Of a stretch of 64,000 nt of DNA, positions 1 to 64,000 are shown piece by piece (the first letter of the stretch is position 1; each line of letters begins with the position of its first letter). Origin of the DNA: Stappia stellulata (GTDB taxonomy: Bacteria > Pseudomonadota > Alphaproteobacteria > Rhizobiales > Stappiaceae). Made by a program: the position numbers and the translations under genes. The notes below the pieces were generated by a model. The model searched no databases. It was given only the letters and a program-made list of their open reading frames with translations, and had not been told where the DNA came from. The DNA lies in the NCBI RefSeq assembly GCF_020176715.1, contig NZ_JAIVMF010000001.1:372001-436000 (forward strand), in the 5' to 3' direction.

Positions 1-1211
1 TGTACCCGGCGCGCGGCCTCAAGGCACAACGCCTTGAAGAGCGGAATGCGGGAGGCGTCGGCCCCGGCGTCGCGGGCCAGATCCTCAAGCTGCTTGCGAT
101 GATCGAAGGCAAAGACCCGCATCGTCGACCAGTCGCCCTTGCGGTTCGTCGACCAGTGGATCTGCTCCAACTCCGCGTCGTGACGAAGCGCGGGCGTGCG
201 CACGCCGCGCTCAAGGAAGAAGCGCAACTCCTCCCAGCTCGGATAGGCCGGCGCGCAGCCGTGCCGCGACACCGCCAGCGCCCCGCAGGCATTGGCGTAG
301 GTCAGCGCGGTCTCCCAGGGCTCGTCCCTGAGCCATCCGCGCAGCAGGCCGGACATGAAGCCGTCGCCCGCGCCAAGCACGTTGAACACCTCGATCGGGA
401 AGCCGGGGCCGGAAATCCCAGCATCAAGCGTGTCGGGGATGTCTCCGGTGAAGGCAACCGCCCCCATCGGGCCGCGCTTGCACACCAGCGTCGCGCGTGA
501 CACGGCGCGCACGGCCCGCAATGCTGCGACCGTATCGGTGGTTCCGCCGGCGATATGAAACTCCTCCTCTGTCCCAACGATGAGATCGAAGAGATGCAGC
601 GTGGACTGAAGCCTGGCGGTGACCCTGTCGGAGGCGATGAAGCGGCTTTCCCCGGCGTCGTGCCCGGCAAGCCCCCAGAGGTTCGGCCGGTAGTCGATGT
701 CGAGCGCCGTGCGGGCGCCGGTATCGCGTGCCAGGTGCAGCGCCTTGAGCACGGCGGCTTCCGTGCGCGGATGCGACAGATGTGTGCCGGTCGCCGTCAC
801 GCAGCGCGCCTCCGCGATGAAGCGCGGATCGATATCGGCCTCGCAGAGCGCCATGTCGGCGCAGTTCTCGCGATAAAAGATCAGTGGAAACTGCTCGTGA
901 TCGCGAATGCCCAGGAGCACCAGCGCCGTCAGACGCTCGGGATCCGTGATCACGCCGCGGGTGTCGACGCCTTCCGATTCGAGCTGTTCGCGAATGAAGC
1001 GGCCCATGTGCTCGTCGCCGACGCGGGTGATCAGCGCCGATGTCAGCCCAAGCCGGGCTGCGCCAGCGGCGATATTCGTCGGGGATCCGCCGATATATTT
1101 GGAAAAGGCGCGCATGTCCTCGAGCCGCCCGCCCACCTGCGCGCCATAGAGGTCGACCGAGGACCGGCCAATCGTTATGACGTCGAGCGTCTTTCCGTCT
1201 GCATTCACCAC
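1..1211 (-). CDS. iolC: 5-dehydro-2-deoxygluconokinase IolC (N-terminal part, runs off left edge)
   Basis: PfkB-family sugar kinase of myo-inositol catabolism, which phosphorylates 5-dehydro-2-deoxy-D-gluconate. The N-terminus contains the IolC motifs VITIGRSSVDLYGAQVGGRL and YIGGSPTNIAAG, and the C-terminal kinase signature VLGAGDGFMSGLLRG supplies the catalytic Asp. After about residue 330 a second domain begins (WSTNRKGDWSTMRVFAFDHR), as in the fused rhizobial form carrying a DUF2090-like C-terminus; the rest of it lies outside the window. The frame stays open to base 1, giving about 403 residues here. The start is one of two adjacent GTG codons (1211 or 1208) behind a GGGAG; a nearby ATG is out of frame and stops at once. 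A GGAA-N6-TTCC palindrome lies about 75 bp upstream. Confidence in family and orientation is high. Confidence 0.93.
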   Translation of the reverse strand, partial: MVNADGKTLDVITIGRSSVDLYGAQVGGRLEDMRAFSKYIGGSPTNIAAGAARLGLTSALITRVGDEHMGRFIREQLESEGVDTRGVITDPERLTALVLLGIRDHEQFPLIFYRENCADMALCEADIDPRFIAEARCVTATGTHLSHPRTEAAVLKALHLARDTGARTALDIDYRPNLWGLAGHDAGESRFIASDRVTARLQSTLHLFDLIVGTEEEFHIAGGTTDTVAALRAVRAVSRATLVCKRGPMGAVAFTGDIPDTLDAGISGPGFPIEVFNVLGAGDGFMSGLLRGWLRDEPWETALTYANACGALAVSRHGCAPAYPSWEELRFFLERGVRTPALRHDAELEQIHWSTNRKGDWSTMRVFAFDHRKQLEDLARDAGADASRIPLFKALCLEAARRV

Positions 1212-2024
1212 AGCGCACCCAAACTCCCGAGATCCATTGACCCGCCACGGCCGGAAGCCCCTTCACTCGGAGACCTCTTAAAACGGAACATAAATTCCAT
1301 TTTTTGCGCCTGCAACCCAATTTTTCCGACAGTTCGGTCCGCACCGCAGCGGCGTTGTCTCCGCACAAAAGAGACGCCCGGAAGGGGCGACCAACAGACG
1401 ACACGACGCATCCGCCCCTGCCCGCCAACCGCTCGCACCCTGTAGAGGCTTGGCCAGGAACATGAAATACGCAAACTTCTTCGGCCAATTTCACCATATG
1501 GAGCGATCCGGCACCGCGCGACCGGACGCCACTGCCGCTCTCCGCTGGAGCAGTACACCCGGGTTTCACGCCCCTGCCCTGCCCCAACACTGACGTCGTG
1601 CGGTTTTAGAATTTTTATTCCACCATTATCTGCGTTTTGGCTGACCCTCCGCAGGCCGTTTTCCATGCGGCACGCGGTGTCGCGGTCCTGAACAGATCCC
1701 TCCGCACGCTCGCTCCGTCGCCGTTGCCGGCAGCCGCCCTGCGCTTCCGGCGCGGCTGGGTTGCACCCCTGCCGGCACGATTTCCATTGCGCTGCAGCAT
1801 CTTCTGTGGTCTACAGGCACCATCCTGGCGCTGCGTAGAGAAACGTCACACGTTCACGGCGCTTCAGGTCAAAGCAACTTTCCTCCCGATCGTTGCCCGA
1901 GCTGCTCGCGAAGCGAGCGCACTCCCAAGGCAGCTGATCTGCGCAAGCTCCCTTTTCGATGACACACGACCGCGACCCACGCAGGCGATGACGCCGCGTT
2001 CGGGCGCAGCTCTAAGGATTCCGC
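1212..2024. other. 813-bp non-coding gap between iolC and the RNA helicase gene
   Basis: Apart from the GGAA-N6-TTCC palindrome near iolC, I see no convincing gene. Short open frames here lack ribosome-binding sites and recognisable protein motifs. An AT-rich stretch near 1608-1628 could belong to the helicase promoter, which would then have a long 5' leader of about 400 nt. No clear terminator or RNA fold was recognised by eye. Confidence 0.5.
1285..1298. promoter_or_regulatory. Putative IolR operator (GGAA-N6-TTCC)
   Basis: A perfect GGAA(CATAAA)TTCC palindrome stands in an AT-rich patch upstream of iolC. Rhizobial RpiR-type IolR repressors of inositol catabolism are reported to recognise a GGAA-N6-TTCC motif. 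Placement in front of iolC makes this the likely operator; binding itself is inferred. Confidence 0.6.
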
Positions 2025-3404
2025 TTGACCACTTTCAAAGACCTCGGCCTCGCCGACCCGATCCTCAAGGCCGTTGAGGGCGAAGGCTACACCACGCCGA
2101 CGCCGATCCAGGCCCAGGGTATTCCCGCAATTCTCTCCGGTGGCGACGTGCTGGGCCTGGCCCAGACCGGCACCGGCAAGACCGCATCCTTCGTCCTTCC
2201 CCTGCTCCACCGTATCGCCGAGCAGGGCTCACGCCCGAACCCGAAGACCTGCGGCGCGCTCATTCTCGCACCGACGCGCGAGCTCGCCTCGCAGATCGCC
2301 GAGAGCATCCGCGCCTACGGCCAGAAGGTTCGCCATTCTTCGACCGTCGTCGTCGGCGGCGCCCGCGCGATGCCGCAGATCCGCAGCCTTGCCCGCGGCA
2401 TGGACATTGTCGTCGCAACGCCGGGCCGCCTGCTCGACCACATGTCGACGGGTGCCCTGCGCCTCGACGAGACCACGACCGTGGTGCTCGACGAAGCCGA
2501 CCACATGCTCGACCTCGGCTTCCTGCCGGCGATCCGCAAGATCCTCGCCGCCATGCCGCGCAAGCGCCAGACGATCCTCCTGTCGGCCACAATGCCGAAG
2601 CCGATCCGCGCGCTTGCCTCCGACTTCCTGCATGAGCCGCAGGAAATCGCCGTCTCGCCGACCTCCAAGCCGATCGACCGGATCGAACAGACCGTTCTTC
2701 TGATCGAACGCGACCAGAAGCGCCAGGCCCTGGTCGACGTGCTGAAGCGCGCCGACATGGACCGCGCCATCGTCTTCACGCGCACCAAGCACGGCGCGGA
2801 CAAGGTCACGCGCCAGTTGGAGCAGGCCGGGCTGAACGCCTCCGCCATCCACGGCAACAAGAGCCAGGGCCAGCGCCAGAAGACGCTGGAATCCTTCCGC
2901 TCGGGCCGGACGCCGATCCTGGTCGCCACCGACATTGCCGCACGCGGCATCGATGTCGACGGCGTGTCGCATGTGGTGAACTTCGAACTGCCGAATGTGC
3001 CGGAATCCTACGTCCACCGCATCGGCCGCACTGCGCGTGCCGGCAAGAGCGGCTCGGCGATCTCCTTCTGCGACCGCAGCGAACGTCCGTTCCTGCGCGA
3101 CATCGAAAAGCTGATCGGCAAGACGCTGGTCGAGCGCGACGACGACGGCCCGATCGGAAACACGTCGAACGGCAAGGGCCGCAAGCCGGCCCGCCGTTCG
3201 TTCAAGCCGCGCACCGATGGCGCCCATGCGGGCGGTCATTCCGGCGCACATGCGTCCGACGGTGCCCCCAGCGGCTCGCGCGGTCCGCGCGACGGCAAGC
3301 CTGCCGGCGAAAAGCGCCCCTATCGCACCCCGCGCCCCGGCACGCAGTCGGAAGGCGCACAGCGAGGCCGCTTTCGCGGTTCGCGCTCGGCAAACGCCAG
3401 CTAA
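2025..3404 (+). CDS. rhlE: DEAD-box ATP-dependent RNA helicase, RhlE type
   Basis: RNA helicase that unwinds short RNA duplexes in ribosome assembly, RNA decay or cold adaptation. Helicase motifs appear in order: Q motif (GYTTPTPIQAQGIPAIL), Walker A AQTGTGKT, PTRELASQI, TPGRLLDH, the DEAD box VLDEADHMLDLGF, SAT, then the second RecA domain with ATDIAARGIDVDGV and HRIGRTARAG. After about residue 370 comes a basic, Gly/Arg/Pro-rich low-complexity tail typical of RhlE-like proteins and likely RNA-binding. The start is TTG, supported by AAGGA seven bases upstream and by alignment of the family N-terminus. It is followed by a strong hairpin terminator shared with the convergent gene. Confidence 0.95.
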   Translation: MTTFKDLGLADPILKAVEGEGYTTPTPIQAQGIPAILSGGDVLGLAQTGTGKTASFVLPLLHRIAEQGSRPNPKTCGALILAPTRELASQIAESIRAYGQKVRHSSTVVVGGARAMPQIRSLARGMDIVVATPGRLLDHMSTGALRLDETTTVVLDEADHMLDLGFLPAIRKILAAMPRKRQTILLSATMPKPIRALASDFLHEPQEIAVSPTSKPIDRIEQTVLLIERDQKRQALVDVLKRADMDRAIVFTRTKHGADKVTRQLEQAGLNASAIHGNKSQGQRQKTLESFRSGRTPILVATDIAARGIDVDGVSHVVNFELPNVPESYVHRIGRTARAGKSGSAISFCDRSERPFLRDIEKLIGKTLVERDDDGPIGNTSNGKGRKPARRSFKPRTDGAHAGGHSGAHASDGAPSGSRGPRDGKPAGEKRPYRTPRPGTQSEGAQRGRFRGSRSANAS

Positions 3405-3432
3405 TCCAGCCTTACAGGGCTGAACAGACAAC

Positions 3433-3468
3433 AAAAAAGCGCCGGGCAGCCATGCTCCGGCGCTTTTT
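3433..3468. terminator. Bidirectional rho-independent terminator
   Basis: The stem AGCGCCGG / CCGGCGCT (3438-3445 and 3457-3464) is flanked by A6 on the left and T5 on the right, so it can end transcripts on both strands. It sits between the convergent helicase and hydrolase-family genes. Confidence 0.9.
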
Positions 3469-3486
3469 GCGTTTTCGGGTCGAAAC

Positions 3487-4335
3487 CTAGAGGGACGCGC
3501 GCACCGTCTGGCGCTGCATGCCGAGCCCGGCGATCCCGAGTTCCAGCTTATCGCCCGCCTTGAGATAGACGGGATCGGGCTTTTGCCCCATGCCGACGCC
3601 CGGAGGCGTGCCGGTCGCAATCACATCGCCCGGATGCAGGCTCATGAAGCGCGACAGATAGGCGATCACGAAGGCCACGCCATAGACCATCGTCGCCGTG
3701 GTGCCGTCCTGGTAGCGCTTGCCGTTGAGATCGAGATAGAGCGGCAGGCTCTGGGGATCTGGCACCTCGTCGCGGGTGACCAGCCAGGGACCGATCGGCC
3801 CGAAGGTGTCGGCGGACTTGCCCTTCACCCATTGCCCGGAATGCCGGATCTGGAAATCGCGTTCCGACACGTCATTGGCGACGCAATAGCCGGCAACATG
3901 ATCGAGCGCATGGGCTTCGGCGATGTTCTTGGCATGCTTGCCGATGACGACGGCAAGCTCCACCTCCCAGTCGGTCGCGACCGACCCGCGCGGAAGCTCG
4001 ATGCCGTCGTCGGGACCGCAGATCGCCGAGGTCGCCTTCATGAAGACGATGGGTTCGGGCGGCACATCCATGCCCGCCTCGGCGGCGTGATCGGAATAGT
4101 TGAGCCCGATGCAGATGAACTTTCCGACGCCGGCGACGCAGGGTCCGATCCGCGGCGTGCCCTCGACCGCCGGCAGCGTTTCGGGATCGATCGCGCGGAG
4201 CCGCTCGAAGGTCTCGTCCGACAATGCCGCCCCGGACAGGTCGTCGATATGGGCGCTGAGGTCGCGGATGCGCCCCGCCGTATCGACGAGCCCCGGCTTC
4301 TCGGCCCCGACGGGGCCGTAACGCATGAGTTTCAT
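3487..4335 (-). CDS. Fumarylacetoacetate hydrolase family protein (ureidoglycolate lyase-like)
   Basis: A 282-residue member of the FAH superfamily, metal-dependent hydrolases, lyases or decarboxylases acting on 2-oxo acids. The core has the family's metal-binding pattern: ICIGLNYSDHAAEAG, the glutamates in DWEVELAVVIG, YCVANDVSERDFQ, the substrate-loop KGKSADTFGPIGPWLVT, and near the C-terminus GDVIATGTPPGVGMGQKP. Size and motif spacing fit proteins annotated as ureidoglycolate lyase or 2,4-diketo-3-deoxy-L-fuconate hydrolase; the substrate cannot be told from sequence. The ATG at 4335 has GGAGG nine bases upstream, which rules out the longer open frame. It stands alone between a terminator and a cytochrome c gene on the same strand. 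Confidence 0.9.
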   Translation of the reverse strand: MKLMRYGPVGAEKPGLVDTAGRIRDLSAHIDDLSGAALSDETFERLRAIDPETLPAVEGTPRIGPCVAGVGKFICIGLNYSDHAAEAGMDVPPEPIVFMKATSAICGPDDGIELPRGSVATDWEVELAVVIGKHAKNIAEAHALDHVAGYCVANDVSERDFQIRHSGQWVKGKSADTFGPIGPWLVTRDEVPDPQSLPLYLDLNGKRYQDGTTATMVYGVAFVIAYLSRFMSLHPGDVIATGTPPGVGMGQKPDPVYLKAGDKLELGIAGLGMQRQTVRASL

Positions 4336-4409
4336 AAAAGACTGCCTCCCAGACTGCATGTCCGCGCGATCATAGGGGTTTGACCGCTCAGGGCAAACGC
4401 GTCTGCGCG

Positions 4410-4835
4410 TCACTCGATGCCATTGGCCCGCTGCAGGGTCCGCACATAGGCGACGATGCGCGCAATCTCGTCGGGCGAAACACCGGCAACGGGAGGCATG
4501 TTGCCGAAGGTCCAGTGGTGCTGGCGCACCCCTTGCGCCACGGCGAGGAAGAACGCGCCGTCGGCGTGATGGCCGGGTTCGTAGATCACATGCACCAGCG
4601 GCGGCCCCTCCCCGGCCCGACCCTCGGCATTGGCGCCGTGACAGCTCGCGCAATTCGCCGAAAAGATCTCCGCGCCTTCAGCCGCCGCGCCGCTCAGCGG
4701 CGGCACCGTCACGGCGGCAAGCGCCGCGCCCGTTTCCGTGGTGCTTCCGGTGTCGTCCCCGGTCAGCACGTAGACCGCGCCGATCGCGCCGACCAGCCCA
4801 GCACCTGCCAGCAGCAAAGCGGACCGGGCGTTCAC
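4410..4835 (-). CDS. Small membrane-anchored or exported c-type cytochrome
   Basis: About 141 residues: a hydrophobic N-terminal segment (SALLLAGAGLVGAIGAVYVL) that is a signal peptide or membrane anchor, then a class I cytochrome c domain. The haem-binding motif is CASCH, and a Met ligand is likely in GNMPPVAG. The protein probably carries electrons in the periplasm. The GTG start at 4835 overlaps the stop of the CueR-like regulator gene by four bases (GTGA), so the two are co-transcribed and probably translationally coupled; GGAG lies nine bases upstream. That link suggests metal-responsive expression. The redox partner is unknown. Confidence 0.88.
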   Translation of the reverse strand: MNARSALLLAGAGLVGAIGAVYVLTGDDTGSTTETGAALAAVTVPPLSGAAAEGAEIFSANCASCHGANAEGRAGEGPPLVHVIYEPGHHADGAFFLAVAQGVRQHHWTFGNMPPVAGVSPDEIARIVAYVRTLQRANGIE

Positions 4836-5230
4836 GACGTTTCGCTCCGGCCGGCGAGATCGTCGAGAATCGGGCAATCCGGGCGGCCGTCGCCATGGCA
4901 ACAGTCGACGAGACGCGACAGGGTCGCCTTCATCGCCTGGAGCTCCGCGATCTTGCGCTCCACCTCGCCGATCTTTTCCAGCGCCACCGCCTTGACGTCC
5001 GAGCTTGCCCGCTGCTCGTCCTCATAGAGCGACAGGAGCGAGCGGCATTCCTCGATGGAAAAGCCCAGGCTGCGCGAGCGTTGCAGGAAGCGCAGCCGGT
5101 GAATGTCCGCATCCGAATAGTCGCGGTAGCCATTGGCCGCACGCGTCGGGCGCAGCAGGTCGATTTCCTCATAATAGCGGATGGTCTTGGGCGGCAGCTT
5201 GGAACGCTCCGCGGCAGCACCAATGTTCAT
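4832..5230 (-). CDS. cueR: MerR-family Cu(I)-responsive transcriptional regulator (CueR/HmrR-like)
   Basis: A 132-residue MerR-family activator. The N-terminal winged helix contains PPKTIRYYEEIDLLRPTRAANGYRDYSD, split here by the turn typical of the family; a dimerisation coiled coil follows; the C-terminal metal loop is CCHGDGRPDCPI, with the Cys-X7-Cys spacing that defines monovalent-copper sensors. The ATG at 5230 has AAGGA eight bases upstream. More upstream ATGs overlap the promoter palindrome and are unlikely. No copper ATPase or multicopper oxidase gene is adjacent; the only co-transcribed gene is the cytochrome c gene. Confidence 0.9.
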   Translation of the reverse strand: MNIGAAAERSKLPPKTIRYYEEIDLLRPTRAANGYRDYSDADIHRLRFLQRSRSLGFSIEECRSLLSLYEDEQRASSDVKAVALEKIGEVERKIAELQAMKATLSRLVDCCHGDGRPDCPILDDLAGRSETS

Positions 5231-5264
5231 CGTCCGATCCTTCATTGCCAAAGCGAATGCCGTC

Positions 5265-5295
5265 ACCATGTCCATTCCAGTAACTGGAAGGTCAA
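5265..5295 (-). promoter_or_regulatory. MerR/CueR-type promoter with 15-bp palindrome and 19-bp spacer
   Basis: Read on the minus strand: -35 TTGACC (5295-5290), the perfect palindrome TTCCAGTTACTGGAA (5289-5275), and -10-like CATGGT (5270-5265). The 19-bp spacer is the over-long spacing that MerR-family activators correct by DNA distortion. The position fits autoregulation of the regulator-cytochrome pair. Confidence 0.78.
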
Positions 5296-5328
5296 GCAGG
5301 CGAACGCAAGCCCCTGGTGCAGGAACGC

Positions 5329-5361
5329 AAAACGCCGCGGCCCCTGTTCGGGACCGCGGCG
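5329..5361 (-). terminator. Rho-independent terminator downstream of ileS
   Basis: On the minus strand a perfect stem CGCCGCGG / CCGCGGCG with further inner C/G pairing is followed by TTTT, about 35 bp after the ileS stop codon. Confidence 0.85.
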
Positions 5362-5393
5362 CATTGCGTCTTCACAAGCCGTCGAAAAGCCGA

Positions 5394-8300
5394 TCAGGCG
5401 TCGATGCGCGCCATCTCGATCACGACGTCCTTGCCGCCAACCTCATGGGTGGCGCTGAAACCGCCCTCGACGCGCCCACCGAGCGTGAACTCGCGCGCAA
5501 GCGTATCGGCTGCGATCCGCTCGCGATGCTCCTCGACTGCCTGCACCAATTCCTCAGGCAGCGTCAGATTGAGACGGATGCGGTCGGAGACGTTGAAGCC
5601 GCCATCCTTGCGGGTCTGCTGGATCAGGCGGACGATGTCGCGGGCGTAGCCCTCGCGCTCCAGCTCCGGATAGAGCTGGGTGTCCATCAGGACGACGCCG
5701 GCGCCGCCATCGAACAGCCCCGTGTCGGAGCCTTCCGGCGCCAGCACGCGCATCGTGTAGTCCTCCGGCGGCAGTTCCACGCCGGCCAGTTCGACGATCC
5801 CGTCGGGACGAAGCGTCCAGTCGCCCGACTTGGAAGCCGTCATTACGTCCTTCATCTTCTTGCCAAGGCGCTTGCCGATCTGCGGCTTCACCGCAAGGCG
5901 GTGCTCGCCGACCGACAGCGGATCGGCTTCCAGCACCACGTCCTTGATGTTCACCTCTTCGGCGATGAGGTTCGCATAGGGACGCAGATCCTCGACCTCC
6001 GGATGGGCGACGGTCAGCGTCTTCAGCGGCAGACGGGCGCGCAGGCGCTTGGCCTCGCGCAACGACATGACCGAGGCGCAGATGTCGCGGATCAGGTCCA
6101 TGCGGCGCACGAGGTCGGGGTCGTTCGGCAACGCCTCGGCCTCGGGCCAATCGGCCAGATGCACGGAGAGCTCGCCGGTAAGCCCCTTGTAGATGCGCTC
6201 AGACACGAAGGGCATCATCGGCGCGAGCGTGCGCATCAGATGCGTCAGCACCGTGTAGAGCGTATCGAGCGCGTCGCGCTTCTCGTCCGTCATCTCCTCG
6301 CCCCAGAAGCGGGAGCGGGAGCGGCGGATGTACCAGTTGTTCAGCGCGTCGATATAGCCCGGCACATGCGCATAGGCGCCCGGGATGTCATAGGCGTCGA
6401 GCGAGCCCTGAACCTTCTCGATCAGCTCGCGCGTCTTGGCGAGGATGTAGCGGTCGAGAAGCCCCTTCTGGTCGAAGCGCACCCGCGCCTGGTAGCTGTC
6501 GGCGTTGGCGTAGAGCGTGAAGAAATAGTAGGCGCTCCAGATCGGGATGATCGCCTGGCGCAGGGACTGGGCGATGCCGCGTCCGTCCTTGGCAACCGCC
6601 AGGTCGCCGCCAACGAGCAGCGGCGAGGACAGCATGTACCAGCGCAGCGCGTCCGCGCCGTAGGTGTCGAAGACGCCGACGGGGTCGGGATAGTTCTGCA
6701 GGCGCTTGGAGAGCTTCTGCTTGTTCTCGTCGAGCACGACGCCATGGCAGACCGCGTTGCGGAACGGCGCGCGGTCGAAGATCGCGGTGGAAAGCACCAT
6801 CAGCGTGTAGAACCAGCCGCGCGTCTGCGCGACATATTCCACGATGAAGTCGGCCGGGAAATTCTGCTCGAAGCGCTCCTTGTTCTCGAACGGATAATGC
6901 TCCTGGGCGAAGGGCATCGATCCGGAATCGAACCAGACGTCGAGGACTTCCGGGACGCGGCGCATCATCGACTTGCCGGTCGGATCGTCCGGGTTCGGAC
7001 GCACCAGCTCGTCAATCATCGGGCGGTGCAGGTCGTCGGGACGAACGCCGAAATCAGCCTTGATCTCGTCGAGCGAACCATAGACGTCCATGCGCGGATA
7101 ATTGGGATCGTCGCTTACCCAGACCGGGATCGGGCAGCCCCAGAAGCGGTTGCGCGAGATGTTCCAGTCGCGGGCGTTTTCCAGCCACTTGCCGAACTGG
7201 CCGTCGCGCACATGCTCCGGCACCCAGTCGATCTCGCGGTTGAGCTCGACCATGCGGTCCTTGAACTGCGACACGGCGACATACCAGGCATCGATCGCCT
7301 TGTAGATCAGCGGCGTGTCGGTGCGCCAGCAATGCGGATAGTCGTGCAGATAGGTCTCGTGGCGGTAGACGACATTGCGCGCCTTGAGATCGCGGATGAT
7401 GTCCTTGTTGGCCTCGATGACGTTCTGACCAACGTAATCGGTGACCTCGGCGGTGAACTTGCCCGCCTCGTCGACCGGCACGACGAGGGGGATCTCGCGA
7501 GCCTTGGCAAGCTCGAAGTCGTCCTCACCGAAGCCCGGCGCGATATGCACGCAGCCCGTGCCGTCGCCGGCTTCGACGAAGTCGGCCGCAAGCACCTTGA
7601 AGGCGTTCTCCGTGTCCTTGAAATAGGGAAACAGCGGCTCGTAAGTCGCATCGGCGAGCGCCGATCCCTTCAGCGTGTCGACGCGGCTCCATTCGCCGAA
7701 CTCGCGCTCGTAGCGCTCAAGCGCGGCCTCGGCGAGAACGACCCTCTGGCCGTCCTTTTCAAGAACCGCATAGTCGAGGTCGGGCGCGACGGCGAGCGCA
7801 AGGTTCGACGGCAGCGTCCAGGGGGTCGTCGTCCAGGCGAGAAGTCGCGTCGGCACGCCGGCAAAGGCTGCATCCTTCAGCAGGAAGCCGACGGTGAGCG
7901 CCGGATCCTGGCGTTCGCGATAGGAGTTGTCGAGGCGGGTTTCGAAGTTCGACAGCGGCGTCTGCACGGCCCAGGAATAAGGCACCACCCGGTAGCCGCG
8001 ATAGACCAGTCCCTTGTCCCAGAGCTGCTTGAAGCCCCAGATCACGCTCTCCATGAAGGAGAGGTTCATGGTCTTGTAATCGTTCTCGAAATCGACCCAG
8101 CGCCCCTGGCGGTTGACGTAATAGCGCCACTCGTTGGTGAAGCGCATGACCGAGACGGAGCAATGCGCGTTGAACCTGCCGATGCCGTAGTCGAGGATCT
8201 CGTTGCGGCCCGAAATGCCCAGTTCCTTCTCGGCCGTCAGTTCGGCCGGAAGGCCGTGGCAGTCCCAGCCGAAGCGGCGCACGACGCAGTCGCCGCGCAT

Positions 8301-8528
8301 GGTGCGGTAGCGCGGGATCAGGTCCTTGACGAAACCGGTCGCGAGATGACCGTAGTGCGGCAGGCCGTTGGCGAAGGGAGGCCCGTCGTAAAAGACATAT
8401 TCGCCAGCCCCTTCCTGGTTGCGCCGCTGCTCGACGGAAGCCTCGAAAATCCGGTTCTCTTCCCAGAACTTGAGGATGTCTTCCTCCAGCTTGGGAAAGC
8501 TGGGGTTTGGATCGATGGCTTCGTACAT
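5394..8528 (-). CDS. ileS: Isoleucyl-tRNA synthetase, type 2 (eukaryote-like)
   Basis: Charges tRNA-Ile with isoleucine in the cytosol; 1044 residues. The class I HIGH motif is present as GLPHYGH near residue 55, with RFGWDCHGLP after it; the KMSKS equivalent is KLSKR (ENKQKLSKRLQNYPDP). The CP1 editing region carries WTTTPWTLPSNLALAV, and WFDSGSMPFAQ precedes the second half. The opening FPKLEEDILKFWEENRIFE and overall length match IleS2, the eukaryote/mupirocin-tolerant type, not the IleS1 form (…SATLFLPKTDFPMR…) that I would expect in most proteobacteria. The start is ATG at 8528; a longer upstream frame has no family similarity. It is probably monocistronic with its own terminator. Confidence 0.95.
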   Translation of the reverse strand: MYEAIDPNPSFPKLEEDILKFWEENRIFEASVEQRRNQEGAGEYVFYDGPPFANGLPHYGHLATGFVKDLIPRYRTMRGDCVVRRFGWDCHGLPAELTAEKELGISGRNEILDYGIGRFNAHCSVSVMRFTNEWRYYVNRQGRWVDFENDYKTMNLSFMESVIWGFKQLWDKGLVYRGYRVVPYSWAVQTPLSNFETRLDNSYRERQDPALTVGFLLKDAAFAGVPTRLLAWTTTPWTLPSNLALAVAPDLDYAVLEKDGQRVVLAEAALERYEREFGEWSRVDTLKGSALADATYEPLFPYFKDTENAFKVLAADFVEAGDGTGCVHIAPGFGEDDFELAKAREIPLVVPVDEAGKFTAEVTDYVGQNVIEANKDIIRDLKARNVVYRHETYLHDYPHCWRTDTPLIYKAIDAWYVAVSQFKDRMVELNREIDWVPEHVRDGQFGKWLENARDWNISRNRFWGCPIPVWVSDDPNYPRMDVYGSLDEIKADFGVRPDDLHRPMIDELVRPNPDDPTGKSMMRRVPEVLDVWFDSGSMPFAQEHYPFENKERFEQNFPADFIVEYVAQTRGWFYTLMVLSTAIFDRAPFRNAVCHGVVLDENKQKLSKRLQNYPDPVGVFDTYGADALRWYMLSSPLLVGGDLAVAKDGRGIAQSLRQAIIPIWSAYYFFTLYANADSYQARVRFDQKGLLDRYILAKTRELIEKVQGSLDAYDIPGAYAHVPGYIDALNNWYIRRSRSRFWGEEMTDEKRDALDTLYTVLTHLMRTLAPMMPFVSERIYKGLTGELSVHLADWPEAEALPNDPDLVRRMDLIRDICASVMSLREAKRLRARLPLKTLTVAHPEVEDLRPYANLIAEEVNIKDVVLEADPLSVGEHRLAVKPQIGKRLGKKMKDVMTASKSGDWTLRPDGIVELAGVELPPEDYTMRVLAPEGSDTGLFDGGAGVVLMDTQLYPELEREGYARDIVRLIQQTRKDGGFNVSDRIRLNLTLPEELVQAVEEHRERIAADTLAREFTLGGRVEGGFSATHEVGGKDVVIEMARIDA

Positions 8529-8646
8529 CAACAACGTCCCGCTTCTTGTTGCAATCGCGCGGGTCCGTGGCCTTTTCGGCCCGAACCGCCGCGCGTCGAC
8601 TGGTCCAGTGGGTGGGTTATCCGACCGGGGCGAAAAACACAATCGG

Positions 8647-9972
8647 TCAGGCGCGCGTCACCTTGGCATGACTGGCCGGAAAGCGGCCGCGCGTGTCGAC
8701 GATCAGCTTGGCGTTCCGCCCGATCATCGCATAGTCGAAGGCGTCATGGTCGGTGGCGATGACCACGGCATCCATCGTTGCCACGGTCTGCGCGTCGGCT
8801 GTCAGGCTCTCGTGGTGCGATCCGTCCGCCAGCGTCAGTGCCGGCACATGCGGGTCGGCGTAGAAGACCTCGCCGCCTTTCGCGGCAATGCCTTCTATCA
8901 CCATGACGCTCGGGGATTCGCGCATGTCGTCGATGTTCTTCTTGAAGGCGACGCCGAGCACCAGCACCCGCGCGCCGTTCAGCGCCTTGCGCTCGCCATT
9001 GAGCGCATCCATCAGCTTTTCGACGATGAACTCGGGCATGTAGCGGTTGATCTCGCCGGCCAGCTCGATGAAGCGCGTGTGCACGCCGTATTCGCGCGCC
9101 TTCCACGTCAGATAAAACGGATCGACCGGAATGCAGTGCCCGCCGACGCCCGGCCCCGGATAGAAGGCCGTGAAGCCGAAGGGCTTGGTCGCAGCCGCGC
9201 GGATCACGTCGAAAATGTCGATGCCCATGCGGTCGGCGAGCGTCTTCATCTCGTTGACGAGGCCGATGTTCACCGCGCGGTGGATGTTTTCCAGCAGCTT
9301 GGTCATCTCCGCGACCCGCGTCGAGGCGACCGGGACCAGCGTGTCGACCGCTCCGCCGTAAAGCGCCTCGGCCGCGCGCAGGCAGTTGGCGGTCACGCCG
9401 CTCACCACCTTGGGGATCTGGCGAATGCTGAAGGAGGCATTTCCCGGATCCTCGCGCTCGGGCGAATAGACGACGAAAATATCCTCGCCGACGGTGAGGT
9501 CGTCGCGCGCCAGAACCGGGAGCATGTCGTCCTCGGTGGTTCCGGGATAGGTGGTCGATTCCAGCGCGATCACCTGACCGGGGCGCAAGTGCGGATGTAC
9601 GCTGCGCGCCGCTTCCAGAATGTAGCCGATATCGGGATCGTGGTATTTGCCGAGCGGTGTCGGTACGCAGATGATCAGCGCGTCACATGTGCCGGCCTGT
9701 TGGAAATCCGTCGTCGCGGTGAAGGGCGCGGAAAAGCGGACGCTTTCGCGCGTTTGCCCGACATAGCGGCGGAAACCGCCGTCGGCGTTCAGTTCCGCGA
9801 CCTTGCCCGCATCGACGTCGAAACCGACGACCGGGTGACCGAGCTCGCTGAAGCGGGAGGCCAGCGGCAGGCCGACATAGCCAAGGCCGATGATCCCGAT
9901 CACCGCGGAGCGGTCGGCCATGCGCGCGGCAAAGGCCTCAAGGGGGGGCGTTGACGTCATGTCCGCTGCCAT
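8647..9972 (-). CDS. wbpA: UDP-N-acetyl-D-glucosamine 6-dehydrogenase (WbpA-like)
   Basis: Oxidises UDP-GlcNAc to the uronic acid for surface polysaccharide synthesis; 441 residues. The N-terminal Rossmann motif is [14 protein letters not shown], the substrate-binding stretch [17 protein letters not shown] is typical of the WbpA/WecC/TviB branch, and the catalytic Cys is in [20 protein letters not shown] near residue 277. A C-terminal NAD-binding half contains [19 protein letters not shown]. The close match to WbpA-type proteins favours UDP-GlcNAc over UDP-Glc, and a separate UDP-glucose dehydrogenase occurs near 20 kb. The ATG at 9972 follows AGGA; an in-frame ATG at 9960 is an alternative. 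It lies downstream of manC and the phosphomannomutase gene on the same strand. Confidence 0.88.
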
Positions 9973-10058
9973 CGGATCGATCCTGACCGGTCGTTGTGCT
10001 GAAGATTAGGGAGCACGACGCCATTGGCGCCGCCACCCGTCCGTTTTGCACAGTGCGC

Positions 10059-10093
10059 GGCCCTCGGCAAGGGCCGAGCGCCACCCGGCGCTC
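10059..10093. terminator. Two adjacent hairpins after the phosphomannomutase gene
   Basis: GGCCCT-CGGCA-AGGGCC (10059-10075) is directly followed by GAGCGCC-ACCC-GGCGCTC (10076-10093). Neither has a U-tract, so they may be an attenuating or 3'-end-stabilising structure rather than a classical terminator. Confidence 0.5.
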
Positions 10094-10132
10094 CCCGCAA
10101 GAGCGGAGACGGAACGACCGGCCCGGATCGGC

Positions 10133-11632
10133 CTAGAGGGTCTGGTTGTAGGCGCCGACTTCCGGGTTTTCGCGCAAGACCGTATCGACCGCCTTGAACA
10201 TCTCGTGCAGCCTGTCCTTTGAGACCGGGCTTTCGATCACCACCACAAGCTCCGGCTTGTTGGAGGAGGCGCGCACCAGTCCCCAGGTGCCGTCGTCGGC
10301 GACGACGCGCACACCGTTGACCGTGACCAGATCGACGATCTCGTGTCCGGCGATCGTCTCGCCCTTTTCCTTCATCGCCGTGAAGCGGGCGACGACGCGG
10401 TCGACCACCTCGTATTTGATCTCATCCGCGCAATGCGGCGACATCGTCGGCGAGCCCCAGGTCTTCGGCAGCGCCCGGCGCAGCTCCGCCATCGATTTGC
10501 CAGGGTTGCGGTCGAGCATGTCGAGGATGGCGATCGCCGACACCAGCCCGTCGTCGTAGCCGCGCCCGATCGGGGTGTTGAAGAAATAATGGCCGGACTT
10601 CTCGAAGCCGACGAGCGCGTTCAGTTCGTTCACCCGCCGCTTGATGTAGGAATGGCCGGTCTTCCAGTAGTCGGTCTTGGCACCGTTTGCCTGAAGCACC
10701 GGATCGGTGGCGAACAGGCCGGTCGATTTCACATCGACGACGAACTGGCAGTTCGGATGAAGCTCCGACAGGTCGCGCGCGAGCATGACACCGACCGTGT
10801 CGGCGAAAATCTCCGCCCCCTCGTCGTCGACCACACCGCAACGGTCGCCGTCGCCGTCGAAGCCGAGACCGACGTCCGCGCCGGTTTCGAGCACCTTGTC
10901 GCGAAGCGCGTGCAGCATCTTCATGTCTTCGGGATTGGGGTTGTAGCGCGGGAAGGTATGGTCCAGCTCGCAATCGAGCGGGATCACCTCGGCGCCGAGC
11001 GCCTCCAGCACGCGCGGCGCGAAGGCCCCGGCCGTGCCGTTGCCGCAAGCCGCGACCACCTTGATCGGCCGCGACAGCTTCGCCCGGTCGGTGAGATCCT
11101 TGATGTAGGTCTCGGCGAAGCCTTCGACGAAGCGATACCCGCCGCCGGACCCCTCGCGGAAGGCACCGGTCAGCACGATCTCCTTCAGGCGGCCCATTTC
11201 GTCCGGCCCGAAGGTCAGCGGCCGGTCGATGCCCATCTTCACGCCGGTCCAGCCGTTGTCGTTGTGAGAGGCGGTGACCATGGCGACCGCCGGAACGTCG
11301 AGAGCAAACTGCGCGAAATAGGCCATCGGCGACAGCGCCAGGCCAATATCATGGACACGCACGCCGCCGGCCATCAGTCCGGAAATCAGCGCCATCTTGA
11401 TGGCGGCGGAATAGCTGCGGAAGTCGTGGCCGACGACGATGTCGGGCCGCGTGCCGCGCTCGCGCATCAAGGTGGCGATCCCCATGCCGAGCGCCTGGAT
11501 GCCCATCAGGTTGATTTCCTTCTCGAACAACCAGCGGGCATCGTATTCGCGAAAACCGGTGGGCTTCACCATCGGCTGCGATTCATAGGCGTAGGTATTG
11601 GGCGTCAATTCGGCGACGGGAACGCTCAGCAT
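10133..11632 (-). CDS. manB: Phosphomannomutase/phosphoglucomutase
   Basis: Interconverts mannose-6-P and mannose-1-P (and probably the glucose phosphates), feeding GDP-mannose and UDP-glucose synthesis. It has 499 residues with the phosphohexomutase landmarks: the catalytic phosphoserine loop VTASHNDNGWTGVKMG, the Mg-binding loop GFDGDGDRCGVVD, the sugar-binding loop GFEKSGHYFF, and a C-terminal phosphate-binding domain (LVRASSNKPELVVVIES). The ATG at 11632 has GAGGA eight bases upstream; the frame extends further but overlaps manC. It is 70 bp downstream of manC and very likely in the same transcript. Confidence 0.93.
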   Translation of the reverse strand: MLSVPVAELTPNTYAYESQPMVKPTGFREYDARWLFEKEINLMGIQALGMGIATLMRERGTRPDIVVGHDFRSYSAAIKMALISGLMAGGVRVHDIGLALSPMAYFAQFALDVPAVAMVTASHNDNGWTGVKMGIDRPLTFGPDEMGRLKEIVLTGAFREGSGGGYRFVEGFAETYIKDLTDRAKLSRPIKVVAACGNGTAGAFAPRVLEALGAEVIPLDCELDHTFPRYNPNPEDMKMLHALRDKVLETGADVGLGFDGDGDRCGVVDDEGAEIFADTVGVMLARDLSELHPNCQFVVDVKSTGLFATDPVLQANGAKTDYWKTGHSYIKRRVNELNALVGFEKSGHYFFNTPIGRGYDDGLVSAIAILDMLDRNPGKSMAELRRALPKTWGSPTMSPHCADEIKYEVVDRVVARFTAMKEKGETIAGHEIVDLVTVNGVRVVADDGTWGLVRASSNKPELVVVIESPVSKDRLHEMFKAVDTVLRENPEVGAYNQTL

Positions 11633-11702
11633 GCGTTTATCCTCAAGACTGTGTGCCGGGCGGTGCCGGCTTTGCAAAATAGGGTTGCCAGGATGCCCGG
11701 GC

Positions 11703-13109
11703 TCAAGTCGCGTCCGGCGTCTCGCCGGAATATCGGACGATGTCGTCGTCCCCGATATAGGTGCCGGACTGGATCTCGATGACACGTGCCGGCACGCGGC
11801 CGGGATTGGCGAGGCGGTGGCGCGCCCCGACCGGCACATAGGCCGACTGGTTCTCGGTCATCAGCCGGGTTTCGCCGTCGATGGTGATCGCCAGCGTGCC
11901 GGAGACAACCACCCAGTGCTCCGCGCGATTGACATGGCTTTGCAGCGACATGCTCTCGCCGGGCTTGATCTCGATTTCCTGCACCTGGAAGCGATCGCCA
12001 CGGGCGATCTCCTCGCGCGCGCCCCAGGGCCGGTACCGCTTGCGGTGCTCGCGCGTCTCGCGCCGGTCGTCGCGCTGGAGCTCCTCCACGACGCTCTTCA
12101 CGTCCTGGGCATGCGCCTTGTCGGCAACCAGCACCGCATCCTTTGTGGCGACCACCATCACATGGTCGAGGCCGACCACGGAGACCAATGCGCCGTCACT
12201 CACGACCAGACTGTCGCGCGATTTCACGAAGATCGCCTCGCCGAGCGTGCTGTTGCCCTCGTCCGTCTTGTCGAGCGCCTCCCACACGGCCGACCAGGAG
12301 CCGAGATCGCTCCAGCCCGGGTCGGTGGGTACGCAGGATATGCGGTCCGACTTTTCCATGATCGCATAGTCGATGGAGATGTTGGGCACGGCGGAAAAAC
12401 TCTCCACCCCGAGACGCAGGAAGTCGAGGTCCGGTGTCGCCGCGGAGAGCGCATCCCGCACACGGGCCAGCACCTGCGGGCAGTGCTTTTCGAACTCGGC
12501 GATCATCGTCGCGGCGGAAAACAGGAAGATGCCGGCATTCCAGACATGATCTCCCGAGGCGAGAAAGGCCTTGGCGCGCTCAAGATCCGGCTTTTCGACA
12601 AAGGCGGCCACGGGCCGCACGGGCCCCTCGCCCTCCTCCAGGCGAATGTAGCCATAGCCGGTGTTGGGTTCGCTGGGGCGGATGCCGAAGGTGACGATAC
12701 GGCCGGCCCTGGCGGCCGGGATCGCATGATCGACCGCCCGCGCGAAGGCGTCCGTGTCGCGCACCAGATGATCGGAAGGGGCAAGCAGCACGAGCGCGTC
12801 GGGATCCGCGGCCAGGGCGGTCAGCGCCGCAACGGCGGCCGGAGCCGCAGTGTTGCGTCCGACCGGCTCCAGCACGATGGTGCCGGTCCCGTTTTCGGCC
12901 GTGGCCATCTGTTCGCCGACCAGAAACCGGTGCTCGGCATTTGCGATGACGATGGGCGACGCGTATCGGCCATCCGCGAAGCGCCGCAGGGTCTTTTGAA
13001 ACAGGCTTTCACCGTCGAACAGCGGCAGAAACTGCTTGGGGCGCAGGGAACGCGACAGCGGCCAAAGTCGCGACCCGGATCCGCCGGACAAGATGCAAGG
13101 TATGATCAC
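11703..13109 (-). CDS. manC: Mannose-1-phosphate guanylyltransferase / mannose-6-phosphate isomerase
   Basis: A bifunctional type II enzyme making GDP-mannose, 468 residues. The N-terminal nucleotidyltransferase has the pyrophosphorylase signature LSGGSGSRLWPLSRSLRPKQFLPL and the sugar-binding FVEKPDLERAKAFL. The C-terminal cupin isomerase domain has RPWGAREEI, QEIEIKPGESMSLQSHVNRAEHW (in part) and VPVGARHRLANPG. GTG at 13109 is preferred (AAGG just upstream, N-terminus aligned to the family); an in-frame TTG at 13148 would add 13 residues. It starts a minus-strand run manC-manB-wbpA that supplies precursors for mannose- and GlcNAcA-containing polysaccharide. Confidence 0.92.
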   Translation of the reverse strand: MIIPCILSGGSGSRLWPLSRSLRPKQFLPLFDGESLFQKTLRRFADGRYASPIVIANAEHRFLVGEQMATAENGTGTIVLEPVGRNTAAPAAVAALTALAADPDALVLLAPSDHLVRDTDAFARAVDHAIPAARAGRIVTFGIRPSEPNTGYGYIRLEEGEGPVRPVAAFVEKPDLERAKAFLASGDHVWNAGIFLFSAATMIAEFEKHCPQVLARVRDALSAATPDLDFLRLGVESFSAVPNISIDYAIMEKSDRISCVPTDPGWSDLGSWSAVWEALDKTDEGNSTLGEAIFVKSRDSLVVSDGALVSVVGLDHVMVVATKDAVLVADKAHAQDVKSVVEELQRDDRRETREHRKRYRPWGAREEIARGDRFQVQEIEIKPGESMSLQSHVNRAEHWVVVSGTLAITIDGETRLMTENQSAYVPVGARHRLANPGRVPARVIEIQSGTYIGDDDIVRYSGETPDAT

Positions 13110-13254
13110 GCTTCGCCTTTCGCGGTTTTCGTCATCGGAGCGCGGCAAGCCACGCCTGGCACCCTTGATGCCCGACCGCGTCCTGAAAAGACGTTAACCG
13201 CGAACGCGCGCCTGCGAAACCGGGCGCGGTCGAAAACAAGCCCCCCAGGCTGTG

Positions 13255-14016
13255 TCAGCCGCGCGAGGAGCGGTGCGCCCATCCGGTCATGCGCATCTCC
13301 AGCCAGGCCATCATCGCATACATGACGATGCCGAGCACCGCGAGCGCCATCAGCCCCGCCCAGACGAGCGGCACGTTGAACTGCGATTGCGCCGCCAGCA
13401 TCATGTGGCCGATGCCGGAATTGGCCGCCACGGTCTCGGAAATCACCGAGCCGACGAAAGCGAGCGTGATGGCGACCTTCAGCGAGCCAAAGAAATAGGG
13501 CATCGAGCGCGGAATGCCGACCTTGAGCATGATGTCGAGCTTCTTTGCCCCAAGCGCCCGCAGCACGTCCTCCATTTCCGGCTCGATGGTGGCAAGACCC
13601 GTCGCCACATTGACCACGATGGGAAAGAAGGCGATCAGGAAGGCCGTCAGCACGGCGGGCACCGTCCCGATGCCGAACCAGATGACGAGGATCGGCACGA
13701 CCGCGACCTTGGGCACGGAATTAAAGCCGATCATCAGCGGATAGAGCCCGGCGTAGATCGCCCGGCTCCAGCCGATCGCAAGGCCGAGCGCCAGTCCACC
13801 GACGACCGCGAGCAGGAAGCCCAGCGTCGTCGTGAACAGCGTCTGCAGGGAATTGGTCCAGATCACCGGCCAGTATTTGACGGTGGCGACCCAGATGTCG
13901 GACGGCGCCGGCAGGATGAAGAACGCGATGTCGAAGGCGCGCACGACGCCTTCCCACACAACGAACAGGCCGATGGTCCAGATCCACGGGGCGGCCTTGA
14001 TCCACTTGTCGGTCAT
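13255..14016 (-). CDS. ABC transporter permease (SsuC/TauC/ThiX-like)
   Basis: A 253-residue inner-membrane permease of the binding-protein-dependent type, with about six hydrophobic segments beginning with WIWTIGLFVVWEGVV. The cytoplasmic EAA loop that docks the ATPase is ALGAKKLDIMLKVGIPRSMPYF. Its ATG overlaps the ATPase stop by four bases (ATGA). The family moves small organic solutes such as sulfonates, taurine or pyrimidine precursors; the substrate is not evident. It is third in a binding protein-ATPase-permease operon. Confidence 0.9.
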   Translation of the reverse strand: MTDKWIKAAPWIWTIGLFVVWEGVVRAFDIAFFILPAPSDIWVATVKYWPVIWTNSLQTLFTTTLGFLLAVVGGLALGLAIGWSRAIYAGLYPLMIGFNSVPKVAVVPILVIWFGIGTVPAVLTAFLIAFFPIVVNVATGLATIEPEMEDVLRALGAKKLDIMLKVGIPRSMPYFFGSLKVAITLAFVGSVISETVAANSGIGHMMLAAQSQFNVPLVWAGLMALAVLGIVMYAMMAWLEMRMTGWAHRSSRG

Positions 14017-14804
14017 GCCGCGGCCCTTGCGTCTGCGATATGCGCACGAAGCTCGTGCACGATGTCGTTGAACTTTGCTTCATAGGTCAGGTCGATCGGC
14101 CGCGGGCGCGGGAACGACACCTCGCGTTCCACAATGATGCGCCCCGGTCGCGCGCTCATCACGAAGACGCGGTCGGCGAGAAACACCGCCTCGCGCAGGT
14201 CATGGGTCACCAGGATCGTGGTGAAGCCCTTTTCCGCATGGAGGTCGCGCATCACCTGCCACAGTTCCTCGCGGGTGAAGGCGTCGAGCGCACCGAACGG
14301 CTCGTCGAGCATCAGCAGCTCAGGATCATGCACCAGGGCGCGGCACAGGTTGGCGCGCTGCTGCATGCCGCCGGACAATTGCCAGGGAAACTTGTCGCCG
14401 AAGCCCTTCAGGCCGACCACCGTCAGAAGATCCTCCGCCAGCGCCTCATAGGCGGCCCGCTCGCGCGACAGCCTGCGGCGGTGCGGCTGGACGATCTCCA
14501 GCGGCAGCATCACGTTCTTCAAAGTGGTGCGCCAGGGCAGCATGGAGGGGTTCTGAAACGCCATTCCGGCCATGGAGACCGGACCGTCCACCTCCTTGTG
14601 GGCAACCTCGACGGTTCCGGCCTGCGGCCGGATCAGCCCGGTGGCGAGCTTCATCAAGGTGGACTTGCCGCAGCCGGACGGGCCGACAACAGCGGCGAAC
14701 TCGCCCTTCTTCACGGTCATCGACAGCCCGTCGAGAGCAAGCGTGCCATCTCCGCCCGGCCCATAGGCGAGGCGGATGTCATTCAATTCAACAAAGCCGG
14801 TCAC
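14013..14804 (-). CDS. ABC transporter ATP-binding protein (SsuB/TauB-like)
   Basis: The ATPase subunit, about 263 residues. Walker A is GPSGCGKST, the Q-loop is FQNPSMLPWR, the ABC signature is LSGGMQQRANLCRAL, Walker B is LLMLDEPFGALD and the switch His is in VTHDLREAV. Starts are weak: GTG at 14804 fits the family N-terminus, and TTG at 14825 would add seven residues. It is stop-start coupled with the downstream permease gene. It works with the periplasmic protein at 14.9-15.9 kb. Confidence 0.92.
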   Translation of the reverse strand: MTGFVELNDIRLAYGPGGDGTLALDGLSMTVKKGEFAAVVGPSGCGKSTLMKLATGLIRPQAGTVEVAHKEVDGPVSMAGMAFQNPSMLPWRTTLKNVMLPLEIVQPHRRRLSRERAAYEALAEDLLTVVGLKGFGDKFPWQLSGGMQQRANLCRALVHDPELLMLDEPFGALDAFTREELWQVMRDLHAEKGFTTILVTHDLREAVFLADRVFVMSARPGRIIVEREVSFPRPRPIDLTYEAKFNDIVHELRAHIADARAAA

Positions 14805-14891
14805 GGAACGTCTTTCGGATTTCAAGGCGGATCCGGCGTCCTCGCCGCAAGGCGAAAACGCCGGAAACCAGTTGGGACAAGTCCCGTCGGC

Positions 14892-15902
14892 TCAGCGCAC
14901 CATCCGCTCTTCGACCGGCGGCAGGTAGGAGGGATCGAACACCCGCTCCGGCGCCGGCGGCGTGTCGCTCACGCCCATGGAGGTCTTGAGATACTCCATC
15001 GACTTGGCAAGCTTGGCCATGTCGACGCCGCCGATGCCGTTCTCGCGAACCGCGGGCGTTGCGATGGACCCGGCGACCGCCATCTCGATCCGGTCGATCT
15101 CGGTCGCCTCGTCGAGCACGCCGTTGCGCTTCAGGACGTAGGGGACAGACGCCGCCGGATCCGCGATGGTGTCCTGGAAGCCGCGGATGAGCGCCTTCAG
15201 GAAGCCCTTCACGGCCTCCGGATTTTCCTCGGCGAACTGGGTGTTGACCATCACCACGTTGCCGTAGAGATCGAGGCCGTTCTCGGCCATCAGGATCAGC
15301 GCGATGTCGTCATCCGCAACGCCCTGGGCCTTGAGGTTGATGACGGAGGAAAAGGAAAAGCCGAAGATCGCGTCGACCTGACCCTGGGCGAGCATCGGCT
15401 CGCGCACCGGAAAGCCGACATTCTCGATGGTGATACCGGACGTGTCGATGCCGGCGACCTCGACGAAGGCCGGCCACTGGCCGAAGGCCGCGTCGGGCGG
15501 CGGCGCGCCGAGCGTCTTGCCCTCAAGCGACTTGGGATCTTCGGTGACGCCCTGGCTTTTGCGGCCGATCACGGCGAAGGGCGGGCGCTCATAGGCCATC
15601 ATCACGGCCTTGACGTTGAGATCGGCCTGCTCGTCCATCAGCTTGATCAGCGCATTGATGTCGCCGAAGCCCATGTCGTAGGTGCCGGTCGCCACGCGCG
15701 GGATCGATTCGCGCGAGCCGGCGCCGCTGTCGATCGTGACCGAAAGCCCCTCCTCCGCGAAATACCCCTTGTCCTGGGCGATGAAGAAGGGCGCGGCCGG
15801 CGCCTCGAACTTCCAATCGAGCGTGAACTTGATCTCCGTCTCGGCCATGGCCGACGGCGCGGTCAGGGTCAAGGCAAGCGCAATTCCAAACAGTCGACGC
15901 AT
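14892..15902 (-). CDS. ABC transporter substrate-binding protein (NMT1/THI5/SsuA-like)
   Basis: A periplasmic solute receptor of 336 residues. A Sec signal peptide (MRRLFGIALALTLTAPSAMA) is followed by the NMT1/THI5-like opening EIKFTLDWKFEAPAAPFFIAQDKGYFAEEGL and the loop GTYDMGFGDINALI. Similar proteins bind pyrimidine precursors of thiamine, riboflavin, taurine or sulfonates. No TPP or FMN riboswitch is apparent upstream, so the substrate stays open; the adjacent sulfate-activation genes make a sulfonate possible but are weak evidence. The ATG at 15902 follows GGGGA; an in-frame GTG lies four codons upstream. Confidence 0.88.
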   Translation of the reverse strand: MRRLFGIALALTLTAPSAMAETEIKFTLDWKFEAPAAPFFIAQDKGYFAEEGLSVTIDSGAGSRESIPRVATGTYDMGFGDINALIKLMDEQADLNVKAVMMAYERPPFAVIGRKSQGVTEDPKSLEGKTLGAPPPDAAFGQWPAFVEVAGIDTSGITIENVGFPVREPMLAQGQVDAIFGFSFSSVINLKAQGVADDDIALILMAENGLDLYGNVVMVNTQFAEENPEAVKGFLKALIRGFQDTIADPAASVPYVLKRNGVLDEATEIDRIEMAVAGSIATPAVRENGIGGVDMAKLAKSMEYLKTSMGVSDTPPAPERVFDPSYLPPVEERMVR

Positions 15903-16015
15903 ATCAGTCCCCACTGGCTTTGTTCTTCGCCGGTGAGAGTGCCAAGCGACTGCCTATCAATCAAGCAGATTTTGGGTGAGCCCAACTTTTCAGCAAAGCC
16001 GATCATTTCCGAGGC

Positions 16016-16049
16016 ATCCCGCTCCGCGCACGTCGATGCGGAGCGGGAT
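16016..16049. terminator. Perfect 12-bp hairpin after cysNC
   Basis: ATCCCGCTCCGC (16016-16027) pairs exactly with GCGGAGCGGGAT (16038-16049) around a 10-nt loop, just past the cysNC stop. No long T-run follows on the minus strand, so it may act as a weak terminator or an mRNA end protector. Confidence 0.65.
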
Positions 16050-16061
16050 TTGCGGCCGGGT

Positions 16062-17945
16062 CTAGAGGTCGAGGTAGCGGATCACCTCATCGGCAAGCGC
16101 CTCCGGGTCGGCGCCGTCGGTGTTCAAAACGATCTCCGGCGACTGCGGCTCCTCGTAGGGGCTGTCGATGCCGGTGAAGTTGCGGATCTCGCCGGCACGG
16201 GCTTTCTTGTAGAGCCCCTTGGGATCGCGCGCTTCCGCCACCGCGAGCGGGGCGTGCACGTGGATCTCGACGAATTCGCCAGGCTTGAACAGATCCCGCG
16301 CCATTTGCCGGTCGGAGCGGAATGGCGAGATGAAGGACACCAGCGTGATCAGCCCTGCCTCGGTGAAGAGTTTCGCCACCTCGCCGACACGGCGGATGTT
16401 TTCCACCCGGTCGGCCTCGGAGAAACCGAGATCCTTGTTCAGCCCGTGTCGCACGTTGTCGCCGTCGAGCAGGAAAGTCAGCCGTCCCGTCGCATGCAGC
16501 CGTTGCTCGACCAGATTGGCGACCGTGGACTTGCCCGCCCCGGACAGGCCGGTGAACCACAGGACCCTCGGCGTCTGCCCGGTCAAGGCGGCGCGCGCGG
16601 AGCGGTCGATATCGAAGGCCTGACGGTGAATGTTGTCGGCCTTGCGCAGCGCCTTCCAGATCATGCCCGCCGCCACCGTATGGTTGGTCAGCGGGTCGAT
16701 CAGCACGAAAGACCCCATGTCGCGGTTGACCTCATAGGGATCGAAGGCGACCGGCGACGACAGGGCCAGCTCGCAATAGCCGATGCCGTTGAGCGCAAGC
16801 GTCTCGACGTCCTCATGCTGCAACGTATTGACGTCGATGCCGTGATCGATGCGCGTCACGCTGGCCGAGGCAAGCCGCTTTCCGACCTTGATGGCGTAGC
16901 TGCGGCCGGGTACGAGCGGCCGGTCGTCCATCCAGATCAGATGCGCGCCGATGCGATCGGCAACCTCAGGACGCTGGTCTGGCGCGCAGAGCACATCGCC
17001 GCGCGAGATATCGACCTCCTCGCGCAGGGTGAGCGTCACCGCGTCGCCGGCGAGCGCTTCGTCGAGATCGCCGTTCATCGTGGCGATGCGCTCGACGGTC
17101 GCCGTGCGACCGGAGGCGGCAACGCTGATCCGGTCGCCGGGGCGGATCCGTCCGCCAACAAGCGTGCCGCAATAGCCGCGAAAGTCGAGGTTGGGCCGGT
17201 TCACCCATTGCACCGGCATGCGGAACGGGCCGTCGAACGCCTCCGAGGCCACCTCGATGCTTTCCAGATGGGAGAGAAGCGTCGGCCCGTCGTACCAGTC
17301 CATCGCCGTCGCGCGCGCCGTGACATTGTCGCCCGTCAGGGCGGACATCGGGATCACCTGAAGGGTCTCGAAACCGAAGCCTTCCGCAAAGGCCCGGTAG
17401 TCTTCCGAAATCCGCTCGAAGACCGCCTCGTCATTGTCGACGAGATCCATCTTGTTGACCGCGACGACGACGTGGCGAATGCCCAGAAGCGACACGATGA
17501 AGGAATGCCGGCGGGTCTGCTGCAAAACGCCCTTGCGCGCGTCGATCAGGATCACAGCGAGATCGGAGTTGGAGGCGCCCGTCGCCATGTTGCGGGTGTA
17601 TTGCTCGTGGCCGGGCGTGTCGGCGACGATGAACTTGCGGGCATCGGTCGCAAAAAAGCGATAGGCGACATCGATGGTGATCCCCTGCTCGCGTTCGGCT
17701 TCCAGGCCGTCGACGAGCAGCGCGAGATCGATGTTCTCGCCCTGGGTGCCATACTTTCGAGAATCGTTTCGAAGGGCTGCAACCTGATCCTCCAGCACCA
17801 GCTTGGTGTCGTGAAGAAGCCGGCCGATCAGCGTCGACTTGCCGTCGTCGACGCTGCCGCAGGTGAGAAAGCGCAAGAGCCCCTTCTGGTCGTGATCGTC
17901 GAGCAGGCTCGTCACGGGCCGGGACAGAGACGGAAGCTGGTTCAT
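16062..17945 (-). CDS. cysNC: Bifunctional sulfate adenylyltransferase subunit 1 / adenylylsulfate kinase
   Basis: A 627-residue fusion of CysN (the GTPase that drives APS synthesis with CysD) and CysC (APS kinase making PAPS). The CysN part has [32 protein letters not shown] and NKMDLVDN. From about residue 450 the CysC part has [36 protein letters not shown] and [13 protein letters not shown]. The protein activates sulfate for cysteine synthesis or, through PAPS, for sulfotransferases (as in rhizobial NodQ). The ATG lies 10 bp after cysD, with GAGGATCC as ribosome-binding site. cysQ nearby would remove the PAP by-product. Confidence 0.96.
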
Positions 17946-17955
17946 GACGGGATCC

Positions 17956-18861
17956 TCAGAAGTAGCCTTCGCGCTTTTTCTTTTCCATCGACGCGGCTTC
18001 GTCGTGATCGATCAACCGCCCCGAGCGTTCCGACGTGCGGGCGATCAGCATTTCGGTGACGATGCCGTCCAGCGTGTCGGCCTCCGATTCCATCGCGGCA
18101 GTCAGCGGGTAGCAGCCAAGCGTGCGGAAGCGCACACGGCGCAGCTCCGGCGTCTCGCCGGCGGCGAGCGGCATCCGCTCGTCGTCAACCATCACCAGCA
18201 TTCCGTCGCGTTCGACAACGGGTCGCTCGGCCGCGTAGTAGAGCGGCACGATCGGGATGTTTTCCGCGCGGATGTACTGCCAGATATCGAGTTCGGTCCA
18301 ATTGGAGAGCGGGAAGACCCGCAAGGATTCCCCGCGCCGCACCCTGGTGTTGAAGACCGACCAGAGTTCGGGACGCTGGTTCTTCGGGTCCCAGCCGTGC
18401 TGCGGCGTTCGGAATGAGAAAATCCGCTCCTTCGCCCGCGACTTTTCCTCGTCGCGGCGCGCGCCGCCGAAGGCCGCGTCGAACCCGTGGAGATCGAGGG
18501 CCTGCTTGAGCGCCTCGGTCTTCATGACCTGGGTGTAGAAAGACGCGCCGTGATCGAAGGGGTTTACGCCGTCGGCAAGCCCCTGCGTGTTGGTATGGGT
18601 CAGAAGCTCCATACCCGCCTCGCGCGCCATGCGGTCGCGAAACTCGATCATCTCGCGGAACTTCCAGGTGGTGTCGATGTGAAGCAGCGGAAACGGCGGC
18701 GGCGCGGGATAAAAGGCCTTGCGCGCAAGATGCAGCATGACGCTGGAATCCTTGCCGATCGAATAGAGCATCACCGGGCGGGCCATCTCCGCGACGACCT
18801 CGCGAATGATCTCGATGGACTGCGCTTCAAGGCGATGAAGCTGGCTGGCGCGATTGGACAC
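17956..18861 (-). CDS. cysD: Sulfate adenylyltransferase subunit 2
   Basis: A PP-loop ATPase forming adenylyl sulfate from ATP and sulfate; 301 residues, the usual CysD size. The PP-loop motif is [18 protein letters not shown], followed by [21 protein letters not shown] (in part) and the C-terminal family ending [14 protein letters not shown] at 18861 is chosen because AGGAG lies six bases upstream and the N-terminus then matches the family; an in-frame GTG at 18921 would add 20 atypical residues. It is the first gene of the cysD-cysNC pair. Confidence 0.95.
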
Positions 18862-19062
18862 GATCTGCTCCTGAAGCCGGGAGCCGGGCCCGCCCGGAAA
18901 CCAGGCAGGCCGCTCCGACACTGTGACTGAGCCGGACGCGCCAAGGCGCTTCTCCGGATCACCCGTCCGTATGGCTCGGGCTCAGGTTCACAATTACGGT
19001 CAGGACAATGTCAGGGCGAGGAACAGGATTGCGGACAAATGCCGCGCGGTAAAAAATCTCTG

Positions 19063-19914
19063 TCAAATCGCGTTCGGGGCAGCCTTGATCGCGCGGGTCA
19101 GTGCGGCAGCACGGGCAATGAGGGTGGCGTCGCCGGCCGCCAGAAAGCCCGGATTGGCGAAGTCGCTGTCCGTTGGCTGGTTGCGCTTGCCATAGAGAAA
19201 CGGCGCGCCGTCAAGGCCGGAGACCTCGCCCCCGGCGGCGACCAGAACGGCATGCCCCGCGGCGGTGTCCCATTCCATCGTGCGCCCGAAGCGGGGATAG
19301 AAATCCGCCTCGCCGCGCGCCAGCAGACAGAATTTCAATGAGGATCCAACGCTGACGCTGTCCGCCAGTCCGAGCCGGGCGAGCAGGTCATCGGTCTGGG
19401 CGTCGCGATGCGAGCGGCTGGCGACGGCGACCGGCTGGGCCGGCGCCGGCTTGCGCACCTCGATCCGGCGCCAGTCCGCCGGAGCGCCCGCAGCCGAAAC
19501 GCGTTCGAAGGCGCCCATGCCGGTCTTTCCGAGAAATGCCGATCCGCGATGCGGGGCAAACACCGCGCCCATCACCGGCAGGCCGTTTTCCACCAGGGCG
19601 ATGTTGACGGTAAAATCGCCACGGCCCGAGATGAACTCGCGCGTGCCATCCAGCGGATCGACGAGGAAAAAGCGATCCGAGACCTGCGGAATTTTACCGG
19701 CCGACGCGGCCTCCTCCGCCACCACGGGAATATCGGGGTACAGGCGGGCGAGCCCGTCGAGGATAACCGCTTCTGCCCGTCGATCCGCCTCGGTAACCGG
19801 GCTGTCGTCGGCCTTGCGGTCGACGTTTACCCCGTCGCGAAACAGGGACAGGATCACATCGCCGGCCGCATCGCAGAGGTCGGCGAGCGCCTGAAGCTCC
19901 TCGTCAATCGCCAT
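19063..19914 (-). CDS. cysQ: 3'(2'),5'-bisphosphate nucleotidase CysQ
   Basis: An inositol-monophosphatase-superfamily enzyme that hydrolyses PAP (3'-phosphoadenosine 5'-phosphate) left by PAPS use; 283 residues. Metal-binding motifs are the glutamate in VVAEEAASAG, the central VDPLDGTREFISG and the C-terminal WDTAAGHAVLVAAGG. The ATG at 19914 has GGAAGGGG as ribosome-binding site. It lies just downstream of the UDP-glucose dehydrogenase gene (15 bp) and about 200 bp upstream of cysD on the same strand, so recycling of PAP is placed next to PAPS synthesis. Confidence 0.93.
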   Translation of the reverse strand: MAIDEELQALADLCDAAGDVILSLFRDGVNVDRKADDSPVTEADRRAEAVILDGLARLYPDIPVVAEEAASAGKIPQVSDRFFLVDPLDGTREFISGRGDFTVNIALVENGLPVMGAVFAPHRGSAFLGKTGMGAFERVSAAGAPADWRRIEVRKPAPAQPVAVASRSHRDAQTDDLLARLGLADSVSVGSSLKFCLLARGEADFYPRFGRTMEWDTAAGHAVLVAAGGEVSGLDGAPFLYGKRNQPTDSDFANPGFLAAGDATLIARAAALTRAIKAAPNAI

Positions 19915-19929
19915 GATCCCCTTCCCGCC

Positions 19930-21276
19930 TCAGTTCGATACGGTCTGCAACGGGTCGGACCGTTTCGACGTCGCGCCCTTGCCGATCCCGCGATAGACCA
20001 GTCCGGCGCGTGCGACATCCTCCTCGCGCCAGATGTTGCGCATGTCGATGACCGTGTTTCCCTGCATCCTGCCAGCGATCTGCGTCAGGGACAGGCCGCG
20101 ATAAAGGTTCCATTCCGTGACCACGGCGAGCACGTCGATACCGTCGGCGACATCATAGGGATTGTCGCGCCATTCCGCTCCGGGAAGCAGCGGCTCCGCC
20201 TGGGCGCGCGCTTCCGGGTCGTGCAGGACGACGCGCACGCCGCGTGCCTGAAGGGCCGGCACGATCACCAGAGAGGGCGCGTCGCGCACGTCGTCCGTGT
20301 TCGGCTTGAAGGCAATGCCGAAGATCCCCACGGACTTTCCTTCCGGGTCGGGACCGAGTGCGGCCAGCACCCGCTCCGCCATGTCGCGCTTGCGCGCCTC
20401 GTTGACGGCAATGGTCGTTTCCACGAGCCGCAGCGGCGCGCCGTGGCGTTGGCCGGTTGCGGCCAGCGCCGAGGTATCCTTGGGAAAACAGGACCCGCCG
20501 TAGCCTGGACCGGCATGAAGGAACTTTCCGCCGATGCGGTTGTCCAGTCCAATTCCGCTTGCCACCTTCTGCACATCCGCGCCGACCTTCTCGCACAGAT
20601 CGGCGATCTCGTTGATGAAGGTGATCTTCAGCGCCAGAAAGGCATTGGCCGCATATTTCGTGAGTTCGGCATTTTCCAGCGTCGAGACCAGGATCGGCGT
20701 CTCGCGCAGGTAAAGCGGCTGGTACAGGCGGCGCAGCGTGGCTTCGGCGCGCTCGTCCTCGGCGCCGACGACTACGCGGTCGGGACGCATGAAGTCCTCG
20801 ATCGCGGATCCCTCGCGCAGGAACTCCGGGTTCGAGGCGACCGAAAAGTCCACACCCGGACGTTCCGCACGCAGGATCTCGGCCACCTTGCGGCAGGTGC
20901 CCACCACAACGGTCGACTTGATGACGACGACCGTACCTTCGCGCATCACCCGCGCGATCTGGCGCGCCGCCTCATAGACATAGGTAAGATCCGCCTCGCC
21001 ATCGCCCCGTCGCGAGGGCGTGCCGACAGCCACGAAGACGACGTCGGCAGCCGCCACGGCCTCATCGAACGCGGTTGTGAACGCCAGCCGGCCGGCTGCG
21101 AGGTTGCGCTCGATCAACGCATCGAGGCCCGGCTCGTATATCGGCACTTCCTTGGCGTTCAGCCGGGCGATCTTGTCCGCGTCAATGTCGACACAGGTCA
21201 CGTCGAAGCCGAACTCGGAAAAGCAGACGCCGGACACCAGCCCGACGTATCCGGTTCCAATCATCGCAATGCGCAT
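19930..21276 (-). CDS. ugd: UDP-glucose 6-dehydrogenase
   Basis: Oxidises UDP-glucose to UDP-glucuronate for surface polysaccharides; the rhizobial capsule counterpart is RkpK. It has 448 residues with an N-terminal Rossmann fold MRIAMIGTGYVGLVSG, YEPGLDALIERN, the helix NAELTKYAANAFLALKITF, the catalytic Cys in GPGYGGSCFPKDTSAL near residue 262, and a C-terminal FGIAFKPNTDDVRDAPS. The ATG at 21276 has AGGAG upstream. It is followed after 15 bp by cysQ. The divergent galE starts 318 bp away, so both ends of UDP-glucose metabolism share one intergenic region. Confidence 0.95.
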   Translation of the reverse strand: MRIAMIGTGYVGLVSGVCFSEFGFDVTCVDIDADKIARLNAKEVPIYEPGLDALIERNLAAGRLAFTTAFDEAVAAADVVFVAVGTPSRRGDGEADLTYVYEAARQIARVMREGTVVVIKSTVVVGTCRKVAEILRAERPGVDFSVASNPEFLREGSAIEDFMRPDRVVVGAEDERAEATLRRLYQPLYLRETPILVSTLENAELTKYAANAFLALKITFINEIADLCEKVGADVQKVASGIGLDNRIGGKFLHAGPGYGGSCFPKDTSALAATGQRHGAPLRLVETTIAVNEARKRDMAERVLAALGPDPEGKSVGIFGIAFKPNTDDVRDAPSLVIVPALQARGVRVVLHDPEARAQAEPLLPGAEWRDNPYDVADGIDVLAVVTEWNLYRGLSLTQIAGRMQGNTVIDMRNIWREEDVARAGLVYRGIGKGATSKRSDPLQTVSN

Positions 21277-21594
21277 GGGAGCTCCTGAAGTCGATAGTCG
21301 CAAAAGACACGGTTTGCCGGCGATGGGCGCACCGGAACCGATGGGTCCGCGTGGAAAGGCCGCAAAGGCCGGCACCGCGCCGGCCGCATACGGACCGTCT
21401 ATAGGAAATCAACTGCGACGGAAATGAGACAAACACAGTCGCGAGGTCATCGCCGGTCGATCCGCCCCGGAAAGACGCCGCGTTGGTGTTCGCTTGCCAT
21501 CGGTTTGTCAAGCGGTTACCTCCATCCCTCTGCGGATCGTGGACCGCCCCGGGAACGATTCGCAGATCCGCATGCCCGGAACCGGAGAGCAAGA
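21277..21594. other. 318-bp divergent intergenic region (ugd / galE)
   Basis: Promoters for both divergent genes must lie here, but no consensus -35/-10 pair stands out. A short imperfect GC-rich hairpin (GGCCGG…CCGGCC around 21370-21395) is the only structure noted. Confidence 0.4.
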
Positions 21595-22599
21595 ATGGCG
21601 ACATTGGTCACCGGCGGCGCTGGTTACATCGGCAGCCACATGGTCTGGCGCCTGCTCGATGCCGGAGAAACCGTTGTCGTCATCGACGACCTGAGGACGG
21701 GGCACGACTGGGCGGTTCCCGGCCAGGCCCATTTCATCCAGGGTGATGTGGGCGAGCGGGATGTGCTGGAGCGCGCCTGCGCGCTTGCACCGATCGACGC
21801 CGTGATTCATTTCGCCGGTTCCGTCATCGTGCCGGAATCGCTTGCAGATCCGCTAAAATACTATCGCAACAACACCTGCGCCTCGCGCGCGCTCATCGAG
21901 AACTGCCTTGCCGCAGGTATCGAGCGGATCCTGTTTTCCTCAACGGCCGCGGTCTACGGCGACCCGGATACCTGCCCCGTTGCCGAAACGGCGCGCACCG
22001 TGCCGACCACCCCTTACGGCACGTCGAAACTGATGGTCGAGCAGATCCTGCGCGATACGGCCCGGGCAACGGGCCTTCGTTATGGAGCGTTGCGATATTT
22101 CAACGTTGCCGGCGCCGATCCGCAGGGCCGCGCCGGTCACTCGACCACGGGAGCAACCCATCTTCTCAAGGTCGCCTGCGAGACCGCGCTCGGGATTCGC
22201 GACAGCATCACGGTCCATGGCACCGACTATCCCACGCGCGACGGCACGGCGGAGCGCGACTTCATTCATGTAAGCGATCTTGTGGAGGCGCATTTCCTGG
22301 CGCTTCGCCACCTGCTCGACGGGGGCGACAGCTTCACCGCGAATTGCGGCTACGGCCAGGCCTATTCGGTGTTCGAGGTGATCGATGCGGTCGCAAAGGC
22401 GGCCGGCAGGGAGGTACCCATTCATCTTGGTCCGCGGCGGGAGGGCGATTCCGCGCGCGTGATCGCAGACAACACGGCGCTTCTGGGCTTGATCGACTGG
22501 CACCCCGCCTATTGCGATCTGGACATGATTGCCCGGCATTCGCTGGACTGGGAAAAGCGACTGCGCGCCCGCAATGCACCGGTGTCGCAGTCCGGCTGA
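21595..22599 (+). CDS. galE: UDP-glucose 4-epimerase
   Basis: Interconverts UDP-glucose and UDP-galactose; a 334-residue extended short-chain dehydrogenase. NAD-binding GGAGYIGSH is at the N-terminus, the catalytic set is SSTAAVYG and YGTSK, and RYFNVAGADP together with RDFIHVSDL are GalE hallmarks. GGAGAG lies seven bases before the ATG. It precedes the large synthase gene by 305 bp on the same strand, consistent with supplying galactose to the same polysaccharide. Confidence 0.93.
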   Translation: MATLVTGGAGYIGSHMVWRLLDAGETVVVIDDLRTGHDWAVPGQAHFIQGDVGERDVLERACALAPIDAVIHFAGSVIVPESLADPLKYYRNNTCASRALIENCLAAGIERILFSSTAAVYGDPDTCPVAETARTVPTTPYGTSKLMVEQILRDTARATGLRYGALRYFNVAGADPQGRAGHSTTGATHLLKVACETALGIRDSITVHGTDYPTRDGTAERDFIHVSDLVEAHFLALRHLLDGGDSFTANCGYGQAYSVFEVIDAVAKAAGREVPIHLGPRREGDSARVIADNTALLGLIDWHPAYCDLDMIARHSLDWEKRLRARNAPVSQSG

Positions 22600-22904
22600 C
22601 CACTCCCGCGACGATGAACGCCAAGATGACCCGACAGCGGAAAGCTTCTCCGTTCTTTGTCAAATGCGACAATATCGACGCCTTGGGCGATATCTGGTTT
22701 TCTTGTCGAAATCCCTGAATATGCGAAGAGATCGCGTATATTCGGAAAAAACACGGATTGCTGCTGTGCGGATGAGCCAATGCCCGGTCCTGCCACAGGC
22801 CCCTTGCGCAGCGCGCGGGGCCTGACCGGCTTGCCATATTCCAGGCAATCTTGCATGCGATTGGCCAAGGCGCCCGGCGCTGCGTCGACACGAGAGAAGC
22901 TTAC
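22600..22904. other. 305-bp leader of the PKS operon
   Basis: AT-richer than its surroundings. It contains the inverted repeat described separately and AT-rich elements such as TATATTCGG that could form a promoter. No gene is visible; short open frames lack a ribosome-binding site. Confidence 0.45.
22715..22745. promoter_or_regulatory. Imperfect inverted repeat upstream of the synthase gene
   Basis: The arms CTGAATATGCG and CGCGTATATTCGG face each other around AAGAGAT, about 170 bp before the synthase start in an AT-rich stretch. It is a possible operator or part of the promoter; there is no known regulator to assign. Confidence 0.4.
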
Positions 22905-25900
22905 ATGTCCCTTCGGGCACACAACACGATCATTTCCGGTTTCGCAGGTCGCCTTCCCGGCGCAGAGTCCGTTGATGCGTTCTGGCAGGTTCTGAAAGAC
23001 GGCCGCTGCACGGTTACCAAGGTCGGCGCCGACCGCTTCGACTCGCGTTCGTTCATTCACCCGGACCCGGCCACGCCCGGGCGCAGCGCGACGTTTGCCG
23101 CCGGGCAGATCGATGACGTATGGGGATTCGACGCAAACTTCTTCGGAATTTCTCCGCGCGAAGCCGTGCAGATCGACCCGCAACAGCGCCTGTTGCTGCA
23201 GGTCGTCTGGGAGGCGATCGAGGACGCCGGATTGAAAGCCTCCGACCTCGCGGGCAGCAACACCGGCGTCTATGTGGGTGCCTCGGCGCTCGACTACCAC
23301 CAGCGGCTCCTGTTCGACATGCCCGCGGTCGACATCCAGACGATGACCGGCAACACCTTGTCGATCGTCGCCAACCGGATCTCCTATATCTTCGACCTGC
23401 GCGGGCCGAGCTTCACCCTCGACACGGCCTGCTCCTCGTCGCTGGTGGCCCTGCATCAGGCGGTCGCGGCGATCGAGAGCGGACAGGTCGAAACCGCCAT
23501 CGTCGCCGGCGTGAACCTGCTGCTCAGCCCGTTTTCCTTCATCGGCTTCTCACGCGCGTCGATGCTGTCGTCGCAAGGACTGTGTCGCGCCTTCGACGCA
23601 TCGGGAGATGGCTATGTGCGCTCCGAAGGGGCGGTGGCGCTCGTGCTGCGACGCGACGCACCCGGCGTTGCGGCGCGCGCGCGCATTCTCGCCAGCGGCA
23701 TCAATGCGGACGGGCGAACGGCGGGATTGTCGCTTCCCTCCTCTCCCGCCCAGACGTCGCTGCTGCGCTCGATTTATGACGATCTCGATATCTCGGCCGA
23801 CGATCTCGCCTTTATCGAGGCGCATGGCACCGGCACGCAGGTCGGCGATCCGGCGGAGGCCAATGCGCTTGGCCAGGTGATCGGCCAGGCCCGCGGCACT
23901 GTCCTGCCGATCGGTTCGGCCAAGACCAATGTCGGGCATCTGGAGCCCGTGTCCGGGCTCGTCGGTGTTCTCAAGTCGATTCTTGCCCTTCAAAACCGGT
24001 TGCTGCCGCGCTCCCTGCATTTCGAGACGCCGAATCCCAACATCGATTTCGCCGCCCTGAACCTGTCTGTCGCAAGCGACCCGTTGCCGCTGTCCGGAGA
24101 GGTCTCCCGTCAACTCGCCGGGATCAATTCCTTCGGCTTCGGCGGCACCAACGCGCATACCGTGATCGGCGAGGTCGCCCCCCGGCCCGAACCGGCGAGC
24201 AGGATTGCCGACGATGCGCCGCTGGTCGTATCCGCCCGCAGCGAGGCCGCGCTTCGTGCGCTTGCGGGCCGCTACGCTGCACTTCACGCACAACCGGATG
24301 TTGCCGCCGGGACGGTCGCGGATGCCGCGATCCGGACCCGCGACCTGCATGACCATCGCCTCGTGGTGCTGGGCGACGGCGCGACAAAGCGCGCCGCGCT
24401 CGAGGCTTTTGCCAGCGGAGAAAACGATCCCGCCGCCGTAGCCGGGCGCAGCCTCGCCCAGCGCGGCGGACTGGCCTTTGCCTTCTCCGGCAATGGCGCG
24501 CAATGGGCCGGCATGGGCCAGCAGGCCTATCAGTCCGACAAGACGTTTCGCGAGGCCTTCGAGGCGGTCGACCGGCACTTCATGGCCGTGTCCGGCTGGT
24601 CATTGGTCACCATGCTGTTTTCCGCCGATCTGGATCAGGAGATCGGGCGGACGGAAATCGCCCAGCCGATGCTCTTCACGCTTCAGGTGGCGATCGTGAC
24701 AGCGCTGGAAAAGCGCGGCATCGTGCCGGACATGGTGGTCGGCCACAGCGTCGGCGAGGTGGCCGCGGCCTGGTGCGCGGGCATGCTGGACCTGCCGACC
24801 GCGACCCGGATCATTCACGTCCGTTCCACCCAGCAGGAGTTCGTCCGCCACCTCGGCTCCATGGCAGCCCTGCTGTTGCCGGAAGCCGACGCGCGCGCGG
24901 CCATTGCGTCGTCGGCTCTCCCCGGACTGGAGATCTCCGCGATCAATTCGCCGCGCAGCGTCACCGTCTCCGGCCCGTCCGACAGCATCGACGCCTTCGC
25001 CCGTCATGCCCGGGCCAACCGCTGGGCCCTGCGCAAGCTGGACATCGCCTATCCCTTCCACAGCGCGCTGGTGGATCCGATCGAGGCGCCGTTGCGCGAC
25101 GCGCTCGGCGCGATCCCCTCATCGCCTGCCAGACGCGGGTTCTTCTCCTCCGTCCATCCGGATGCGGAGACCGTCACGCCGGACGCCACCTACTGGTGGG
25201 ACAACGTGCGCCAGCCCGTCCGCTTCTCGCAGGCGGTTGAAAACATGGCCGGCGCCGGGGCCGGCGTTGTCGTCGAAATCGGCCCGCGCCCGCTGCTCGC
25301 CACCTATCTGCGCGACACGTTCTCAGCCGCCGGCGCCTCCGCCGCGGTGGTGACCTCTTTCGACAAGCCCTCCGAAAAGCTCCCGACGGCCGAGGCGCTC
25401 GATCCCGTCGCCGCGCGGATCGTCGTCGCGGGAGCGCTGCCGGATGCCGACCTTTATGTCGGCCCGCAAGGCGCGGGCCTCCCGGCCCTGCCGCATTACC
25501 CCTGGCAGAACACGCCTTTCAGCTTTGCCGAGACCGACGAACGCATCCTGGGGTCGTGCAACTGGCCGCTTGCCGGTCAGCGCCTGAAGCCGGACGGATG
25601 CGAATGGTTCAATCTCATCGATGCCGAGCTGCACCCGTTCCTTGCGGGTCACAAGGTCGAGGAGGCCGTGGTCTTTCCGGCCGCAGGCTTTGTGGAAATC
25701 GGCCTGCGCGCCGCGCTGGAATGGACCGGCCAAGCTGCGGCGGAACTGCATGACATGGACATCCTGCGTCCGCTCGTGCTCGACCCCGGCAAGCCGCAGG
25801 AAACCAGGGTTCGTCTGTCAGCAGACGACCGGATGATCGAGATTTGCGCCCGCCCGCGCTTGTCGGGAGCCGAATGGTCGCTGCATGCCCGCGCCGGGTT

Positions 25901-28900
25901 CCGCACGCCCGCCGCCCCGCCCGAGGCGCCAGATCCCGCCTCCGCCGCCCCCGATGGCTTGCGCATTTCCCATGACACCATCTACGAGATGACGCGCGCC
26001 CACGGTCTCGGGTACGGCGAGGCCTTCCGCCTCGCCGATCATGCCGACATCGTGAATGAGCGAACCGCCGTCCTTGCCCTGCGGCCGGCATCGAACGAGG
26101 ACGCAAGCCGTCCGTTCTCCTTGCATCCGGCCCTTGCCGATGCCGGGTTCCACGGCCTGTTCGCGCTGCTCTCGACCCACGAAAAAAACCAGACCGGCGG
26201 CGGCTTTTTGCCAGTGCGTACCGGGACGGCGGAGCTCTTCGCCCCGTCGGCGCACCCTGCTTCGGTGGTGATCACTATCGAGCGTGCCAGCCCCCGCTCC
26301 ATCCTTGCAAGCTTCCTCTATCTGGACGCGGACGGGGCGCCGGTTGCCCGGCTTTCCGGCGTTCGCTTCAAGGCCGTGCACTTCCATCTCGATCAGGCCG
26401 GTCCGGTGTCCGCCTATCGCGTCGAGGCGCGGCTTCTGGCCGGCTCCGACACCCCGCTTGGCCTTGCCTGCGAAACCATTGCGGCGCGCGCCCGCGCGGC
26501 GGGGCTTGTCGCCGAGGCGGACGCAGGTTTCTCCCCGTCGGACGACCGGCTTCTGCTCGACGCACTGGCACGGTCGGTGGTTCACGCCTGCCTGTTTGAG
26601 GTTCTCGGCCGCGACCCGGTCTCGCCCGCATTGGCGGTCGAGACCGGCAGGATCCATGACGCGGCGCGACCGTTCGTCGCCCATTTCCTGCAGGAACTCG
26701 CGCTTCACGACCTCACGCAGGAGGCCGACGGCCAGTGGCAGGTGACGCCTCCGGACCCCGCGCTGTCCGCCACGACGCTCCTCAACATGCTGTTCGAGAT
26801 GTCCAACCCGCATGGGGTCGAGGCGGCATTGCTGGCCCGGCTTGCGCGCGACCTGCCGGCGCTGCTGCGCGCGGGCCTGCCGGACACCGCGAGCACCTTT
26901 GCAACGGCCGCTCTTCTGGAGGCCTATCGCCACGAAAGCCCGGCAAATGCCGCGCTAGAGGCGCCACTGCTCGCGCTTGCCGACGACGTTCTCGCGTCCT
27001 TGCCCGACGACCGTCCGGTCGCCGTGCTCTTCGTCGGATCGCGCCGGGCGAGGCTGGCGGCAGCGATCAGCGAACGACTGGACGCGCATACCGCGCAGTT
27101 GACGGTGACCGATACCGCAAGCGCACAGCTCGACCGGCTGCAGCGCCAGTGGCGCGGACGGCCGGACACGCGCTTTGTGGCTGCCGACGACGCCGATCTG
27201 CCCCAGGCCGGCGGCTATGACATCGTCTTCGCCTGCGATTCCCTGGGTCATGCCGGTTCCGTGAGGCTCACGGACCTCAAGCGGCTGATGGCATCGGGCG
27301 GGCAGTTGATTGCGGTTGAACGGGCGCCGAGCCTTGCCTTCGACCTGATCCTCGGCTGTGGCCGGGACTGGTGGAGCGCGGATGCGGATGAGGCGGCCGC
27401 GCCGGCCTCGTTGCGGAGCGCGGAGGAATGGGAGCCCGCACTTCGCGCCGCCGGCTATGTCTCCGCGATCGCACGGCCGCTGGAAACCGGCTTGGCCGAT
27501 GCAATGCTTGTTCTGGCGACCGCGCCGGCTGCGGGTCTTGCGGACATCCCCGAGGAGACCGAGGCGCAGGACCGGCGCCGCATGCTGATCCTGTGCGACG
27601 CCGACGGACCGGGGCGCGCCGTCGCCGGCGCCTTGCAGGCTACGCTTGGCGCCAGCGGCATCGATGCCAGCCTTGCCGTTCCCGGCTCTGCAACGCGGCG
27701 GGTGTCGGACCGCGACTGGTCGCTCGATCTCGACGACGCGGCCGCCTGGACGGAGAATGCCGATCTTGCCGAGGCCGCCGGACATGGCGTGATCGATCTT
27801 TTTGGTGCGTTCGCCCCGGCGGGAAATGCCTATGAAGCCGGCGCGCGGCGGCTGTGGGGGCTCACGCGCCTTCTCCAGGGTCGCGCCCGGATCGGTCAAC
27901 CGCTGCTGATCGTGGCGCCGGAGGGCGCGCAAGCCGCCGCTCTCGGCCGTGCCCCCGATCCGGTCCAGGCCGGCGTCTGGGCCTATGGGCGGGTTGCCAT
28001 CAACGAATTCCCGGAGACCGAAATCCGGCTGCTCGACATCCGCAGGGATCTCGATCCGAGCACGGCCGCCCTGCGCATCGCGACGCAGGTCATCCGTCCC
28101 GACGCGGAACGCGAAATCGTCCTCGACGGCGACCGGCGGCTTGGCCTGCGGCTCGAGCGCGTCCCCCCTGCGGTCTTGCAAGATCCCGATGCCCCCCGGC
28201 TGGACGGGATCTGTCTCGACATTGCGCAGCAAGGGTCGCTTGACCGGCTGGCCTGGAAACCGACGGCGCGCAAGGCGCCGACCGGATCCGAGGTCGAGAT
28301 CGCCGTCGGCGCCGCGGGCCTCAATTTCCGCGATGTGATGTGGGCCCTCGGTCTCCTGCCGGAAGAAGCGCTCGAGGACGGTTTTGCCGGCCCGACGCTT
28401 GGCATGGAGTGCTGTGGCGAGGTCGTGCGCGTCGGTCCGCAGGCGCGCTCCATCAAGCCGGGCGACCGGGTGATCGCCTTCGCCCCGGCCTGTTTTTCCA
28501 GTCACGTGCTCGTGTCGGAAACCGGCTGCGTGGCCGCGCCCGAGGGGATCGGGGACGCGGCGGCGGCAACCATTCCCGTCGCCTTCCTGACGAGCTACTA
28601 CGCGCTCATCCACCTTGCCGGGCTTCGGGCCGGCGAGAGCGTCCTGATCCATGGCGGCGCGGGCGGTGTCGGCCTTGCCGCGATCCAGATTGCAAAACAC
28701 GCCGGCGCAACGGTCTTCGCCACCGCCGGAAGTCCCGAGAAACGCGCCCTGCTCGAAGGGCTCGGGGTCGATCATGTTCTCGATTCCCGCTCGCTCGCCT
28801 TTGCCGGCGAGGTGATGCGGATCACGCAGGGCAAGGGCGTGGATGTGGTGCTGAACTCGCTGTTCGGCGAGGCGATGGAGCGCAGCCTGTCGGTGTTGCG

Positions 28901-30476
28901 GCCCTTCGGCCGGTTCCTGGAACTCGGCAAGCGCGATTTCTACGGAAACACCCATCTCGGCCTGCGGCCGTTCCGCCAGAACCTCAGCTATTTCGGCATA
29001 GATGCGGACCAGTTGCTCGTCCACCAGCCGGATCTGGCGCAGCGTCTTCTGAGCGAGGTCATGGAACTCTTCGACACGGGCGCGCTTCACACGCTTCCCT
29101 ACCGGACGTTCCGGGCGGATGATGCCGTCGCGGCCTTCCGGCTGATGCAGCAGGCCGGCCATATCGGCAAGATCGTGATCTCGCCGCCGCAGGAGCCGCC
29201 CTCCCCCGTCGCGCCGGCGCTCGCCCCCGTTCGCCTGGACCCGGAGCGGGCCCATGTCGTCGTCGGCGGTTTCGGCGGCTTCGGAGCGGAGCTGATCCGG
29301 CGGCTCGCCGATATGGGCGCACGCGAGATCGCCGTCCTGTCGCGTCGCGGCGAGCAGGCCGATGGCGCGGCTGAGCTGATCGCCGAGTTGGGCTCCCGCA
29401 ACGTCCGGGTCACGCCCCACGCCTGCGATGCCTCCGACGAAACCGCCGTGGCCGGCGCGCTTGCCCGCATCCGCGCTGCAAGCGGCGGTCTTGCCGGCGT
29501 CTATCACACGGCCATGGTGCTGGAAGATACGCTGATCGCGAACCTGAGCGAAGACGCCCTGCGCAAGGTGCTTGCACCCAAGGTGCGCGGCGCCGAACTG
29601 CTCGACCGGCTGACGCGTGAAGACGACCTGCAGCAGTTCGTGCTGTTTTCCTCCGCGACAACGCTGGTCGGCAATCCGGGTCAGGCCAATTACGTTGCCG
29701 CCAACGGCTATCTCGAGGGGCTTTCCGCCAAACGTCGGGCGGAGGGTCTGCCCGCCCTTGCCGTGGCCTGGGGGGCAATCTCCGACGCGGGCTATCTGGC
29801 GCGCAATGCCGAGGTCGGCGACAAGCTCGCCCGCAAGCTCGGACGGCACGCGCTCACCGCACGCGAGGCGCTGGACGGGCTCGCCGCCCTGATGAGCGAC
29901 GCCCAGACAGACGTCCGACAGGCGGCCACCGGCTATGCCCGCATCGACTGGGCCGCAGCGCGGCGCGACCTCGCGCTTCTCGCCACGCCCTATGCCGAAC
30001 GCCTCGGCATCGAGACCACGGAAGGCGCCGGAGGCGAAGCTGCGGCGATCGATCTCGCCAGCCTGCTCGACGGGCTCGACCGCCCGGCGGCGATTGCCCG
30101 GATCTGTCAGTTGCTCGCCGTGGAGATCGGCCGCATCCTGCGCATCGGCGAGGAGGAAATCGATCCGGCCCGCCCGCTTGCGGATGTCGGCATGGATTCC
30201 CTCATGGCGCTGGAACTCAGGATGGCGGCCGAACGCCAGTTCGGCATCGACATTCCGTTGATGTCGCTGGCAAACGGCGCGACACTGGCCGACATGGCCG
30301 CACGGATTGTCGATCAGGTGCAATCGGGATCCCGCGACGGCGACGGCCTGTCCGACGAGGCGCAAAGAAATGCGATGCAGCATCTTGGAGATGACGCGTT
30401 CGCCAGCAGCGAGGACATGGCCGATGTCGCCGCCCGGATCGAAGAAAAGACCAAGGACGTGAGGAGCCTTTTGTGA
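22905..30476 (+). CDS. rkpA: Type I polyketide/fatty acid synthase, RkpA-like (KS-AT-DH-psiMT-ER-KR-ACP)
   Basis: A 2523-residue fully reducing synthase. Ketosynthase: DTACSSSL with Cys176, EAHGTGT with His307, NVGHLE with His345. Acyltransferase: GHSVGEVAAAW with Ser615, YPFHSALVDP with His719. Dehydratase: AGHKVEEAVVFP with His916 and HPALADAGFHG with Asp1079. Residues about 1230-1530 look like a degenerate methyltransferase whose glycine-rich loop is lost (VAVLFVGSRRAR). Enoylreductase: GGAGGVGLAAIQIAKH near 1917. Ketoreductase: GGFGGFGAELIRR near 2117 and NYVAANGY near 2262. Carrier domain: GMDSLMAL with Ser2432. No thioesterase follows; the next gene overlaps by four bases and encodes an oxoamine synthase. 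ATG at 22905 follows GAGAGAAG. Domain order matches Sinorhizobium RkpA, implicated in capsule lipid-carrier synthesis; the acyl product is inferred. Confidence 0.88.
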   Translation: MSLRAHNTIISGFAGRLPGAESVDAFWQVLKDGRCTVTKVGADRFDSRSFIHPDPATPGRSATFAAGQIDDVWGFDANFFGISPREAVQIDPQQRLLLQVVWEAIEDAGLKASDLAGSNTGVYVGASALDYHQRLLFDMPAVDIQTMTGNTLSIVANRISYIFDLRGPSFTLDTACSSSLVALHQAVAAIESGQVETAIVAGVNLLLSPFSFIGFSRASMLSSQGLCRAFDASGDGYVRSEGAVALVLRRDAPGVAARARILASGINADGRTAGLSLPSSPAQTSLLRSIYDDLDISADDLAFIEAHGTGTQVGDPAEANALGQVIGQARGTVLPIGSAKTNVGHLEPVSGLVGVLKSILALQNRLLPRSLHFETPNPNIDFAALNLSVASDPLPLSGEVSRQLAGINSFGFGGTNAHTVIGEVAPRPEPASRIADDAPLVVSARSEAALRALAGRYAALHAQPDVAAGTVADAAIRTRDLHDHRLVVLGDGATKRAALEAFASGENDPAAVAGRSLAQRGGLAFAFSGNGAQWAGMGQQAYQSDKTFREAFEAVDRHFMAVSGWSLVTMLFSADLDQEIGRTEIAQPMLFTLQVAIVTALEKRGIVPDMVVGHSVGEVAAAWCAGMLDLPTATRIIHVRSTQQEFVRHLGSMAALLLPEADARAAIASSALPGLEISAINSPRSVTVSGPSDSIDAFARHARANRWALRKLDIAYPFHSALVDPIEAPLRDALGAIPSSPARRGFFSSVHPDAETVTPDATYWWDNVRQPVRFSQAVENMAGAGAGVVVEIGPRPLLATYLRDTFSAAGASAAVVTSFDKPSEKLPTAEALDPVAARIVVAGALPDADLYVGPQGAGLPALPHYPWQNTPFSFAETDERILGSCNWPLAGQRLKPDGCEWFNLIDAELHPFLAGHKVEEAVVFPAAGFVEIGLRAALEWTGQAAAELHDMDILRPLVLDPGKPQETRVRLSADDRMIEICARPRLSGAEWSLHARAGFRTPAAPPEAPDPASAAPDGLRISHDTIYEMTRAHGLGYGEAFRLADHADIVNERTAVLALRPASNEDASRPFSLHPALADAGFHGLFALLSTHEKNQTGGGFLPVRTGTAELFAPSAHPASVVITIERASPRSILASFLYLDADGAPVARLSGVRFKAVHFHLDQAGPVSAYRVEARLLAGSDTPLGLACETIAARARAAGLVAEADAGFSPSDDRLLLDALARSVVHACLFEVLGRDPVSPALAVETGRIHDAARPFVAHFLQELALHDLTQEADGQWQVTPPDPALSATTLLNMLFEMSNPHGVEAALLARLARDLPALLRAGLPDTASTFATAALLEAYRHESPANAALEAPLLALADDVLASLPDDRPVAVLFVGSRRARLAAAISERLDAHTAQLTVTDTASAQLDRLQRQWRGRPDTRFVAADDADLPQAGGYDIVFACDSLGHAGSVRLTDLKRLMASGGQLIAVERAPSLAFDLILGCGRDWWSADADEAAAPASLRSAEEWEPALRAAGYVSAIARPLETGLADAMLVLATAPAAGLADIPEETEAQDRRRMLILCDADGPGRAVAGALQATLGASGIDASLAVPGSATRRVSDRDWSLDLDDAAAWTENADLAEAAGHGVIDLFGAFAPAGNAYEAGARRLWGLTRLLQGRARIGQPLLIVAPEGAQAAALGRAPDPVQAGVWAYGRVAINEFPETEIRLLDIRRDLDPSTAALRIATQVIRPDAEREIVLDGDRRLGLRLERVPPAVLQDPDAPRLDGICLDIAQQGSLDRLAWKPTARKAPTGSEVEIAVGAAGLNFRDVMWALGLLPEEALEDGFAGPTLGMECCGEVVRVGPQARSIKPGDRVIAFAPACFSSHVLVSETGCVAAPEGIGDAAAATIPVAFLTSYYALIHLAGLRAGESVLIHGGAGGVGLAAIQIAKHAGATVFATAGSPEKRALLEGLGVDHVLDSRSLAFAGEVMRITQGKGVDVVLNSLFGEAMERSLSVLRPFGRFLELGKRDFYGNTHLGLRPFRQNLSYFGIDADQLLVHQPDLAQRLLSEVMELFDTGALHTLPYRTFRADDAVAAFRLMQQAGHIGKIVISPPQEPPSPVAPALAPVRLDPERAHVVVGGFGGFGAELIRRLADMGAREIAVLSRRGEQADGAAELIAELGSRNVRVTPHACDASDETAVAGALARIRAASGGLAGVYHTAMVLEDTLIANLSEDALRKVLAPKVRGAELLDRLTREDDLQQFVLFSSATTLVGNPGQANYVAANGYLEGLSAKRRAEGLPALAVAWGAISDAGYLARNAEVGDKLARKLGRHALTAREALDGLAALMSDAQTDVRQAATGYARIDWAAARRDLALLATPYAERLGIETTEGAGGEAAAIDLASLLDGLDRPAAIARICQLLAVEIGRILRIGEEEIDPARPLADVGMDSLMALELRMAAERQFGIDIPLMSLANGATLADMAARIVDQVQSGSRDGDGLSDEAQRNAMQHLGDDAFASSEDMADVAARIEEKTKDVRSLL

Positions 30477-31867
30477 GCCGCGAGGGCGACACACCATCCG
30501 GTGCCGGACACCGCCGCGACCTGATGGCAAGCCTTCGGGCCAGCCACGAGGCCGCGCGCGGCCGCAAGCCCGCGCCCCGGGCGGACCGGGCGGCAAAAAC
30601 CCCGCCGCCGGTCACGGCGTTCGACTTTTCAAAGCTTCCAGCCTTTCGCCAGTTGAGCATGCACCGCGCGGCCGCCGACATGATCGGCCTGGAGAACCCC
30701 TTCTTTCAGCCGCATGACGGCATCGCCGGCGCCACCACCTGCATCGACGGCGTGGAGCACGACAATTTCGCCTCCTACAACTACCTTGGCCTGAACGGCC
30801 ATCCCGAGGTCAATGCCGCGGCGCTCCAGGCTCTAGAGACCTATGGCACGAGCGCGTCCGCCAGCCGTGTGGTTGCCGGCGAACGCCCGATCCATCGCGC
30901 CCTCGAGACACGTCTGGCCGCGCTGCACGGCGTGGAGGATGCGGTCGTGATGGTGAGCGGCCATGCCACCAATGTCACCACCATCGGCCATCTGCTCTCG
31001 TCGAGCGACCTCATCGTCACCGATGCGCTGGTGCACAATTCGATCAGCGAGGGCGCGCGCCTGTCCGGCGCCGCGCGGATGAACTTCCCGCATGGCGACC
31101 TCGACGCCCTGGAACGCCTGCTCACCGACCAGCGTCACAAGTTCGAACGGGTGCTGATCGCGGCGGAGGGCATCTACAGCATGGACGGGGATTTCCCCGA
31201 CCTGCCGCGGCTGATCCGCATCAAGCAGATGTTCGACGCCTGGCTTCTGGTCGACGAAGCCCATTCCGCCGGCGTGATGGGCACCAGGGGACGCGGCATC
31301 GCCGAGCATTTCGGCGTCGACCCTACGGCCGTGGAAATGTGGATGGGCACGCTGTCGAAGACGTTTTCCGCCTGCGGCGGATATATCGCCGGCTCGAAGG
31401 CGCTGTGCGACTACCTGCGCGCGACCGCGCCCGGCTTCGTCTTCTCCGTCGGGCTTTCGCCACCGCTTGCCGCCGCAGCCCTTGCCTCGCTCGACATCAT
31501 GGACCGCGAGCCGGACCGTCTGCGCCGGCTTGCCGCGAACGGACACCGCTTCCTGGCGCGCGCGAAAAACGCCGGTCTCGACACCGGCCCGAGCGCCGGG
31601 TTCAGCGTCATTCCCGTCATCGTCGGCGATTCCATCGGCGCGGTCACGCTGTGCAACCGGCTGCTAAAGCGCGGCATCAACGCGCTGCCGATCGTCTTTC
31701 CCGCCGTTGCGGAGAAATCCGCGCGCATCCGCTTCTTCATCACCAGCGAGCATTCCGACGCGCAGATCGACCGCGCGGTCGATGCCACGGCCGAAGAACT
31801 CGCCGCCATCCGGCAGAAAAACACCCGGTTTTCCGACCTCGTCAGAAACGGATCCGCGCCGGAGTAG
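30473..31867 (+). CDS. rkpG: PLP-dependent alpha-oxoamine synthase (RkpG/BioF/SPT-like)
   Basis: A fold-type I PLP enzyme that condenses an acyl thioester with an amino acid, releasing CO2; 464 residues. Landmarks: YNYLGLNGHPEV, GTSASASRVVAGERPIHRAL (start of the substrate channel), the PLP-stacking region GHATNVTTIGHLL, DEAHSAGVMG, and the Schiff-base Lys in GTLSKTFSACGGYIAG. A basic N-terminal extension of about 50 residues precedes the catalytic core. The GTG start overlaps the synthase stop (GTGA) with AGGAG upstream, indicating coupled translation. The likely role, by analogy with RkpA/RkpG, is to take the acyl chain from the synthase carrier domain and form an amino-ketone lipid. The amino-acid partner is unknown. 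Confidence 0.87.
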   Translation: MSREGDTPSGAGHRRDLMASLRASHEAARGRKPAPRADRAAKTPPPVTAFDFSKLPAFRQLSMHRAAADMIGLENPFFQPHDGIAGATTCIDGVEHDNFASYNYLGLNGHPEVNAAALQALETYGTSASASRVVAGERPIHRALETRLAALHGVEDAVVMVSGHATNVTTIGHLLSSSDLIVTDALVHNSISEGARLSGAARMNFPHGDLDALERLLTDQRHKFERVLIAAEGIYSMDGDFPDLPRLIRIKQMFDAWLLVDEAHSAGVMGTRGRGIAEHFGVDPTAVEMWMGTLSKTFSACGGYIAGSKALCDYLRATAPGFVFSVGLSPPLAAAALASLDIMDREPDRLRRLAANGHRFLARAKNAGLDTGPSAGFSVIPVIVGDSIGAVTLCNRLLKRGINALPIVFPAVAEKSARIRFFITSEHSDAQIDRAVDATAEELAAIRQKNTRFSDLVRNGSAPE

Positions 31868-31877
31868 GCGACGCGCC

Positions 31878-33032
31878 TCACAAGCCGATCTTGCGACCGA
31901 CCCAGGACGCGTGCTGGCGTATCAGGCGGACGAGCCCGTAAAGCGGGTCGGCGCGTTGCGCCACCAGCCGGTCGATCAGCACCTCCGGCGGACAGGGTTG
32001 CATCGTCTTCGGGTCGAGGGTGACGGGATAGTCGACCAGCGCGACATGGACGAGGGTGTCGAGATCGAGGCGAATGTCGCGTCGCGGCATCGGTGTCAGG
32101 TCCTCGGTGAGGCCCCAGCCGGCATAGAACGGCATGCCATGCACGGTGACCGGCGTATCACGAAGCAGGGCCTCGAAGCCCGTCAGCGATGAAAACGTCT
32201 CCACGCGATCGACCGCCTCGATCAAGCCGACAATATCGCCGTCACCGGCGACATGATCGGCAAACTGGCGCAACACGTCGGCCTCCAGCCGGCCGGCGCG
32301 CAGACGGGCCGCAACATCGGGATGCGGCTTGTAGACGATCCAGGCGTCAGGATTGCGCGCCCTCACCTGCCGCAGGAGCTCGAGATTGACGTTGTCGCAG
32401 CCGGCGCAATCGATCGTGGCGCTCAGCGAGCGCCGCACACCGGCGTCATCGGCCACCTGACCGGGCACAAGGATCGCCTCGCGCGCCGACGGCCGTGGCA
32501 GCGCCGGACCCGGCCGGCCGACGTTGTATTTGGTCAGCCTCGCCGCGACGATGCGCCGTCTGAGCTCCGCCGCTCTCGCCCGCTCGTCCGGGTCCAGCCG
32601 ACGCGTCCGCAACAGATGCTCCATCCGGCTTTCGCGGGTGGCGTCGAAATAAATGCCCAGATCATCGAAGGCGAGTGCTGACCCGCGCGCAAGCCCGGCG
32701 CCAAGCCCGACGGAGCGCAGAAAGCCGTCTTCGATCCGCCAGAGCTCCACACCGGCCTCGCTGGCCAATTGCTCCTCGACGGAGGACACGGCGGCCGCCC
32801 AGCCAAGCACACGCCCGCCCCGCACGCGGGCCGCGTCTATCGCCGACCTTGCATCGTCACAAAAGCTGAGCGGATGTTCTTCGCTCCCGAAGGCGGCGGC
32901 AATCGCCCTGTGATTCCAGGGCTTCGCACCGAAGCAAAAGGCCGGACGGTCCGCTAGGGCATCCCGCCGCCGCAGCGCGTCGCGCGCCACGCGGTCACCT
33001 GTCATGTCGGGATCGCCCAACCCATGGGTCAC
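31878..33032 (-). CDS. KpsC-like capsule glycosyltransferase, single domain
   Basis: About 384 residues of the KpsC/LipA family, whose enteric members are retaining beta-Kdo transferases building the lipid-linked capsule primer. Motifs: WRIEDGFLRSVGLGAGL, LTKYNVGRPGP, ILVPGQVADDAGVRRS, WIVYKPHPDVAA, SLTGFEALLRDTPVTVHGMPF (split), FYAGWGLTED. E. coli KpsC has two such domains in about 675 residues; only one is present. Start choice is uncertain: GTG at 33032 has GGAGG about ten bases upstream, and ATG at 33005 is an alternative. It converges on the oxoamine synthase gene with only 10 bp between stops and is last in the minus-strand kps run. Rhizobial RkpJ belongs to this family. Confidence 0.87.
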   Translation of the reverse strand: MTHGLGDPDMTGDRVARDALRRRDALADRPAFCFGAKPWNHRAIAAAFGSEEHPLSFCDDARSAIDAARVRGGRVLGWAAAVSSVEEQLASEAGVELWRIEDGFLRSVGLGAGLARGSALAFDDLGIYFDATRESRMEHLLRTRRLDPDERARAAELRRRIVAARLTKYNVGRPGPALPRPSAREAILVPGQVADDAGVRRSLSATIDCAGCDNVNLELLRQVRARNPDAWIVYKPHPDVAARLRAGRLEADVLRQFADHVAGDGDIVGLIEAVDRVETFSSLTGFEALLRDTPVTVHGMPFYAGWGLTEDLTPMPRRDIRLDLDTLVHVALVDYPVTLDPKTMQPCPPEVLIDRLVAQRADPLYGLVRLIRQHASWVGRKIGL

Positions 33033-33057
33033 AATCGGCTCATCCTCCACGCCATGC

Positions 33058-34344
33058 TCACAACCGGATGCCGAGCGCTCTGGCGCGCTCAAGCCGCGGC
33101 GGCGGACCCGCCAGTTCGGGCGGAACCGGCTCCGTCGAGAGCAATCGCGCCGTCATGCCCTCAACCGCCTCCTGGAGACCGCCGCGATTATGGATCGTAC
33201 CGCGCACCTGGGTACAGGCCGCAATCGCCGTCAAGAAAGCCGCGACCCGGGCACGGTCCGGCGGTTGCGGCGCGACCCAGAATGTCTCCAGCTCTCCCTG
33301 ATGGGTGAGACCGGGACCGTCGTAGATTGCCGGCGCAAGCGGCTTGACCGGGCGACCGGCGCGCAGCGCATCGAGGCCGACGGTCGAATTGACCGTCACC
33401 ACACCCTCCGCGCGGGCCATCAGCGCCGCCAGATCCCCGCCATCCAGGAACACGGCCCTGTCGCCAAGCCCAAGGTCCCGCGCCCTGTCCGCGATCTCTG
33501 TGGCCCAGTCGATCCAGCCGTTGTCGAGCGGATGCGACTTGATCGCCAGCCGCGCGTCCCGCGGCGCATGCCGGGCGAAAGACGCCATGACGACCTGCAG
33601 GGCATCGCGCACGGAGCCATAGGGCGACTGCGCGACGATCTGATAATCGCCTTCCATCTGCAACGGAAGCAGGAAGAGCGGGGCATGACTGCCAAGCAGC
33701 GCCTGCTGACGGGCCTTTGCCATGTGGGCGCGGGCCGATGCGCCCGCCAGCCGGCGCAGCCAGAGTGTATAGTCGAGCAACGGCGACATCGGCGTGTGCC
33801 GGCGGTGATGGGGAAAGAACAACCACCCGAGCGCCACATTGGGCAGGTGGTAGCTCACGTCCTGCCAGGCCTCCAGCGCGAAGGAGGCCGGATGGCGCGG
33901 CGCAATATCCACCTCCCCGGCCCGCGCCTGCAAACGGGCGACGGCATCAGGGTCGACGGGAAAGCGGCTCGACACCCCGAGCCCGCCGCGCTCCAGCGTC
34001 ATGAAGCCTGGCCGGATGAGGCCAAGCTCGCTCACATGCACGGTGATACCGAGACGCTCCGCCGCGATCACGGCCTGACGGTGATAGGGCCGCGTGTCTC
34101 CGTGCATCACCAGGTCGCTCACGCCCGCGCGCTCGAGCCGGTCGGCGATCCAGTTCGGCCAGTCCTCGAACCGTCCGCGGTAGGAGAGCGTTTCCGGACC
34201 GTGCCAATGCAGCCAGTCGCCAACGCAAAAGTTGATCCGCAAAACCTTGTGGCCAGCCGTCGTCAGCGCGCTACCGATGCGCCGGTAGAGCGGAGAGAGC
34301 GGCCCCTGCAGGAACAGGAAGCACCGCCTATCCGCGCCACGCAC
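33058..34344 (-). CDS. KpsS-like capsule polysaccharide biosynthesis protein (copy 2)
   Basis: A 428-residue KpsS-family protein. Motifs: FLFLQGPLSPLYRRIGSAL, VLRINFCVGDWLHW, LSYRGRFEDWPNWIA, DLVMHGDTRPYHRQA, LGLIRPGFMTLE, IKSHPLDNGW and VTVNSTVGLDALRAGRPVK. In enteric bacteria KpsS adds the first Kdo to the lipid acceptor. The GTG start at 34344 has GGAGG seven bases upstream and overlaps the end of the preceding KpsS-like gene by 17 bp. The two copies are clearly paralogous but diverged. Where copy 1 has YENGYLRPDWIT, this one has SELGLIRPGFMT, so acceptor preference may differ. Confidence 0.87.
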   Translation of the reverse strand: MRGADRRCFLFLQGPLSPLYRRIGSALTTAGHKVLRINFCVGDWLHWHGPETLSYRGRFEDWPNWIADRLERAGVSDLVMHGDTRPYHRQAVIAAERLGITVHVSELGLIRPGFMTLERGGLGVSSRFPVDPDAVARLQARAGEVDIAPRHPASFALEAWQDVSYHLPNVALGWLFFPHHRRHTPMSPLLDYTLWLRRLAGASARAHMAKARQQALLGSHAPLFLLPLQMEGDYQIVAQSPYGSVRDALQVVMASFARHAPRDARLAIKSHPLDNGWIDWATEIADRARDLGLGDRAVFLDGGDLAALMARAEGVVTVNSTVGLDALRAGRPVKPLAPAIYDGPGLTHQGELETFWVAPQPPDRARVAAFLTAIAACTQVRGTIHNRGGLQEAVEGMTARLLSTEPVPPELAGPPPRLERARALGIRL

Positions 34345-35725
34345 GCCACCACCTCCCGGTCTTGCCGCGCGCGTCGATCTCGTCCGCGAAGGTCACCGGA
34401 AGGCCGAGGGCGCGGGCACGCGCGATCCGCGGCGCCGGACCGGCATCGCAGCCCGGCCGGTTGATCGTCCCCGCCGCGATCCGCTCGGCCAGCTTGTCCG
34501 CCGCCGCCGCCTTTCCGCTGCGCGTGTAGAAGTTGCCCTGGATCTGGATGGCATGCGCCATCAGCCGCTGAACGGCCTGATAGGTATCTGCGTCCGGCGC
34601 CTGCGGCGTGCGCCAGAAGCGGTCCAGCGGCAGCTGGCAGGTCAACCCGGGCAGATCGTAGACGGCCATGCCGAGCACCTTCACCGGACAGCCGACCTTG
34701 ACCGCATGCAGTCCGGTTGTGCTGTTGACCATGACGGCCCCGGCTGCATGTTTCAGCAAGGTGACGAGATTGCCCCCGTCGACCAGATGGACCCGGCGCT
34801 TGATGCCATGCCTGCGCGCCAGCCGGCGCACGATCTTGCCCCAGGCCTCGATGCCCTGATCCATCGGATGCAGCTTCACGACGAGTTGGGCGGCGGGATG
34901 CGCATGCCTGGCGAAAGACGCGAACACCTCGTCGAGCGCGTCGCTCAGATGGTCGTATTGCGCATTGTAGCGAAGCTGGTAGTCGCTCTGCATCTGCAGC
35001 GGGAAGATGAAGCAGGGGCAATCCGACTCGATCAGGTCGTCGATCAGGATGGTCGCGATCCGGTCTCTGCGGCGGGCAAGCAGCACGCGCGGCAGCGTCA
35101 TCACATACTCAAACAGCGGATGATAGATCTTGTCGGCGTCGAAGTGCGGAAACACAAGAAAATCAAAGGCGTTCAACAGGTTGTAGACCACCTCATGTGC
35201 CGCTTCCAGCCAGAAGACATTGCGGAAGCGTTCGGTCATGTCGACGGGAGGAAGAGCGCGGGCGGCGGTCTTGATCGTCTCGACGTCGTCGGGAAACAGT
35301 GAGCGAACGGACATTCCGTCGAGCTCGGCGGTGATCCAGTCGGGTCTCAGGTAGCCGTTTTCATAGGCCACCGCGCGCACGCCAAGCCGATGCGCGACCT
35401 CCAGCGCCGCCGAGTGATAGGGAAACCGGTCCTGGTAGAACACGACATCGGTCACGCCCTGTTCGACCAGATAGCGCTCAAGAAACGCCGGCCAGTCCGC
35501 CAGGCTGCCCCGATAGTTCACGCAACGCCGATCGTGCCACAGCAGCCAGTCGGCAAGGCTGAGATTGATCCGCAGGGTCCTGTGGCCGAGCGCCTCGAGC
35601 GCATCGGCGACGCGCCGCGGAAAGTCGGACGGCGGCCCTTGCAGAAACAGCACGACACGAGCCGGCACCCGCGACTGCGGCGCGCGGCCTGACGTCTCGC
35701 GTTCGTTATCTCGGTCTTCGGTCAT
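34328..35725 (-). CDS. KpsS-like capsule polysaccharide biosynthesis protein (copy 1)
   Basis: A 465-residue KpsS-family protein: VVLFLQGPPSDFPRRVADAL, LRINLSLADWLLWH, VNYRGSLADWPAFLE, DVVFYQDRFPYHSAA, YENGYLRPDWITAELDG, FIFPLQMQSDYQLRYNAQY, VVKLHPMDQGIEAW and MVNSTTGLHAVKVGCPVKVLG. The predicted role is transfer of a first sugar (Kdo in E. coli) to a capsule lipid anchor at the cytoplasmic face of the inner membrane. It starts at ATG 35725 close behind GGGGA. It is 115 bp downstream of the export lipoprotein gene and overlaps the second copy, so export protein, KpsS, KpsS and KpsC form one transcription unit. Confidence 0.87.
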   Translation of the reverse strand: MTEDRDNERETSGRAPQSRVPARVVLFLQGPPSDFPRRVADALEALGHRTLRINLSLADWLLWHDRRCVNYRGSLADWPAFLERYLVEQGVTDVVFYQDRFPYHSAALEVAHRLGVRAVAYENGYLRPDWITAELDGMSVRSLFPDDVETIKTAARALPPVDMTERFRNVFWLEAAHEVVYNLLNAFDFLVFPHFDADKIYHPLFEYVMTLPRVLLARRRDRIATILIDDLIESDCPCFIFPLQMQSDYQLRYNAQYDHLSDALDEVFASFARHAHPAAQLVVKLHPMDQGIEAWGKIVRRLARRHGIKRRVHLVDGGNLVTLLKHAAGAVMVNSTTGLHAVKVGCPVKVLGMAVYDLPGLTCQLPLDRFWRTPQAPDADTYQAVQRLMAHAIQIQGNFYTRSGKAAAADKLAERIAAGTINRPGCDAGPAPRIARARALGLPVTFADEIDARGKTGRWWRAWRG

Positions 35726-35840
35726 CTTTCCCCGGCCGCGAGAGGGACCGTCGCCTGGACGCCCGTGGCGAAGGGTCCGCCGCCCGCGGCGGAACCAACC
35801 GTTTTTTAAATGATCCGCGAGGCAGGTATTCAACCGGAAA

Positions 35841-36971
35841 TCAGTTGCCTATCAGACCGTTCGCCGAGTTCACATTGGAGATCAGCGGCCCGATGATCTG
35901 CAGGAACTTGCCCAGTTCCGCGGTCGGATGATTGGCGACGTAGATAATATCCTTGTCCCGCATCTCGAACGAACGGGCAAGGAAGAAGGCCTCGGCCTGC
36001 CGCAGGTTCAGCTTGTAAACGACCGGAATGCGCGTGGCGCGGATCTTGTCGACCGCATCGCCCTTGAGCTGGCGCACCAGATCCCGGTTCTCGAAGCGGA
36101 ACAGGAAGATGCCGGCCGCATCGGCGAAGAAGTCCTTCAAACCGCCGACCTGCGCGAGGCCCTCCGCAAGCGTGACCGTTTCCGTCTTGAACGGAACGAG
36201 CTTCGTGTCGCGGACGGCCCCGAAGGCCGAGAAGGTCCGGGGCTTGTGCGTGACGAGCACATTGTCGCCGGCGGTAAGCCAGACGTTGTTTTCCGGATAG
36301 TTGATCAGATCGACCAGTCGCGCCTCGCCGGAGGCATTGCCGCGCTTGAGGGTGACAACGGTCTCATAGGTCGCCTCGCGCGAGCCGCCCGACTGCGCCA
36401 CGGCCTCGAGCAGACGCATGCCGCGCGCGGACATGGTGTACTGCCCCGGCTTCGTCACATCGCCGACCACGACGATGCCGGTGCTTTCGCTGCCCTCGAC
36501 GGCGACGAGAACCTGAGGCTCGATCGCCTTGCCCTTCAGGCGCTCCTGGATGGCGACGCGCAGCCCCTCGACGCTGAGGCCCGCCGCGCGGATCCGCCCG
36601 GCATAGGGAATGAAGATACGGCCGCTCTCGTCGATGACGGCGGGAATGGAAACCTGCTTGCCACCGGTGGTGGAAAACAGCCCGTCCGGCGCGGCCTCCC
36701 AGATAGTGACCTCCAGACGGTCGCCGATCCCGAGGCGGGCCGACCGGCCGCGATTGGGCACGGATTTAAACTGTCTGGCAAAGGGCGCGGGACGATAGGC
36801 GTGAAGCTTGTTCAGCATCTCGCTGTCGAGCGAGAGCAAAACGTAGTTGGAACGAATCGCATCGCCCTCGATGTCCTCCGACGTGATGGTAATGGCCGCT
36901 GGCCCCTGGCCGGGCAAACCGCCACAGCCAGTCAGCACCAATGCCAGTGTCGCAAGGAGGATAAACCGCAT
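35841..36971 (-). CDS. Outer-membrane polysaccharide export lipoprotein (Wza/KpsD family)
   Basis: 376 residues with a lipoprotein signal peptide (MRFILLATLALVLTGC, lipobox LTGC) and a poly_export domain: LGIGDRLEVTIWEA, ISIPxV-type VSIPAVIDESGRIFIPYAG, then SLBB-like segments (VVVGDVTKPGQYTMSARGMRLLEAVAQSGG in parts, and FSAFGAVRDTKLVPF). The C-terminus ends FLQIIGPLISNVNSANGL, a hydrophobic stretch that could be the pore helix. The protein forms the outer-membrane exit channel for capsule. GAGG lies five bases before the ATG at 36971. It leads the minus-strand kps run. No inner-membrane ABC or Wzc-type partner gene is in the window. Confidence 0.9.
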   Translation of the reverse strand: MRFILLATLALVLTGCGGLPGQGPAAITITSEDIEGDAIRSNYVLLSLDSEMLNKLHAYRPAPFARQFKSVPNRGRSARLGIGDRLEVTIWEAAPDGLFSTTGGKQVSIPAVIDESGRIFIPYAGRIRAAGLSVEGLRVAIQERLKGKAIEPQVLVAVEGSESTGIVVVGDVTKPGQYTMSARGMRLLEAVAQSGGSREATYETVVTLKRGNASGEARLVDLINYPENNVWLTAGDNVLVTHKPRTFSAFGAVRDTKLVPFKTETVTLAEGLAQVGGLKDFFADAAGIFLFRFENRDLVRQLKGDAVDKIRATRIPVVYKLNLRQAEAFFLARSFEMRDKDIIYVANHPTAELGKFLQIIGPLISNVNSANGLIGN

Positions 36972-37348
36972 AAAAGCCTCAACATCAGACGGGCGTGATA
37001 CCCGCGCCGTTCGCGTTTCAGTTAGCATCGCGTCCCAATGCGTTACAAGGCGGAAGCGCTCCGGTACGCGTGTAACGCTCATGTGTTGTCGAACGGCAAC
37101 ATAGTCGGCCGGATTGGTTAACGAATACGAAACCATTTGACGCGAATTGGCGGAAAATCGCCCTCCCGGCATACACAACGTCCACCTTCCCGGAATCGTC
37201 TTTCGGCCGGAAACATGCCATAACCGCTGAAATGACGCCTGGATCCAGTAATCCGGCGGCAAGCGGGCCATTCAGGACCGGTCAACCATTTGCGACACAT
37301 AGTCGTAAGGACGATCGGCAAGTCGATCACACGAACCCGGATATCCTC
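36972..37348. other. About 377-bp divergent region between the export lipoprotein gene and tamA
   Basis: Promoters for both directions are expected. The only structure seen is TGTTG-TCGAACGG-CAACA (37084-37101), an 18-bp inverted repeat that could be an operator. The exact right boundary depends on the uncertain tamA start; an in-frame ATG occurs at 37232. Confidence 0.4.
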
Positions 37349-39328
37349 GTGCGTATTTGCGAGACCAGCAACTTGAGACCGTGCGTCCTGCGCCGGCGGC
37401 CTGACGGGCTGCGGCTGCAATTGACGCGCTGTGTCTCGGTGCTGGCGCTTGCCGCGGCACTTGCCACGGCGCCCGTCCGCGCGGAGGCGCTCGACCTTTT
37501 CGGCTGGCTTCCCTTCGGGTCCAAGTCCTCCGATGACGAACAGGGACAGCCGGCCGTCGTCGATCCGCTGCCCTACACCGCAAGCCTGCGTGTCTCGGGC
37601 GGACCGCCGGAGCTGGAAACCGCGCTGACCGGCTCCTCGGAGCTGCTCAGCCAGGGCGACCGGCTTCCCTCGGGCGAGGCCGGACTGATCGCCCGGGCCG
37701 TGTCCGATTTCGAACGCCTCGTCGGACGCCTCTATGTCGAGGGCTATTATGCCGGGACAGTGAACATCCGCGTTGCGGGGCTTGACCTGCAGCAGGCGCT
37801 TGCCGCTCCCTCGCTGCCCGGGCCGCGCCCGGTGCCGGTTACAATCTCCGTCGACCCCGGCCCGCTGTTCACCTTCGGCACGATCGCTATCACCCCTGCC
37901 GACGATGCCGCGCAGGGCGCCGGTACAGTCTTTGACGGCGCAAGCTACGGGCTTGTGCGCGGCGAAACGGCGAACTCGGAAAAGATCCTGCGCGCCGAAC
38001 GCGCGATCGTCGCCGACCTGAAGGCGGCCGGCTATCCCTTCGCGCGCATCTCGCGCCGCGAGATCGTCGCCGACCACGACACCAACCGGCTCGACGTGCG
38101 CCTCTCGGTCGCTGCTGGGCGCGCGGCCCGGTTCGGAGAGGTCTCGGTCTCCGGAGCCGAGGCGACCGATCCCGATTTCATCGTCACCCAGGCAATGCTC
38201 CCCGTCGGCGGCGCTTACAGCCCGGCGGAGATCGACCGGGCAACGGAACGGCTCAACGAGCTTGGAATTTTCTCCTCCGTGCGGATCGTTCCCGCCGACA
38301 GCATCACCCCCGATGGCCTGCTTCCGGTGACCATCGAGGTCTCGGAGCGCAAGCGAAACGTCATCGGCGTCGGCGCCAACTGGTCGAGTTCCGAAGGGTT
38401 CGGCGTCGAGAGCTACTGGCGCCGCCGCAACCTGTTTGGCCGGGGAGAGCTGCTGAGCCTCGAGGGCTCCGTCGGCCGGATCGGCGACAATTCGCTGTCG
38501 GACCTGGAGTATTCGGCAAGGATCGCCTTCGAGAAGCCCGGCGCCTTCGGACCGCAGACCCGCTTCACCACAAGCCTCGGCGCGCGCCAGGAAGTGCCGG
38601 ATGCCTATCGCAGCCGCAGCATCACCGCCGATGCCTTCTACGAGCGCGACGTGACCGACGAACTGTCGGTCAAATTCGGCGGCGAGGTGCAGTTCGCCGA
38701 CGAGCGCGATGTCTTCGGCAACGAGACCTATCTGCTCACCGGCGTGATCGGCCAGGTGACCTACGACACGCGCGACGACCCGCTGAACCCGACCAAGGGC
38801 ATCAACGCGCTGCTGTTCGCCGAGCCCGCCTATGACATTCAGGGCGCCAACGCCATGCTGTTCACCCGCGGTCAGATCTCGGCCTATCGAGCCCTCGACG
38901 ATGCCGCCCGCTTCGTGCTGGCCGGGCGCCTGGGCGCCGGCAGCATCATCGCACCGTCCGTGCGCTCCATCCCCGCCGCACGCCGCTTCTTCTCCGGCGG
39001 CGGCGGATCGATCCGCGGCTATGCCTATCGCAACGTCGGCCCGCGGCGGAACGGCGAGGTCACCGGCGGACGCAGCTTTGTCGAGGCCTCCGGCGAGATC
39101 CGCATGACGGCGACCGAGACGATCGGCCTCGTCGGCTTCGTCGATGCCGGCAACAGTTTCGACGCGATGTACCCGGACTTCTCTCGAGGGTTGAAGGTGG
39201 GCTTCGGCGCGGGCCTGCGCTATTTCACTCCCGTCGGGCCGCTGCGTTTTGACATCGCCGTGCCGCTCGACCCGGAAAAGGACGATCCGGACTTTGCAAT
39301 CTATGTGGGCCTCAGTCAGGCGTTCTGA
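37349..39328 (+). CDS. tamA: Translocation and assembly module protein TamA (BamA-family)
   Basis: An Omp85-family outer-membrane protein of about 659 residues that works with TamB in outer-membrane protein or lipid transport. After a hydrophobic signal segment (VSVLALAAALATAPVRA) come POTRA-type repeats (LPSGEAGLIARAV…GYYAGTVNI; GGAYSPAEIDRATERLNELGIFSSV) and a C-terminal beta-barrel with the lid signature FFSGGGGSIRGYAYRNVGPR and terminal FAIYVGLSQAF ending in Phe. The start is unclear: GTG at 37349 gives a 27-residue n-region; ATG at 37232 and TTG at 37373 are alternatives, none with a strong ribosome-binding site. tamB follows on the same strand. Confidence 0.9.
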   Translation: MRICETSNLRPCVLRRRPDGLRLQLTRCVSVLALAAALATAPVRAEALDLFGWLPFGSKSSDDEQGQPAVVDPLPYTASLRVSGGPPELETALTGSSELLSQGDRLPSGEAGLIARAVSDFERLVGRLYVEGYYAGTVNIRVAGLDLQQALAAPSLPGPRPVPVTISVDPGPLFTFGTIAITPADDAAQGAGTVFDGASYGLVRGETANSEKILRAERAIVADLKAAGYPFARISRREIVADHDTNRLDVRLSVAAGRAARFGEVSVSGAEATDPDFIVTQAMLPVGGAYSPAEIDRATERLNELGIFSSVRIVPADSITPDGLLPVTIEVSERKRNVIGVGANWSSSEGFGVESYWRRRNLFGRGELLSLEGSVGRIGDNSLSDLEYSARIAFEKPGAFGPQTRFTTSLGARQEVPDAYRSRSITADAFYERDVTDELSVKFGGEVQFADERDVFGNETYLLTGVIGQVTYDTRDDPLNPTKGINALLFAEPAYDIQGANAMLFTRGQISAYRALDDAARFVLAGRLGAGSIIAPSVRSIPAARRFFSGGGGSIRGYAYRNVGPRRNGEVTGGRSFVEASGEIRMTATETIGLVGFVDAGNSFDAMYPDFSRGLKVGFGAGLRYFTPVGPLRFDIAVPLDPEKDDPDFAIYVGLSQAF

Positions 39329-39630
39329 TAACGATTCAAGTCGGGCCGTTTGTCGTTTTGCCTGAATCGCTTGGCCCGGATCGTTCAGGCTTCGATTCAA
39401 TCCCGGCGCGGCCTTGAAGCCCAGACATGCCGCGGTTTTCTCTGGAGTTTTCCCCGCCTGCGAAAACATGAGTCCTCCCAGGCGTCTGGCCCGCGATCTT
39501 CAGGTTTTGATTCGACCGGATCTCCGGCAGTCCACCTTTATGCAGCCCGACTCGCTCACGCCATGATTTGGCTTCAATCTCCTCGGCCAAGCCGCTGTAA
39601 CGAGATTCCTTTTTGCACTTGAAGGACCGA
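39329..39630. other. 302-bp gap between tamA and tamB
   Basis: An unusually long spacer for a tamA-tamB pair. It holds several copies of GATTC/GAATC-like words (for example GATTCAAG, CTGAATCG, CGATTCAA, TTGATTCG), making weak hairpins such as CCTGAA…TTCAGG (39361-39389). No gene or clear promoter is seen; tamB may have its own promoter here. Confidence 0.4.
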
Positions 39631-42600
39631 ATGACCGCTTCGCTACCGATCAGACTGGCACTTGGACTGCTGCGCATGGCGCTGCGCGTGGTCGCGGGGC
39701 TCGCGATCCTCGTGGCGGTGCTGGCCGTCGGCACGCTCGCCGTGCTGCAGACAGACGCCGGGCGCCGCAACGCCGCCGGCCTGATCGGATGGGCCGCCTC
39801 GGACGACAGCGGCGGCATTGCGCTCGACGGCCTCGCCGTCGACTGGGACCTCGACCTTCGCCTTGCCTCGCTCGTCGTGCGCGATGCCGATGGCCCCTAT
39901 CTCGCCGTATCCGGGCTCGACGTCGCATGGCGCCCGCTGGCGCTCTTCACCGGTCTCGTCGCCATCGACAATGTCAGCGTCGAGCGGGTCGCGCTCTCCC
40001 GTCTGCCGGTGCCCGGGCCCGAACCCGACGCCCCGGAACCGCCCTCGCCCCCGGGCCTGCCGGCGCTTCCTGCCATTCACCTTGACGCCGCCAGCGTGGA
40101 GCGGATCGAGCTGGGAGCAGCCGTCGCCGGAACGCCGATGCAGCTCACCGCGACCGCGGCGCTTCGCACCGAGGCTGCGCCGCAGTCGCTGTCGGGCGAG
40201 ATTGCCGTCTCGCGGACCGACGGCACCGACGGCAGCGTCGACGCACGGCTGCGCTACGAGCGGGCCAGCAACGTGCTGAGCGTTCAGGTCGGCGCCAGCG
40301 AACCGCGCGGCGGGCTGGCGGCGCGGCTTCTCCAGATCGAGGGGCTGCCCGCCGTCGATTTCTCGCTGACGGGCGACGGAACCCTTGACGACTGGAAAGC
40401 CGAGCTCGCGCTGAAGCTCGACGGGGAGACGGATGTCTCCGGCACGGCCCGTCTGACCCAGACGGTCGCCGCCTCCGGCGTTGCGGAACGCACCCTTACC
40501 GCGGACCTCTCCGGCCGGCTGACGCCGCTGGCGCCGCCGGTCGCCGAAGCCTTCCTGATGGGCGAGACCCGGGTAACGGCTCAGGCCCGGCTGAGCGACG
40601 CCTTCGTTCCGCTTGAGGTGTCGCTGTCTGCGGCCAGCGACACACTTTCCAGCGACATCGCCGCCACCTTCGACGCTGAGACCAGCGCGCTTGATGCGAC
40701 GGTCGACCTGCGTTTCTCCGCCGGGGGCGATGCCCGCATCGCGCTGGAACTGCCCGACCGGCGGGTCATCCTGGGCGACACCACGCTGTCGGCGGCGGCC
40801 CGCGGCGAGCTCTCCGCCCTGGCCTGGCGCATCGACCTAGCCTCAGCCTCCGTGGAGACCGACGAGGCCGCTCTGGAGACCCTGCAGGTCGTGCTGAGCG
40901 GCTCGGATCTCGATGCAAGCGACCCGACGGAGGAGATCCCCGCCACCCTCACCGCGACCGTTGCCAGACTGTCTCCGAAGACGGACGTCGCCGCCGGTTT
41001 TGCCGGCCCCTTGCGCATGTCCGGCGTAGTCACCCTCGCGCCGGAGACCTTCACCGCCGAGATCGCGTCCTTCGAGACCGAGTTTGCGCCCTTCGCGCTG
41101 TCGGCGAACGGCACCGTCGGTCTCGATGAGGTCAATGCCGAACTGACGCTGAACGTCTCCGATCTGGCGCGCTTCGATCCGCAGGTCTCCGGCGCGGTGA
41201 CCGTCGAAGCCCGTGTGGAAGGCCCGCTGACCGCCCCCGTGATCACGGCCGATGCCTCGGCGGTCGAACTCCTGCTTTCGGGAAAGCCGGTGCGTGACCT
41301 TCAGCTCTCCGCAAGAGCCGATACCAATCCGGAGGCGCTCTCCGCAGATCTCGAGCTCACCGCCAATGTCGACGGCAATGATCTGGCCGCGGCACTTCGG
41401 GCGGAGCCGGAGGGAGACGGCCTGCGCGTTCCCACCTTGTCGCTCACGGCCGGAGAAAACACCCTGTCGGGCGACCTCGCGATTGCCGACCTCGCCCGCG
41501 CGACACAGACACTGACCGGCAGCCTGACCATCGCCGCGCCGGATCTGTCCGAATTCTCCGCGCTTGCCCTCACCGAACTTGCGGGCCGTCTCTCCGGCCA
41601 GATCGACCTCACGCAAGAGGTCGGCCGCGCCACCGCGCATGTCCAGCTGACGGGAACGGAGATCTCCGCCGCCGGCACGCAAGTCGCCGGCCTCGACGCC
41701 GATCTGACCCTGCGCGACCTCTTCACCGCCCCGGCCCTTGCCGGCACGGCACGTGCGACCGGCATTCTGACCGGCGGCACGCCCGTCGAGCAGGTCGACA
41801 TCACCGCGAGCGGCACCGGCGACAACACGGAATTTTCGCTGGACGCCCGCCTCGCCAAGGGCGCCGGCGCCGACGGCGTGGCACTTACAGGCACGCTCGC
41901 GACCGGCAACGACGGGCTGGACCTTCTCCTGAAGACGCTCGACGGGCGCTATCGCGGCATCAGGACTGAGCTGAGCGAGCCCGCCCGTATCGTCTCCTCC
42001 CCCGCCGGCACGCGCATCGAGCCGTTCTCGCTGCGCCTCGGCGACGGGCGCCTCACCCTTGCCGGAACCGTGGGCGACACGCTCGACGTCAAGGCCGACA
42101 TCACCTCCGTGCCGCTGGCGCTGGCCAATGCGCTTGCGCCGGGCTTTGCCATCGCCGGCACGCTCAATGGTGCGGTCACGGTCGCCGGCGCGACTTCCAA
42201 TCCGGTCGCCAACTGGACGCTCAATGCCAGCGGGCTCTCCGCCGCACCGCTGCGCGACAACGGTCTGGCCGCCCTGTCGCTTGCCTCCACCGGACGCTAT
42301 TCCGGAAACGGCCTGACGCAGACAACGCGGGTCACCGGATCCGACGGGCTGTCGCTCGTTGCGGAAGGCCCTGTGACGCTTTCTGGCGCCGGATCGCTCA
42401 ACATCGGCGTTACCGGCAGCATCCCGCTCGCCGTCGTGCGGCAGCGGCTGATCCTGTCCGGCTTTTCAGCAACAGGCAGCCTTGCCGTCAGCGGTCGCAT
42501 CGGCGGAACCCTGTCCGCGCCGACCTATGCGCTTGCGCTGCAGCCAGGCGGCGTCAGCGCAACCCAGCTCGCCACCGGCTTCTCCCTGCGCAACCTGACC

Positions 42601-43713
42601 GGCTCCATCGACGTTGCCAACACCGGCTTCGCGATCAACGCATTGCGCGCCGACATCGCCGGCGGCGGCTCGCTGAGCGCCGGCGGGCGCATCGGCCTGG
42701 ACAATGGCATGCCGGCGGATCTGCGCGTTCAGGTCCAGAACGGGCGCTACACCGACGGGCAGATCGTTCAGGCGACGGTCACCGCCGACATCACGCTGAC
42801 GGGTCCGCTTGCCAGCACGACCAACGGCGCGCGCCTGGGCGGCTCGGTCACCATCGAACGGGCCGACATCTCGATCCCGAGCAGCCTGCCCGGCGCGATC
42901 GATCCGGTCGCCGTCACCCACAAGAACGCGCCGGCGGCGGTCGCGGCGCAGGACCGCGCCCTCCAGCGCGACGCCGGAGGCGGGAGCGAGGGCGGCGGCG
43001 GCGCGCGTCCCATCGCGCTCGACATCACGGTCAATGCGCCCGGCCGGATCTTCGTGCGCGGCCGCGGTCTCGACGCGGAAATGGGCGGATCGCTCCGGCT
43101 TGTCGGCACGACCGCCAACCCGCAGGCCATCGGCTCCTTCTCGATGCGACGCGGTCTCCTCAACGTGCTGTCGCGGCGGGTGGTGTTTTCCAAGGGCGAC
43201 GTCGGCTTCACCGGCTCGCTGACGCCGCGGCTCGATTTCGCGGCGACCTCGCAGACGAGCGACGCCGCCGTCACAATCACGGTCAGGGGGCCGGCCAACG
43301 CACCGGTGATCGCCTTCAGCTCCGCCCCAGAACTTCCGCAGGACGAGGTGCTGGCCCGCTTCCTGTTCGACAAGAGCATGAGCGAGTTGAGCCCGACGCA
43401 GATCGCGCAGCTTGGCGCCTCGGTGCTGACGCTTACCGGCGGCAGTGGCGAGGGACCGCTCGGCAGCCTGCGCAAGTCGCTCGGCCTCGACGCCATCGAC
43501 GTGGAAACCGGCGGCGACGGCGGACCGTCGCTCGCGGTGGGCAAATACCTCAGCGACAATATCTATCTGGGCGTAAAACAGGGCAGCGGTGCCGATTCCA
43601 GCCGCGTGACGGTGGACATCGACATCACCAAGTCCTTGAAATTGCGCGGCGAGGTCGGCGCCGACGGGGAATCGAAAGCCGGCATCTTCTTTGAACGCGA
43701 ATTCGGAAAGTAA
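39631..43713 (+). CDS. tamB: Translocation and assembly module protein TamB
   Basis: A 1360-residue AsmA-like/DUF490 protein that bridges inner membrane and outer-membrane TamA. It has an N-terminal membrane anchor (VVAGLAILVAVLAVGTLAVL), a very long beta-rich repetitive middle rich in Ala, Thr, Leu and Gly, and the conserved C-terminal TamB domain (PGRIFVRGRGLDAEMGGSL, GSFSMRRGLLNVLSRRVVFS, LARFLFDKSMSELSPTQIAQ, LGVKQGSG…, ending FFEREFGK). The ATG at 39631 follows AAGGA; an upstream in-frame TTG is not needed. Length and order fit proteobacterial TamB. Confidence 0.93.
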   Translation: MTASLPIRLALGLLRMALRVVAGLAILVAVLAVGTLAVLQTDAGRRNAAGLIGWAASDDSGGIALDGLAVDWDLDLRLASLVVRDADGPYLAVSGLDVAWRPLALFTGLVAIDNVSVERVALSRLPVPGPEPDAPEPPSPPGLPALPAIHLDAASVERIELGAAVAGTPMQLTATAALRTEAAPQSLSGEIAVSRTDGTDGSVDARLRYERASNVLSVQVGASEPRGGLAARLLQIEGLPAVDFSLTGDGTLDDWKAELALKLDGETDVSGTARLTQTVAASGVAERTLTADLSGRLTPLAPPVAEAFLMGETRVTAQARLSDAFVPLEVSLSAASDTLSSDIAATFDAETSALDATVDLRFSAGGDARIALELPDRRVILGDTTLSAAARGELSALAWRIDLASASVETDEAALETLQVVLSGSDLDASDPTEEIPATLTATVARLSPKTDVAAGFAGPLRMSGVVTLAPETFTAEIASFETEFAPFALSANGTVGLDEVNAELTLNVSDLARFDPQVSGAVTVEARVEGPLTAPVITADASAVELLLSGKPVRDLQLSARADTNPEALSADLELTANVDGNDLAAALRAEPEGDGLRVPTLSLTAGENTLSGDLAIADLARATQTLTGSLTIAAPDLSEFSALALTELAGRLSGQIDLTQEVGRATAHVQLTGTEISAAGTQVAGLDADLTLRDLFTAPALAGTARATGILTGGTPVEQVDITASGTGDNTEFSLDARLAKGAGADGVALTGTLATGNDGLDLLLKTLDGRYRGIRTELSEPARIVSSPAGTRIEPFSLRLGDGRLTLAGTVGDTLDVKADITSVPLALANALAPGFAIAGTLNGAVTVAGATSNPVANWTLNASGLSAAPLRDNGLAALSLASTGRYSGNGLTQTTRVTGSDGLSLVAEGPVTLSGAGSLNIGVTGSIPLAVVRQRLILSGFSATGSLAVSGRIGGTLSAPTYALALQPGGVSATQLATGFSLRNLTGSIDVANTGFAINALRADIAGGGSLSAGGRIGLDNGMPADLRVQVQNGRYTDGQIVQATVTADITLTGPLASTTNGARLGGSVTIERADISIPSSLPGAIDPVAVTHKNAPAAVAAQDRALQRDAGGGSEGGGGARPIALDITVNAPGRIFVRGRGLDAEMGGSLRLVGTTANPQAIGSFSMRRGLLNVLSRRVVFSKGDVGFTGSLTPRLDFAATSQTSDAAVTITVRGPANAPVIAFSSAPELPQDEVLARFLFDKSMSELSPTQIAQLGASVLTLTGGSGEGPLGSLRKSLGLDAIDVETGGDGGPSLAVGKYLSDNIYLGVKQGSGADSSRVTVDIDITKSLKLRGEVGADGESKAGIFFEREFGK

Positions 43714-43719
43714 ACCCGG

Positions 43720-44739
43720 CTAGGCGGCGTCTTCCATGAGCGCCAGGATTTCCCGGTGGAGCGGCGCGGCGATGGCAACCCCCTCGCGCGCGGCCCTCGC
43801 CCGGCTTTCCAGCCGGCGGCTTCCCGGCAGCCGTGCGCCCTCCTCCGCCTCGATGGCCGCGATCAGCGCGCCGATGCGCTCGCCGTAGACGCCGCCCGAG
43901 GCAAGATGCGGATCGATGACGATGACCGTCTGTCCGAGATCCGGCGGCCCGCCGTCCGCATTGAGCAGGCTCGTCGCCTCGAAGGCAAGGCAGGCGCCGG
44001 CAACAGCGGCCGCCATAACCTCCACCATCAGCGCGAGCGCCGCCCCCTTGGCCTCGCCGATCGGGATCATCGTTCCGGCCAGCGCTTCGGTCGGGTCGGT
44101 GGTCGGTTGGCCTTGCGCATCCAGCGCCCAGCCTTCCGGGATCGTCGTCCTTGCCTTTTGCGCGGCCATGATCTTTCCGCGCGCCGAGCGCGACAGGGCG
44201 AGATCAATCACCAGCGGCGGCGTGCCGGCCGCGATCGGCGCGGCGAAGGCGATCGGGTTGGTGCCATAAAGCGGCGATGTCCCGCCCCAGGGTGCGATGG
44301 CCTTCGGCGTATTGCCGAAGACGAAGGCGACCAGCCCCTTTTCCGCCAGCCGCTCGCAATGGGCGCCGGCCTGTCCGAAATGATGCGACCGACGGATCGC
44401 CGCCATCGCGATCCCGGCGTTCGCCGCCATCTCCGGCAGGGCGTCGATCGCGGCATCGAAGGCGGGAAAGGCGAAGCCGAACCCCGCATCGACGCGAAGG
44501 AGCGCCGGTGTGGGATGGGTCACCACCGGCCGGGCATGGCCATCGACCTTGCCACAGCGCGACTGGGCCGCATAGGACGGCAGCCGGGACAGACCGTGCC
44601 CGCCCTGCCCGTCGGCCTCGGCCGCGACCAGTGCGCGGGCGACGCTCGCGGCATTGTCCGGCGAGGTGTCGCAGGCGACCAGCACATTGCGGACAAGCGC
44701 ATCCGCCTGCTCGAGCGTCAGCCTTACCGGCTCTGTCAT
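43720..44739 (-). CDS. Ldh2-family malate/L-lactate-type dehydrogenase
   Basis: A 339-residue NAD(P)-dependent oxidoreductase of the Ldh2/sulfolactate-dehydrogenase/piperideine-2-carboxylate reductase family. Motifs: AAEADGQGGHGLSRLPSYAAQ, RRSHHFGQAGAHCERLAE, GTSPLYGTNPIAFAAPI, VIDLALSRSARGKIMAAQK and the glycine-rich GEAKGAALALMVE. The family reduces 2-oxo acids or cyclic imines; the substrate cannot be assigned. The ATG at 44739 has AGGA nine bases upstream. It converges on tamB with a 6-bp gap and is divergent from gabD across a long intergenic region. Confidence 0.88.
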   Translation of the reverse strand: MTEPVRLTLEQADALVRNVLVACDTSPDNAASVARALVAAEADGQGGHGLSRLPSYAAQSRCGKVDGHARPVVTHPTPALLRVDAGFGFAFPAFDAAIDALPEMAANAGIAMAAIRRSHHFGQAGAHCERLAEKGLVAFVFGNTPKAIAPWGGTSPLYGTNPIAFAAPIAAGTPPLVIDLALSRSARGKIMAAQKARTTIPEGWALDAQGQPTTDPTEALAGTMIPIGEAKGAALALMVEVMAAAVAGACLAFEATSLLNADGGPPDLGQTVIVIDPHLASGGVYGERIGALIAAIEAEEGARLPGSRRLESRARAAREGVAIAAPLHREILALMEDAA

Positions 44740-45289
44740 TGTCGCTGTCCTCACACTTCACGCCGAATCGCGGCGGCCTTGCCGCACCGAACCTGTCCGC
44801 ACACCGTCCCCCATCGTCCGGCCGGTTTCAACGTCCGTGTCCGGACATTTCCGCCGGACCGACGGCCCTTCGCCCCGGCGGCCGGATTCGGCCAAGGGTA
44901 CGGGGTCGGAGCTGGGGGTATTGCCGGAAGCACCATTGCTGGCGATCCATTGACTGGCCTATGATCGGCGCACGAACGGCGGTTGAGTTGCGGCGTTCCT
45001 TTCGTGACAGGCAAGAGCGCATCCGAGCGGTATCCTTGCACGGGGGCATGTCCTGGCACAGCGTTTGCTCGCCCGAGCGTTCGCACGCCGGCAGTTCGTA
45101 CGCCGGCAATGGCGACGACGAAAAACGAAACGCCTCGATCGCACAGGGCCGGGCAATTCTCGGCGCCCCCTACGTGTTTCTCTTGCGCCCACGCCGCGCG
45201 GACGAACCGGAGGGTCCCGTGCGGCGGATCGAGAGTGACGACATGACGGTGCGCGGGCTCCCCCGGCGCCCCGCCCCTGGGAGGACTTC
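44740..45289. other. 550-bp divergent intergenic region upstream of gabD
   Basis: No gene is convincing. A possible plus-strand promoter is TTGCTG (44936-44941), 18 bp, TATGAT (44960-44965), which would leave a leader of about 320 nt before gabD. A 15-bp tandem repeat GTTCGCACGCCGGCA / GTTCGTACGCCGGCA occupies 45081-45110. No riboswitch fold was recognised. Confidence 0.45.
45081..45110. repeat. Two tandem 15-bp repeats in the gabD leader
   Basis: GTTCGCACGCCGGCA is followed immediately by GTTCGTACGCCGGCA, one mismatch. It could be a tandem operator or chance GC-rich repetition. Confidence 0.55.
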
Positions 45290-46744
45290 ATGATCAACGA
45301 GCATCCGCTCTTCAAACAGGCCTGTTTCATCGGCGGGCTTTGGTCGCATGCCGACAGTGGAGAGACCATCGAGGTCACCAACCCGGCAACGGGCGCAACG
45401 CTTGGAACCGTGCCGCGCTGCGGCCGGGCGGAGACCGCGCGCGCCATCGAGACGGCCTATCTGGCGTTTCAGGACTGGAAAGCGACCACTGCGGAAGAAC
45501 GCGGAACCCTGATGCACGCGCTCTGCGATGCGATCATGGAGAACCAGGATGCGCTCGCCGAAATCCTGACCACCGAGATGGGCAAGCCGCTTGCCGAGGC
45601 CAAGGGCGAAATCGCGCTCGGCGTCAAATACGTGCGCTTCTTCGCCGAACAGGCCAAGCGCATCGACGGCGACATCATCCCCTCGCCCTGGCGCGGCAAG
45701 CGGATCCTCGTCACCAAGGAGCCGGTCGGCGTCACCGGCGCGATCACGCCCTGGAATTTTCCGCATTCGATGATCTCGCGCAAGCTCGGCGCGGCGCTTG
45801 CCGCCGGCTGCACCATGGTGATCAAGCCGGCGAGCCAGACGCCCTATTCCGCGCTTGCCATCGGCGCGCTTGCCGAAAAGGTCGGTTTTCCGCGCGGGGT
45901 GGTCAATGTGCTGACCGGATCGGCCGCCGAAATCGCGGCGGAAATGTGCGAGAACCCGCTCTTGCGCAAGATCACCTTCACCGGGTCCACGGAAGTCGGC
46001 AAACAGCTCGCCTCCAAGGCGTCGGCCCACATGAAGAAGATCTCGATGGAGCTTGGCGGCAATGCCCCCTTCATCGTCTTCGACGACGCCGATCTGGATG
46101 CAGCGGTCGAGGGCGCCATGGCCTCGAAGTTCCGCAATTCCGGCCAGACCTGCGTCTGCGCCAACCGCATCTACGTGCAGGCCGGCGTCTATGACGCCTT
46201 CGCGGAAAAGCTCGCCACGGCGATTGAGGCCCTCAAGGTCGGCGACGGACTGGCCGAAGGCACGACCCAGGGTCCGTTGATCGACCTGAAGGCCGTGGAA
46301 AAGGTCGAGGAACACATCCAGGACGCGGTGTCCAAGGGCGGGCGGATCGTCACCGGCGGCAAGCGCCACGCCAATGGCGGCAGTTTCTTCCAGCCGACAC
46401 TCGTCGCCGATGTCACCTCGGAGATGAAGGTCGCGCGCGAAGAGACCTTCGGGCCGCTCGCGCCGCTGTTTCGCTTCGAGTCCGAAGACGAGGCCGTCGC
46501 CCATGCCAATGACACCGAATACGGGCTGGCCTGCTATTTCTACACGCAGGATCTCGGCCGTGCGTTCCGGGTCATGGAAGCTCTGGAGTACGGCCTTGTC
46601 GGCGTCAACGAGGGACTGATCACGACGGAAGTGGCCCCCTTCGGCGGCGTGAAGGAGTCCGGCGTTGGCAACGAAGGCTCCAAATACGGTGTGGAGGACT
46701 ATCTCAACATCAAATACGCCTGCATCGGCGGCCTGGGCCTTTAA
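45290..46744 (+). CDS. gabD: NAD(P)-dependent succinate-semialdehyde dehydrogenase
   Basis: Oxidises succinic semialdehyde to succinate, the last step of GABA degradation; 484 residues. Aldehyde dehydrogenase motifs: TEMGKPLAEAKGEI, the cofactor-binding ITPWNFPHSMISRKLGAALAAG, FTGSTEVGKQLA, the catalytic Glu in MELGGNAPFIVFDDADLD, the catalytic Cys in FRNSGQTCVCANRIYVQ (a double-Cys motif typical of GabD), and GVKESGVGNEGSKYGVEDYL. GGGAGGACTTC precedes the ATG. It is followed by a GC hairpin and tRNA-Cys. No GABA transaminase gene is adjacent. Confidence 0.93.
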   Translation: MINEHPLFKQACFIGGLWSHADSGETIEVTNPATGATLGTVPRCGRAETARAIETAYLAFQDWKATTAEERGTLMHALCDAIMENQDALAEILTTEMGKPLAEAKGEIALGVKYVRFFAEQAKRIDGDIIPSPWRGKRILVTKEPVGVTGAITPWNFPHSMISRKLGAALAAGCTMVIKPASQTPYSALAIGALAEKVGFPRGVVNVLTGSAAEIAAEMCENPLLRKITFTGSTEVGKQLASKASAHMKKISMELGGNAPFIVFDDADLDAAVEGAMASKFRNSGQTCVCANRIYVQAGVYDAFAEKLATAIEALKVGDGLAEGTTQGPLIDLKAVEKVEEHIQDAVSKGGRIVTGGKRHANGGSFFQPTLVADVTSEMKVAREETFGPLAPLFRFESEDEAVAHANDTEYGLACYFYTQDLGRAFRVMEALEYGLVGVNEGLITTEVAPFGGVKESGVGNEGSKYGVEDYLNIKYACIGGLGL

Positions 46745-46765
46745 GTCACCCCGAATGCCGACAGT

Positions 46766-46803
46766 GTCCCCGCGCGCCCGACCCCGGTTGGCCCCGCGGG
46801 GAC
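46766..46803 (+). terminator. Hairpin after gabD
   Basis: A perfect 9-bp stem GTCCCCGCG / CGCGGGGAC with a 20-nt loop about 20 bp after the gabD stop. It lacks a T-run, so termination strength is uncertain. Confidence 0.5.
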
Positions 46804-46891
46804 GCGAAGCCCCGGTTATTCACACCACTGAGGCGACAGAGCACAGTCACCGCTTGACAGCGCGGGACAACTCCCTGAAAAGACGCAGCAA

Positions 46892-46965
46892 GGCCTCGTG
46901 GCGGAGTGGTTACGCAGCGGATTGCAAATCCGTGCACCCCGGTTCGATTCCGGGCGAGGCCTCCA
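46892..46965 (+). tRNA. tRNA-Cys (anticodon GCA)
   Basis: A 74-nt cloverleaf: acceptor GGCCTCG pairs with CGAGGCC, discriminator T, encoded CCA. The anticodon stem GCGGATT-GCA-AATCCG carries GCA; the T-arm CCCGGTTCGATTCCGGG has the TTCGATT loop. Confidence 0.97.
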
Positions 46966-47080
46966 GCTTTCTTCTTGTGTGTGTCACGCCCGCCGCGCAC
47001 GGGCCTCGTGATCTTCTCCTGGAGAAGACGGCCGTGCGCTCAGCGACGCGCCTTGCGACGGACCACCGCAAGGGTCCCTG

Positions 47081-48547
47081 ATGCAGCCTCACACCGACAC
47101 ACTCACCCTTCGCTTCGCCATCGTCCTGACACTTGTGCTCGGCATCGCCGCCGCCGGCCAGCTCGCGCTTGAGTATTGGCCCGGGCGCACCTTCGATTCC
47201 GCCACCAGCGGCGTGTGGATGACGCTCGCCATCGACTATGCCGACGGCCTGCTGTACCGGCCGATCCTGAGCGACGCGGGCTATGGCGGCACGCGCTACA
47301 TGCCGCTGTTCTTCATGGTCCACGGCCTGCTGATCCGCCTTTTCGGCGATCCGACGCTGACCGGTCTTGTGCTGATGCAAGCAAGCGTCGTCTTGATGAT
47401 CGCGGGCATGGCCCGGCTGATGGTCCTCCACGCGGTGCCGCCCGTGCTTTCCTGGGCAATCGCCGGGATCACGCTGGCCACCTCGCTCTACCAGCAGTAT
47501 CTCACCAGTCTGAATTGCGATTATCTCGCTGCCGGCCTGAGCCTGTGGGGGCTGGTCTTCTATCTCGACAGCCCGGGATCGCCGCGCCGCGGCGCGCTCG
47601 CAAGAGGCTTCGCCGTCCTGCTTTTCGTGCTCGCCTTCTACACGAAATTCTCGACCGTCTATGCGCCGGCGGCCGTGTTTCTGTGGCTGGTGTTCACCCG
47701 CCAGTGGCGCGCCGCCGCAGGCTTTGGCACTGCCTCGCTTGTCCTGCTCGCGGCCTTCGCGGCGCTCTTCTTGTACCTGTCGGACGGGCGGATGCTGCAG
47801 TCGCTGGCCGCAACCGCAACCGGCGGAACCGATCTCGCCTTTGCCGCCGGCATGATCCGGCGGTTCGCGATGGAGCTTGCGGTCTACAATCCGGCGGTCG
47901 GGATCTGTTTTTTGCTCGCGCTCGCAAAATGGCTAGCGGACGGCCCGGCGCAGTGGCGCTCGCCGTTGCATCTCACCTTCGTGATGATCACCCTGGTCAC
48001 CATCGTCACCTTCTCCTCGCGCGGCATTGCCGGCAATCACGCCATTCCGCTTGCCGCCGTCAGCCTCGTTCTCGCCGGGACGGCGGTTGCGGGCAGCCGC
48101 ATCGAACGGCGGGTCCTCGCCGGCGGATTTGCACTCTTGAGCCTCATTCTGGTCGCCTGCTGGATGCCGGGCGTGCCGTCGCCGCTGAAGACCATCCGCG
48201 CCGAGGCCGTGCCGACGGTCGCCGAGATCAGGGCCGAGACGGACCGCTGGCTGCCCGAGAACGGCCGGCTTGCCTCCGAAAATCCGAGCTTTGCGATCGT
48301 GGCCGGCGTGCGTCCCGTCGTGCTGGACAATTTCAGCCTCGCGTCCTTCATCCGGAACGGGCATCCGGCCGGAACGGATTTCCTGAAGCGTATCCGCGCC
48401 CGGGAGTTCGACGTTCTGATCGGCTTCAATCCCAACAGCCGCTGGGTCACCGCAAACGGCGAGCCGGTTGCGCTCGCCGACCATTATGCCGTTGTCAACA
48501 CGCTCGGCAGACGCAGGGTCCTCGTGCCGCGCGGGTCCGGATCCTAG
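47081..48547 (+). CDS. Polytopic membrane protein, possible GT-C-type glycosyltransferase
   Basis: 488 residues with about ten hydrophobic segments. The first periplasmic loop (YWPGRTFDSATSGVWMTLAIDYADGLLYRP, quoted in parts: DSATSGVWMTLAID and GLLYRPILSD) has acidic residues and resembles the first loop of lipid-linked-sugar transferases (PMT/ArnT-like, GT-C fold); the C-terminal 120 residues are soluble. No firm family motif was recognised, so the function is tentative. The ATG has AAGGG upstream. The gene stands alone between tRNA-Cys and the convergent arsenic operon. Confidence 0.6.
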   Translation: MQPHTDTLTLRFAIVLTLVLGIAAAGQLALEYWPGRTFDSATSGVWMTLAIDYADGLLYRPILSDAGYGGTRYMPLFFMVHGLLIRLFGDPTLTGLVLMQASVVLMIAGMARLMVLHAVPPVLSWAIAGITLATSLYQQYLTSLNCDYLAAGLSLWGLVFYLDSPGSPRRGALARGFAVLLFVLAFYTKFSTVYAPAAVFLWLVFTRQWRAAAGFGTASLVLLAAFAALFLYLSDGRMLQSLAATATGGTDLAFAAGMIRRFAMELAVYNPAVGICFLLALAKWLADGPAQWRSPLHLTFVMITLVTIVTFSSRGIAGNHAIPLAAVSLVLAGTAVAGSRIERRVLAGGFALLSLILVACWMPGVPSPLKTIRAEAVPTVAEIRAETDRWLPENGRLASENPSFAIVAGVRPVVLDNFSLASFIRNGHPAGTDFLKRIRAREFDVLIGFNPNSRWVTANGEPVALADHYAVVNTLGRRRVLVPRGSGS

Positions 48548-48602
48548 CCGCGCCGCCGCGCCGATAGAACCCGCCGTCACGCGGACCAGAAGGCGTGCCG
48601 CC

Positions 48603-49331
48603 TCAGATCGAAGGCTGGTTCACCCGCTTCGACAAGGCCTCGCGGCTCTCGACCCGCTCGGAATAGCGGTCGACGAGATAGTCGGAGCGGCCGCGCACCA
48701 TCCAGGTGAATTTCACCAGTTCCTCCACCACATCGACGATGCGATTGTAGAAGGGCGACGGCTTCATCCGGTCGTCCTCGCCGAACTCCGTGAAGGCCTT
48801 GGGCACGGACGACTGGTTGGGGATCGTCACCATGCGCATCCAGCGGCCCAGGATCCGCATCTGGTTGACCGCATTGAAGCTTTGCGAGCCGCCGCAGACC
48901 TGCATCACGGCGAGCGTCTTGCCCTGGGTCGGGCGCACCCCGCCAAGCGACAGCGGCAGCCAGTCGATCTGCGCCTTCATGATGCCGGTCATGGCGCCGT
49001 GGCGTTCCGGCGAGACCCAAACCATCCCCTCCGACCACATGGCAAGCTCGCGCAACTCCCGCACCTTGGGGTGATCGGGCTCTTCCGCATCCGGCAAGGG
49101 CAGGCCGCGCGGGTCGAACACCCGCGTCTCGCAGCCATGCCATCGCAACAGCCGTTCCGCCTCTTGCGCCACGAGCCGCGAGAAGGAACGCTTCCTGAGC
49201 GAGCCATAGAGAAGCAGGATCCGCGCTGCATGGCCGGGATCGCCGGGGGCCGCGAGCGCGGAGACATCGACGGGCGCAAGATGCTGCGGGTCGACCGCGG
49301 GCATGTCGTCCAGTGCGGCAGGAGCGTTCAT
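48603..49331 (-). CDS. arsH: ArsH, NADPH-dependent FMN oxidoreductase of arsenic resistance
   Basis: 242 residues. A flavodoxin-like fold with the FMN-binding [20 protein letters not shown], the ArsH hallmark [23 protein letters not shown], and [23 protein letters not shown] (quoted in part). ArsH oxidises trivalent organoarsenicals in known cases. The ATG at 49331 follows GGAGGG and is one base after the stop of the glutaredoxin-type arsC, so it is the last gene of arsR-arsC-arsC-arsH. Confidence 0.94.
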
Positions 49332-49332
49332 G

Positions 49333-49746
49333 TCAGCCCTCCGACGCCGCAACCAGCGGCGTGCCGTCTTCCTTGCGAAAGTCGCCCAGCGCGGCGGCAT
49401 TGATCAGCTCCAGCACGGCCTCGGACGGCCGGCACAGGCGCACGCCCTTCGGGCTTGCGACGATGGGCCGGTTGACGAGCACCGGATGCTCCAGCATCGC
49501 CGCCAGGATGGTGTCGTCATCCACCGACGGGTCGGTGAGGCCGAGGTCCTCGGCCGGCGACTTGGAGGTGCGCAGCGCCGCGCGCGGCGTCAGGCCGGCA
49601 GCGGCGAACAGCGCCAGCAGCTGCGGGCGGGTCCAGCCCTCCTTGAGGTATTCGATCACCACCGGCTCTTCGCCGCTGGCGCGGATCGCCGCCAGCACGT
49701 TGCGCGAGGTTCCGCAGTCGGGGTTGTGGTGGATGACGATTGTCAT
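49333..49746 (-). CDS. arsC: Arsenate reductase, glutaredoxin-dependent (ArsC, Spx/Grx fold)
   Basis: 137 residues, reducing arsenate to arsenite with glutathione and glutaredoxin. The catalytic Cys is in [17 protein letters not shown] near residue 12, with the arsenate-binding arginines in [21 protein letters not shown]. Its ATG overlaps the stop of the upstream phosphatase-type arsC by four bases (ATGA). It thus sits next to a second, structurally unrelated arsenate reductase. Confidence 0.94.
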
Positions 49747-50258
49747 GCGATGCTTTCCCTGTCGTCCATTGTCCCGATCTCCTTGAGGTTTCTTTGCAGT
49801 GCCAAGCCGTCGATGCTTGCGAGCGGAAGACTGGCGAAAACAGATATCCGCGCATTGAGCATGCGATAGGCATCGGCAAAGGCATAACGACGCTCGGCTT
49901 CGGAGCCTTCTGCCGCGGCCGGGTCGGGGACGCCCCAATGCGCGGTCATCGGCTGGCCGGGCCAGACCGGACAGGTTTCGCCGGCCGCGTTGTCGCAAAC
50001 GGTGAACACGAAGTCGAGGTTCGGGGCGCCGTCGGCCGCGAACTCGTCCCATGCCTTGGACCGGGCGAAAGCGGTGTCGATGTCCATCTTGCGAAGCAGG
50101 TCGAGGGCGAAGGGGTGCACCTCGCCCTTGGGCTGGGATCCGGCGGAAAACGCACGGAACCGGCCTGCACCTAACGTGTTCAGGATTCCTTCCGCCAGAA
50201 TGGAACGGGCGGAGTTTCCGGTACAGAGGAACAACACATTGTAGATCGAACCGCTCAT
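49743..50258 (-). CDS. arsC: Arsenate reductase, low-molecular-weight phosphatase type
   Basis: 171 residues of the LMW protein-tyrosine-phosphatase fold used by thioredoxin-linked or mycothiol-type arsenate reductases. The P-loop CX5R is FLCTGNSARS near residues 10-19, and the general acid loop is WGVPDPAA. AGGAG lies seven bases before the ATG at 50258. It is 28 bp after arsR and overlaps the next arsC. A pure phosphatase role cannot be excluded, but the ars context supports arsenate reduction. Confidence 0.9.
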   Translation of the reverse strand: MSGSIYNVLFLCTGNSARSILAEGILNTLGAGRFRAFSAGSQPKGEVHPFALDLLRKMDIDTAFARSKAWDEFAADGAPNLDFVFTVCDNAAGETCPVWPGQPMTAHWGVPDPAAAEGSEAERRYAFADAYRMLNARISVFASLPLASIDGLALQRNLKEIGTMDDRESIA

Positions 50259-50286
50259 GGTCCAACTCCTCGTCGTTGTGTCGGCG

Positions 50287-50619
50287 TCAGCACTCGCAGG
50301 CGAGCGCATCCAGCACCGGCTGGCACAGGGTGGGATTGCCGCCGCAACAGTCTTCCATCAGGAACGCCAGAAGCCCGCGGATGCCGTCCATGTCGGCGAA
50401 ATAGCGCAGGTTCCGTCCTTCCCGTTCGTTGCGGATCAGCCCGGCGCGCGCCAGCACCGCCAGGTTGGCGGACATGGTGTTCTGGCGCACATTGAGCGCC
50501 TCGGCGATCTCGCCGGCGTGCATGCCGTCCGTTCCCGCCTTCACCAGCAGACGGAACACCTCGAGCCGCGTCTTCTGGCCAAGGGCCGCCAGCGCATCCA
50601 ATGCATGATTCATATCCAT
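50287..50619 (-). CDS. arsR: ArsR-family arsenic-responsive repressor
   Basis: A 110-residue ArsR/SmtB winged-helix repressor: LGQKTRLEVFRLLV, the recognition helix LNVRQNTMSANLAVLARAGLI, and REGRNLRYFADM. Cysteines cluster at the C-terminus (EDCCGGNPTLCQP and the final CEC), a plausible As(III) site placed differently from the classical helix-3 CVC site. The start is ATG 50619 or the in-frame ATG 50613. It heads the minus-strand ars operon and is divergent from cobC. Confidence 0.93.
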   Translation of the reverse strand: MDMNHALDALAALGQKTRLEVFRLLVKAGTDGMHAGEIAEALNVRQNTMSANLAVLARAGLIRNEREGRNLRYFADMDGIRGLLAFLMEDCCGGNPTLCQPVLDALACEC

Positions 50620-50626
50620 AAATCAT

Positions 50627-50655
50627 GAAATATCGATATATCCGGAGAAATGCAA
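50627..50655 (-). promoter_or_regulatory. ars promoter with ATATCGATAT palindrome
   Basis: On the minus strand: -35 TTGCAT (50655-50650), 17 bp, -10 TATTTC (50632-50627). The 10-bp palindrome ATATCGATAT (50630-50639) overlaps the -10 and is a likely ArsR operator. The resulting leader to arsR would be very short. Confidence 0.6.
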
Positions 50656-50762
50656 TCCCCCGTTTTCCCGCCGCAGAGCAGCGGACGCGCGGTCCTTGCT
50701 TGGCATTGCCGCCAAGCCGCTTTACCGTCCGCCGAAACGAATACGGGGCCCGGTTCGACACG

Positions 50763-51773
50763 ATGAAACACGGCGGCGATCTTGGCGCGGCAATCGCGCG
50801 GCACGGCGGACTTGCCGAGGACTGGCTGGATCTCTCCACCGGCATCAATCCGCATGCCTATCCGCTCGACCCGCCGCTGTCGCGTGACGCCTGGACACGG
50901 CTTCCGGCGCGCGGGGCGCTCGAGCGCCTGCTTGAGGTGGCACGCGCCGCCTACGGCGTGCCGGATCACCTCCGGCTGGTCGCAGGCCCGGGAACGCAGG
51001 CGCTCCTTTCCCGTCTTCCCGCCCTCCTGCCGGCTGGCGATGTCGCCATCGTCGGCCCGACCTATTCAAGCCATGCGGATGTCTGGCAACGCGCCGGACG
51101 CAAGGTCACGGAGGTGACCTCCCCCTATTTCGAGCCGACGCCGAACACCCGCGTGATCGTGATCGTCAATCCGAACAATCCCGACGGACGCCTGGTCGAT
51201 CCGAAAAGCCTGCGCCACCATGCCGAGACGATGGCTGCGCGCGGCGGGCTCCTGATCGTCGACGAGGCCTTTGCCGACTGCGTGCCGGGCGCCAGCGTGT
51301 TGCCGCACCTCGGCGGCGTTCCGGTGCTGGTGCTGCGCTCCTTCGGCAAGTTCTACGGCCTTGCCGGCGTGCGGCTTGGTTTCACCGCCGGACCGAAGGC
51401 GATCACCGATGCGCTTTCCGCCTCGCTGGAGAGCTGGGCGGTGTCCGGCCCGGCCATCGAGATCGGCACCCGCGCGCTTGCCGATACGCGCTGGCAGACC
51501 GCCATGCGCGCGCAGCTTGCCGACGAGGCCGCCGACCTGACCCTGATGCTGCAGATGCGCGGCCTGAGCGTCTTCGGCGGCACCCCGCTTTATGTGCTCG
51601 CCGGTGCGCGCGACGCGGGCGTCGTGCATGAGGCATTGGCCCGGCAGAAGATCTGGACCCGCATCTTCGACTATGCGCCGTCCTGGCTCCGCATCGGCCT
51701 TCCGGGGGGCGCGGCGCCGCTTGCCCGGCTCGATGCGGCGCTGACCTGCGCCCTCGCACCGGTCACGGGCTAG
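50763..51773 (+). CDS. cobC: L-threonine-O-3-phosphate decarboxylase (CobC; Salmonella CobD)
   Basis: A PLP enzyme making (R)-1-amino-2-propanol phosphate, the aminopropanol arm of cobalamin; 336 residues of aminotransferase fold I. Motifs: MKHGGDL, LDLSTGINPHAYP, GPGTQALLSRLP, IVNPNNPDGRLV, LIVDEAFADCVPG and the PLP-Lys in RSFGKFYGLAGVRLGF. The ATG at 50763 fits the family N-terminus although its ribosome-binding site is weak; a longer frame would enter the ars promoter. Four bases separate it from cobD. Confidence 0.93.
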   Translation: MKHGGDLGAAIARHGGLAEDWLDLSTGINPHAYPLDPPLSRDAWTRLPARGALERLLEVARAAYGVPDHLRLVAGPGTQALLSRLPALLPAGDVAIVGPTYSSHADVWQRAGRKVTEVTSPYFEPTPNTRVIVIVNPNNPDGRLVDPKSLRHHAETMAARGGLLIVDEAFADCVPGASVLPHLGGVPVLVLRSFGKFYGLAGVRLGFTAGPKAITDALSASLESWAVSGPAIEIGTRALADTRWQTAMRAQLADEAADLTLMLQMRGLSVFGGTPLYVLAGARDAGVVHEALARQKIWTRIFDYAPSWLRIGLPGGAAPLARLDAALTCALAPVTG

Positions 51774-51777
51774 AGGG

Positions 51778-52758
51778 ATGCTGCTTTTTTCCGACACCGC
51801 CCTTCTGGTTCTGTTTGCCCTTGTCCTCGACGCGCTCATCGGCGATCCGCCATGGCTGTGGCGCCACGTTCCCCATCCAGTGGTGCTATTTGGAAAAATC
51901 ATCGAGATCGCCGACCAGGACTTCAACACGCCCGATGCGCCGGAGGGACGCCGCAAGCTCTACGGAACGATCTTCCTGATCGCCCTCGTCGCCTGCGCCC
52001 TTCTGACCGGCACGCTGCTCGAGGTGATCTTTCGCGGCCTGCCCTTCGGCGAGATCGGGATCGTTGTCGTCGGCGGGATCTTCATCGCCCAACGCAGCCT
52101 CTACGATCATGTCGCCGCCGTGCGCGACGGTCTCTCGCAGGGCGGGCTTGCGGGCGGACGAAAAGCGGTCGCGATGATCGTCGGCCGCGACCCGGAACAG
52201 CTTGACGAGGCGGGTGTCGCCCGCGCCGCGATCGAATCCTGCGCGGAAAACCATGCCGACGGGGTCGTCGCCCCGACGCTCTGGTTCCTGCTGCTCGGCC
52301 TGCCCGGACTGCTCGCCTATAAGGCGGTGAACACCGCCGATTCCATGATCGGGCACAAGACCGACCGTCACCGCGCCTTCGGCTGGGCCTCCGCCCGCTT
52401 CGACGATCTGGTCAACCTGCCGGCGGCCCGCCTTTCCGGTCTGCTGCTTGCCTTCTCCGGCCCGCTTTTTGGCAAGGGCATTGGCGAAAGCCTCCAGATC
52501 ATGCGCCGCGACGCGCCGAACCACCGCTCGCCGAACGCCGGCTGGCCGGAAGCGGCCATGGCCGCCGTTCTCGGCCTCGCGCTCGCCGGCCCGCGCGTCT
52601 ATCCAGGTTACACCGTCGACGATCCTTTCATGAACGCGGACGGACGGCGCGAGGCGACCGCCGGAGACATCGCGCGCGCGCTCAAGGCCATGGTCTTCGC
52701 CTGCGCGCTCCAAACGGGTATCGTCGCGCTGATCGCGATTGTCTCCATCCCGTTTTGA
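51778..52758 (+). CDS. cobD: Adenosylcobinamide-phosphate synthase (CobD/CbiB)
   Basis: An integral membrane enzyme attaching aminopropanol phosphate to adenosylcobyric acid; 326 residues with several membrane segments. CbiB motifs: LDALIGDPPWLWRHVPHPV, IVGRDPEQLDEAGVARAAIE, SCAENHADGVVAPTLWFLLLG (split), YKAVNTADSMIGHKTDRH and FGWASARFDDLVNLPAARL. It follows cobC by four bases, and a methyltransferase gene follows closely. Confidence 0.95.
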   Translation: MLLFSDTALLVLFALVLDALIGDPPWLWRHVPHPVVLFGKIIEIADQDFNTPDAPEGRRKLYGTIFLIALVACALLTGTLLEVIFRGLPFGEIGIVVVGGIFIAQRSLYDHVAAVRDGLSQGGLAGGRKAVAMIVGRDPEQLDEAGVARAAIESCAENHADGVVAPTLWFLLLGLPGLLAYKAVNTADSMIGHKTDRHRAFGWASARFDDLVNLPAARLSGLLLAFSGPLFGKGIGESLQIMRRDAPNHRSPNAGWPEAAMAAVLGLALAGPRVYPGYTVDDPFMNADGRREATAGDIARALKAMVFACALQTGIVALIAIVSIPF

Positions 52759-52769
52759 AAGGCCTCTCC

Positions 52770-53384
52770 ATGCTCCCTTTCGCCCCCGCCGCAGAGCGCA
52801 ACAAGGACGCCATCCGCGACGTCCTCGGGCCTCATCTTGCGGAGCGGCGGCGATTGCTCGAGATCGGCAGCGGCACGGGCCAGCATGCGGTCCACATGAC
52901 CGGCGCGCTCCCGCATCTCCTCTGGCAGTGCAGCGATCTTGCCGACGCGGTTCCCGGCATTGCCGCGCGGCTTGACGCGGAAGGCAACGACCGCACGCCG
53001 CCACCGCTCGCACTCGATGTCGCCGCCCCGCCCTGGCCAGTGCCCGAAGCAGGCGCCCCGGACGCCTTCGACGCGATCTTCACCGCAAACACGCTGCACA
53101 TCATGTCGTTCGCGCATGTGGAGCAGTTCTTCGAGCGCATCGGCGAGGCGCTCGCGCGCCCCGGCATCCTGGCGGTTTACGGTCCGATGAAATACGGCGG
53201 CGATTTCACCACGCAGAGCAACGCGGAGTTCGACGCCCAACTGCGGGCCCGCGATCCGCAAAGCGGTATTCGCGACTTCGAGATCCTCGACGACCTCGCC
53301 TACGGACAGGGGCTCACGCTGGCCGGCGACAACGCCATGCCGGCCAACAACCGCCTGCTCGTCTGGCACCGCGGTGCAAGCTGA
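52770..53384 (+). CDS. DUF938 family putative SAM-dependent methyltransferase
   Basis: 204 residues. The SAM-binding motif LLEIGSGTGQHAVHM, then IFTANTLHIMSFAHVEQFFE, VYGPMKYGGDFTTQSNAEFD and the ending ANNRLLVWHR are typical of DUF938. The substrate is unknown. The ATG at 52770 follows AAGG, 11 bp after the cobD stop. Co-transcription with cobCD is likely, but a role in B12 synthesis is not established. Confidence 0.88.
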   Translation: MLPFAPAAERNKDAIRDVLGPHLAERRRLLEIGSGTGQHAVHMTGALPHLLWQCSDLADAVPGIAARLDAEGNDRTPPPLALDVAAPPWPVPEAGAPDAFDAIFTANTLHIMSFAHVEQFFERIGEALARPGILAVYGPMKYGGDFTTQSNAEFDAQLRARDPQSGIRDFEILDDLAYGQGLTLAGDNAMPANNRLLVWHRGAS

Positions 53385-53396
53385 GGCTACGGCAGC

Positions 53397-53915
53397 TTAG
53401 GCCTTCTCCTGCCCCGGCCGCCAATTGCGCAGCGCACGCAGCATGCCGGCAATCTTGCCGGGGCCGAGGATCAACATGACGCCCACAAGCGCAACCAGAA
53501 TGCTTCCGACCAGCCCCGGCCATTGCTGTGCCACCCAATCGGTCGCAGCGTTTCGATAGGTTGCCTGCGTTTGAAGCGAAAGATAGCTCACCGCCCAGAC
53601 AACGACGTCCCGCATGCTGATGACGAGCAGGTAGAGACCCAGCAGCGCAACGCAGACAACTTCGAAACCGTCCGCGAGACCCGGCTTTCCATCCGCGTCA
53701 AACCCGCCAAAGCCGAGCCCGAGCAGAAAGTTGCGCGGGTAGAGCATCAGGACGATCGAGAACAGCAGAACAGCCAGAATCAGGGTGGAGGACACGAGTC
53801 CGGCCAATCCGGCCCCGCCACCGTATCCAAGTCCAAGCCCCTGAGGGACAACTCCGATAAGAGATACAAAAACGTATGCTGCGAAAAAACGCACCAGCAA
53901 CAAGGCGAATGGCAT
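53397..53915 (-). CDS. Hypothetical integral membrane protein
   Basis: 172 residues with four predicted membrane segments (first MPFALLLVRFFAAYVFVSLI; then LVSSTLILAVLLFSIVLML; VVCVALLGLYLLVISM; VGSILVALVGVMLILG) and a basic C-terminal tail. AGGAG five bases before the ATG at 53915 supports that start. No family is recognised. It lies downstream of cobQ on the same strand and converges on the DUF938 gene. Confidence 0.72.
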   Translation of the reverse strand: MPFALLLVRFFAAYVFVSLIGVVPQGLGLGYGGGAGLAGLVSSTLILAVLLFSIVLMLYPRNFLLGLGFGGFDADGKPGLADGFEVVCVALLGLYLLVISMRDVVVWAVSYLSLQTQATYRNAATDWVAQQWPGLVGSILVALVGVMLILGPGKIAGMLRALRNWRPGQEKA

Positions 53916-53982
53916 GAAAGCTCCTGAAAATTGCAATCTTCCTCGACTGCAATTCTAAAAGGCTGCGCCCCCGACGCAATTC

Positions 53983-55458
53983 CTATTTCCCTGCAATCGC
54001 CAGGATCGCCTCGATATCCATGCAGGCTTCCAGATGCGCGGCAAGCGCATCCAGCGTCGCGTCGATGTCGCTGTCGTAGCCGAGCGACGATCCGGCGCCG
54101 AGGGTCTTCAGGAATCCGGCGCGGAAATCGTCCGAGGTGAAAAGCCCGTGCAGATAGGTGCCGGAAATCCGGCCATTTGCGGAGATTGCACCGTCCGGGT
54201 GGTCTGGACCGTCACCAGACGTCACATGCGCGAAGGGACGCGCGCAATCCGCCCCTTGCGTCCGCCCGATATGGATCTCGTAGCCGGAAAGCGCCGCGCC
54301 GCTCGGCGCATGCCGGCCGGACACCTCGACAAGCCGCTTGTCGGGGGTCAGCACGGTCTCGACATCGAGCAGGCCCAGTCCTTCCACGGTTCCGGCCCGC
54401 CCCTCGATGCCATCGGGATCGGAAATGGTCCGGCCCAGCATCTGGTAGCCGCCGCAGATGCCGACGACCCGCCCGCCCCGCCGGACATGGGCTGAGAGAT
54501 CGATGTCCCATCCTTGCGCGCGAAAGAAGGCGAGATCCCCGACCGTCGACTTCGACCCCGGCAGCAGCACGACATCGGCATCGCCCGGCAAGGGATCGCC
54601 CGGCTGCACCAGCGTGAGCGACACGCCCGGCTCCAGCCGCAAGGGGTCGAGATCGTCGAAATTGGCGATCCGGCTGATCACCGGCACGACGATCTTCACC
54701 TCGCCCTTGCCCGTTCCGTCTTCCAGCCCCAGCGCGTCCTCGGCCGGCAGCTTGCGGGCGTCTGCAAACCACGGCACCACGCCGAGTGACGCCCAGCCGG
54801 TGCGCCGGGCGATCTCGGCAACCCCGCCGTCAAACAGGGACACATCGCCCCGGAAGCGATTGACGAAAAACGCCTTGATGCGTCTGCGCTCGTCGTCGGG
54901 AAGGATCGTATGCGTGCCGACGAGCGAGGCAATCACCCCGCCCCGGTCGATATCGCCGCAGAGCGCGACGGGAATGTCGGCGGCTTCCGCAAATCCCATG
55001 TTGGCGATATCGCCGGCCCTGAGATTGATCTCGGCGGGAGAGCCCGCCCCCTCGACCAGCACGAGGTCCGCCCCCTCGCCGATCCGGTTGAAACTCTCCA
55101 GCACCTTCGGCAGAAGCTCCGCCTTGCGGCTTCCGTATTCGCGCGCGCGCATGGTGCCGGCGCGTTTGCCCTGAACGATCACCTGCGCGCCGACATCGGT
55201 TTCCGGCTTCAGCAGGACCGGGTTCATATGCACCGTGAGCGGCACGCGCGCCCCAAGCGCCTGCAGCGCCTGCGCCCGGCCGATCTCGCCGCCGTCGGCG
55301 GTCACGGCGGCGTTGTTCGACATGTTCTGCGGCTTGAACGGGCGCACCTTCAGCCCCCGATTGGCGAACAGCCGACAAAGACCGGCCACGATCAGGCTCT
55401 TGCCGACATTGGAGCCGGTGCCCTGGATCATCAGGGCGGGCGCGCGTTTCCTGCTCAC
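53983..55458 (-). CDS. cobQ: Adenosylcobyric acid synthase
   Basis: Glutamine-dependent amidation of adenosylcobyrinate a,c-diamide at four side chains; 491 residues. The N-terminal dethiobiotin-synthase-like ATPase half has [20 protein letters not shown] and [14 protein letters not shown]. The C-terminal glutamine amidotransferase half has the nucleophile Cys in [11 protein letters not shown] and the partner His in GTYLHGLF. The GTG start at 55458 follows AGGA and overlaps the preceding small gene (GTGA). It is the last cob gene of the riboswitch-led operon. Confidence 0.96.
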
Positions 55459-55757
55459 GTGCGATCCTGTTTTTCCGCCAGCGCGCCATAGGGGCGGAAC
55501 TCGTCCGGCACGGGCAGCCGCGTCAGATGCAGTTCGAGCGCCAGGCGGATCGTCGGGCGCACCGCGAAGAGGATCGAGCCGATCAAAAACAGCCATGTGC
55601 CCGCGAACAACAGGCTATCGTAGAAGAAAAAAACGCTGCCGACGATGAAGAAGACGGCTGCCAGGAAATCCACCAGCGTGCGCGCCAGCTCGTAGCGGCG
55701 CACCAGCTCGGCGTGATCGGGCGACGCGCGGCGAAGGTCGGAACTGAAGAACTTCAT
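55455..55757 (-). CDS. YrhK-like small membrane protein within the cob operon
   Basis: 100 residues with two hydrophobic segments ([20 protein letters not shown] and [18 protein letters not shown]) preceded by YELARTL, the pattern of the YrhK domain. Function unknown. It is 47 bp downstream of cobO and its stop overlaps the cobQ start, so it is certainly co-expressed with both. Such proteins are not part of the described B12 pathway. Confidence 0.78.
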
Positions 55758-55804
55758 GGCGTGGCGGTGTTCCTTCTTGCGTGGACTGCCGGCCGGCACC
55801 CCTT

Positions 55805-56437
55805 TTAAAACTCGATCCCCTCCTGCGGCTTCACGCCGGAGCGGAAGGGGTGCTTGATCTGGGTCATCTCGGTCACCAGGTCGGCGGCCTCGATCAGTTC
55901 GTCCTTGGCGTTGCGGCCGGTGATGACGACATGGACGTCCTCGGGCTTTTCGTCGCGCAGGAAGGTCACCACCTCGTCGATCGGCAGGTAGTCGTAGCGC
56001 AGCACGATGTTCAATTCGTCACACAGCACCAGGCGATACTCGCGCGAGCGGATCATGTCCTTGGCGGCTTCCCAGGCCTGACGCGCGGCCTCGATGTCGC
56101 GCTGGCGATCCTGGGTTTCCCAGGTGAAGCCCTCGCCCATCCGCTTGATGGTGACGAGATCGGAGAAGCGCTCCAGCGCCATGCGCTCGCCGGTCTCGAT
56201 CCGTCCCTTGACGAATTGCACGACCGCGACCTTGTGGCCATGGCCGAGCGAGCGGAACACCATGCCGAAGCCCGCCGTCGACTTGCCCTTGCCCTTGCCG
56301 GTGTGGACGATCAGCAGACCCTTCTCGATGGTCTTGGTCGCCATGATCTTGTCGCGCGCCGCCTTCTTCTTGCGCATCTTCTCCGCGTGGCGGGCGTTCA
56401 GTTCCTCTTCGGTCATTTCGGCTTTCTTGTCGCTCAC
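55805..56437 (-). CDS. cobO: Cob(I)yrinic acid a,c-diamide adenosyltransferase
   Basis: Adds the 5'-deoxyadenosyl upper ligand to corrin cobalt; 210 residues. The N-terminal HAEKMRKKKAARDKIMATK is followed by the P-loop VHTGKGKGKSTAGFGM, then the Walker B-like LVLCDELNIVLRYDYL and the C-terminal IKHPFRSGVKPQEGIEF. The GTG start at 56437 overlaps the cobN stop by four bases and has GGGGAG upstream. The same 13-nt stretch CAAGGGGAGACGA precedes both cobO and cobN. Confidence 0.95.
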   Translation of the reverse strand: MSDKKAEMTEEELNARHAEKMRKKKAARDKIMATKTIEKGLLIVHTGKGKGKSTAGFGMVFRSLGHGHKVAVVQFVKGRIETGERMALERFSDLVTIKRMGEGFTWETQDRQRDIEAARQAWEAAKDMIRSREYRLVLCDELNIVLRYDYLPIDEVVTFLRDEKPEDVHVVITGRNAKDELIEAADLVTEMTQIKHPFRSGVKPQEGIEF

Positions 56438-59400
56438 CCGATCGTCTCCCCTTGTTGTGTCGTCAGCGCCGCGCGCGTGGAATTGCGCCGGGGCGTCCAC
56501 AGTCCGCGCTCCACCGCCTCGCGGAAGCGCGCCTCAATTTCCTCAAGCGCCTTCGGATTGGCCTCGGCGAGAAAGTCCCGCACGGCCTCGTCATCCAGAT
56601 AGGCCTCATAGAGCTGGTCGAAGTGATGGTCGCCGACCGCATGGGTCGTCGCCGCGAAGGCAAAGAGATAATCGACCGTCGCGGCGATCTCGAAGGCACC
56701 CTTGTAGCCGTGGCGCATGACGCCGGCGATCCACTTCGGATTGGCGGCGCGCCCGCGCACCACCCGGCCGATCTCTTCCGACAGCGTGCGGATAACCGGG
56801 CGTTCGGGACGCGAATGGTCGTTGTGGTAGATTTTCGGCGCGGCACCTTTCAGCGTTTCCACCGTCGCCGCCAGTCCGCCCTCGAACTGGTAGTAGTCGT
56901 CGCTGTCGAGGAGGTCGTGCTCGCGGTTGTCCTGATTGTGCAAGACCGCGTCGACCTGCGAGAGCCGTTCCTCCAGCGCGCCGCGCGCCGCATCGCCCTG
57001 CACCCCGCCGCCATAGGCGTAACCGCCCCAGGCAAGGAACGCGTCGGCGAAATCGGAGCGCTCGGACCACACGCCCTCGTCGATAAGCGCCTGAAGGCCC
57101 GCGCCATAGGCTCCGGGCTTCGAGCCGAACACACGGTATGCGGCCGTGCGCGCGGCCCGGTCTTCGGGTTCACCTGCCGCGATCAGTCTCTGTGTCTCCG
57201 CCCGCACCCGGTCGGCCAGCGGATTGGCATCCGCCGGTTCCTCAAGTGCGGCAACGGCCGCGACGGCCGACTGGAACAGATCGATCTGATGCGGGAAGGC
57301 ATCGCGGAAAAAGCCGGAGATCCGAAGCGTCACATCGATGCGCGGCCGTCCGAGCTCCGACAGCGACAGGATATCGAAGCCGGTCACGCGGCCCGACCCG
57401 GGCTCCCATTTGGGGCGCGTGCCGATCAGCGCCAGCGCCTGCGCCACGTCATCGCCGCCGGTGCGCATGTTGGCCGTGCCCCAGCAGGTCAGCACCACGG
57501 CTTGCGGATACTCGCCCTCGTCCTGGAAATGCCGCTCCACAAGGCGCTCCGCGCTCGCCGCGCCGATCTTCCAGGAGGTCTGGGTGGGGACGGCGCGCAC
57601 GTCGACGGAATAGAAGTTGCGGCCCGTCGGCAGCACGTCCGGCCGCCCGCGTGTCGGCGCGCCCGAGGGGCCGGGCGGCACGAAGCGTCCGCCGAGCGCA
57701 TCGAGCACACCGCGCATCTCGCCCTCACCGGAGGCAATGACCGCCGGGGCGATACGGCCCTCGATCTCGGCGAGAACCGCGCACGTCGCGGTCCAGCCTT
57801 CGGGCGCCTCGCCGCGTGCAATTACACCGGCCGCCAACAGTTCCAGCCGCTCCACCGTATCGCCGGCACTGCGCCAGGGCGCGTCGGAGACACGGGCCAG
57901 CTCATCAGGTCGCGGCCCCTGCCACGTCGCCTCGAAGGCGCAATCGAGCGGGTCGAAGCCGTCGCTGTCTTTCGTCATCCCGGACGGAGCGTCAGCGGAG
58001 ATCCGGGATCGGGGTGCCATCGGACCCTCGTTGTCTTCCGGCTCTCCGATCCCGGCTCGCGCGTCGCTTGGCCGGGATGACGCGGAAGCAAGCCCGAGAT
58101 CCCGCGCCAGGGCGCGGGTGATCCCGGCGTTTGCCTCCCCCTCGCCGCGCGGCACGCGCACCATCGCCGACAGGAGATCGGTCAGAAGCCGCCCCTCGGG
58201 TGCCGCACCGAGCACATGAAGCCCGTCGCGGATCTGAAGTTCCTTGAGGTCGCAGAGATGGGCGTCGAGCCGCGCCAGACGGGTTTCCTCGTCCATCTCG
58301 TCGGTAAGGCCGATGTCGCGATCCAGTCCATGCCGTGTCGCGGTTTCCAGGATGTCGCGCGTCAGCGCCTTGAGGCGGCGCGGATCGACGCCCTGCGCCA
58401 GATAATATTCGTCGAGAAGCACCTCGAGCTCCTGCGACACGCCGTGGCTCTCGGCCCGCGTCAGCGGCGGCGTCAGGTGATCGACAATGACGGCTGAATT
58501 GCGTCGTTTGGCCTGCGCACCCTCGCCCGGATCGTTGACGATGAAGGGATAGATATTCGGCACGGGACCGAGAACGGCTTCGGGGAAACAGTCTTGCGAC
58601 AGCGCCAGCGCCTTTCCCGGCAGCCATTCGAGATTGCCGTGCTTGCCCAGATGCACGACCGCATGAACGCCAAGGATCTCGCGCAGCCAGATGTAGAAGG
58701 CGAAATAGTGATGCGGCGGCACCAGATCCGGATCGTGGTAGGTTTCCTTGGGATCGATGTTGTAGCCGCGCGCGGGCTGGATGCCGACGACGGCATTGCC
58801 GAACTGCGTGATCGCCAGACGAAACGCCCCGTCCTCGACATGCGGATCGGCTTCGGGCGCGCCCCAGCGCCCGGTCACCGCATCGCGCACCGCCTCCGGC
58901 AGGCGCTCGTAGTGTTTCGCATAGTCTTCAAGCGCAAGCGCCGCGCCGCCGTGGCGTGCGCGGCGATCCTCCAGCGCATTGGTCGGACCGGAGCTGATCG
59001 CAGCCATCAGCGCGGCGGAATCCTGCGGCAGGCCGGACACGGCGTAGCCCGCGTCTTCCAATGCCTTCAGCACCGCGACGCAGGAGGCGGGCGTATCGAG
59101 CCCGACGCCATTGGCGAGCCGCCCGTCCTCGTTCGGATAGTTCGCGAGGATCAGCGCCAGCTTCTTTTCCGCCGGCGGCACGGTGCGAAGTAAGGCCATG
59201 CGCGCGGCAAGCTCGGCGACGAAGTCGATCCGGTCCGCCTTCGGCACGAAACGCACCGGCGCCGACTGCGTGAGCGGATCCCGCTCGCCCTGTTCCTTGA
59301 AGGAGACGGCGCGGGTGGTGAGGCGCCCGTCGATTTCGGGCAAGACCACATGCATCGCCAGATCGCGGATCGAAAGCCCCTGATCGGCGGATTGCCAGCC

Positions 59401-60303
59401 CTCTTGCGAGGACGAGGAAAAAATCACCTGAAGCACCGGCGCGCCCGGCGTGTCGAGCGGCGTCGGCTGATGGGCAACACCTGCCTTGGAGACGGCAAAG
59501 GCGGTCGCGTTGAGCACCACAGCAGGTGCGGCCTCCTCGAACAATGAGGCGAGCACGGCGGCCGACTCGGCATCCTTCAGCGAGGCGACGAAGACCGGCA
59601 GCGGGTTCAGCCCGCGCGCGGCAAGGGCGTTCGCGAGCGCTTCAACCGGTTCGGTCGCGGCACTTTGCATCAGCGCCCGGTAGAAGACGATGGCCGCCAC
59701 CGGCGCATCCGGGTCGCGCCATTGCGCTTTCAGATCGGCGAGCGAGGCCGCCGCCTGTCCGGGTTGGAACAGGCCAGCGCGCGGCAAGGCGCGCGGCGGG
59801 TCCGGCTCGGGCGTTCCGTCGAGCAGGTGCCGGGCAAAGCCGAGCAGATTGGCGAGATTGTCGGCCCCGCCATCGGCGCAATAGCGCCAGAGCCGCTGGA
59901 CCGTCTCGATATCGAGCGTGGAGCGGGCGGCAAGCTCCGCGTCCCAACGGTCGTCGCCCGGCATCACGGCGAGCTTCACGCCATAGCCGTTCGCCAGTCC
60001 GCCGAGCCGCTCAAGCCCGTAGGGCCAGTATTCCGCCCCGCCCAGAAGCCGCAGGATCACCAGTCGCGATCCCTGCAGCGTCCGCTCTGCATAAAGATCG
60101 ACCGAATAGGGGTGCGACAGCGCCAAAAGGCTTGCGAGCCGCACCGAGGGCGCGGCTTCGCCCAGACGACGCACGGCGCCGGCAAGCGAGGCAAGCTCCG
60201 TGTCGGCGGCCGACAGAAAGACGACATCGGCGGGCGTCTGTTCAAGGTCGACCGCCTCGTCGCCCTCATCGATGCGGCCGCTGCGTCCCGCCAGGATATG
60301 CAT
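56434..60303 (-). CDS. cobN: Cobaltochelatase subunit CobN, with an in-frame palindromic insert
   Basis: The large subunit of the ATP-dependent cobalt chelatase (with CobS/CobT, not in this window), inserting cobalt into hydrogenobyrinate a,c-diamide. 1289 residues. CobN motifs: [33 protein letters not shown] (in parts), [36 protein letters not shown] and [19 protein letters not shown]. Between ALARDLGL and GFDPLDC about 40 residues (roughly 741-777) are encoded by a long inverted repeat that keeps the frame; without it the length would be near 1250, the usual size. The ATG at 60303 follows GGGGAG. It is downstream of cobW by 39 bp and coupled to cobO. Confidence 0.95.
   Translation of the reverse strand: [1289 protein letters not shown]
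57973..58082. repeat. Long palindromic repeat element inside cobN
   Basis: The left arm starts CGTCATCCCGGACGGAGCG and ends GATCCGGGATCGG (57973-58012). The right arm starts CCGATCCCGGCTCG and ends GGCCGGGATGACG (58046-58082). The arms are about 40 and 37 nt, imperfectly complementary, with a loop of about 33 nt. The ends CGTCATCCCGG / CCGGGATGACG match exactly. The sequence style is that of dispersed intergenic repeats of alphaproteobacteria. No second copy was noticed in this window. Confidence 0.85.
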
Positions 60304-60342
60304 GTCGTCTCCCCTTGCTGCGAGCAATCGCCTACGTGTCGA

Positions 60343-61452
60343 TCAGGCCGCCAGCGCGTCGGTGAGGATCGCGCGGGCCCGGCCGAGGTCGAAGCCGGCA
60401 AGACCGATCACGACGAGTTGGCCCGTGCCGCGCGCATCGCGGGCAAACCAGGTTTCGACACGCGGGCCGACCGCCTGCACCATTGCAGGTGCCGGCTTGC
60501 AGTCGACCGCGACCGCGCCCTTGATCCTGAGCACGCCGGGGATCGCCATCGCCGCCTCGACGCGGGCCTTCAAATCGGCCAGCGAGGCAATCCCCGCAAG
60601 CGCCACGACATGGCTTTCGAAGGCGTCGTGATCATGATCGTGGTGGTGATGGTCGTGGTCGTGGTCATCATCATGGTCATGGTCATGGTCATGATGGTCG
60701 TGCTGCGCCTCGTGGTGGCTCTTGCGGCCGTCCATGTCGTCTTCCGCGGCACTGCCGCGTCCAAGCAGAACGTCGGCGGAAAGCACGCCCTTTTCCGCCG
60801 TGACGATCTCCACCGCCGGGCGCAGGCGCGCCGCAACGCGGGCGCGCACCGTCTCAAGGGCGGCGGCGTCGACGAGATCGGCCTTGTTCAGCACCACAAG
60901 ATCGGCACAGGCGAGCTGGTCCTCGAAGAGTTCCTCGACCGGGCTGTCGTGATCGAGAGAGTCGTCCGCCGCGCGTTGGGCCGCGACCGCCGCCTCGTCG
61001 CTCGCAACCCGTCCTTCCGCAACGGCGGCGGTGTCGACGACCGTGACGACGGCATCGACCGTCACCCGGGTCTTGACCGACGGCCAGGAAAACGCGCGCA
61101 CCAGCGGCTGCGGCAGCGCCAGGCCCGACGTCTCGATGACGATGTGGTCGGGCGCCTCGTCGCGGGCGATCAGCATTTCCATGGTGGGCAGGAAATCGTC
61201 GGCGACCGTGCAGCAGATACAGCCGTTGGTCAGCTCCACCACATCCTCCGCCGCGCAATCGGGATCGGCGCAGCCGTCGACCAGCGAGCCGTCGAAGCCC
61301 ATGTCGCCGAACTCGTTGACGATCAGCGCGATGCGCTTGCCCTTGGCCTCGCGCAGGAGGTTGGACAGAAGCGTGGTCTTTCCGGCGCCCAGAAAGCCGG
61401 TGATGATCGTGGCGGGAATTTTCGGCTTCGGCGCGTGAGGGGACGCGGTCAT
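60343..61452 (-). CDS. cobW: CobW-family G3E GTPase with His-rich metal-binding stretch
   Basis: A putative cobalt chaperone for cobaltochelatase; 369 residues. Walker A is [17 protein letters not shown], with [11 protein letters not shown], the metal-binding CxCC motif in [14 protein letters not shown], a Walker B-like ETSGLALP, and the guanine-specifying NKAD. Between about residues 245 and 276 there is a run made almost wholly of His and Asp (coded near 60624-60720). Then comes the C-terminal CobW_C domain ([11 protein letters not shown]). Its ATG overlaps the cobU stop (ATGA). Placement directly before cobN supports cobalt delivery. Confidence 0.94.
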   Translation of the reverse strand: [369 protein letters not shown]

Positions 61453-62000
61453 AGGCGGATCTCCGGTTGAACGGGGGCAGGCTTCAGGACGAGCGGCTGA
61501 CCGGCGGCGACAAGCACCACCGTATCGGCCGCATCGGCGATGGTTCGATTGAGGCGGCCCTGCGCGTCGCGGAACCGGCGCGCCAGGGCATTTTCCGGCA
61601 CGATGCCGGAGCCGACTTCATTGGTGACGCAGACGACGGGGCCACTTGCCGCGGCAAGCGCCGCGACGAGCGCAGTCGTTTCCGCCTCGATATCGGCGTC
61701 GGCGAACATCAGGTTGGAAAGCCACAGCGTCAGGCAATCGACGAGAATCGCGCGGTCGGCCGCGCTTTCGCGGGCGATCACATCGGCGATGGCCCGCTGT
61801 TCCTCGATTGTCGCCCAGCCGTCGCCGCGCTGGAGGCGGTGGCGCGCCACACGCTCTTCCATTTCCGCGTCATAGGGGGTGCAGGTCGCGACATAGACAG
61901 GCGCAAGCCGGCTCTCGCGGATCAATGCTTCCGCGTAGAGGCTCTTGCCGGAACGCGCTCCGCCCGTCACCAGCACGCATTGCGCAGCGGAAACGGTCAT
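61449..62000 (-). CDS. cobU: Adenosylcobinamide kinase / adenosylcobinamide-phosphate guanylyltransferase
   Basis: A bifunctional nucleotide-loop enzyme (CobU of Salmonella, CobP of Pseudomonas denitrificans), 183 residues. Motifs: VLVTGGARSGKSLYAEAL (P-loop), YVATCTPYDAEMEERVARHR with the guanylylated His region, VDCLTLWLSNLM and VTNEVGSGIVPENALARRFRD. The ATG lacks a clear ribosome-binding site of its own and overlaps the stop of a 27-codon leader ORF, so its translation is probably coupled to that ORF. It is the first enzyme gene after the cobalamin riboswitch. Confidence 0.95.
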   Translation of the reverse strand: MTVSAAQCVLVTGGARSGKSLYAEALIRESRLAPVYVATCTPYDAEMEERVARHRLQRGDGWATIEEQRAIADVIARESAADRAILVDCLTLWLSNLMFADADIEAETTALVAALAAASGPVVCVTNEVGSGIVPENALARRFRDAQGRLNRTIADAADTVVLVAAGQPLVLKPAPVQPEIRL

Positions 62001-62080
62001 GGGCGCGACGCACCCGACGGCAGACGGATTGCGGGACAGCAGCCGACGGAGAAAGCCCGTCCGGCGAAATGCAAATTCAT
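61997..62080 (-). CDS. Putative 27-residue leader ORF between the B12 riboswitch and cobU
   Basis: ATG at 62080 with AGGAGG eight bases upstream, the best ribosome-binding site of the operon. The 27 codons begin MNLHFAGRAF and include VGCCPA; the TGA overlaps the cobU ATG (ATGA). The ribosome-binding site lies inside a 6-bp hairpin (62083-62097). The peptide matches no family I recognise. Its likely job is to receive ribosomes when the riboswitch is ligand-free and pass them to cobU; it may be translated without the peptide having a function. Confidence 0.55.
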   Translation of the reverse strand: MNLHFAGRAFSVGCCPAIRLPSGASRP

Positions 62081-62082
62081 AT

Positions 62083-62097
62083 GGCAGGCCTCCTGCC
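62083..62097 (-). promoter_or_regulatory. Ribosome-binding-site hairpin (riboswitch expression platform)
   Basis: On the minus strand GGCAGG-AGG-CCTGCC folds into a 6-bp stem that contains the AGGAGG of the leader ORF. It is about 40 nt downstream of the B12 box and is the natural candidate for the sequestering hairpin of a translation-controlling cobalamin riboswitch. Confidence 0.6.
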
Positions 62098-62129
62098 GTC
62101 CACCCGACGGCGCGCGACGTTTCTTGCGT

Positions 62130-62338
62130 TCCGGCTCGTCTCCTGGCTTACGGGTCGTAGCCGGTCCTTTGCCCTTCCCGGACACGATGCGTGTCCAGTG
62201 GTCTGCGCAAGGGGGCTCGCCGCTCACAGTTGCGGGGGCAGCTGCGGATTCGGGAGCCCGGATTGGGTCCTCCCCCACCGCATTCCGACTTTCCCCTTCC
62301 CTTGAGGCTTGAGCCTGCGCGGGAAGGACCGGAAACCA
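62130..62338 (-). ncRNA. Cobalamin (AdoCbl) riboswitch
   Basis: Minus-strand leader of the cob operon. Conserved elements: GCAGCTGCCCCCGCAACTGT (62245-62226), followed by GAGCGG, CCACTGG, GGGAAGGGC and the B12 box core GCCAGGAGAC (62147-62138). The order and spacing match the cobalamin riboswitch core. The ligand-bound state should reduce expression of cobU-cobW-cobN-cobO-cobQ. The 5' limit is approximate. Confidence 0.93.
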
Positions 62339-62537
62339 AGTCATACCCCGGCACGGTCCGCGCAACAAGCACGGGCGCAACCCCAGGCACGCTCCGGCAC
62401 GATCAGGCCCGCCATTGTCGCCAGCCGTTGAAAACCGCGCTTGTGGAAAAGTTTTTGGGACAAAGGCCTTGGCAAGGGCGCCCCGCGTTTGCTATATGCT
62501 CGCCACCGACGCGATGCAGCGCATCGCTCGAGAGTGT
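62339..62537. other. Intergenic region between riboswitch and tRNA-Asn
   Basis: About 200 bp that should contain the minus-strand promoter of the cob operon and the plus-strand tRNA promoter. No clear consensus was located, and there is no gene. Confidence 0.4.
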
Positions 62538-62613
62538 TCCCCGGTAGCTCAGTTGGTAGAGCAAGCGGCTGTTAACCGCTGGGTCGCTGGTTCGAGTCCG
62601 GCCCGGGGAGCCA
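62538..62613 (+). tRNA. tRNA-Asn (anticodon GTT)
   Basis: A 76-nt cloverleaf: acceptor TCCCCGG / CCGGGGA, discriminator G, encoded CCA; D-arm GCTCAGTTGGTAGAGC; anticodon stem-loop AGCGGCT-GTT-AACCGCT; T-arm with GGTTCGAGTCC. Confidence 0.97.
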
Positions 62614-62648
62614 TTCTCCTTTTACTCTCTCCTTAAAACACATTGAAA

Positions 62649-62671
62649 ACCGCCGATTTGGCGTGTTTTTT
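62649..62671 (+). terminator. Probable terminator of tRNA-Asn
   Basis: A short stem CGCC-GATTT-GGCG (62651-62663) is followed within two bases by T6 (62666-62671); a longer alternative pairs AAAACAC with GTGTTTT. It lies 38 bp past the tRNA end. Confidence 0.5.
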
Positions 62672-62841
62672 GCGGCGCGTGCGGCCGTCGCCACCCGTTT
62701 GCATCGCGCACCGCTGCGCGGCGTTGGTACGATTGTTGGTACCGCCCCTTCTCCCCTGCCAGTGTCGACACGACTGGACTGCACCGGTCATCGCATGCCT
62801 GCAAGGCAAGCGCCACGCATGCCCCTCCCCCAACGCGAAAC

Positions 62842-62874
62842 GGCGCGGGAGGTGCCCCCCGCGCCGCTCTTTTT
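62842..62874. terminator. Hairpin terminator downstream of the aspartate kinase gene
   Basis: Stem GGCGCGGG (62842-62849) / CCCGCGCC (62858-62865). On the minus strand it follows the aspartate kinase stop and is trailed only by GTTT; on the plus strand it is followed by T5. It probably works in both directions. Confidence 0.7.
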
Positions 62875-62927
62875 CCATGTCCGTGCCCAAGTCCGCGCCT
62901 GTGGCCCGCCCGGCCTCAAACGGCCTC

Positions 62928-64000
62928 TCAGGCCGCCTGCGACAAGGTCGCGGGCGTCGGCGCATCGGATTCGGTGGCGCCCGGTCTCAATGCGTTGGTG
63001 TCACCTTCGCAAAAAGCCTGGTGCAGCACCTTGACCGCGTTGTCCTTGTCCTTGCCGCCGACGACGAACTGGACGTCGACCTTGCGGCCGGTGTCCTGGG
63101 CGGAGATCACCTCGATGCCGGCGGCATCAAGCGCCTTGAGACCTTCCAGCATAACGCTGAGACCGGTCAGGTCGCGTCCGATCACCGACACGATGGCCGA
63201 GCGTCGAGTGGCGATCCGCGCGGACGGATAGCGCTTCATCAGGTCCTGCTCGACCCGCTTCAAGAGCTTCAGCGGCGCCTCGACGTGGTGGACGATCGAA
63301 TTGGCGTTCGACACCTTGGAGACGATTCGCACATTGTGGCGCGTCAGCACCTCGAGGATTGCCGCGTCGTAGCCCTTCACGCCGACCATGTCCTGCTCGA
63401 ACACCTCGAAGGAGGTGACCGGAATGCCGGTGACCATTTCCACGCCCGGCGTCTCCGCCGGCTCCGCGTCGATCAGCGTGCCCGGATCTTCCGGCTCGAA
63501 GGCATTGGTAACGCGCAGCGGCACGCCGGCCTGGCGCAGCGTCTTGGCGGCGTTAGGGTGGATCGCCTCCATGCCCATGTTGGAAAGCTGGTCGGCCACG
63601 TCGTAATTGGTCCGGCCGATCTTGCGCACCGCATCCGTTCCGACCAGGCGCGGGTCGGCGCTGGAGAGATGGAACTCCTTGTGAATGATCGCCTCGCGCG
63701 CGCCGGAAAGCGCCGCGATCTGCGCGAAAGTCACCTCGGAATAGCCGCGGTCGTATTCGCGCATCAGGCCTTCGCGGCACTGCGCATAGCCGGTGACGAT
63801 GGCCAGCTCGCGCTCGACGTCGATCTTGGAAAAGGCCATCTCGATGCGCTCGTTGAGGCTCGGCTGGCTTTCGTCGCGCCAGCCCGACAGGTCGACGAAC
63901 CGCGCGTTGACATTGTGGCGGCGCAGCAGCAGCGCGAGGCTGTTTGCCGAATGCGCCTCGCCGAGGCCCGACAGCAGCTCGCGCGTCGTCATCATGTGTT
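62928..64000 (-). CDS. lysC: Aspartate kinase (C-terminal part, runs off right edge)
   Basis: Phosphorylates aspartate in the lysine/threonine/methionine/ectoine branch. About 357 residues are visible, from TTRELLSGLGEAHSANSLALLL through ITGYAQC-like IVTGYAQCREGLMREYDRGY, YSEVTFAQIAALSGA, IIHKEFHLSSADPRLVG, GRTNYDVADQLSNMGMEAIHP and the regulatory ACT region (RSAIVSVIGRDLTGLSVM). The wording resembles the aspartate kinases often found with ectoine genes (Ask_Ect-like), though no ect gene is in view. The ATG pair near 63995 is internal by family comparison, so the true start lies beyond the window. Confidence 0.9.
   Translation of the reverse strand, partial: HMMTTRELLSGLGEAHSANSLALLLRRHNVNARFVDLSGWRDESQPSLNERIEMAFSKIDVERELAIVTGYAQCREGLMREYDRGYSEVTFAQIAALSGAREAIIHKEFHLSSADPRLVGTDAVRKIGRTNYDVADQLSNMGMEAIHPNAAKTLRQAGVPLRVTNAFEPEDPGTLIDAEPAETPGVEMVTGIPVTSFEVFEQDMVGVKGYDAAILEVLTRHNVRIVSKVSNANSIVHHVEAPLKLLKRVEQDLMKRYPSARIATRRSAIVSVIGRDLTGLSVMLEGLKALDAAGIEVISAQDTGRKVDVQFVVGGKDKDNAVKVLHQAFCEGDTNALRPGATESDAPTPATLSQAA

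Follow-up and report, generated by a model that had tools for sequence, protein, structure and literature searches.

A CGTC-tagged palindromic repeat carried in frame in cobN of Stappia stellulata, and palindromic inserts recurring at two sites of CobN

CobN, the large subunit of cobaltochelatase, acts in aerobic B12 synthesis, and the question raised by the locus studied here is how its gene came to carry a long palindrome within its reading frame and whether such an insertion is a single event. In the 64,000-nucleotide stretch of Stappia stellulata DNA which was analyzed (hereafter, the window), cobN extends from 56434 to 60327 on the minus strand and codes for 1297 residues when read from a TTG codon, with a likely ATG start at 60303 (the M of MHILAGRSGR). 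It is flanked, on the same strand, by cobW (60343-61452; TIGR02475, 467.8 bits) and by the gene of a cob(I)yrinic acid a,c-diamide adenosyltransferase (55805-56500; PRK05986 and TIGR00708, both above cut-off), with cobQ, coding for cobyric acid synthase, located farther along (53983-55596, minus strand; TIGR00313 and PRK00784, both above cut-off). The only other CobN homolog found in this genome (G000) is BchH, which is present in full (L258, 2750-6508; PRK13405, 2041 bits) and suggests bacteriochlorophyll synthesis.

An in-frame palindromic dimer in cobN

The palindrome is an inverted-repeat element of 110 bp (57973-58082, minus strand) formed by two CGTC-tagged REP-like units arranged head to head. 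In the coding orientation, a first unit of 37 nt (58046-58082), which is an exact match to the pattern used for the repeat family, is followed by a spacer of 34 nt (58012-58045) and by a second unit of 39 nt (57973-58011), all three on the minus strand. Both units start with CGTC and continue with ATCCCGG...CCGGGAT. By sequence, their stems are of 8 bp each (ATCCCGGC/GCCGGGAT and ATCCCGGA/TCCGGGAT), with 14 and 17 nt separating the stem halves of the two units, and they are followed by CG(G), i.e., by a tail which is not CCA. Relative to the empty site of the closest available cobN, that of genome G077 (the loci L151 and L172 were also compared), the net insertion amounts to 126 bp or 42 codons (57964-58089, minus strand; hand-derived coordinates), that is, the element with 9 and 7 bp of flank.

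The arms of the element, CGTCATCCCGG (57973-57983) and CCGGGATGACG (58072-58082), are the sole exact copies in the window, and when one mismatch is allowed an 11-base arm finds 3 matches for 4.08 expected, which is within chance. Folding of the element gave z = -5.0 as RNA with its flanks and z = -4.4 as DNA without them, and in neither case did any of 200 shuffles fold equally well. Its ungapped stem score of 11.5 (shuffle maximum, 10) is below the threshold of 14 used throughout, because the arms are bulged. The first-pass annotation had described a palindrome read through in frame at this position with the rest of CobN intact, and both statements hold: the arms are exact, the fold is beyond that of shuffles, the minus-strand frame of cobN runs open across the element without a stop, and the protein matches TIGR02257 over its full length (1588.6 bits for a cut-off of 822). 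The element codes for approximately residues 749-785 of the TTG-start ORF (hand arithmetic), which correspond to the residues 741-777 initially given if numbering starts from the likely ATG at 60303. The element has three stop-free frames out of six, one of them being in the coding orientation (SSRPSDARAGIGEPEDNEGPMAPRSRISADAPSGMT). A pseudogene or an assembly error was rejected on the basis of the open frame, the full-length profile score and the occurrence of the same insert in G085, another genome of the genus.

The closest solved sequence to this CobN is 9uk9 ("Cobaltochelatase subunit CobN"), another solved CobN being 7c6o, and comparison of the insert peptide with solved proteins revealed no resemblance at E up to 1. 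An Rfam search of positions 56400-60400 returned nothing at gathering scores, and a known RNA family was set aside on this basis. A role as promoter or terminator was also discarded: no promoter-like site was found, and the one terminator-like site (0.3 expected) is on the strand opposite cobN. Likewise, carriage of the element by a plasmid or a phage was set aside, as no match was obtained in plasmid and phage sequence collections.

The dispersed repeat and its classification

That the element belongs to a dispersed repeat, as had been proposed, is borne out by its own genome, in which exact-pattern units and a further 77 matches (E of 10 or less) were merged into 45 places, a hand-compiled set which omits weak matches overlapping listed places and includes one 18-bp match with E = 1. 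Twenty-four of these places are 129-142 bp long, which is the size of a dimer. Using the exact pattern, 14 units were found, the cobN pair included, for none with the reversed-pattern control. One 34-base unit variant, CGTCATCCCGGCCGAATGCAATGAGAGCCGGGAT, is letter-identical at 7 places of the genome and present in four of the relatives searched, which suggests recent spread or constraint.

An alignment of 20 copies showed that the same hairpins form, with 96.5% of cells pairing, helices of 7 and 8 pairs, CGTC outside the unit stems and a short inner helix which leaves an end loop of four columns. In this alignment, 28 cells are changed on both sides for a shuffled mean of 9.6, and for this count as well as for the covariation score no shuffle and no slid control did as well; of the five covariation measures, two (pairs with both-side change and further pair types) were not above shuffles. 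In order to place the copies relative to genes, ORFs spanning each of the 45 places were defined from stop to stop, with 40 codons beyond the element on both sides. Codon-position GC, judged by eye, was of the coding type on both flanks only at cobN (C2:350773 being borderline), and a Pfam scan of the remaining spanning ORFs with a length of 180 aa or more (17 ORFs at 15 places) gave no match, a scan by which genes that are short or belong to no Pfam family may be missed. Because only cobN appears coding-like and the other spanning ORFs have no Pfam match, one of the 45 places, cobN itself, is assigned to a recognized gene. No Y1 transposase (PF01797) was detected in the genome by a search which was positive in 5 of 14 control genomes, in agreement with the lack of linked transposase published for CGTC repeats (main text of PMC3733652).

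REPs tagged by CGTC or GTAG, and their head-to-head dimers, have been described by Di Nocera et al. (2013; PMC3733652). According to the main text of this study, CGTC repeats are found mostly in free-living hosts, among which alphaproteobacteria predominate; they are mostly intergenic, with an 8-9 bp stem and no linked transposase, and families 1-4 possess a 4-5 bp loop and a 3-bp tail which is mostly CCA. Intragenic in-frame copies were reported there as dimers or groups coding for 20-30 residues, with one same-site pair in recB of two Xanthomonas species, and the Rickettsia elements RPE-4 and RPE-6 were placed in the CGTC super-family. The element in cobN shares with these repeats the unpaired CGTC end tag, the 8-bp stems, the genome-repeated head-to-head dimers, the alphaproteobacterial host, the mostly intergenic location with some copies in frame in genes and the absence of a linked transposase. 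It differs by its tail, CG(G) instead of CCA, which is not decisive because the published tail is CCA in "most" cases only (PMC3733652). It was filed under the CGTC super-family and assigned to none of its four families.

The cobN insertion had been regarded as a case independent of the in-frame palindromes of Rickettsia. This view could not be maintained, because in-gene CGTC repeats, as well as their kinship with two Rickettsia RPEs in one super-family that is predominantly alphaproteobacterial, are already on record in the main text of PMC3733652. Rickettsia RPEs are similarly in-frame palindromes within conserved enzymes, their kinship being drawn from this source only; the differences are that the present host belongs to a free-living group, that another gene is concerned and that one protein spot receives several unrelated element classes. 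ERIC and Correia elements, whose fusions have been reviewed along with those of RPEs (Delihas, PMC2229807), are also small non-autonomous elements read through in genes, but they represent other families, and the portion of this review drawn on here describes no recurrent single landing spot for them. The same review reports activity, with a changed substrate affinity, for a guanylate kinase bearing an RPE. What appears to be new is thus the recurrent landing site in CobN rather than the residence of CGTC repeats in genes, which PMC3733652 has already described: its main text contains no mention of cob genes or of a chelatase, and in the openly licensed literature no publication was found that deals with palindromes within cobN or with a spot of this gene where they land recurrently.

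Filled, empty and half sites among CobN proteins

The inserted segment was expected to be absent from close relatives, which proved correct for most of them and incorrect for some of the same genus. The nearest relative by cobN, G077 (L149, 95.4% nt identity), has an empty site, EAFDPLDC following directly after DLGL; this genome (85% complete) keeps two exact-pattern units elsewhere. G085 (L172, 85.9% for cobN), however, carries the orthologous dimer, with alignable spacer and flanks, and two members of the genus carry half of it: G076 (L152) has the second unit only, a state accounted for by the in-frame loss of 69 bp between two copies of ATCCCGG, and G082 (L153) has the first unit only. 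In G086 (L150, 93.8%), the sister of G076, the site is empty but for one extra codon. A history with one gain fails because the nearest relative is empty while the more distant G085 has the insert, and exact loss or allele exchange would be needed for G077. Identity profiles revealed no clear tract, and the transfer of a short element-bearing cobN tract between G000 and G076 was rejected, since no tract of clearly raised identity surrounds the site. Alignment of intact insert-bearing genes shows an open frame that is retained throughout, and the six CGTC inserts checked all use one and the same reading frame. The query's family also includes two genomes whose cobN is broken by stops or frame breaks (L185 in G003 and L180 in G002).

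The position occupied by the element, termed site A, lies between the ARDLGL and FDPLDC motifs. A second landing spot, site B, is found near residue 200 (approximately 59701-59781, minus strand; hand-derived coordinates) and is empty in this genome. Among 80 CobN loci not chosen for inserts, 12 have a segment of 56-90 residues between the two motifs of site A, for 13-25 in the others. Eleven of these long segments have a stem score of at least 14, and the twelfth (L056, score 13) appears to be a mosaic of two half elements. Their classes are unlike that of the query, consisting of ATCTCCCCC...GGGGGGAGAT types and CCCCTCCCCAACCCCTCCCC types, and their hosts are Hoeflea, Rhizobium, Sinorhizobium, Phyllobacterium and further Rhizobiales. 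The ATCTCCCCC...GGGGGGAGAT palindromes, which may correspond to RIME and related rhizobial palindromes, sit at this very spot in rhizobial CobN with a sequence unlike that of the element in the window. Counted as inserts of at least 10 residues, the 80 loci contain 13 at site A, 12 of which belong to a recognized class, and 5 at site B.

In the query's family (inferred to be Stappiaceae), a CobN match was obtained in 84 of 87 genomes, and at least 16 of the 84 have 36 or more extra nucleotides at site A (G002, with its broken gene, among them), 52 genomes having been read in sequence and the other 32 judged from unbroken or partial matches. Recognizable palindromic units of the CGTC, CTTCTCCCC or CCCCCCTTGTGGGGG types are present in eleven of these 16, and the other five hold non-palindromic sequence, which probably represents decayed inserts. 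A conserved segment devoid of any palindrome, which would have argued against an insertion, was not encountered at this position in the CobNs compared, yet these five proteins do hold extra sequence of non-palindromic nature. In a family rich in the rhizobial palindrome, CobN was matched in 105 of 131 genomes, and the matches break at site A and near residue 200.

For an overall count, 194 CobN stretches including the query were assembled, 4 being omitted as short or broken (L180, L181, L184, and L185) and 11 as duplicates, and, with Stappia sp. WLB 29 as the reference, inserts were counted from a length of 10 residues upward, the two protein ends being set aside. In the 179 distinct CobNs, site A accounts for 43 inserts, site B for 22 and three further places for 5, the 43 in 179 not being a prevalence because the sample is enriched for inserts (30 of the 34 additionally fetched stretches were selected since a match broke at a spot). 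Site B is filled in rhizobia, for instance at L237, L235, L245, L246, and L067. A stem score of at least 14 is reached by 30 of 43 inserts at A, 13 of 22 at B and 1 of 5 elsewhere, and by 1 of 150 random windows of insert-free CobN genes taken as control. Five loci fall below this threshold although they hold recognizable units (L152, L153, L173, L174, and L056), and seven site-A inserts are without any palindrome by stem score (5 to 7.5). Judging from their sequences, inserts at the landing spots appear to be mostly palindromes of about four classes, a number which leans also on reading by eye because the loose class patterns overlap (rows with two labels and one with three).

On a FastTree gene tree built with insert columns removed, presence and absence require a minimum of 28 changes at site A and 15 at site B, counts that mix gains and losses; the distinct element classes found at A by themselves require several separate gains there. 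The first-pass annotation had missed that the same spot receives unrelated palindromes in other genomes. About 25 residues downstream of site A, the cobN of Tropicimonas sediminicola (L058) has a 33-residue insert with a long GC-rich palindrome (site D).

Probable tolerance of the inserts, conserved arms and rival explanations

The best reading of these data, and probably the right one, is that hairpin repeats have been repeatedly tolerated at permissive points of CobN. A non-autonomous CGTC-tagged REP-like dimer would have inserted, with the frame kept, at the point of CobN bounded by DLGL and FDPLDC, in a common ancestor of the query and G085. It may have survived because extra residues are tolerated here, probably in an exposed loop, as suggested by the length variation at site A, and also because, in this orientation, one of three frames is stop-free. 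Having taken other palindrome classes in the family and in rhizobia, site A and the site near residue 200 would constitute permissive landing spots, at which inserts would turn over: one unit may be left after an internal deletion, the palindromic character may be lost by decay, and close species may differ in whether they have the insert at all. The repeat itself would be selfish or passively spread. Tolerance would account for the finding of different classes, junctions and lengths at the same two spots. The insert, its repeat family, the frame, the recurrence, the classes and the half copies are observed directly, whereas the exposed loop, a lack of effect on the enzyme, the direction in which each lineage changed and the manner in which the element moved are inferred.

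Synonymously unchanging arms are, however, not expected of a purely tolerated insert, and tolerance leaves them unexplained. Comparison of the query with L172 gives one difference in the 76 bases of the units, located in the first unit, and 7 in the 34 bases of the spacer, for 14.2% over the gene; gene windows varying as little represent 6.8% for the first unit and 1.1% for the second. None of 22 codons in the units is synonymously changed vs. 352 of 1128 elsewhere (P = 2.7e-4). In another shared element, found in the Rhizobium loci L070, L071, and L076, the corresponding values are 0 of 30-31 codons vs. about 0.30 (P = 1.5e-5 to 2.7e-5 per pair, the pairs not being independent), with a spacer varying at 35 of 89 bases, and spacers change at or above the mean rate of the gene. 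The second unit is identical in cobN of G000 and G085 over 39 bases and of G076 over the 37 shared bases. A search of 7 genomes allowing up to 3 mismatches gave no identical copy of this unit elsewhere, the closest one, with 1 mismatch, being in G085, which disfavors conversion for the query. Conversion from other copies of G000 was rejected, since no own-genome donor is identical to either unit (31/37 for the first and 36/39 for the second at best). In rhizobia, conversion between copies is possible, the number of exact cores ranging from 71 to 166 in six rhizobial genomes. For 15 of 17 pairs, identity is higher in the stems than outside them, these pairs not being independent and their non-stem part including conserved flanks. 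The freezing of the arms is not absolute, since several bases have changed in the first unit of L153.

Such arms would be accounted for if the hairpin had been recruited at the nucleic-acid level, through mRNA stability or pausing or as a protein-binding DNA site, with selection keeping its arms. The lack of synonymous change in both sets of elements, the drifting spacers, the second unit shared by three species without an identical copy elsewhere and the higher stem identity all point in this direction. Nevertheless, the insert is not needed, because the nearest relatives are without it and two others have half of it; in addition, plain windows leave the first unit ordinary, the first unit of L153 has changed, conversion could keep arms alike in those rhizobia with many similar copies, and the independent orthologous sets are few. 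A nucleic-acid role is unlikely. Similarly doubtful is a composite reading in which the two CobN spots would be docking points, where unrelated palindromes are kept and their arms come under nucleic-acid-level selection once coding. If this were true, convergent acquisition from mobile repeats would have given many alphaproteobacteria a B12 gene with a coding hairpin.

The recurrence could alternatively reflect a DNA target preference of the elements rather than a tolerance of the protein, as independent inserts all fall in the interval bounded by the two motifs and are separated there by a few codons. This is quite unlikely, because the classes involved, about four in number, are unrelated and the junctions vary, with variable non-homologous residues ahead of the element; furthermore, the second spot of the same protein behaves alike, and no target-site duplication is visible by eye in the query. 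As for a removal or skipping of the insert before the mature protein is formed, by RNA processing or ribosome bypass, the strong hairpin in the message might suggest it, but the intact insert-bearing genes keep an open frame, the Rfam search of 56400-60400 gave no match at gathering scores, and removal is unnecessary, which makes this explanation hardly credible. Repeated tolerance at permissive points, as proposed above, is the reading retained here, with the frozen arms as the point of greatest interest.

While in-frame palindromic repeats have mostly been described as scattered cases in unrelated genes, one enzyme with two recurrent spots, several element classes and at least two bacterial families amounts to a natural replicated experiment, which can show protein tolerance vs. 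element choice, the decay of inserts and the later keeping of the hairpin. Two permissive insertion points in the large subunit of cobaltochelatase would also be useful for tagging and engineering CobN.

In the query genome, three ATCTCCCCCTCA(G/C)GGGGGGAGAT palindromes about 275 bp apart form a small rhizobial-type array (C2:237467-238038). In plasmids, the rhizobial palindrome was found in 185 records at 999 places. Gene residence looks rare for this class because, among the 60 plasmid records listed, 51 are annotated and the best match is in an annotated gene in one of these 51, with a gene table that is incomplete. The gene concerned is ftsY of Rhizobium sp. NLR16a (L259, 1501-1545; NZ_CP072868.1), whose product is perhaps another permissive host protein.
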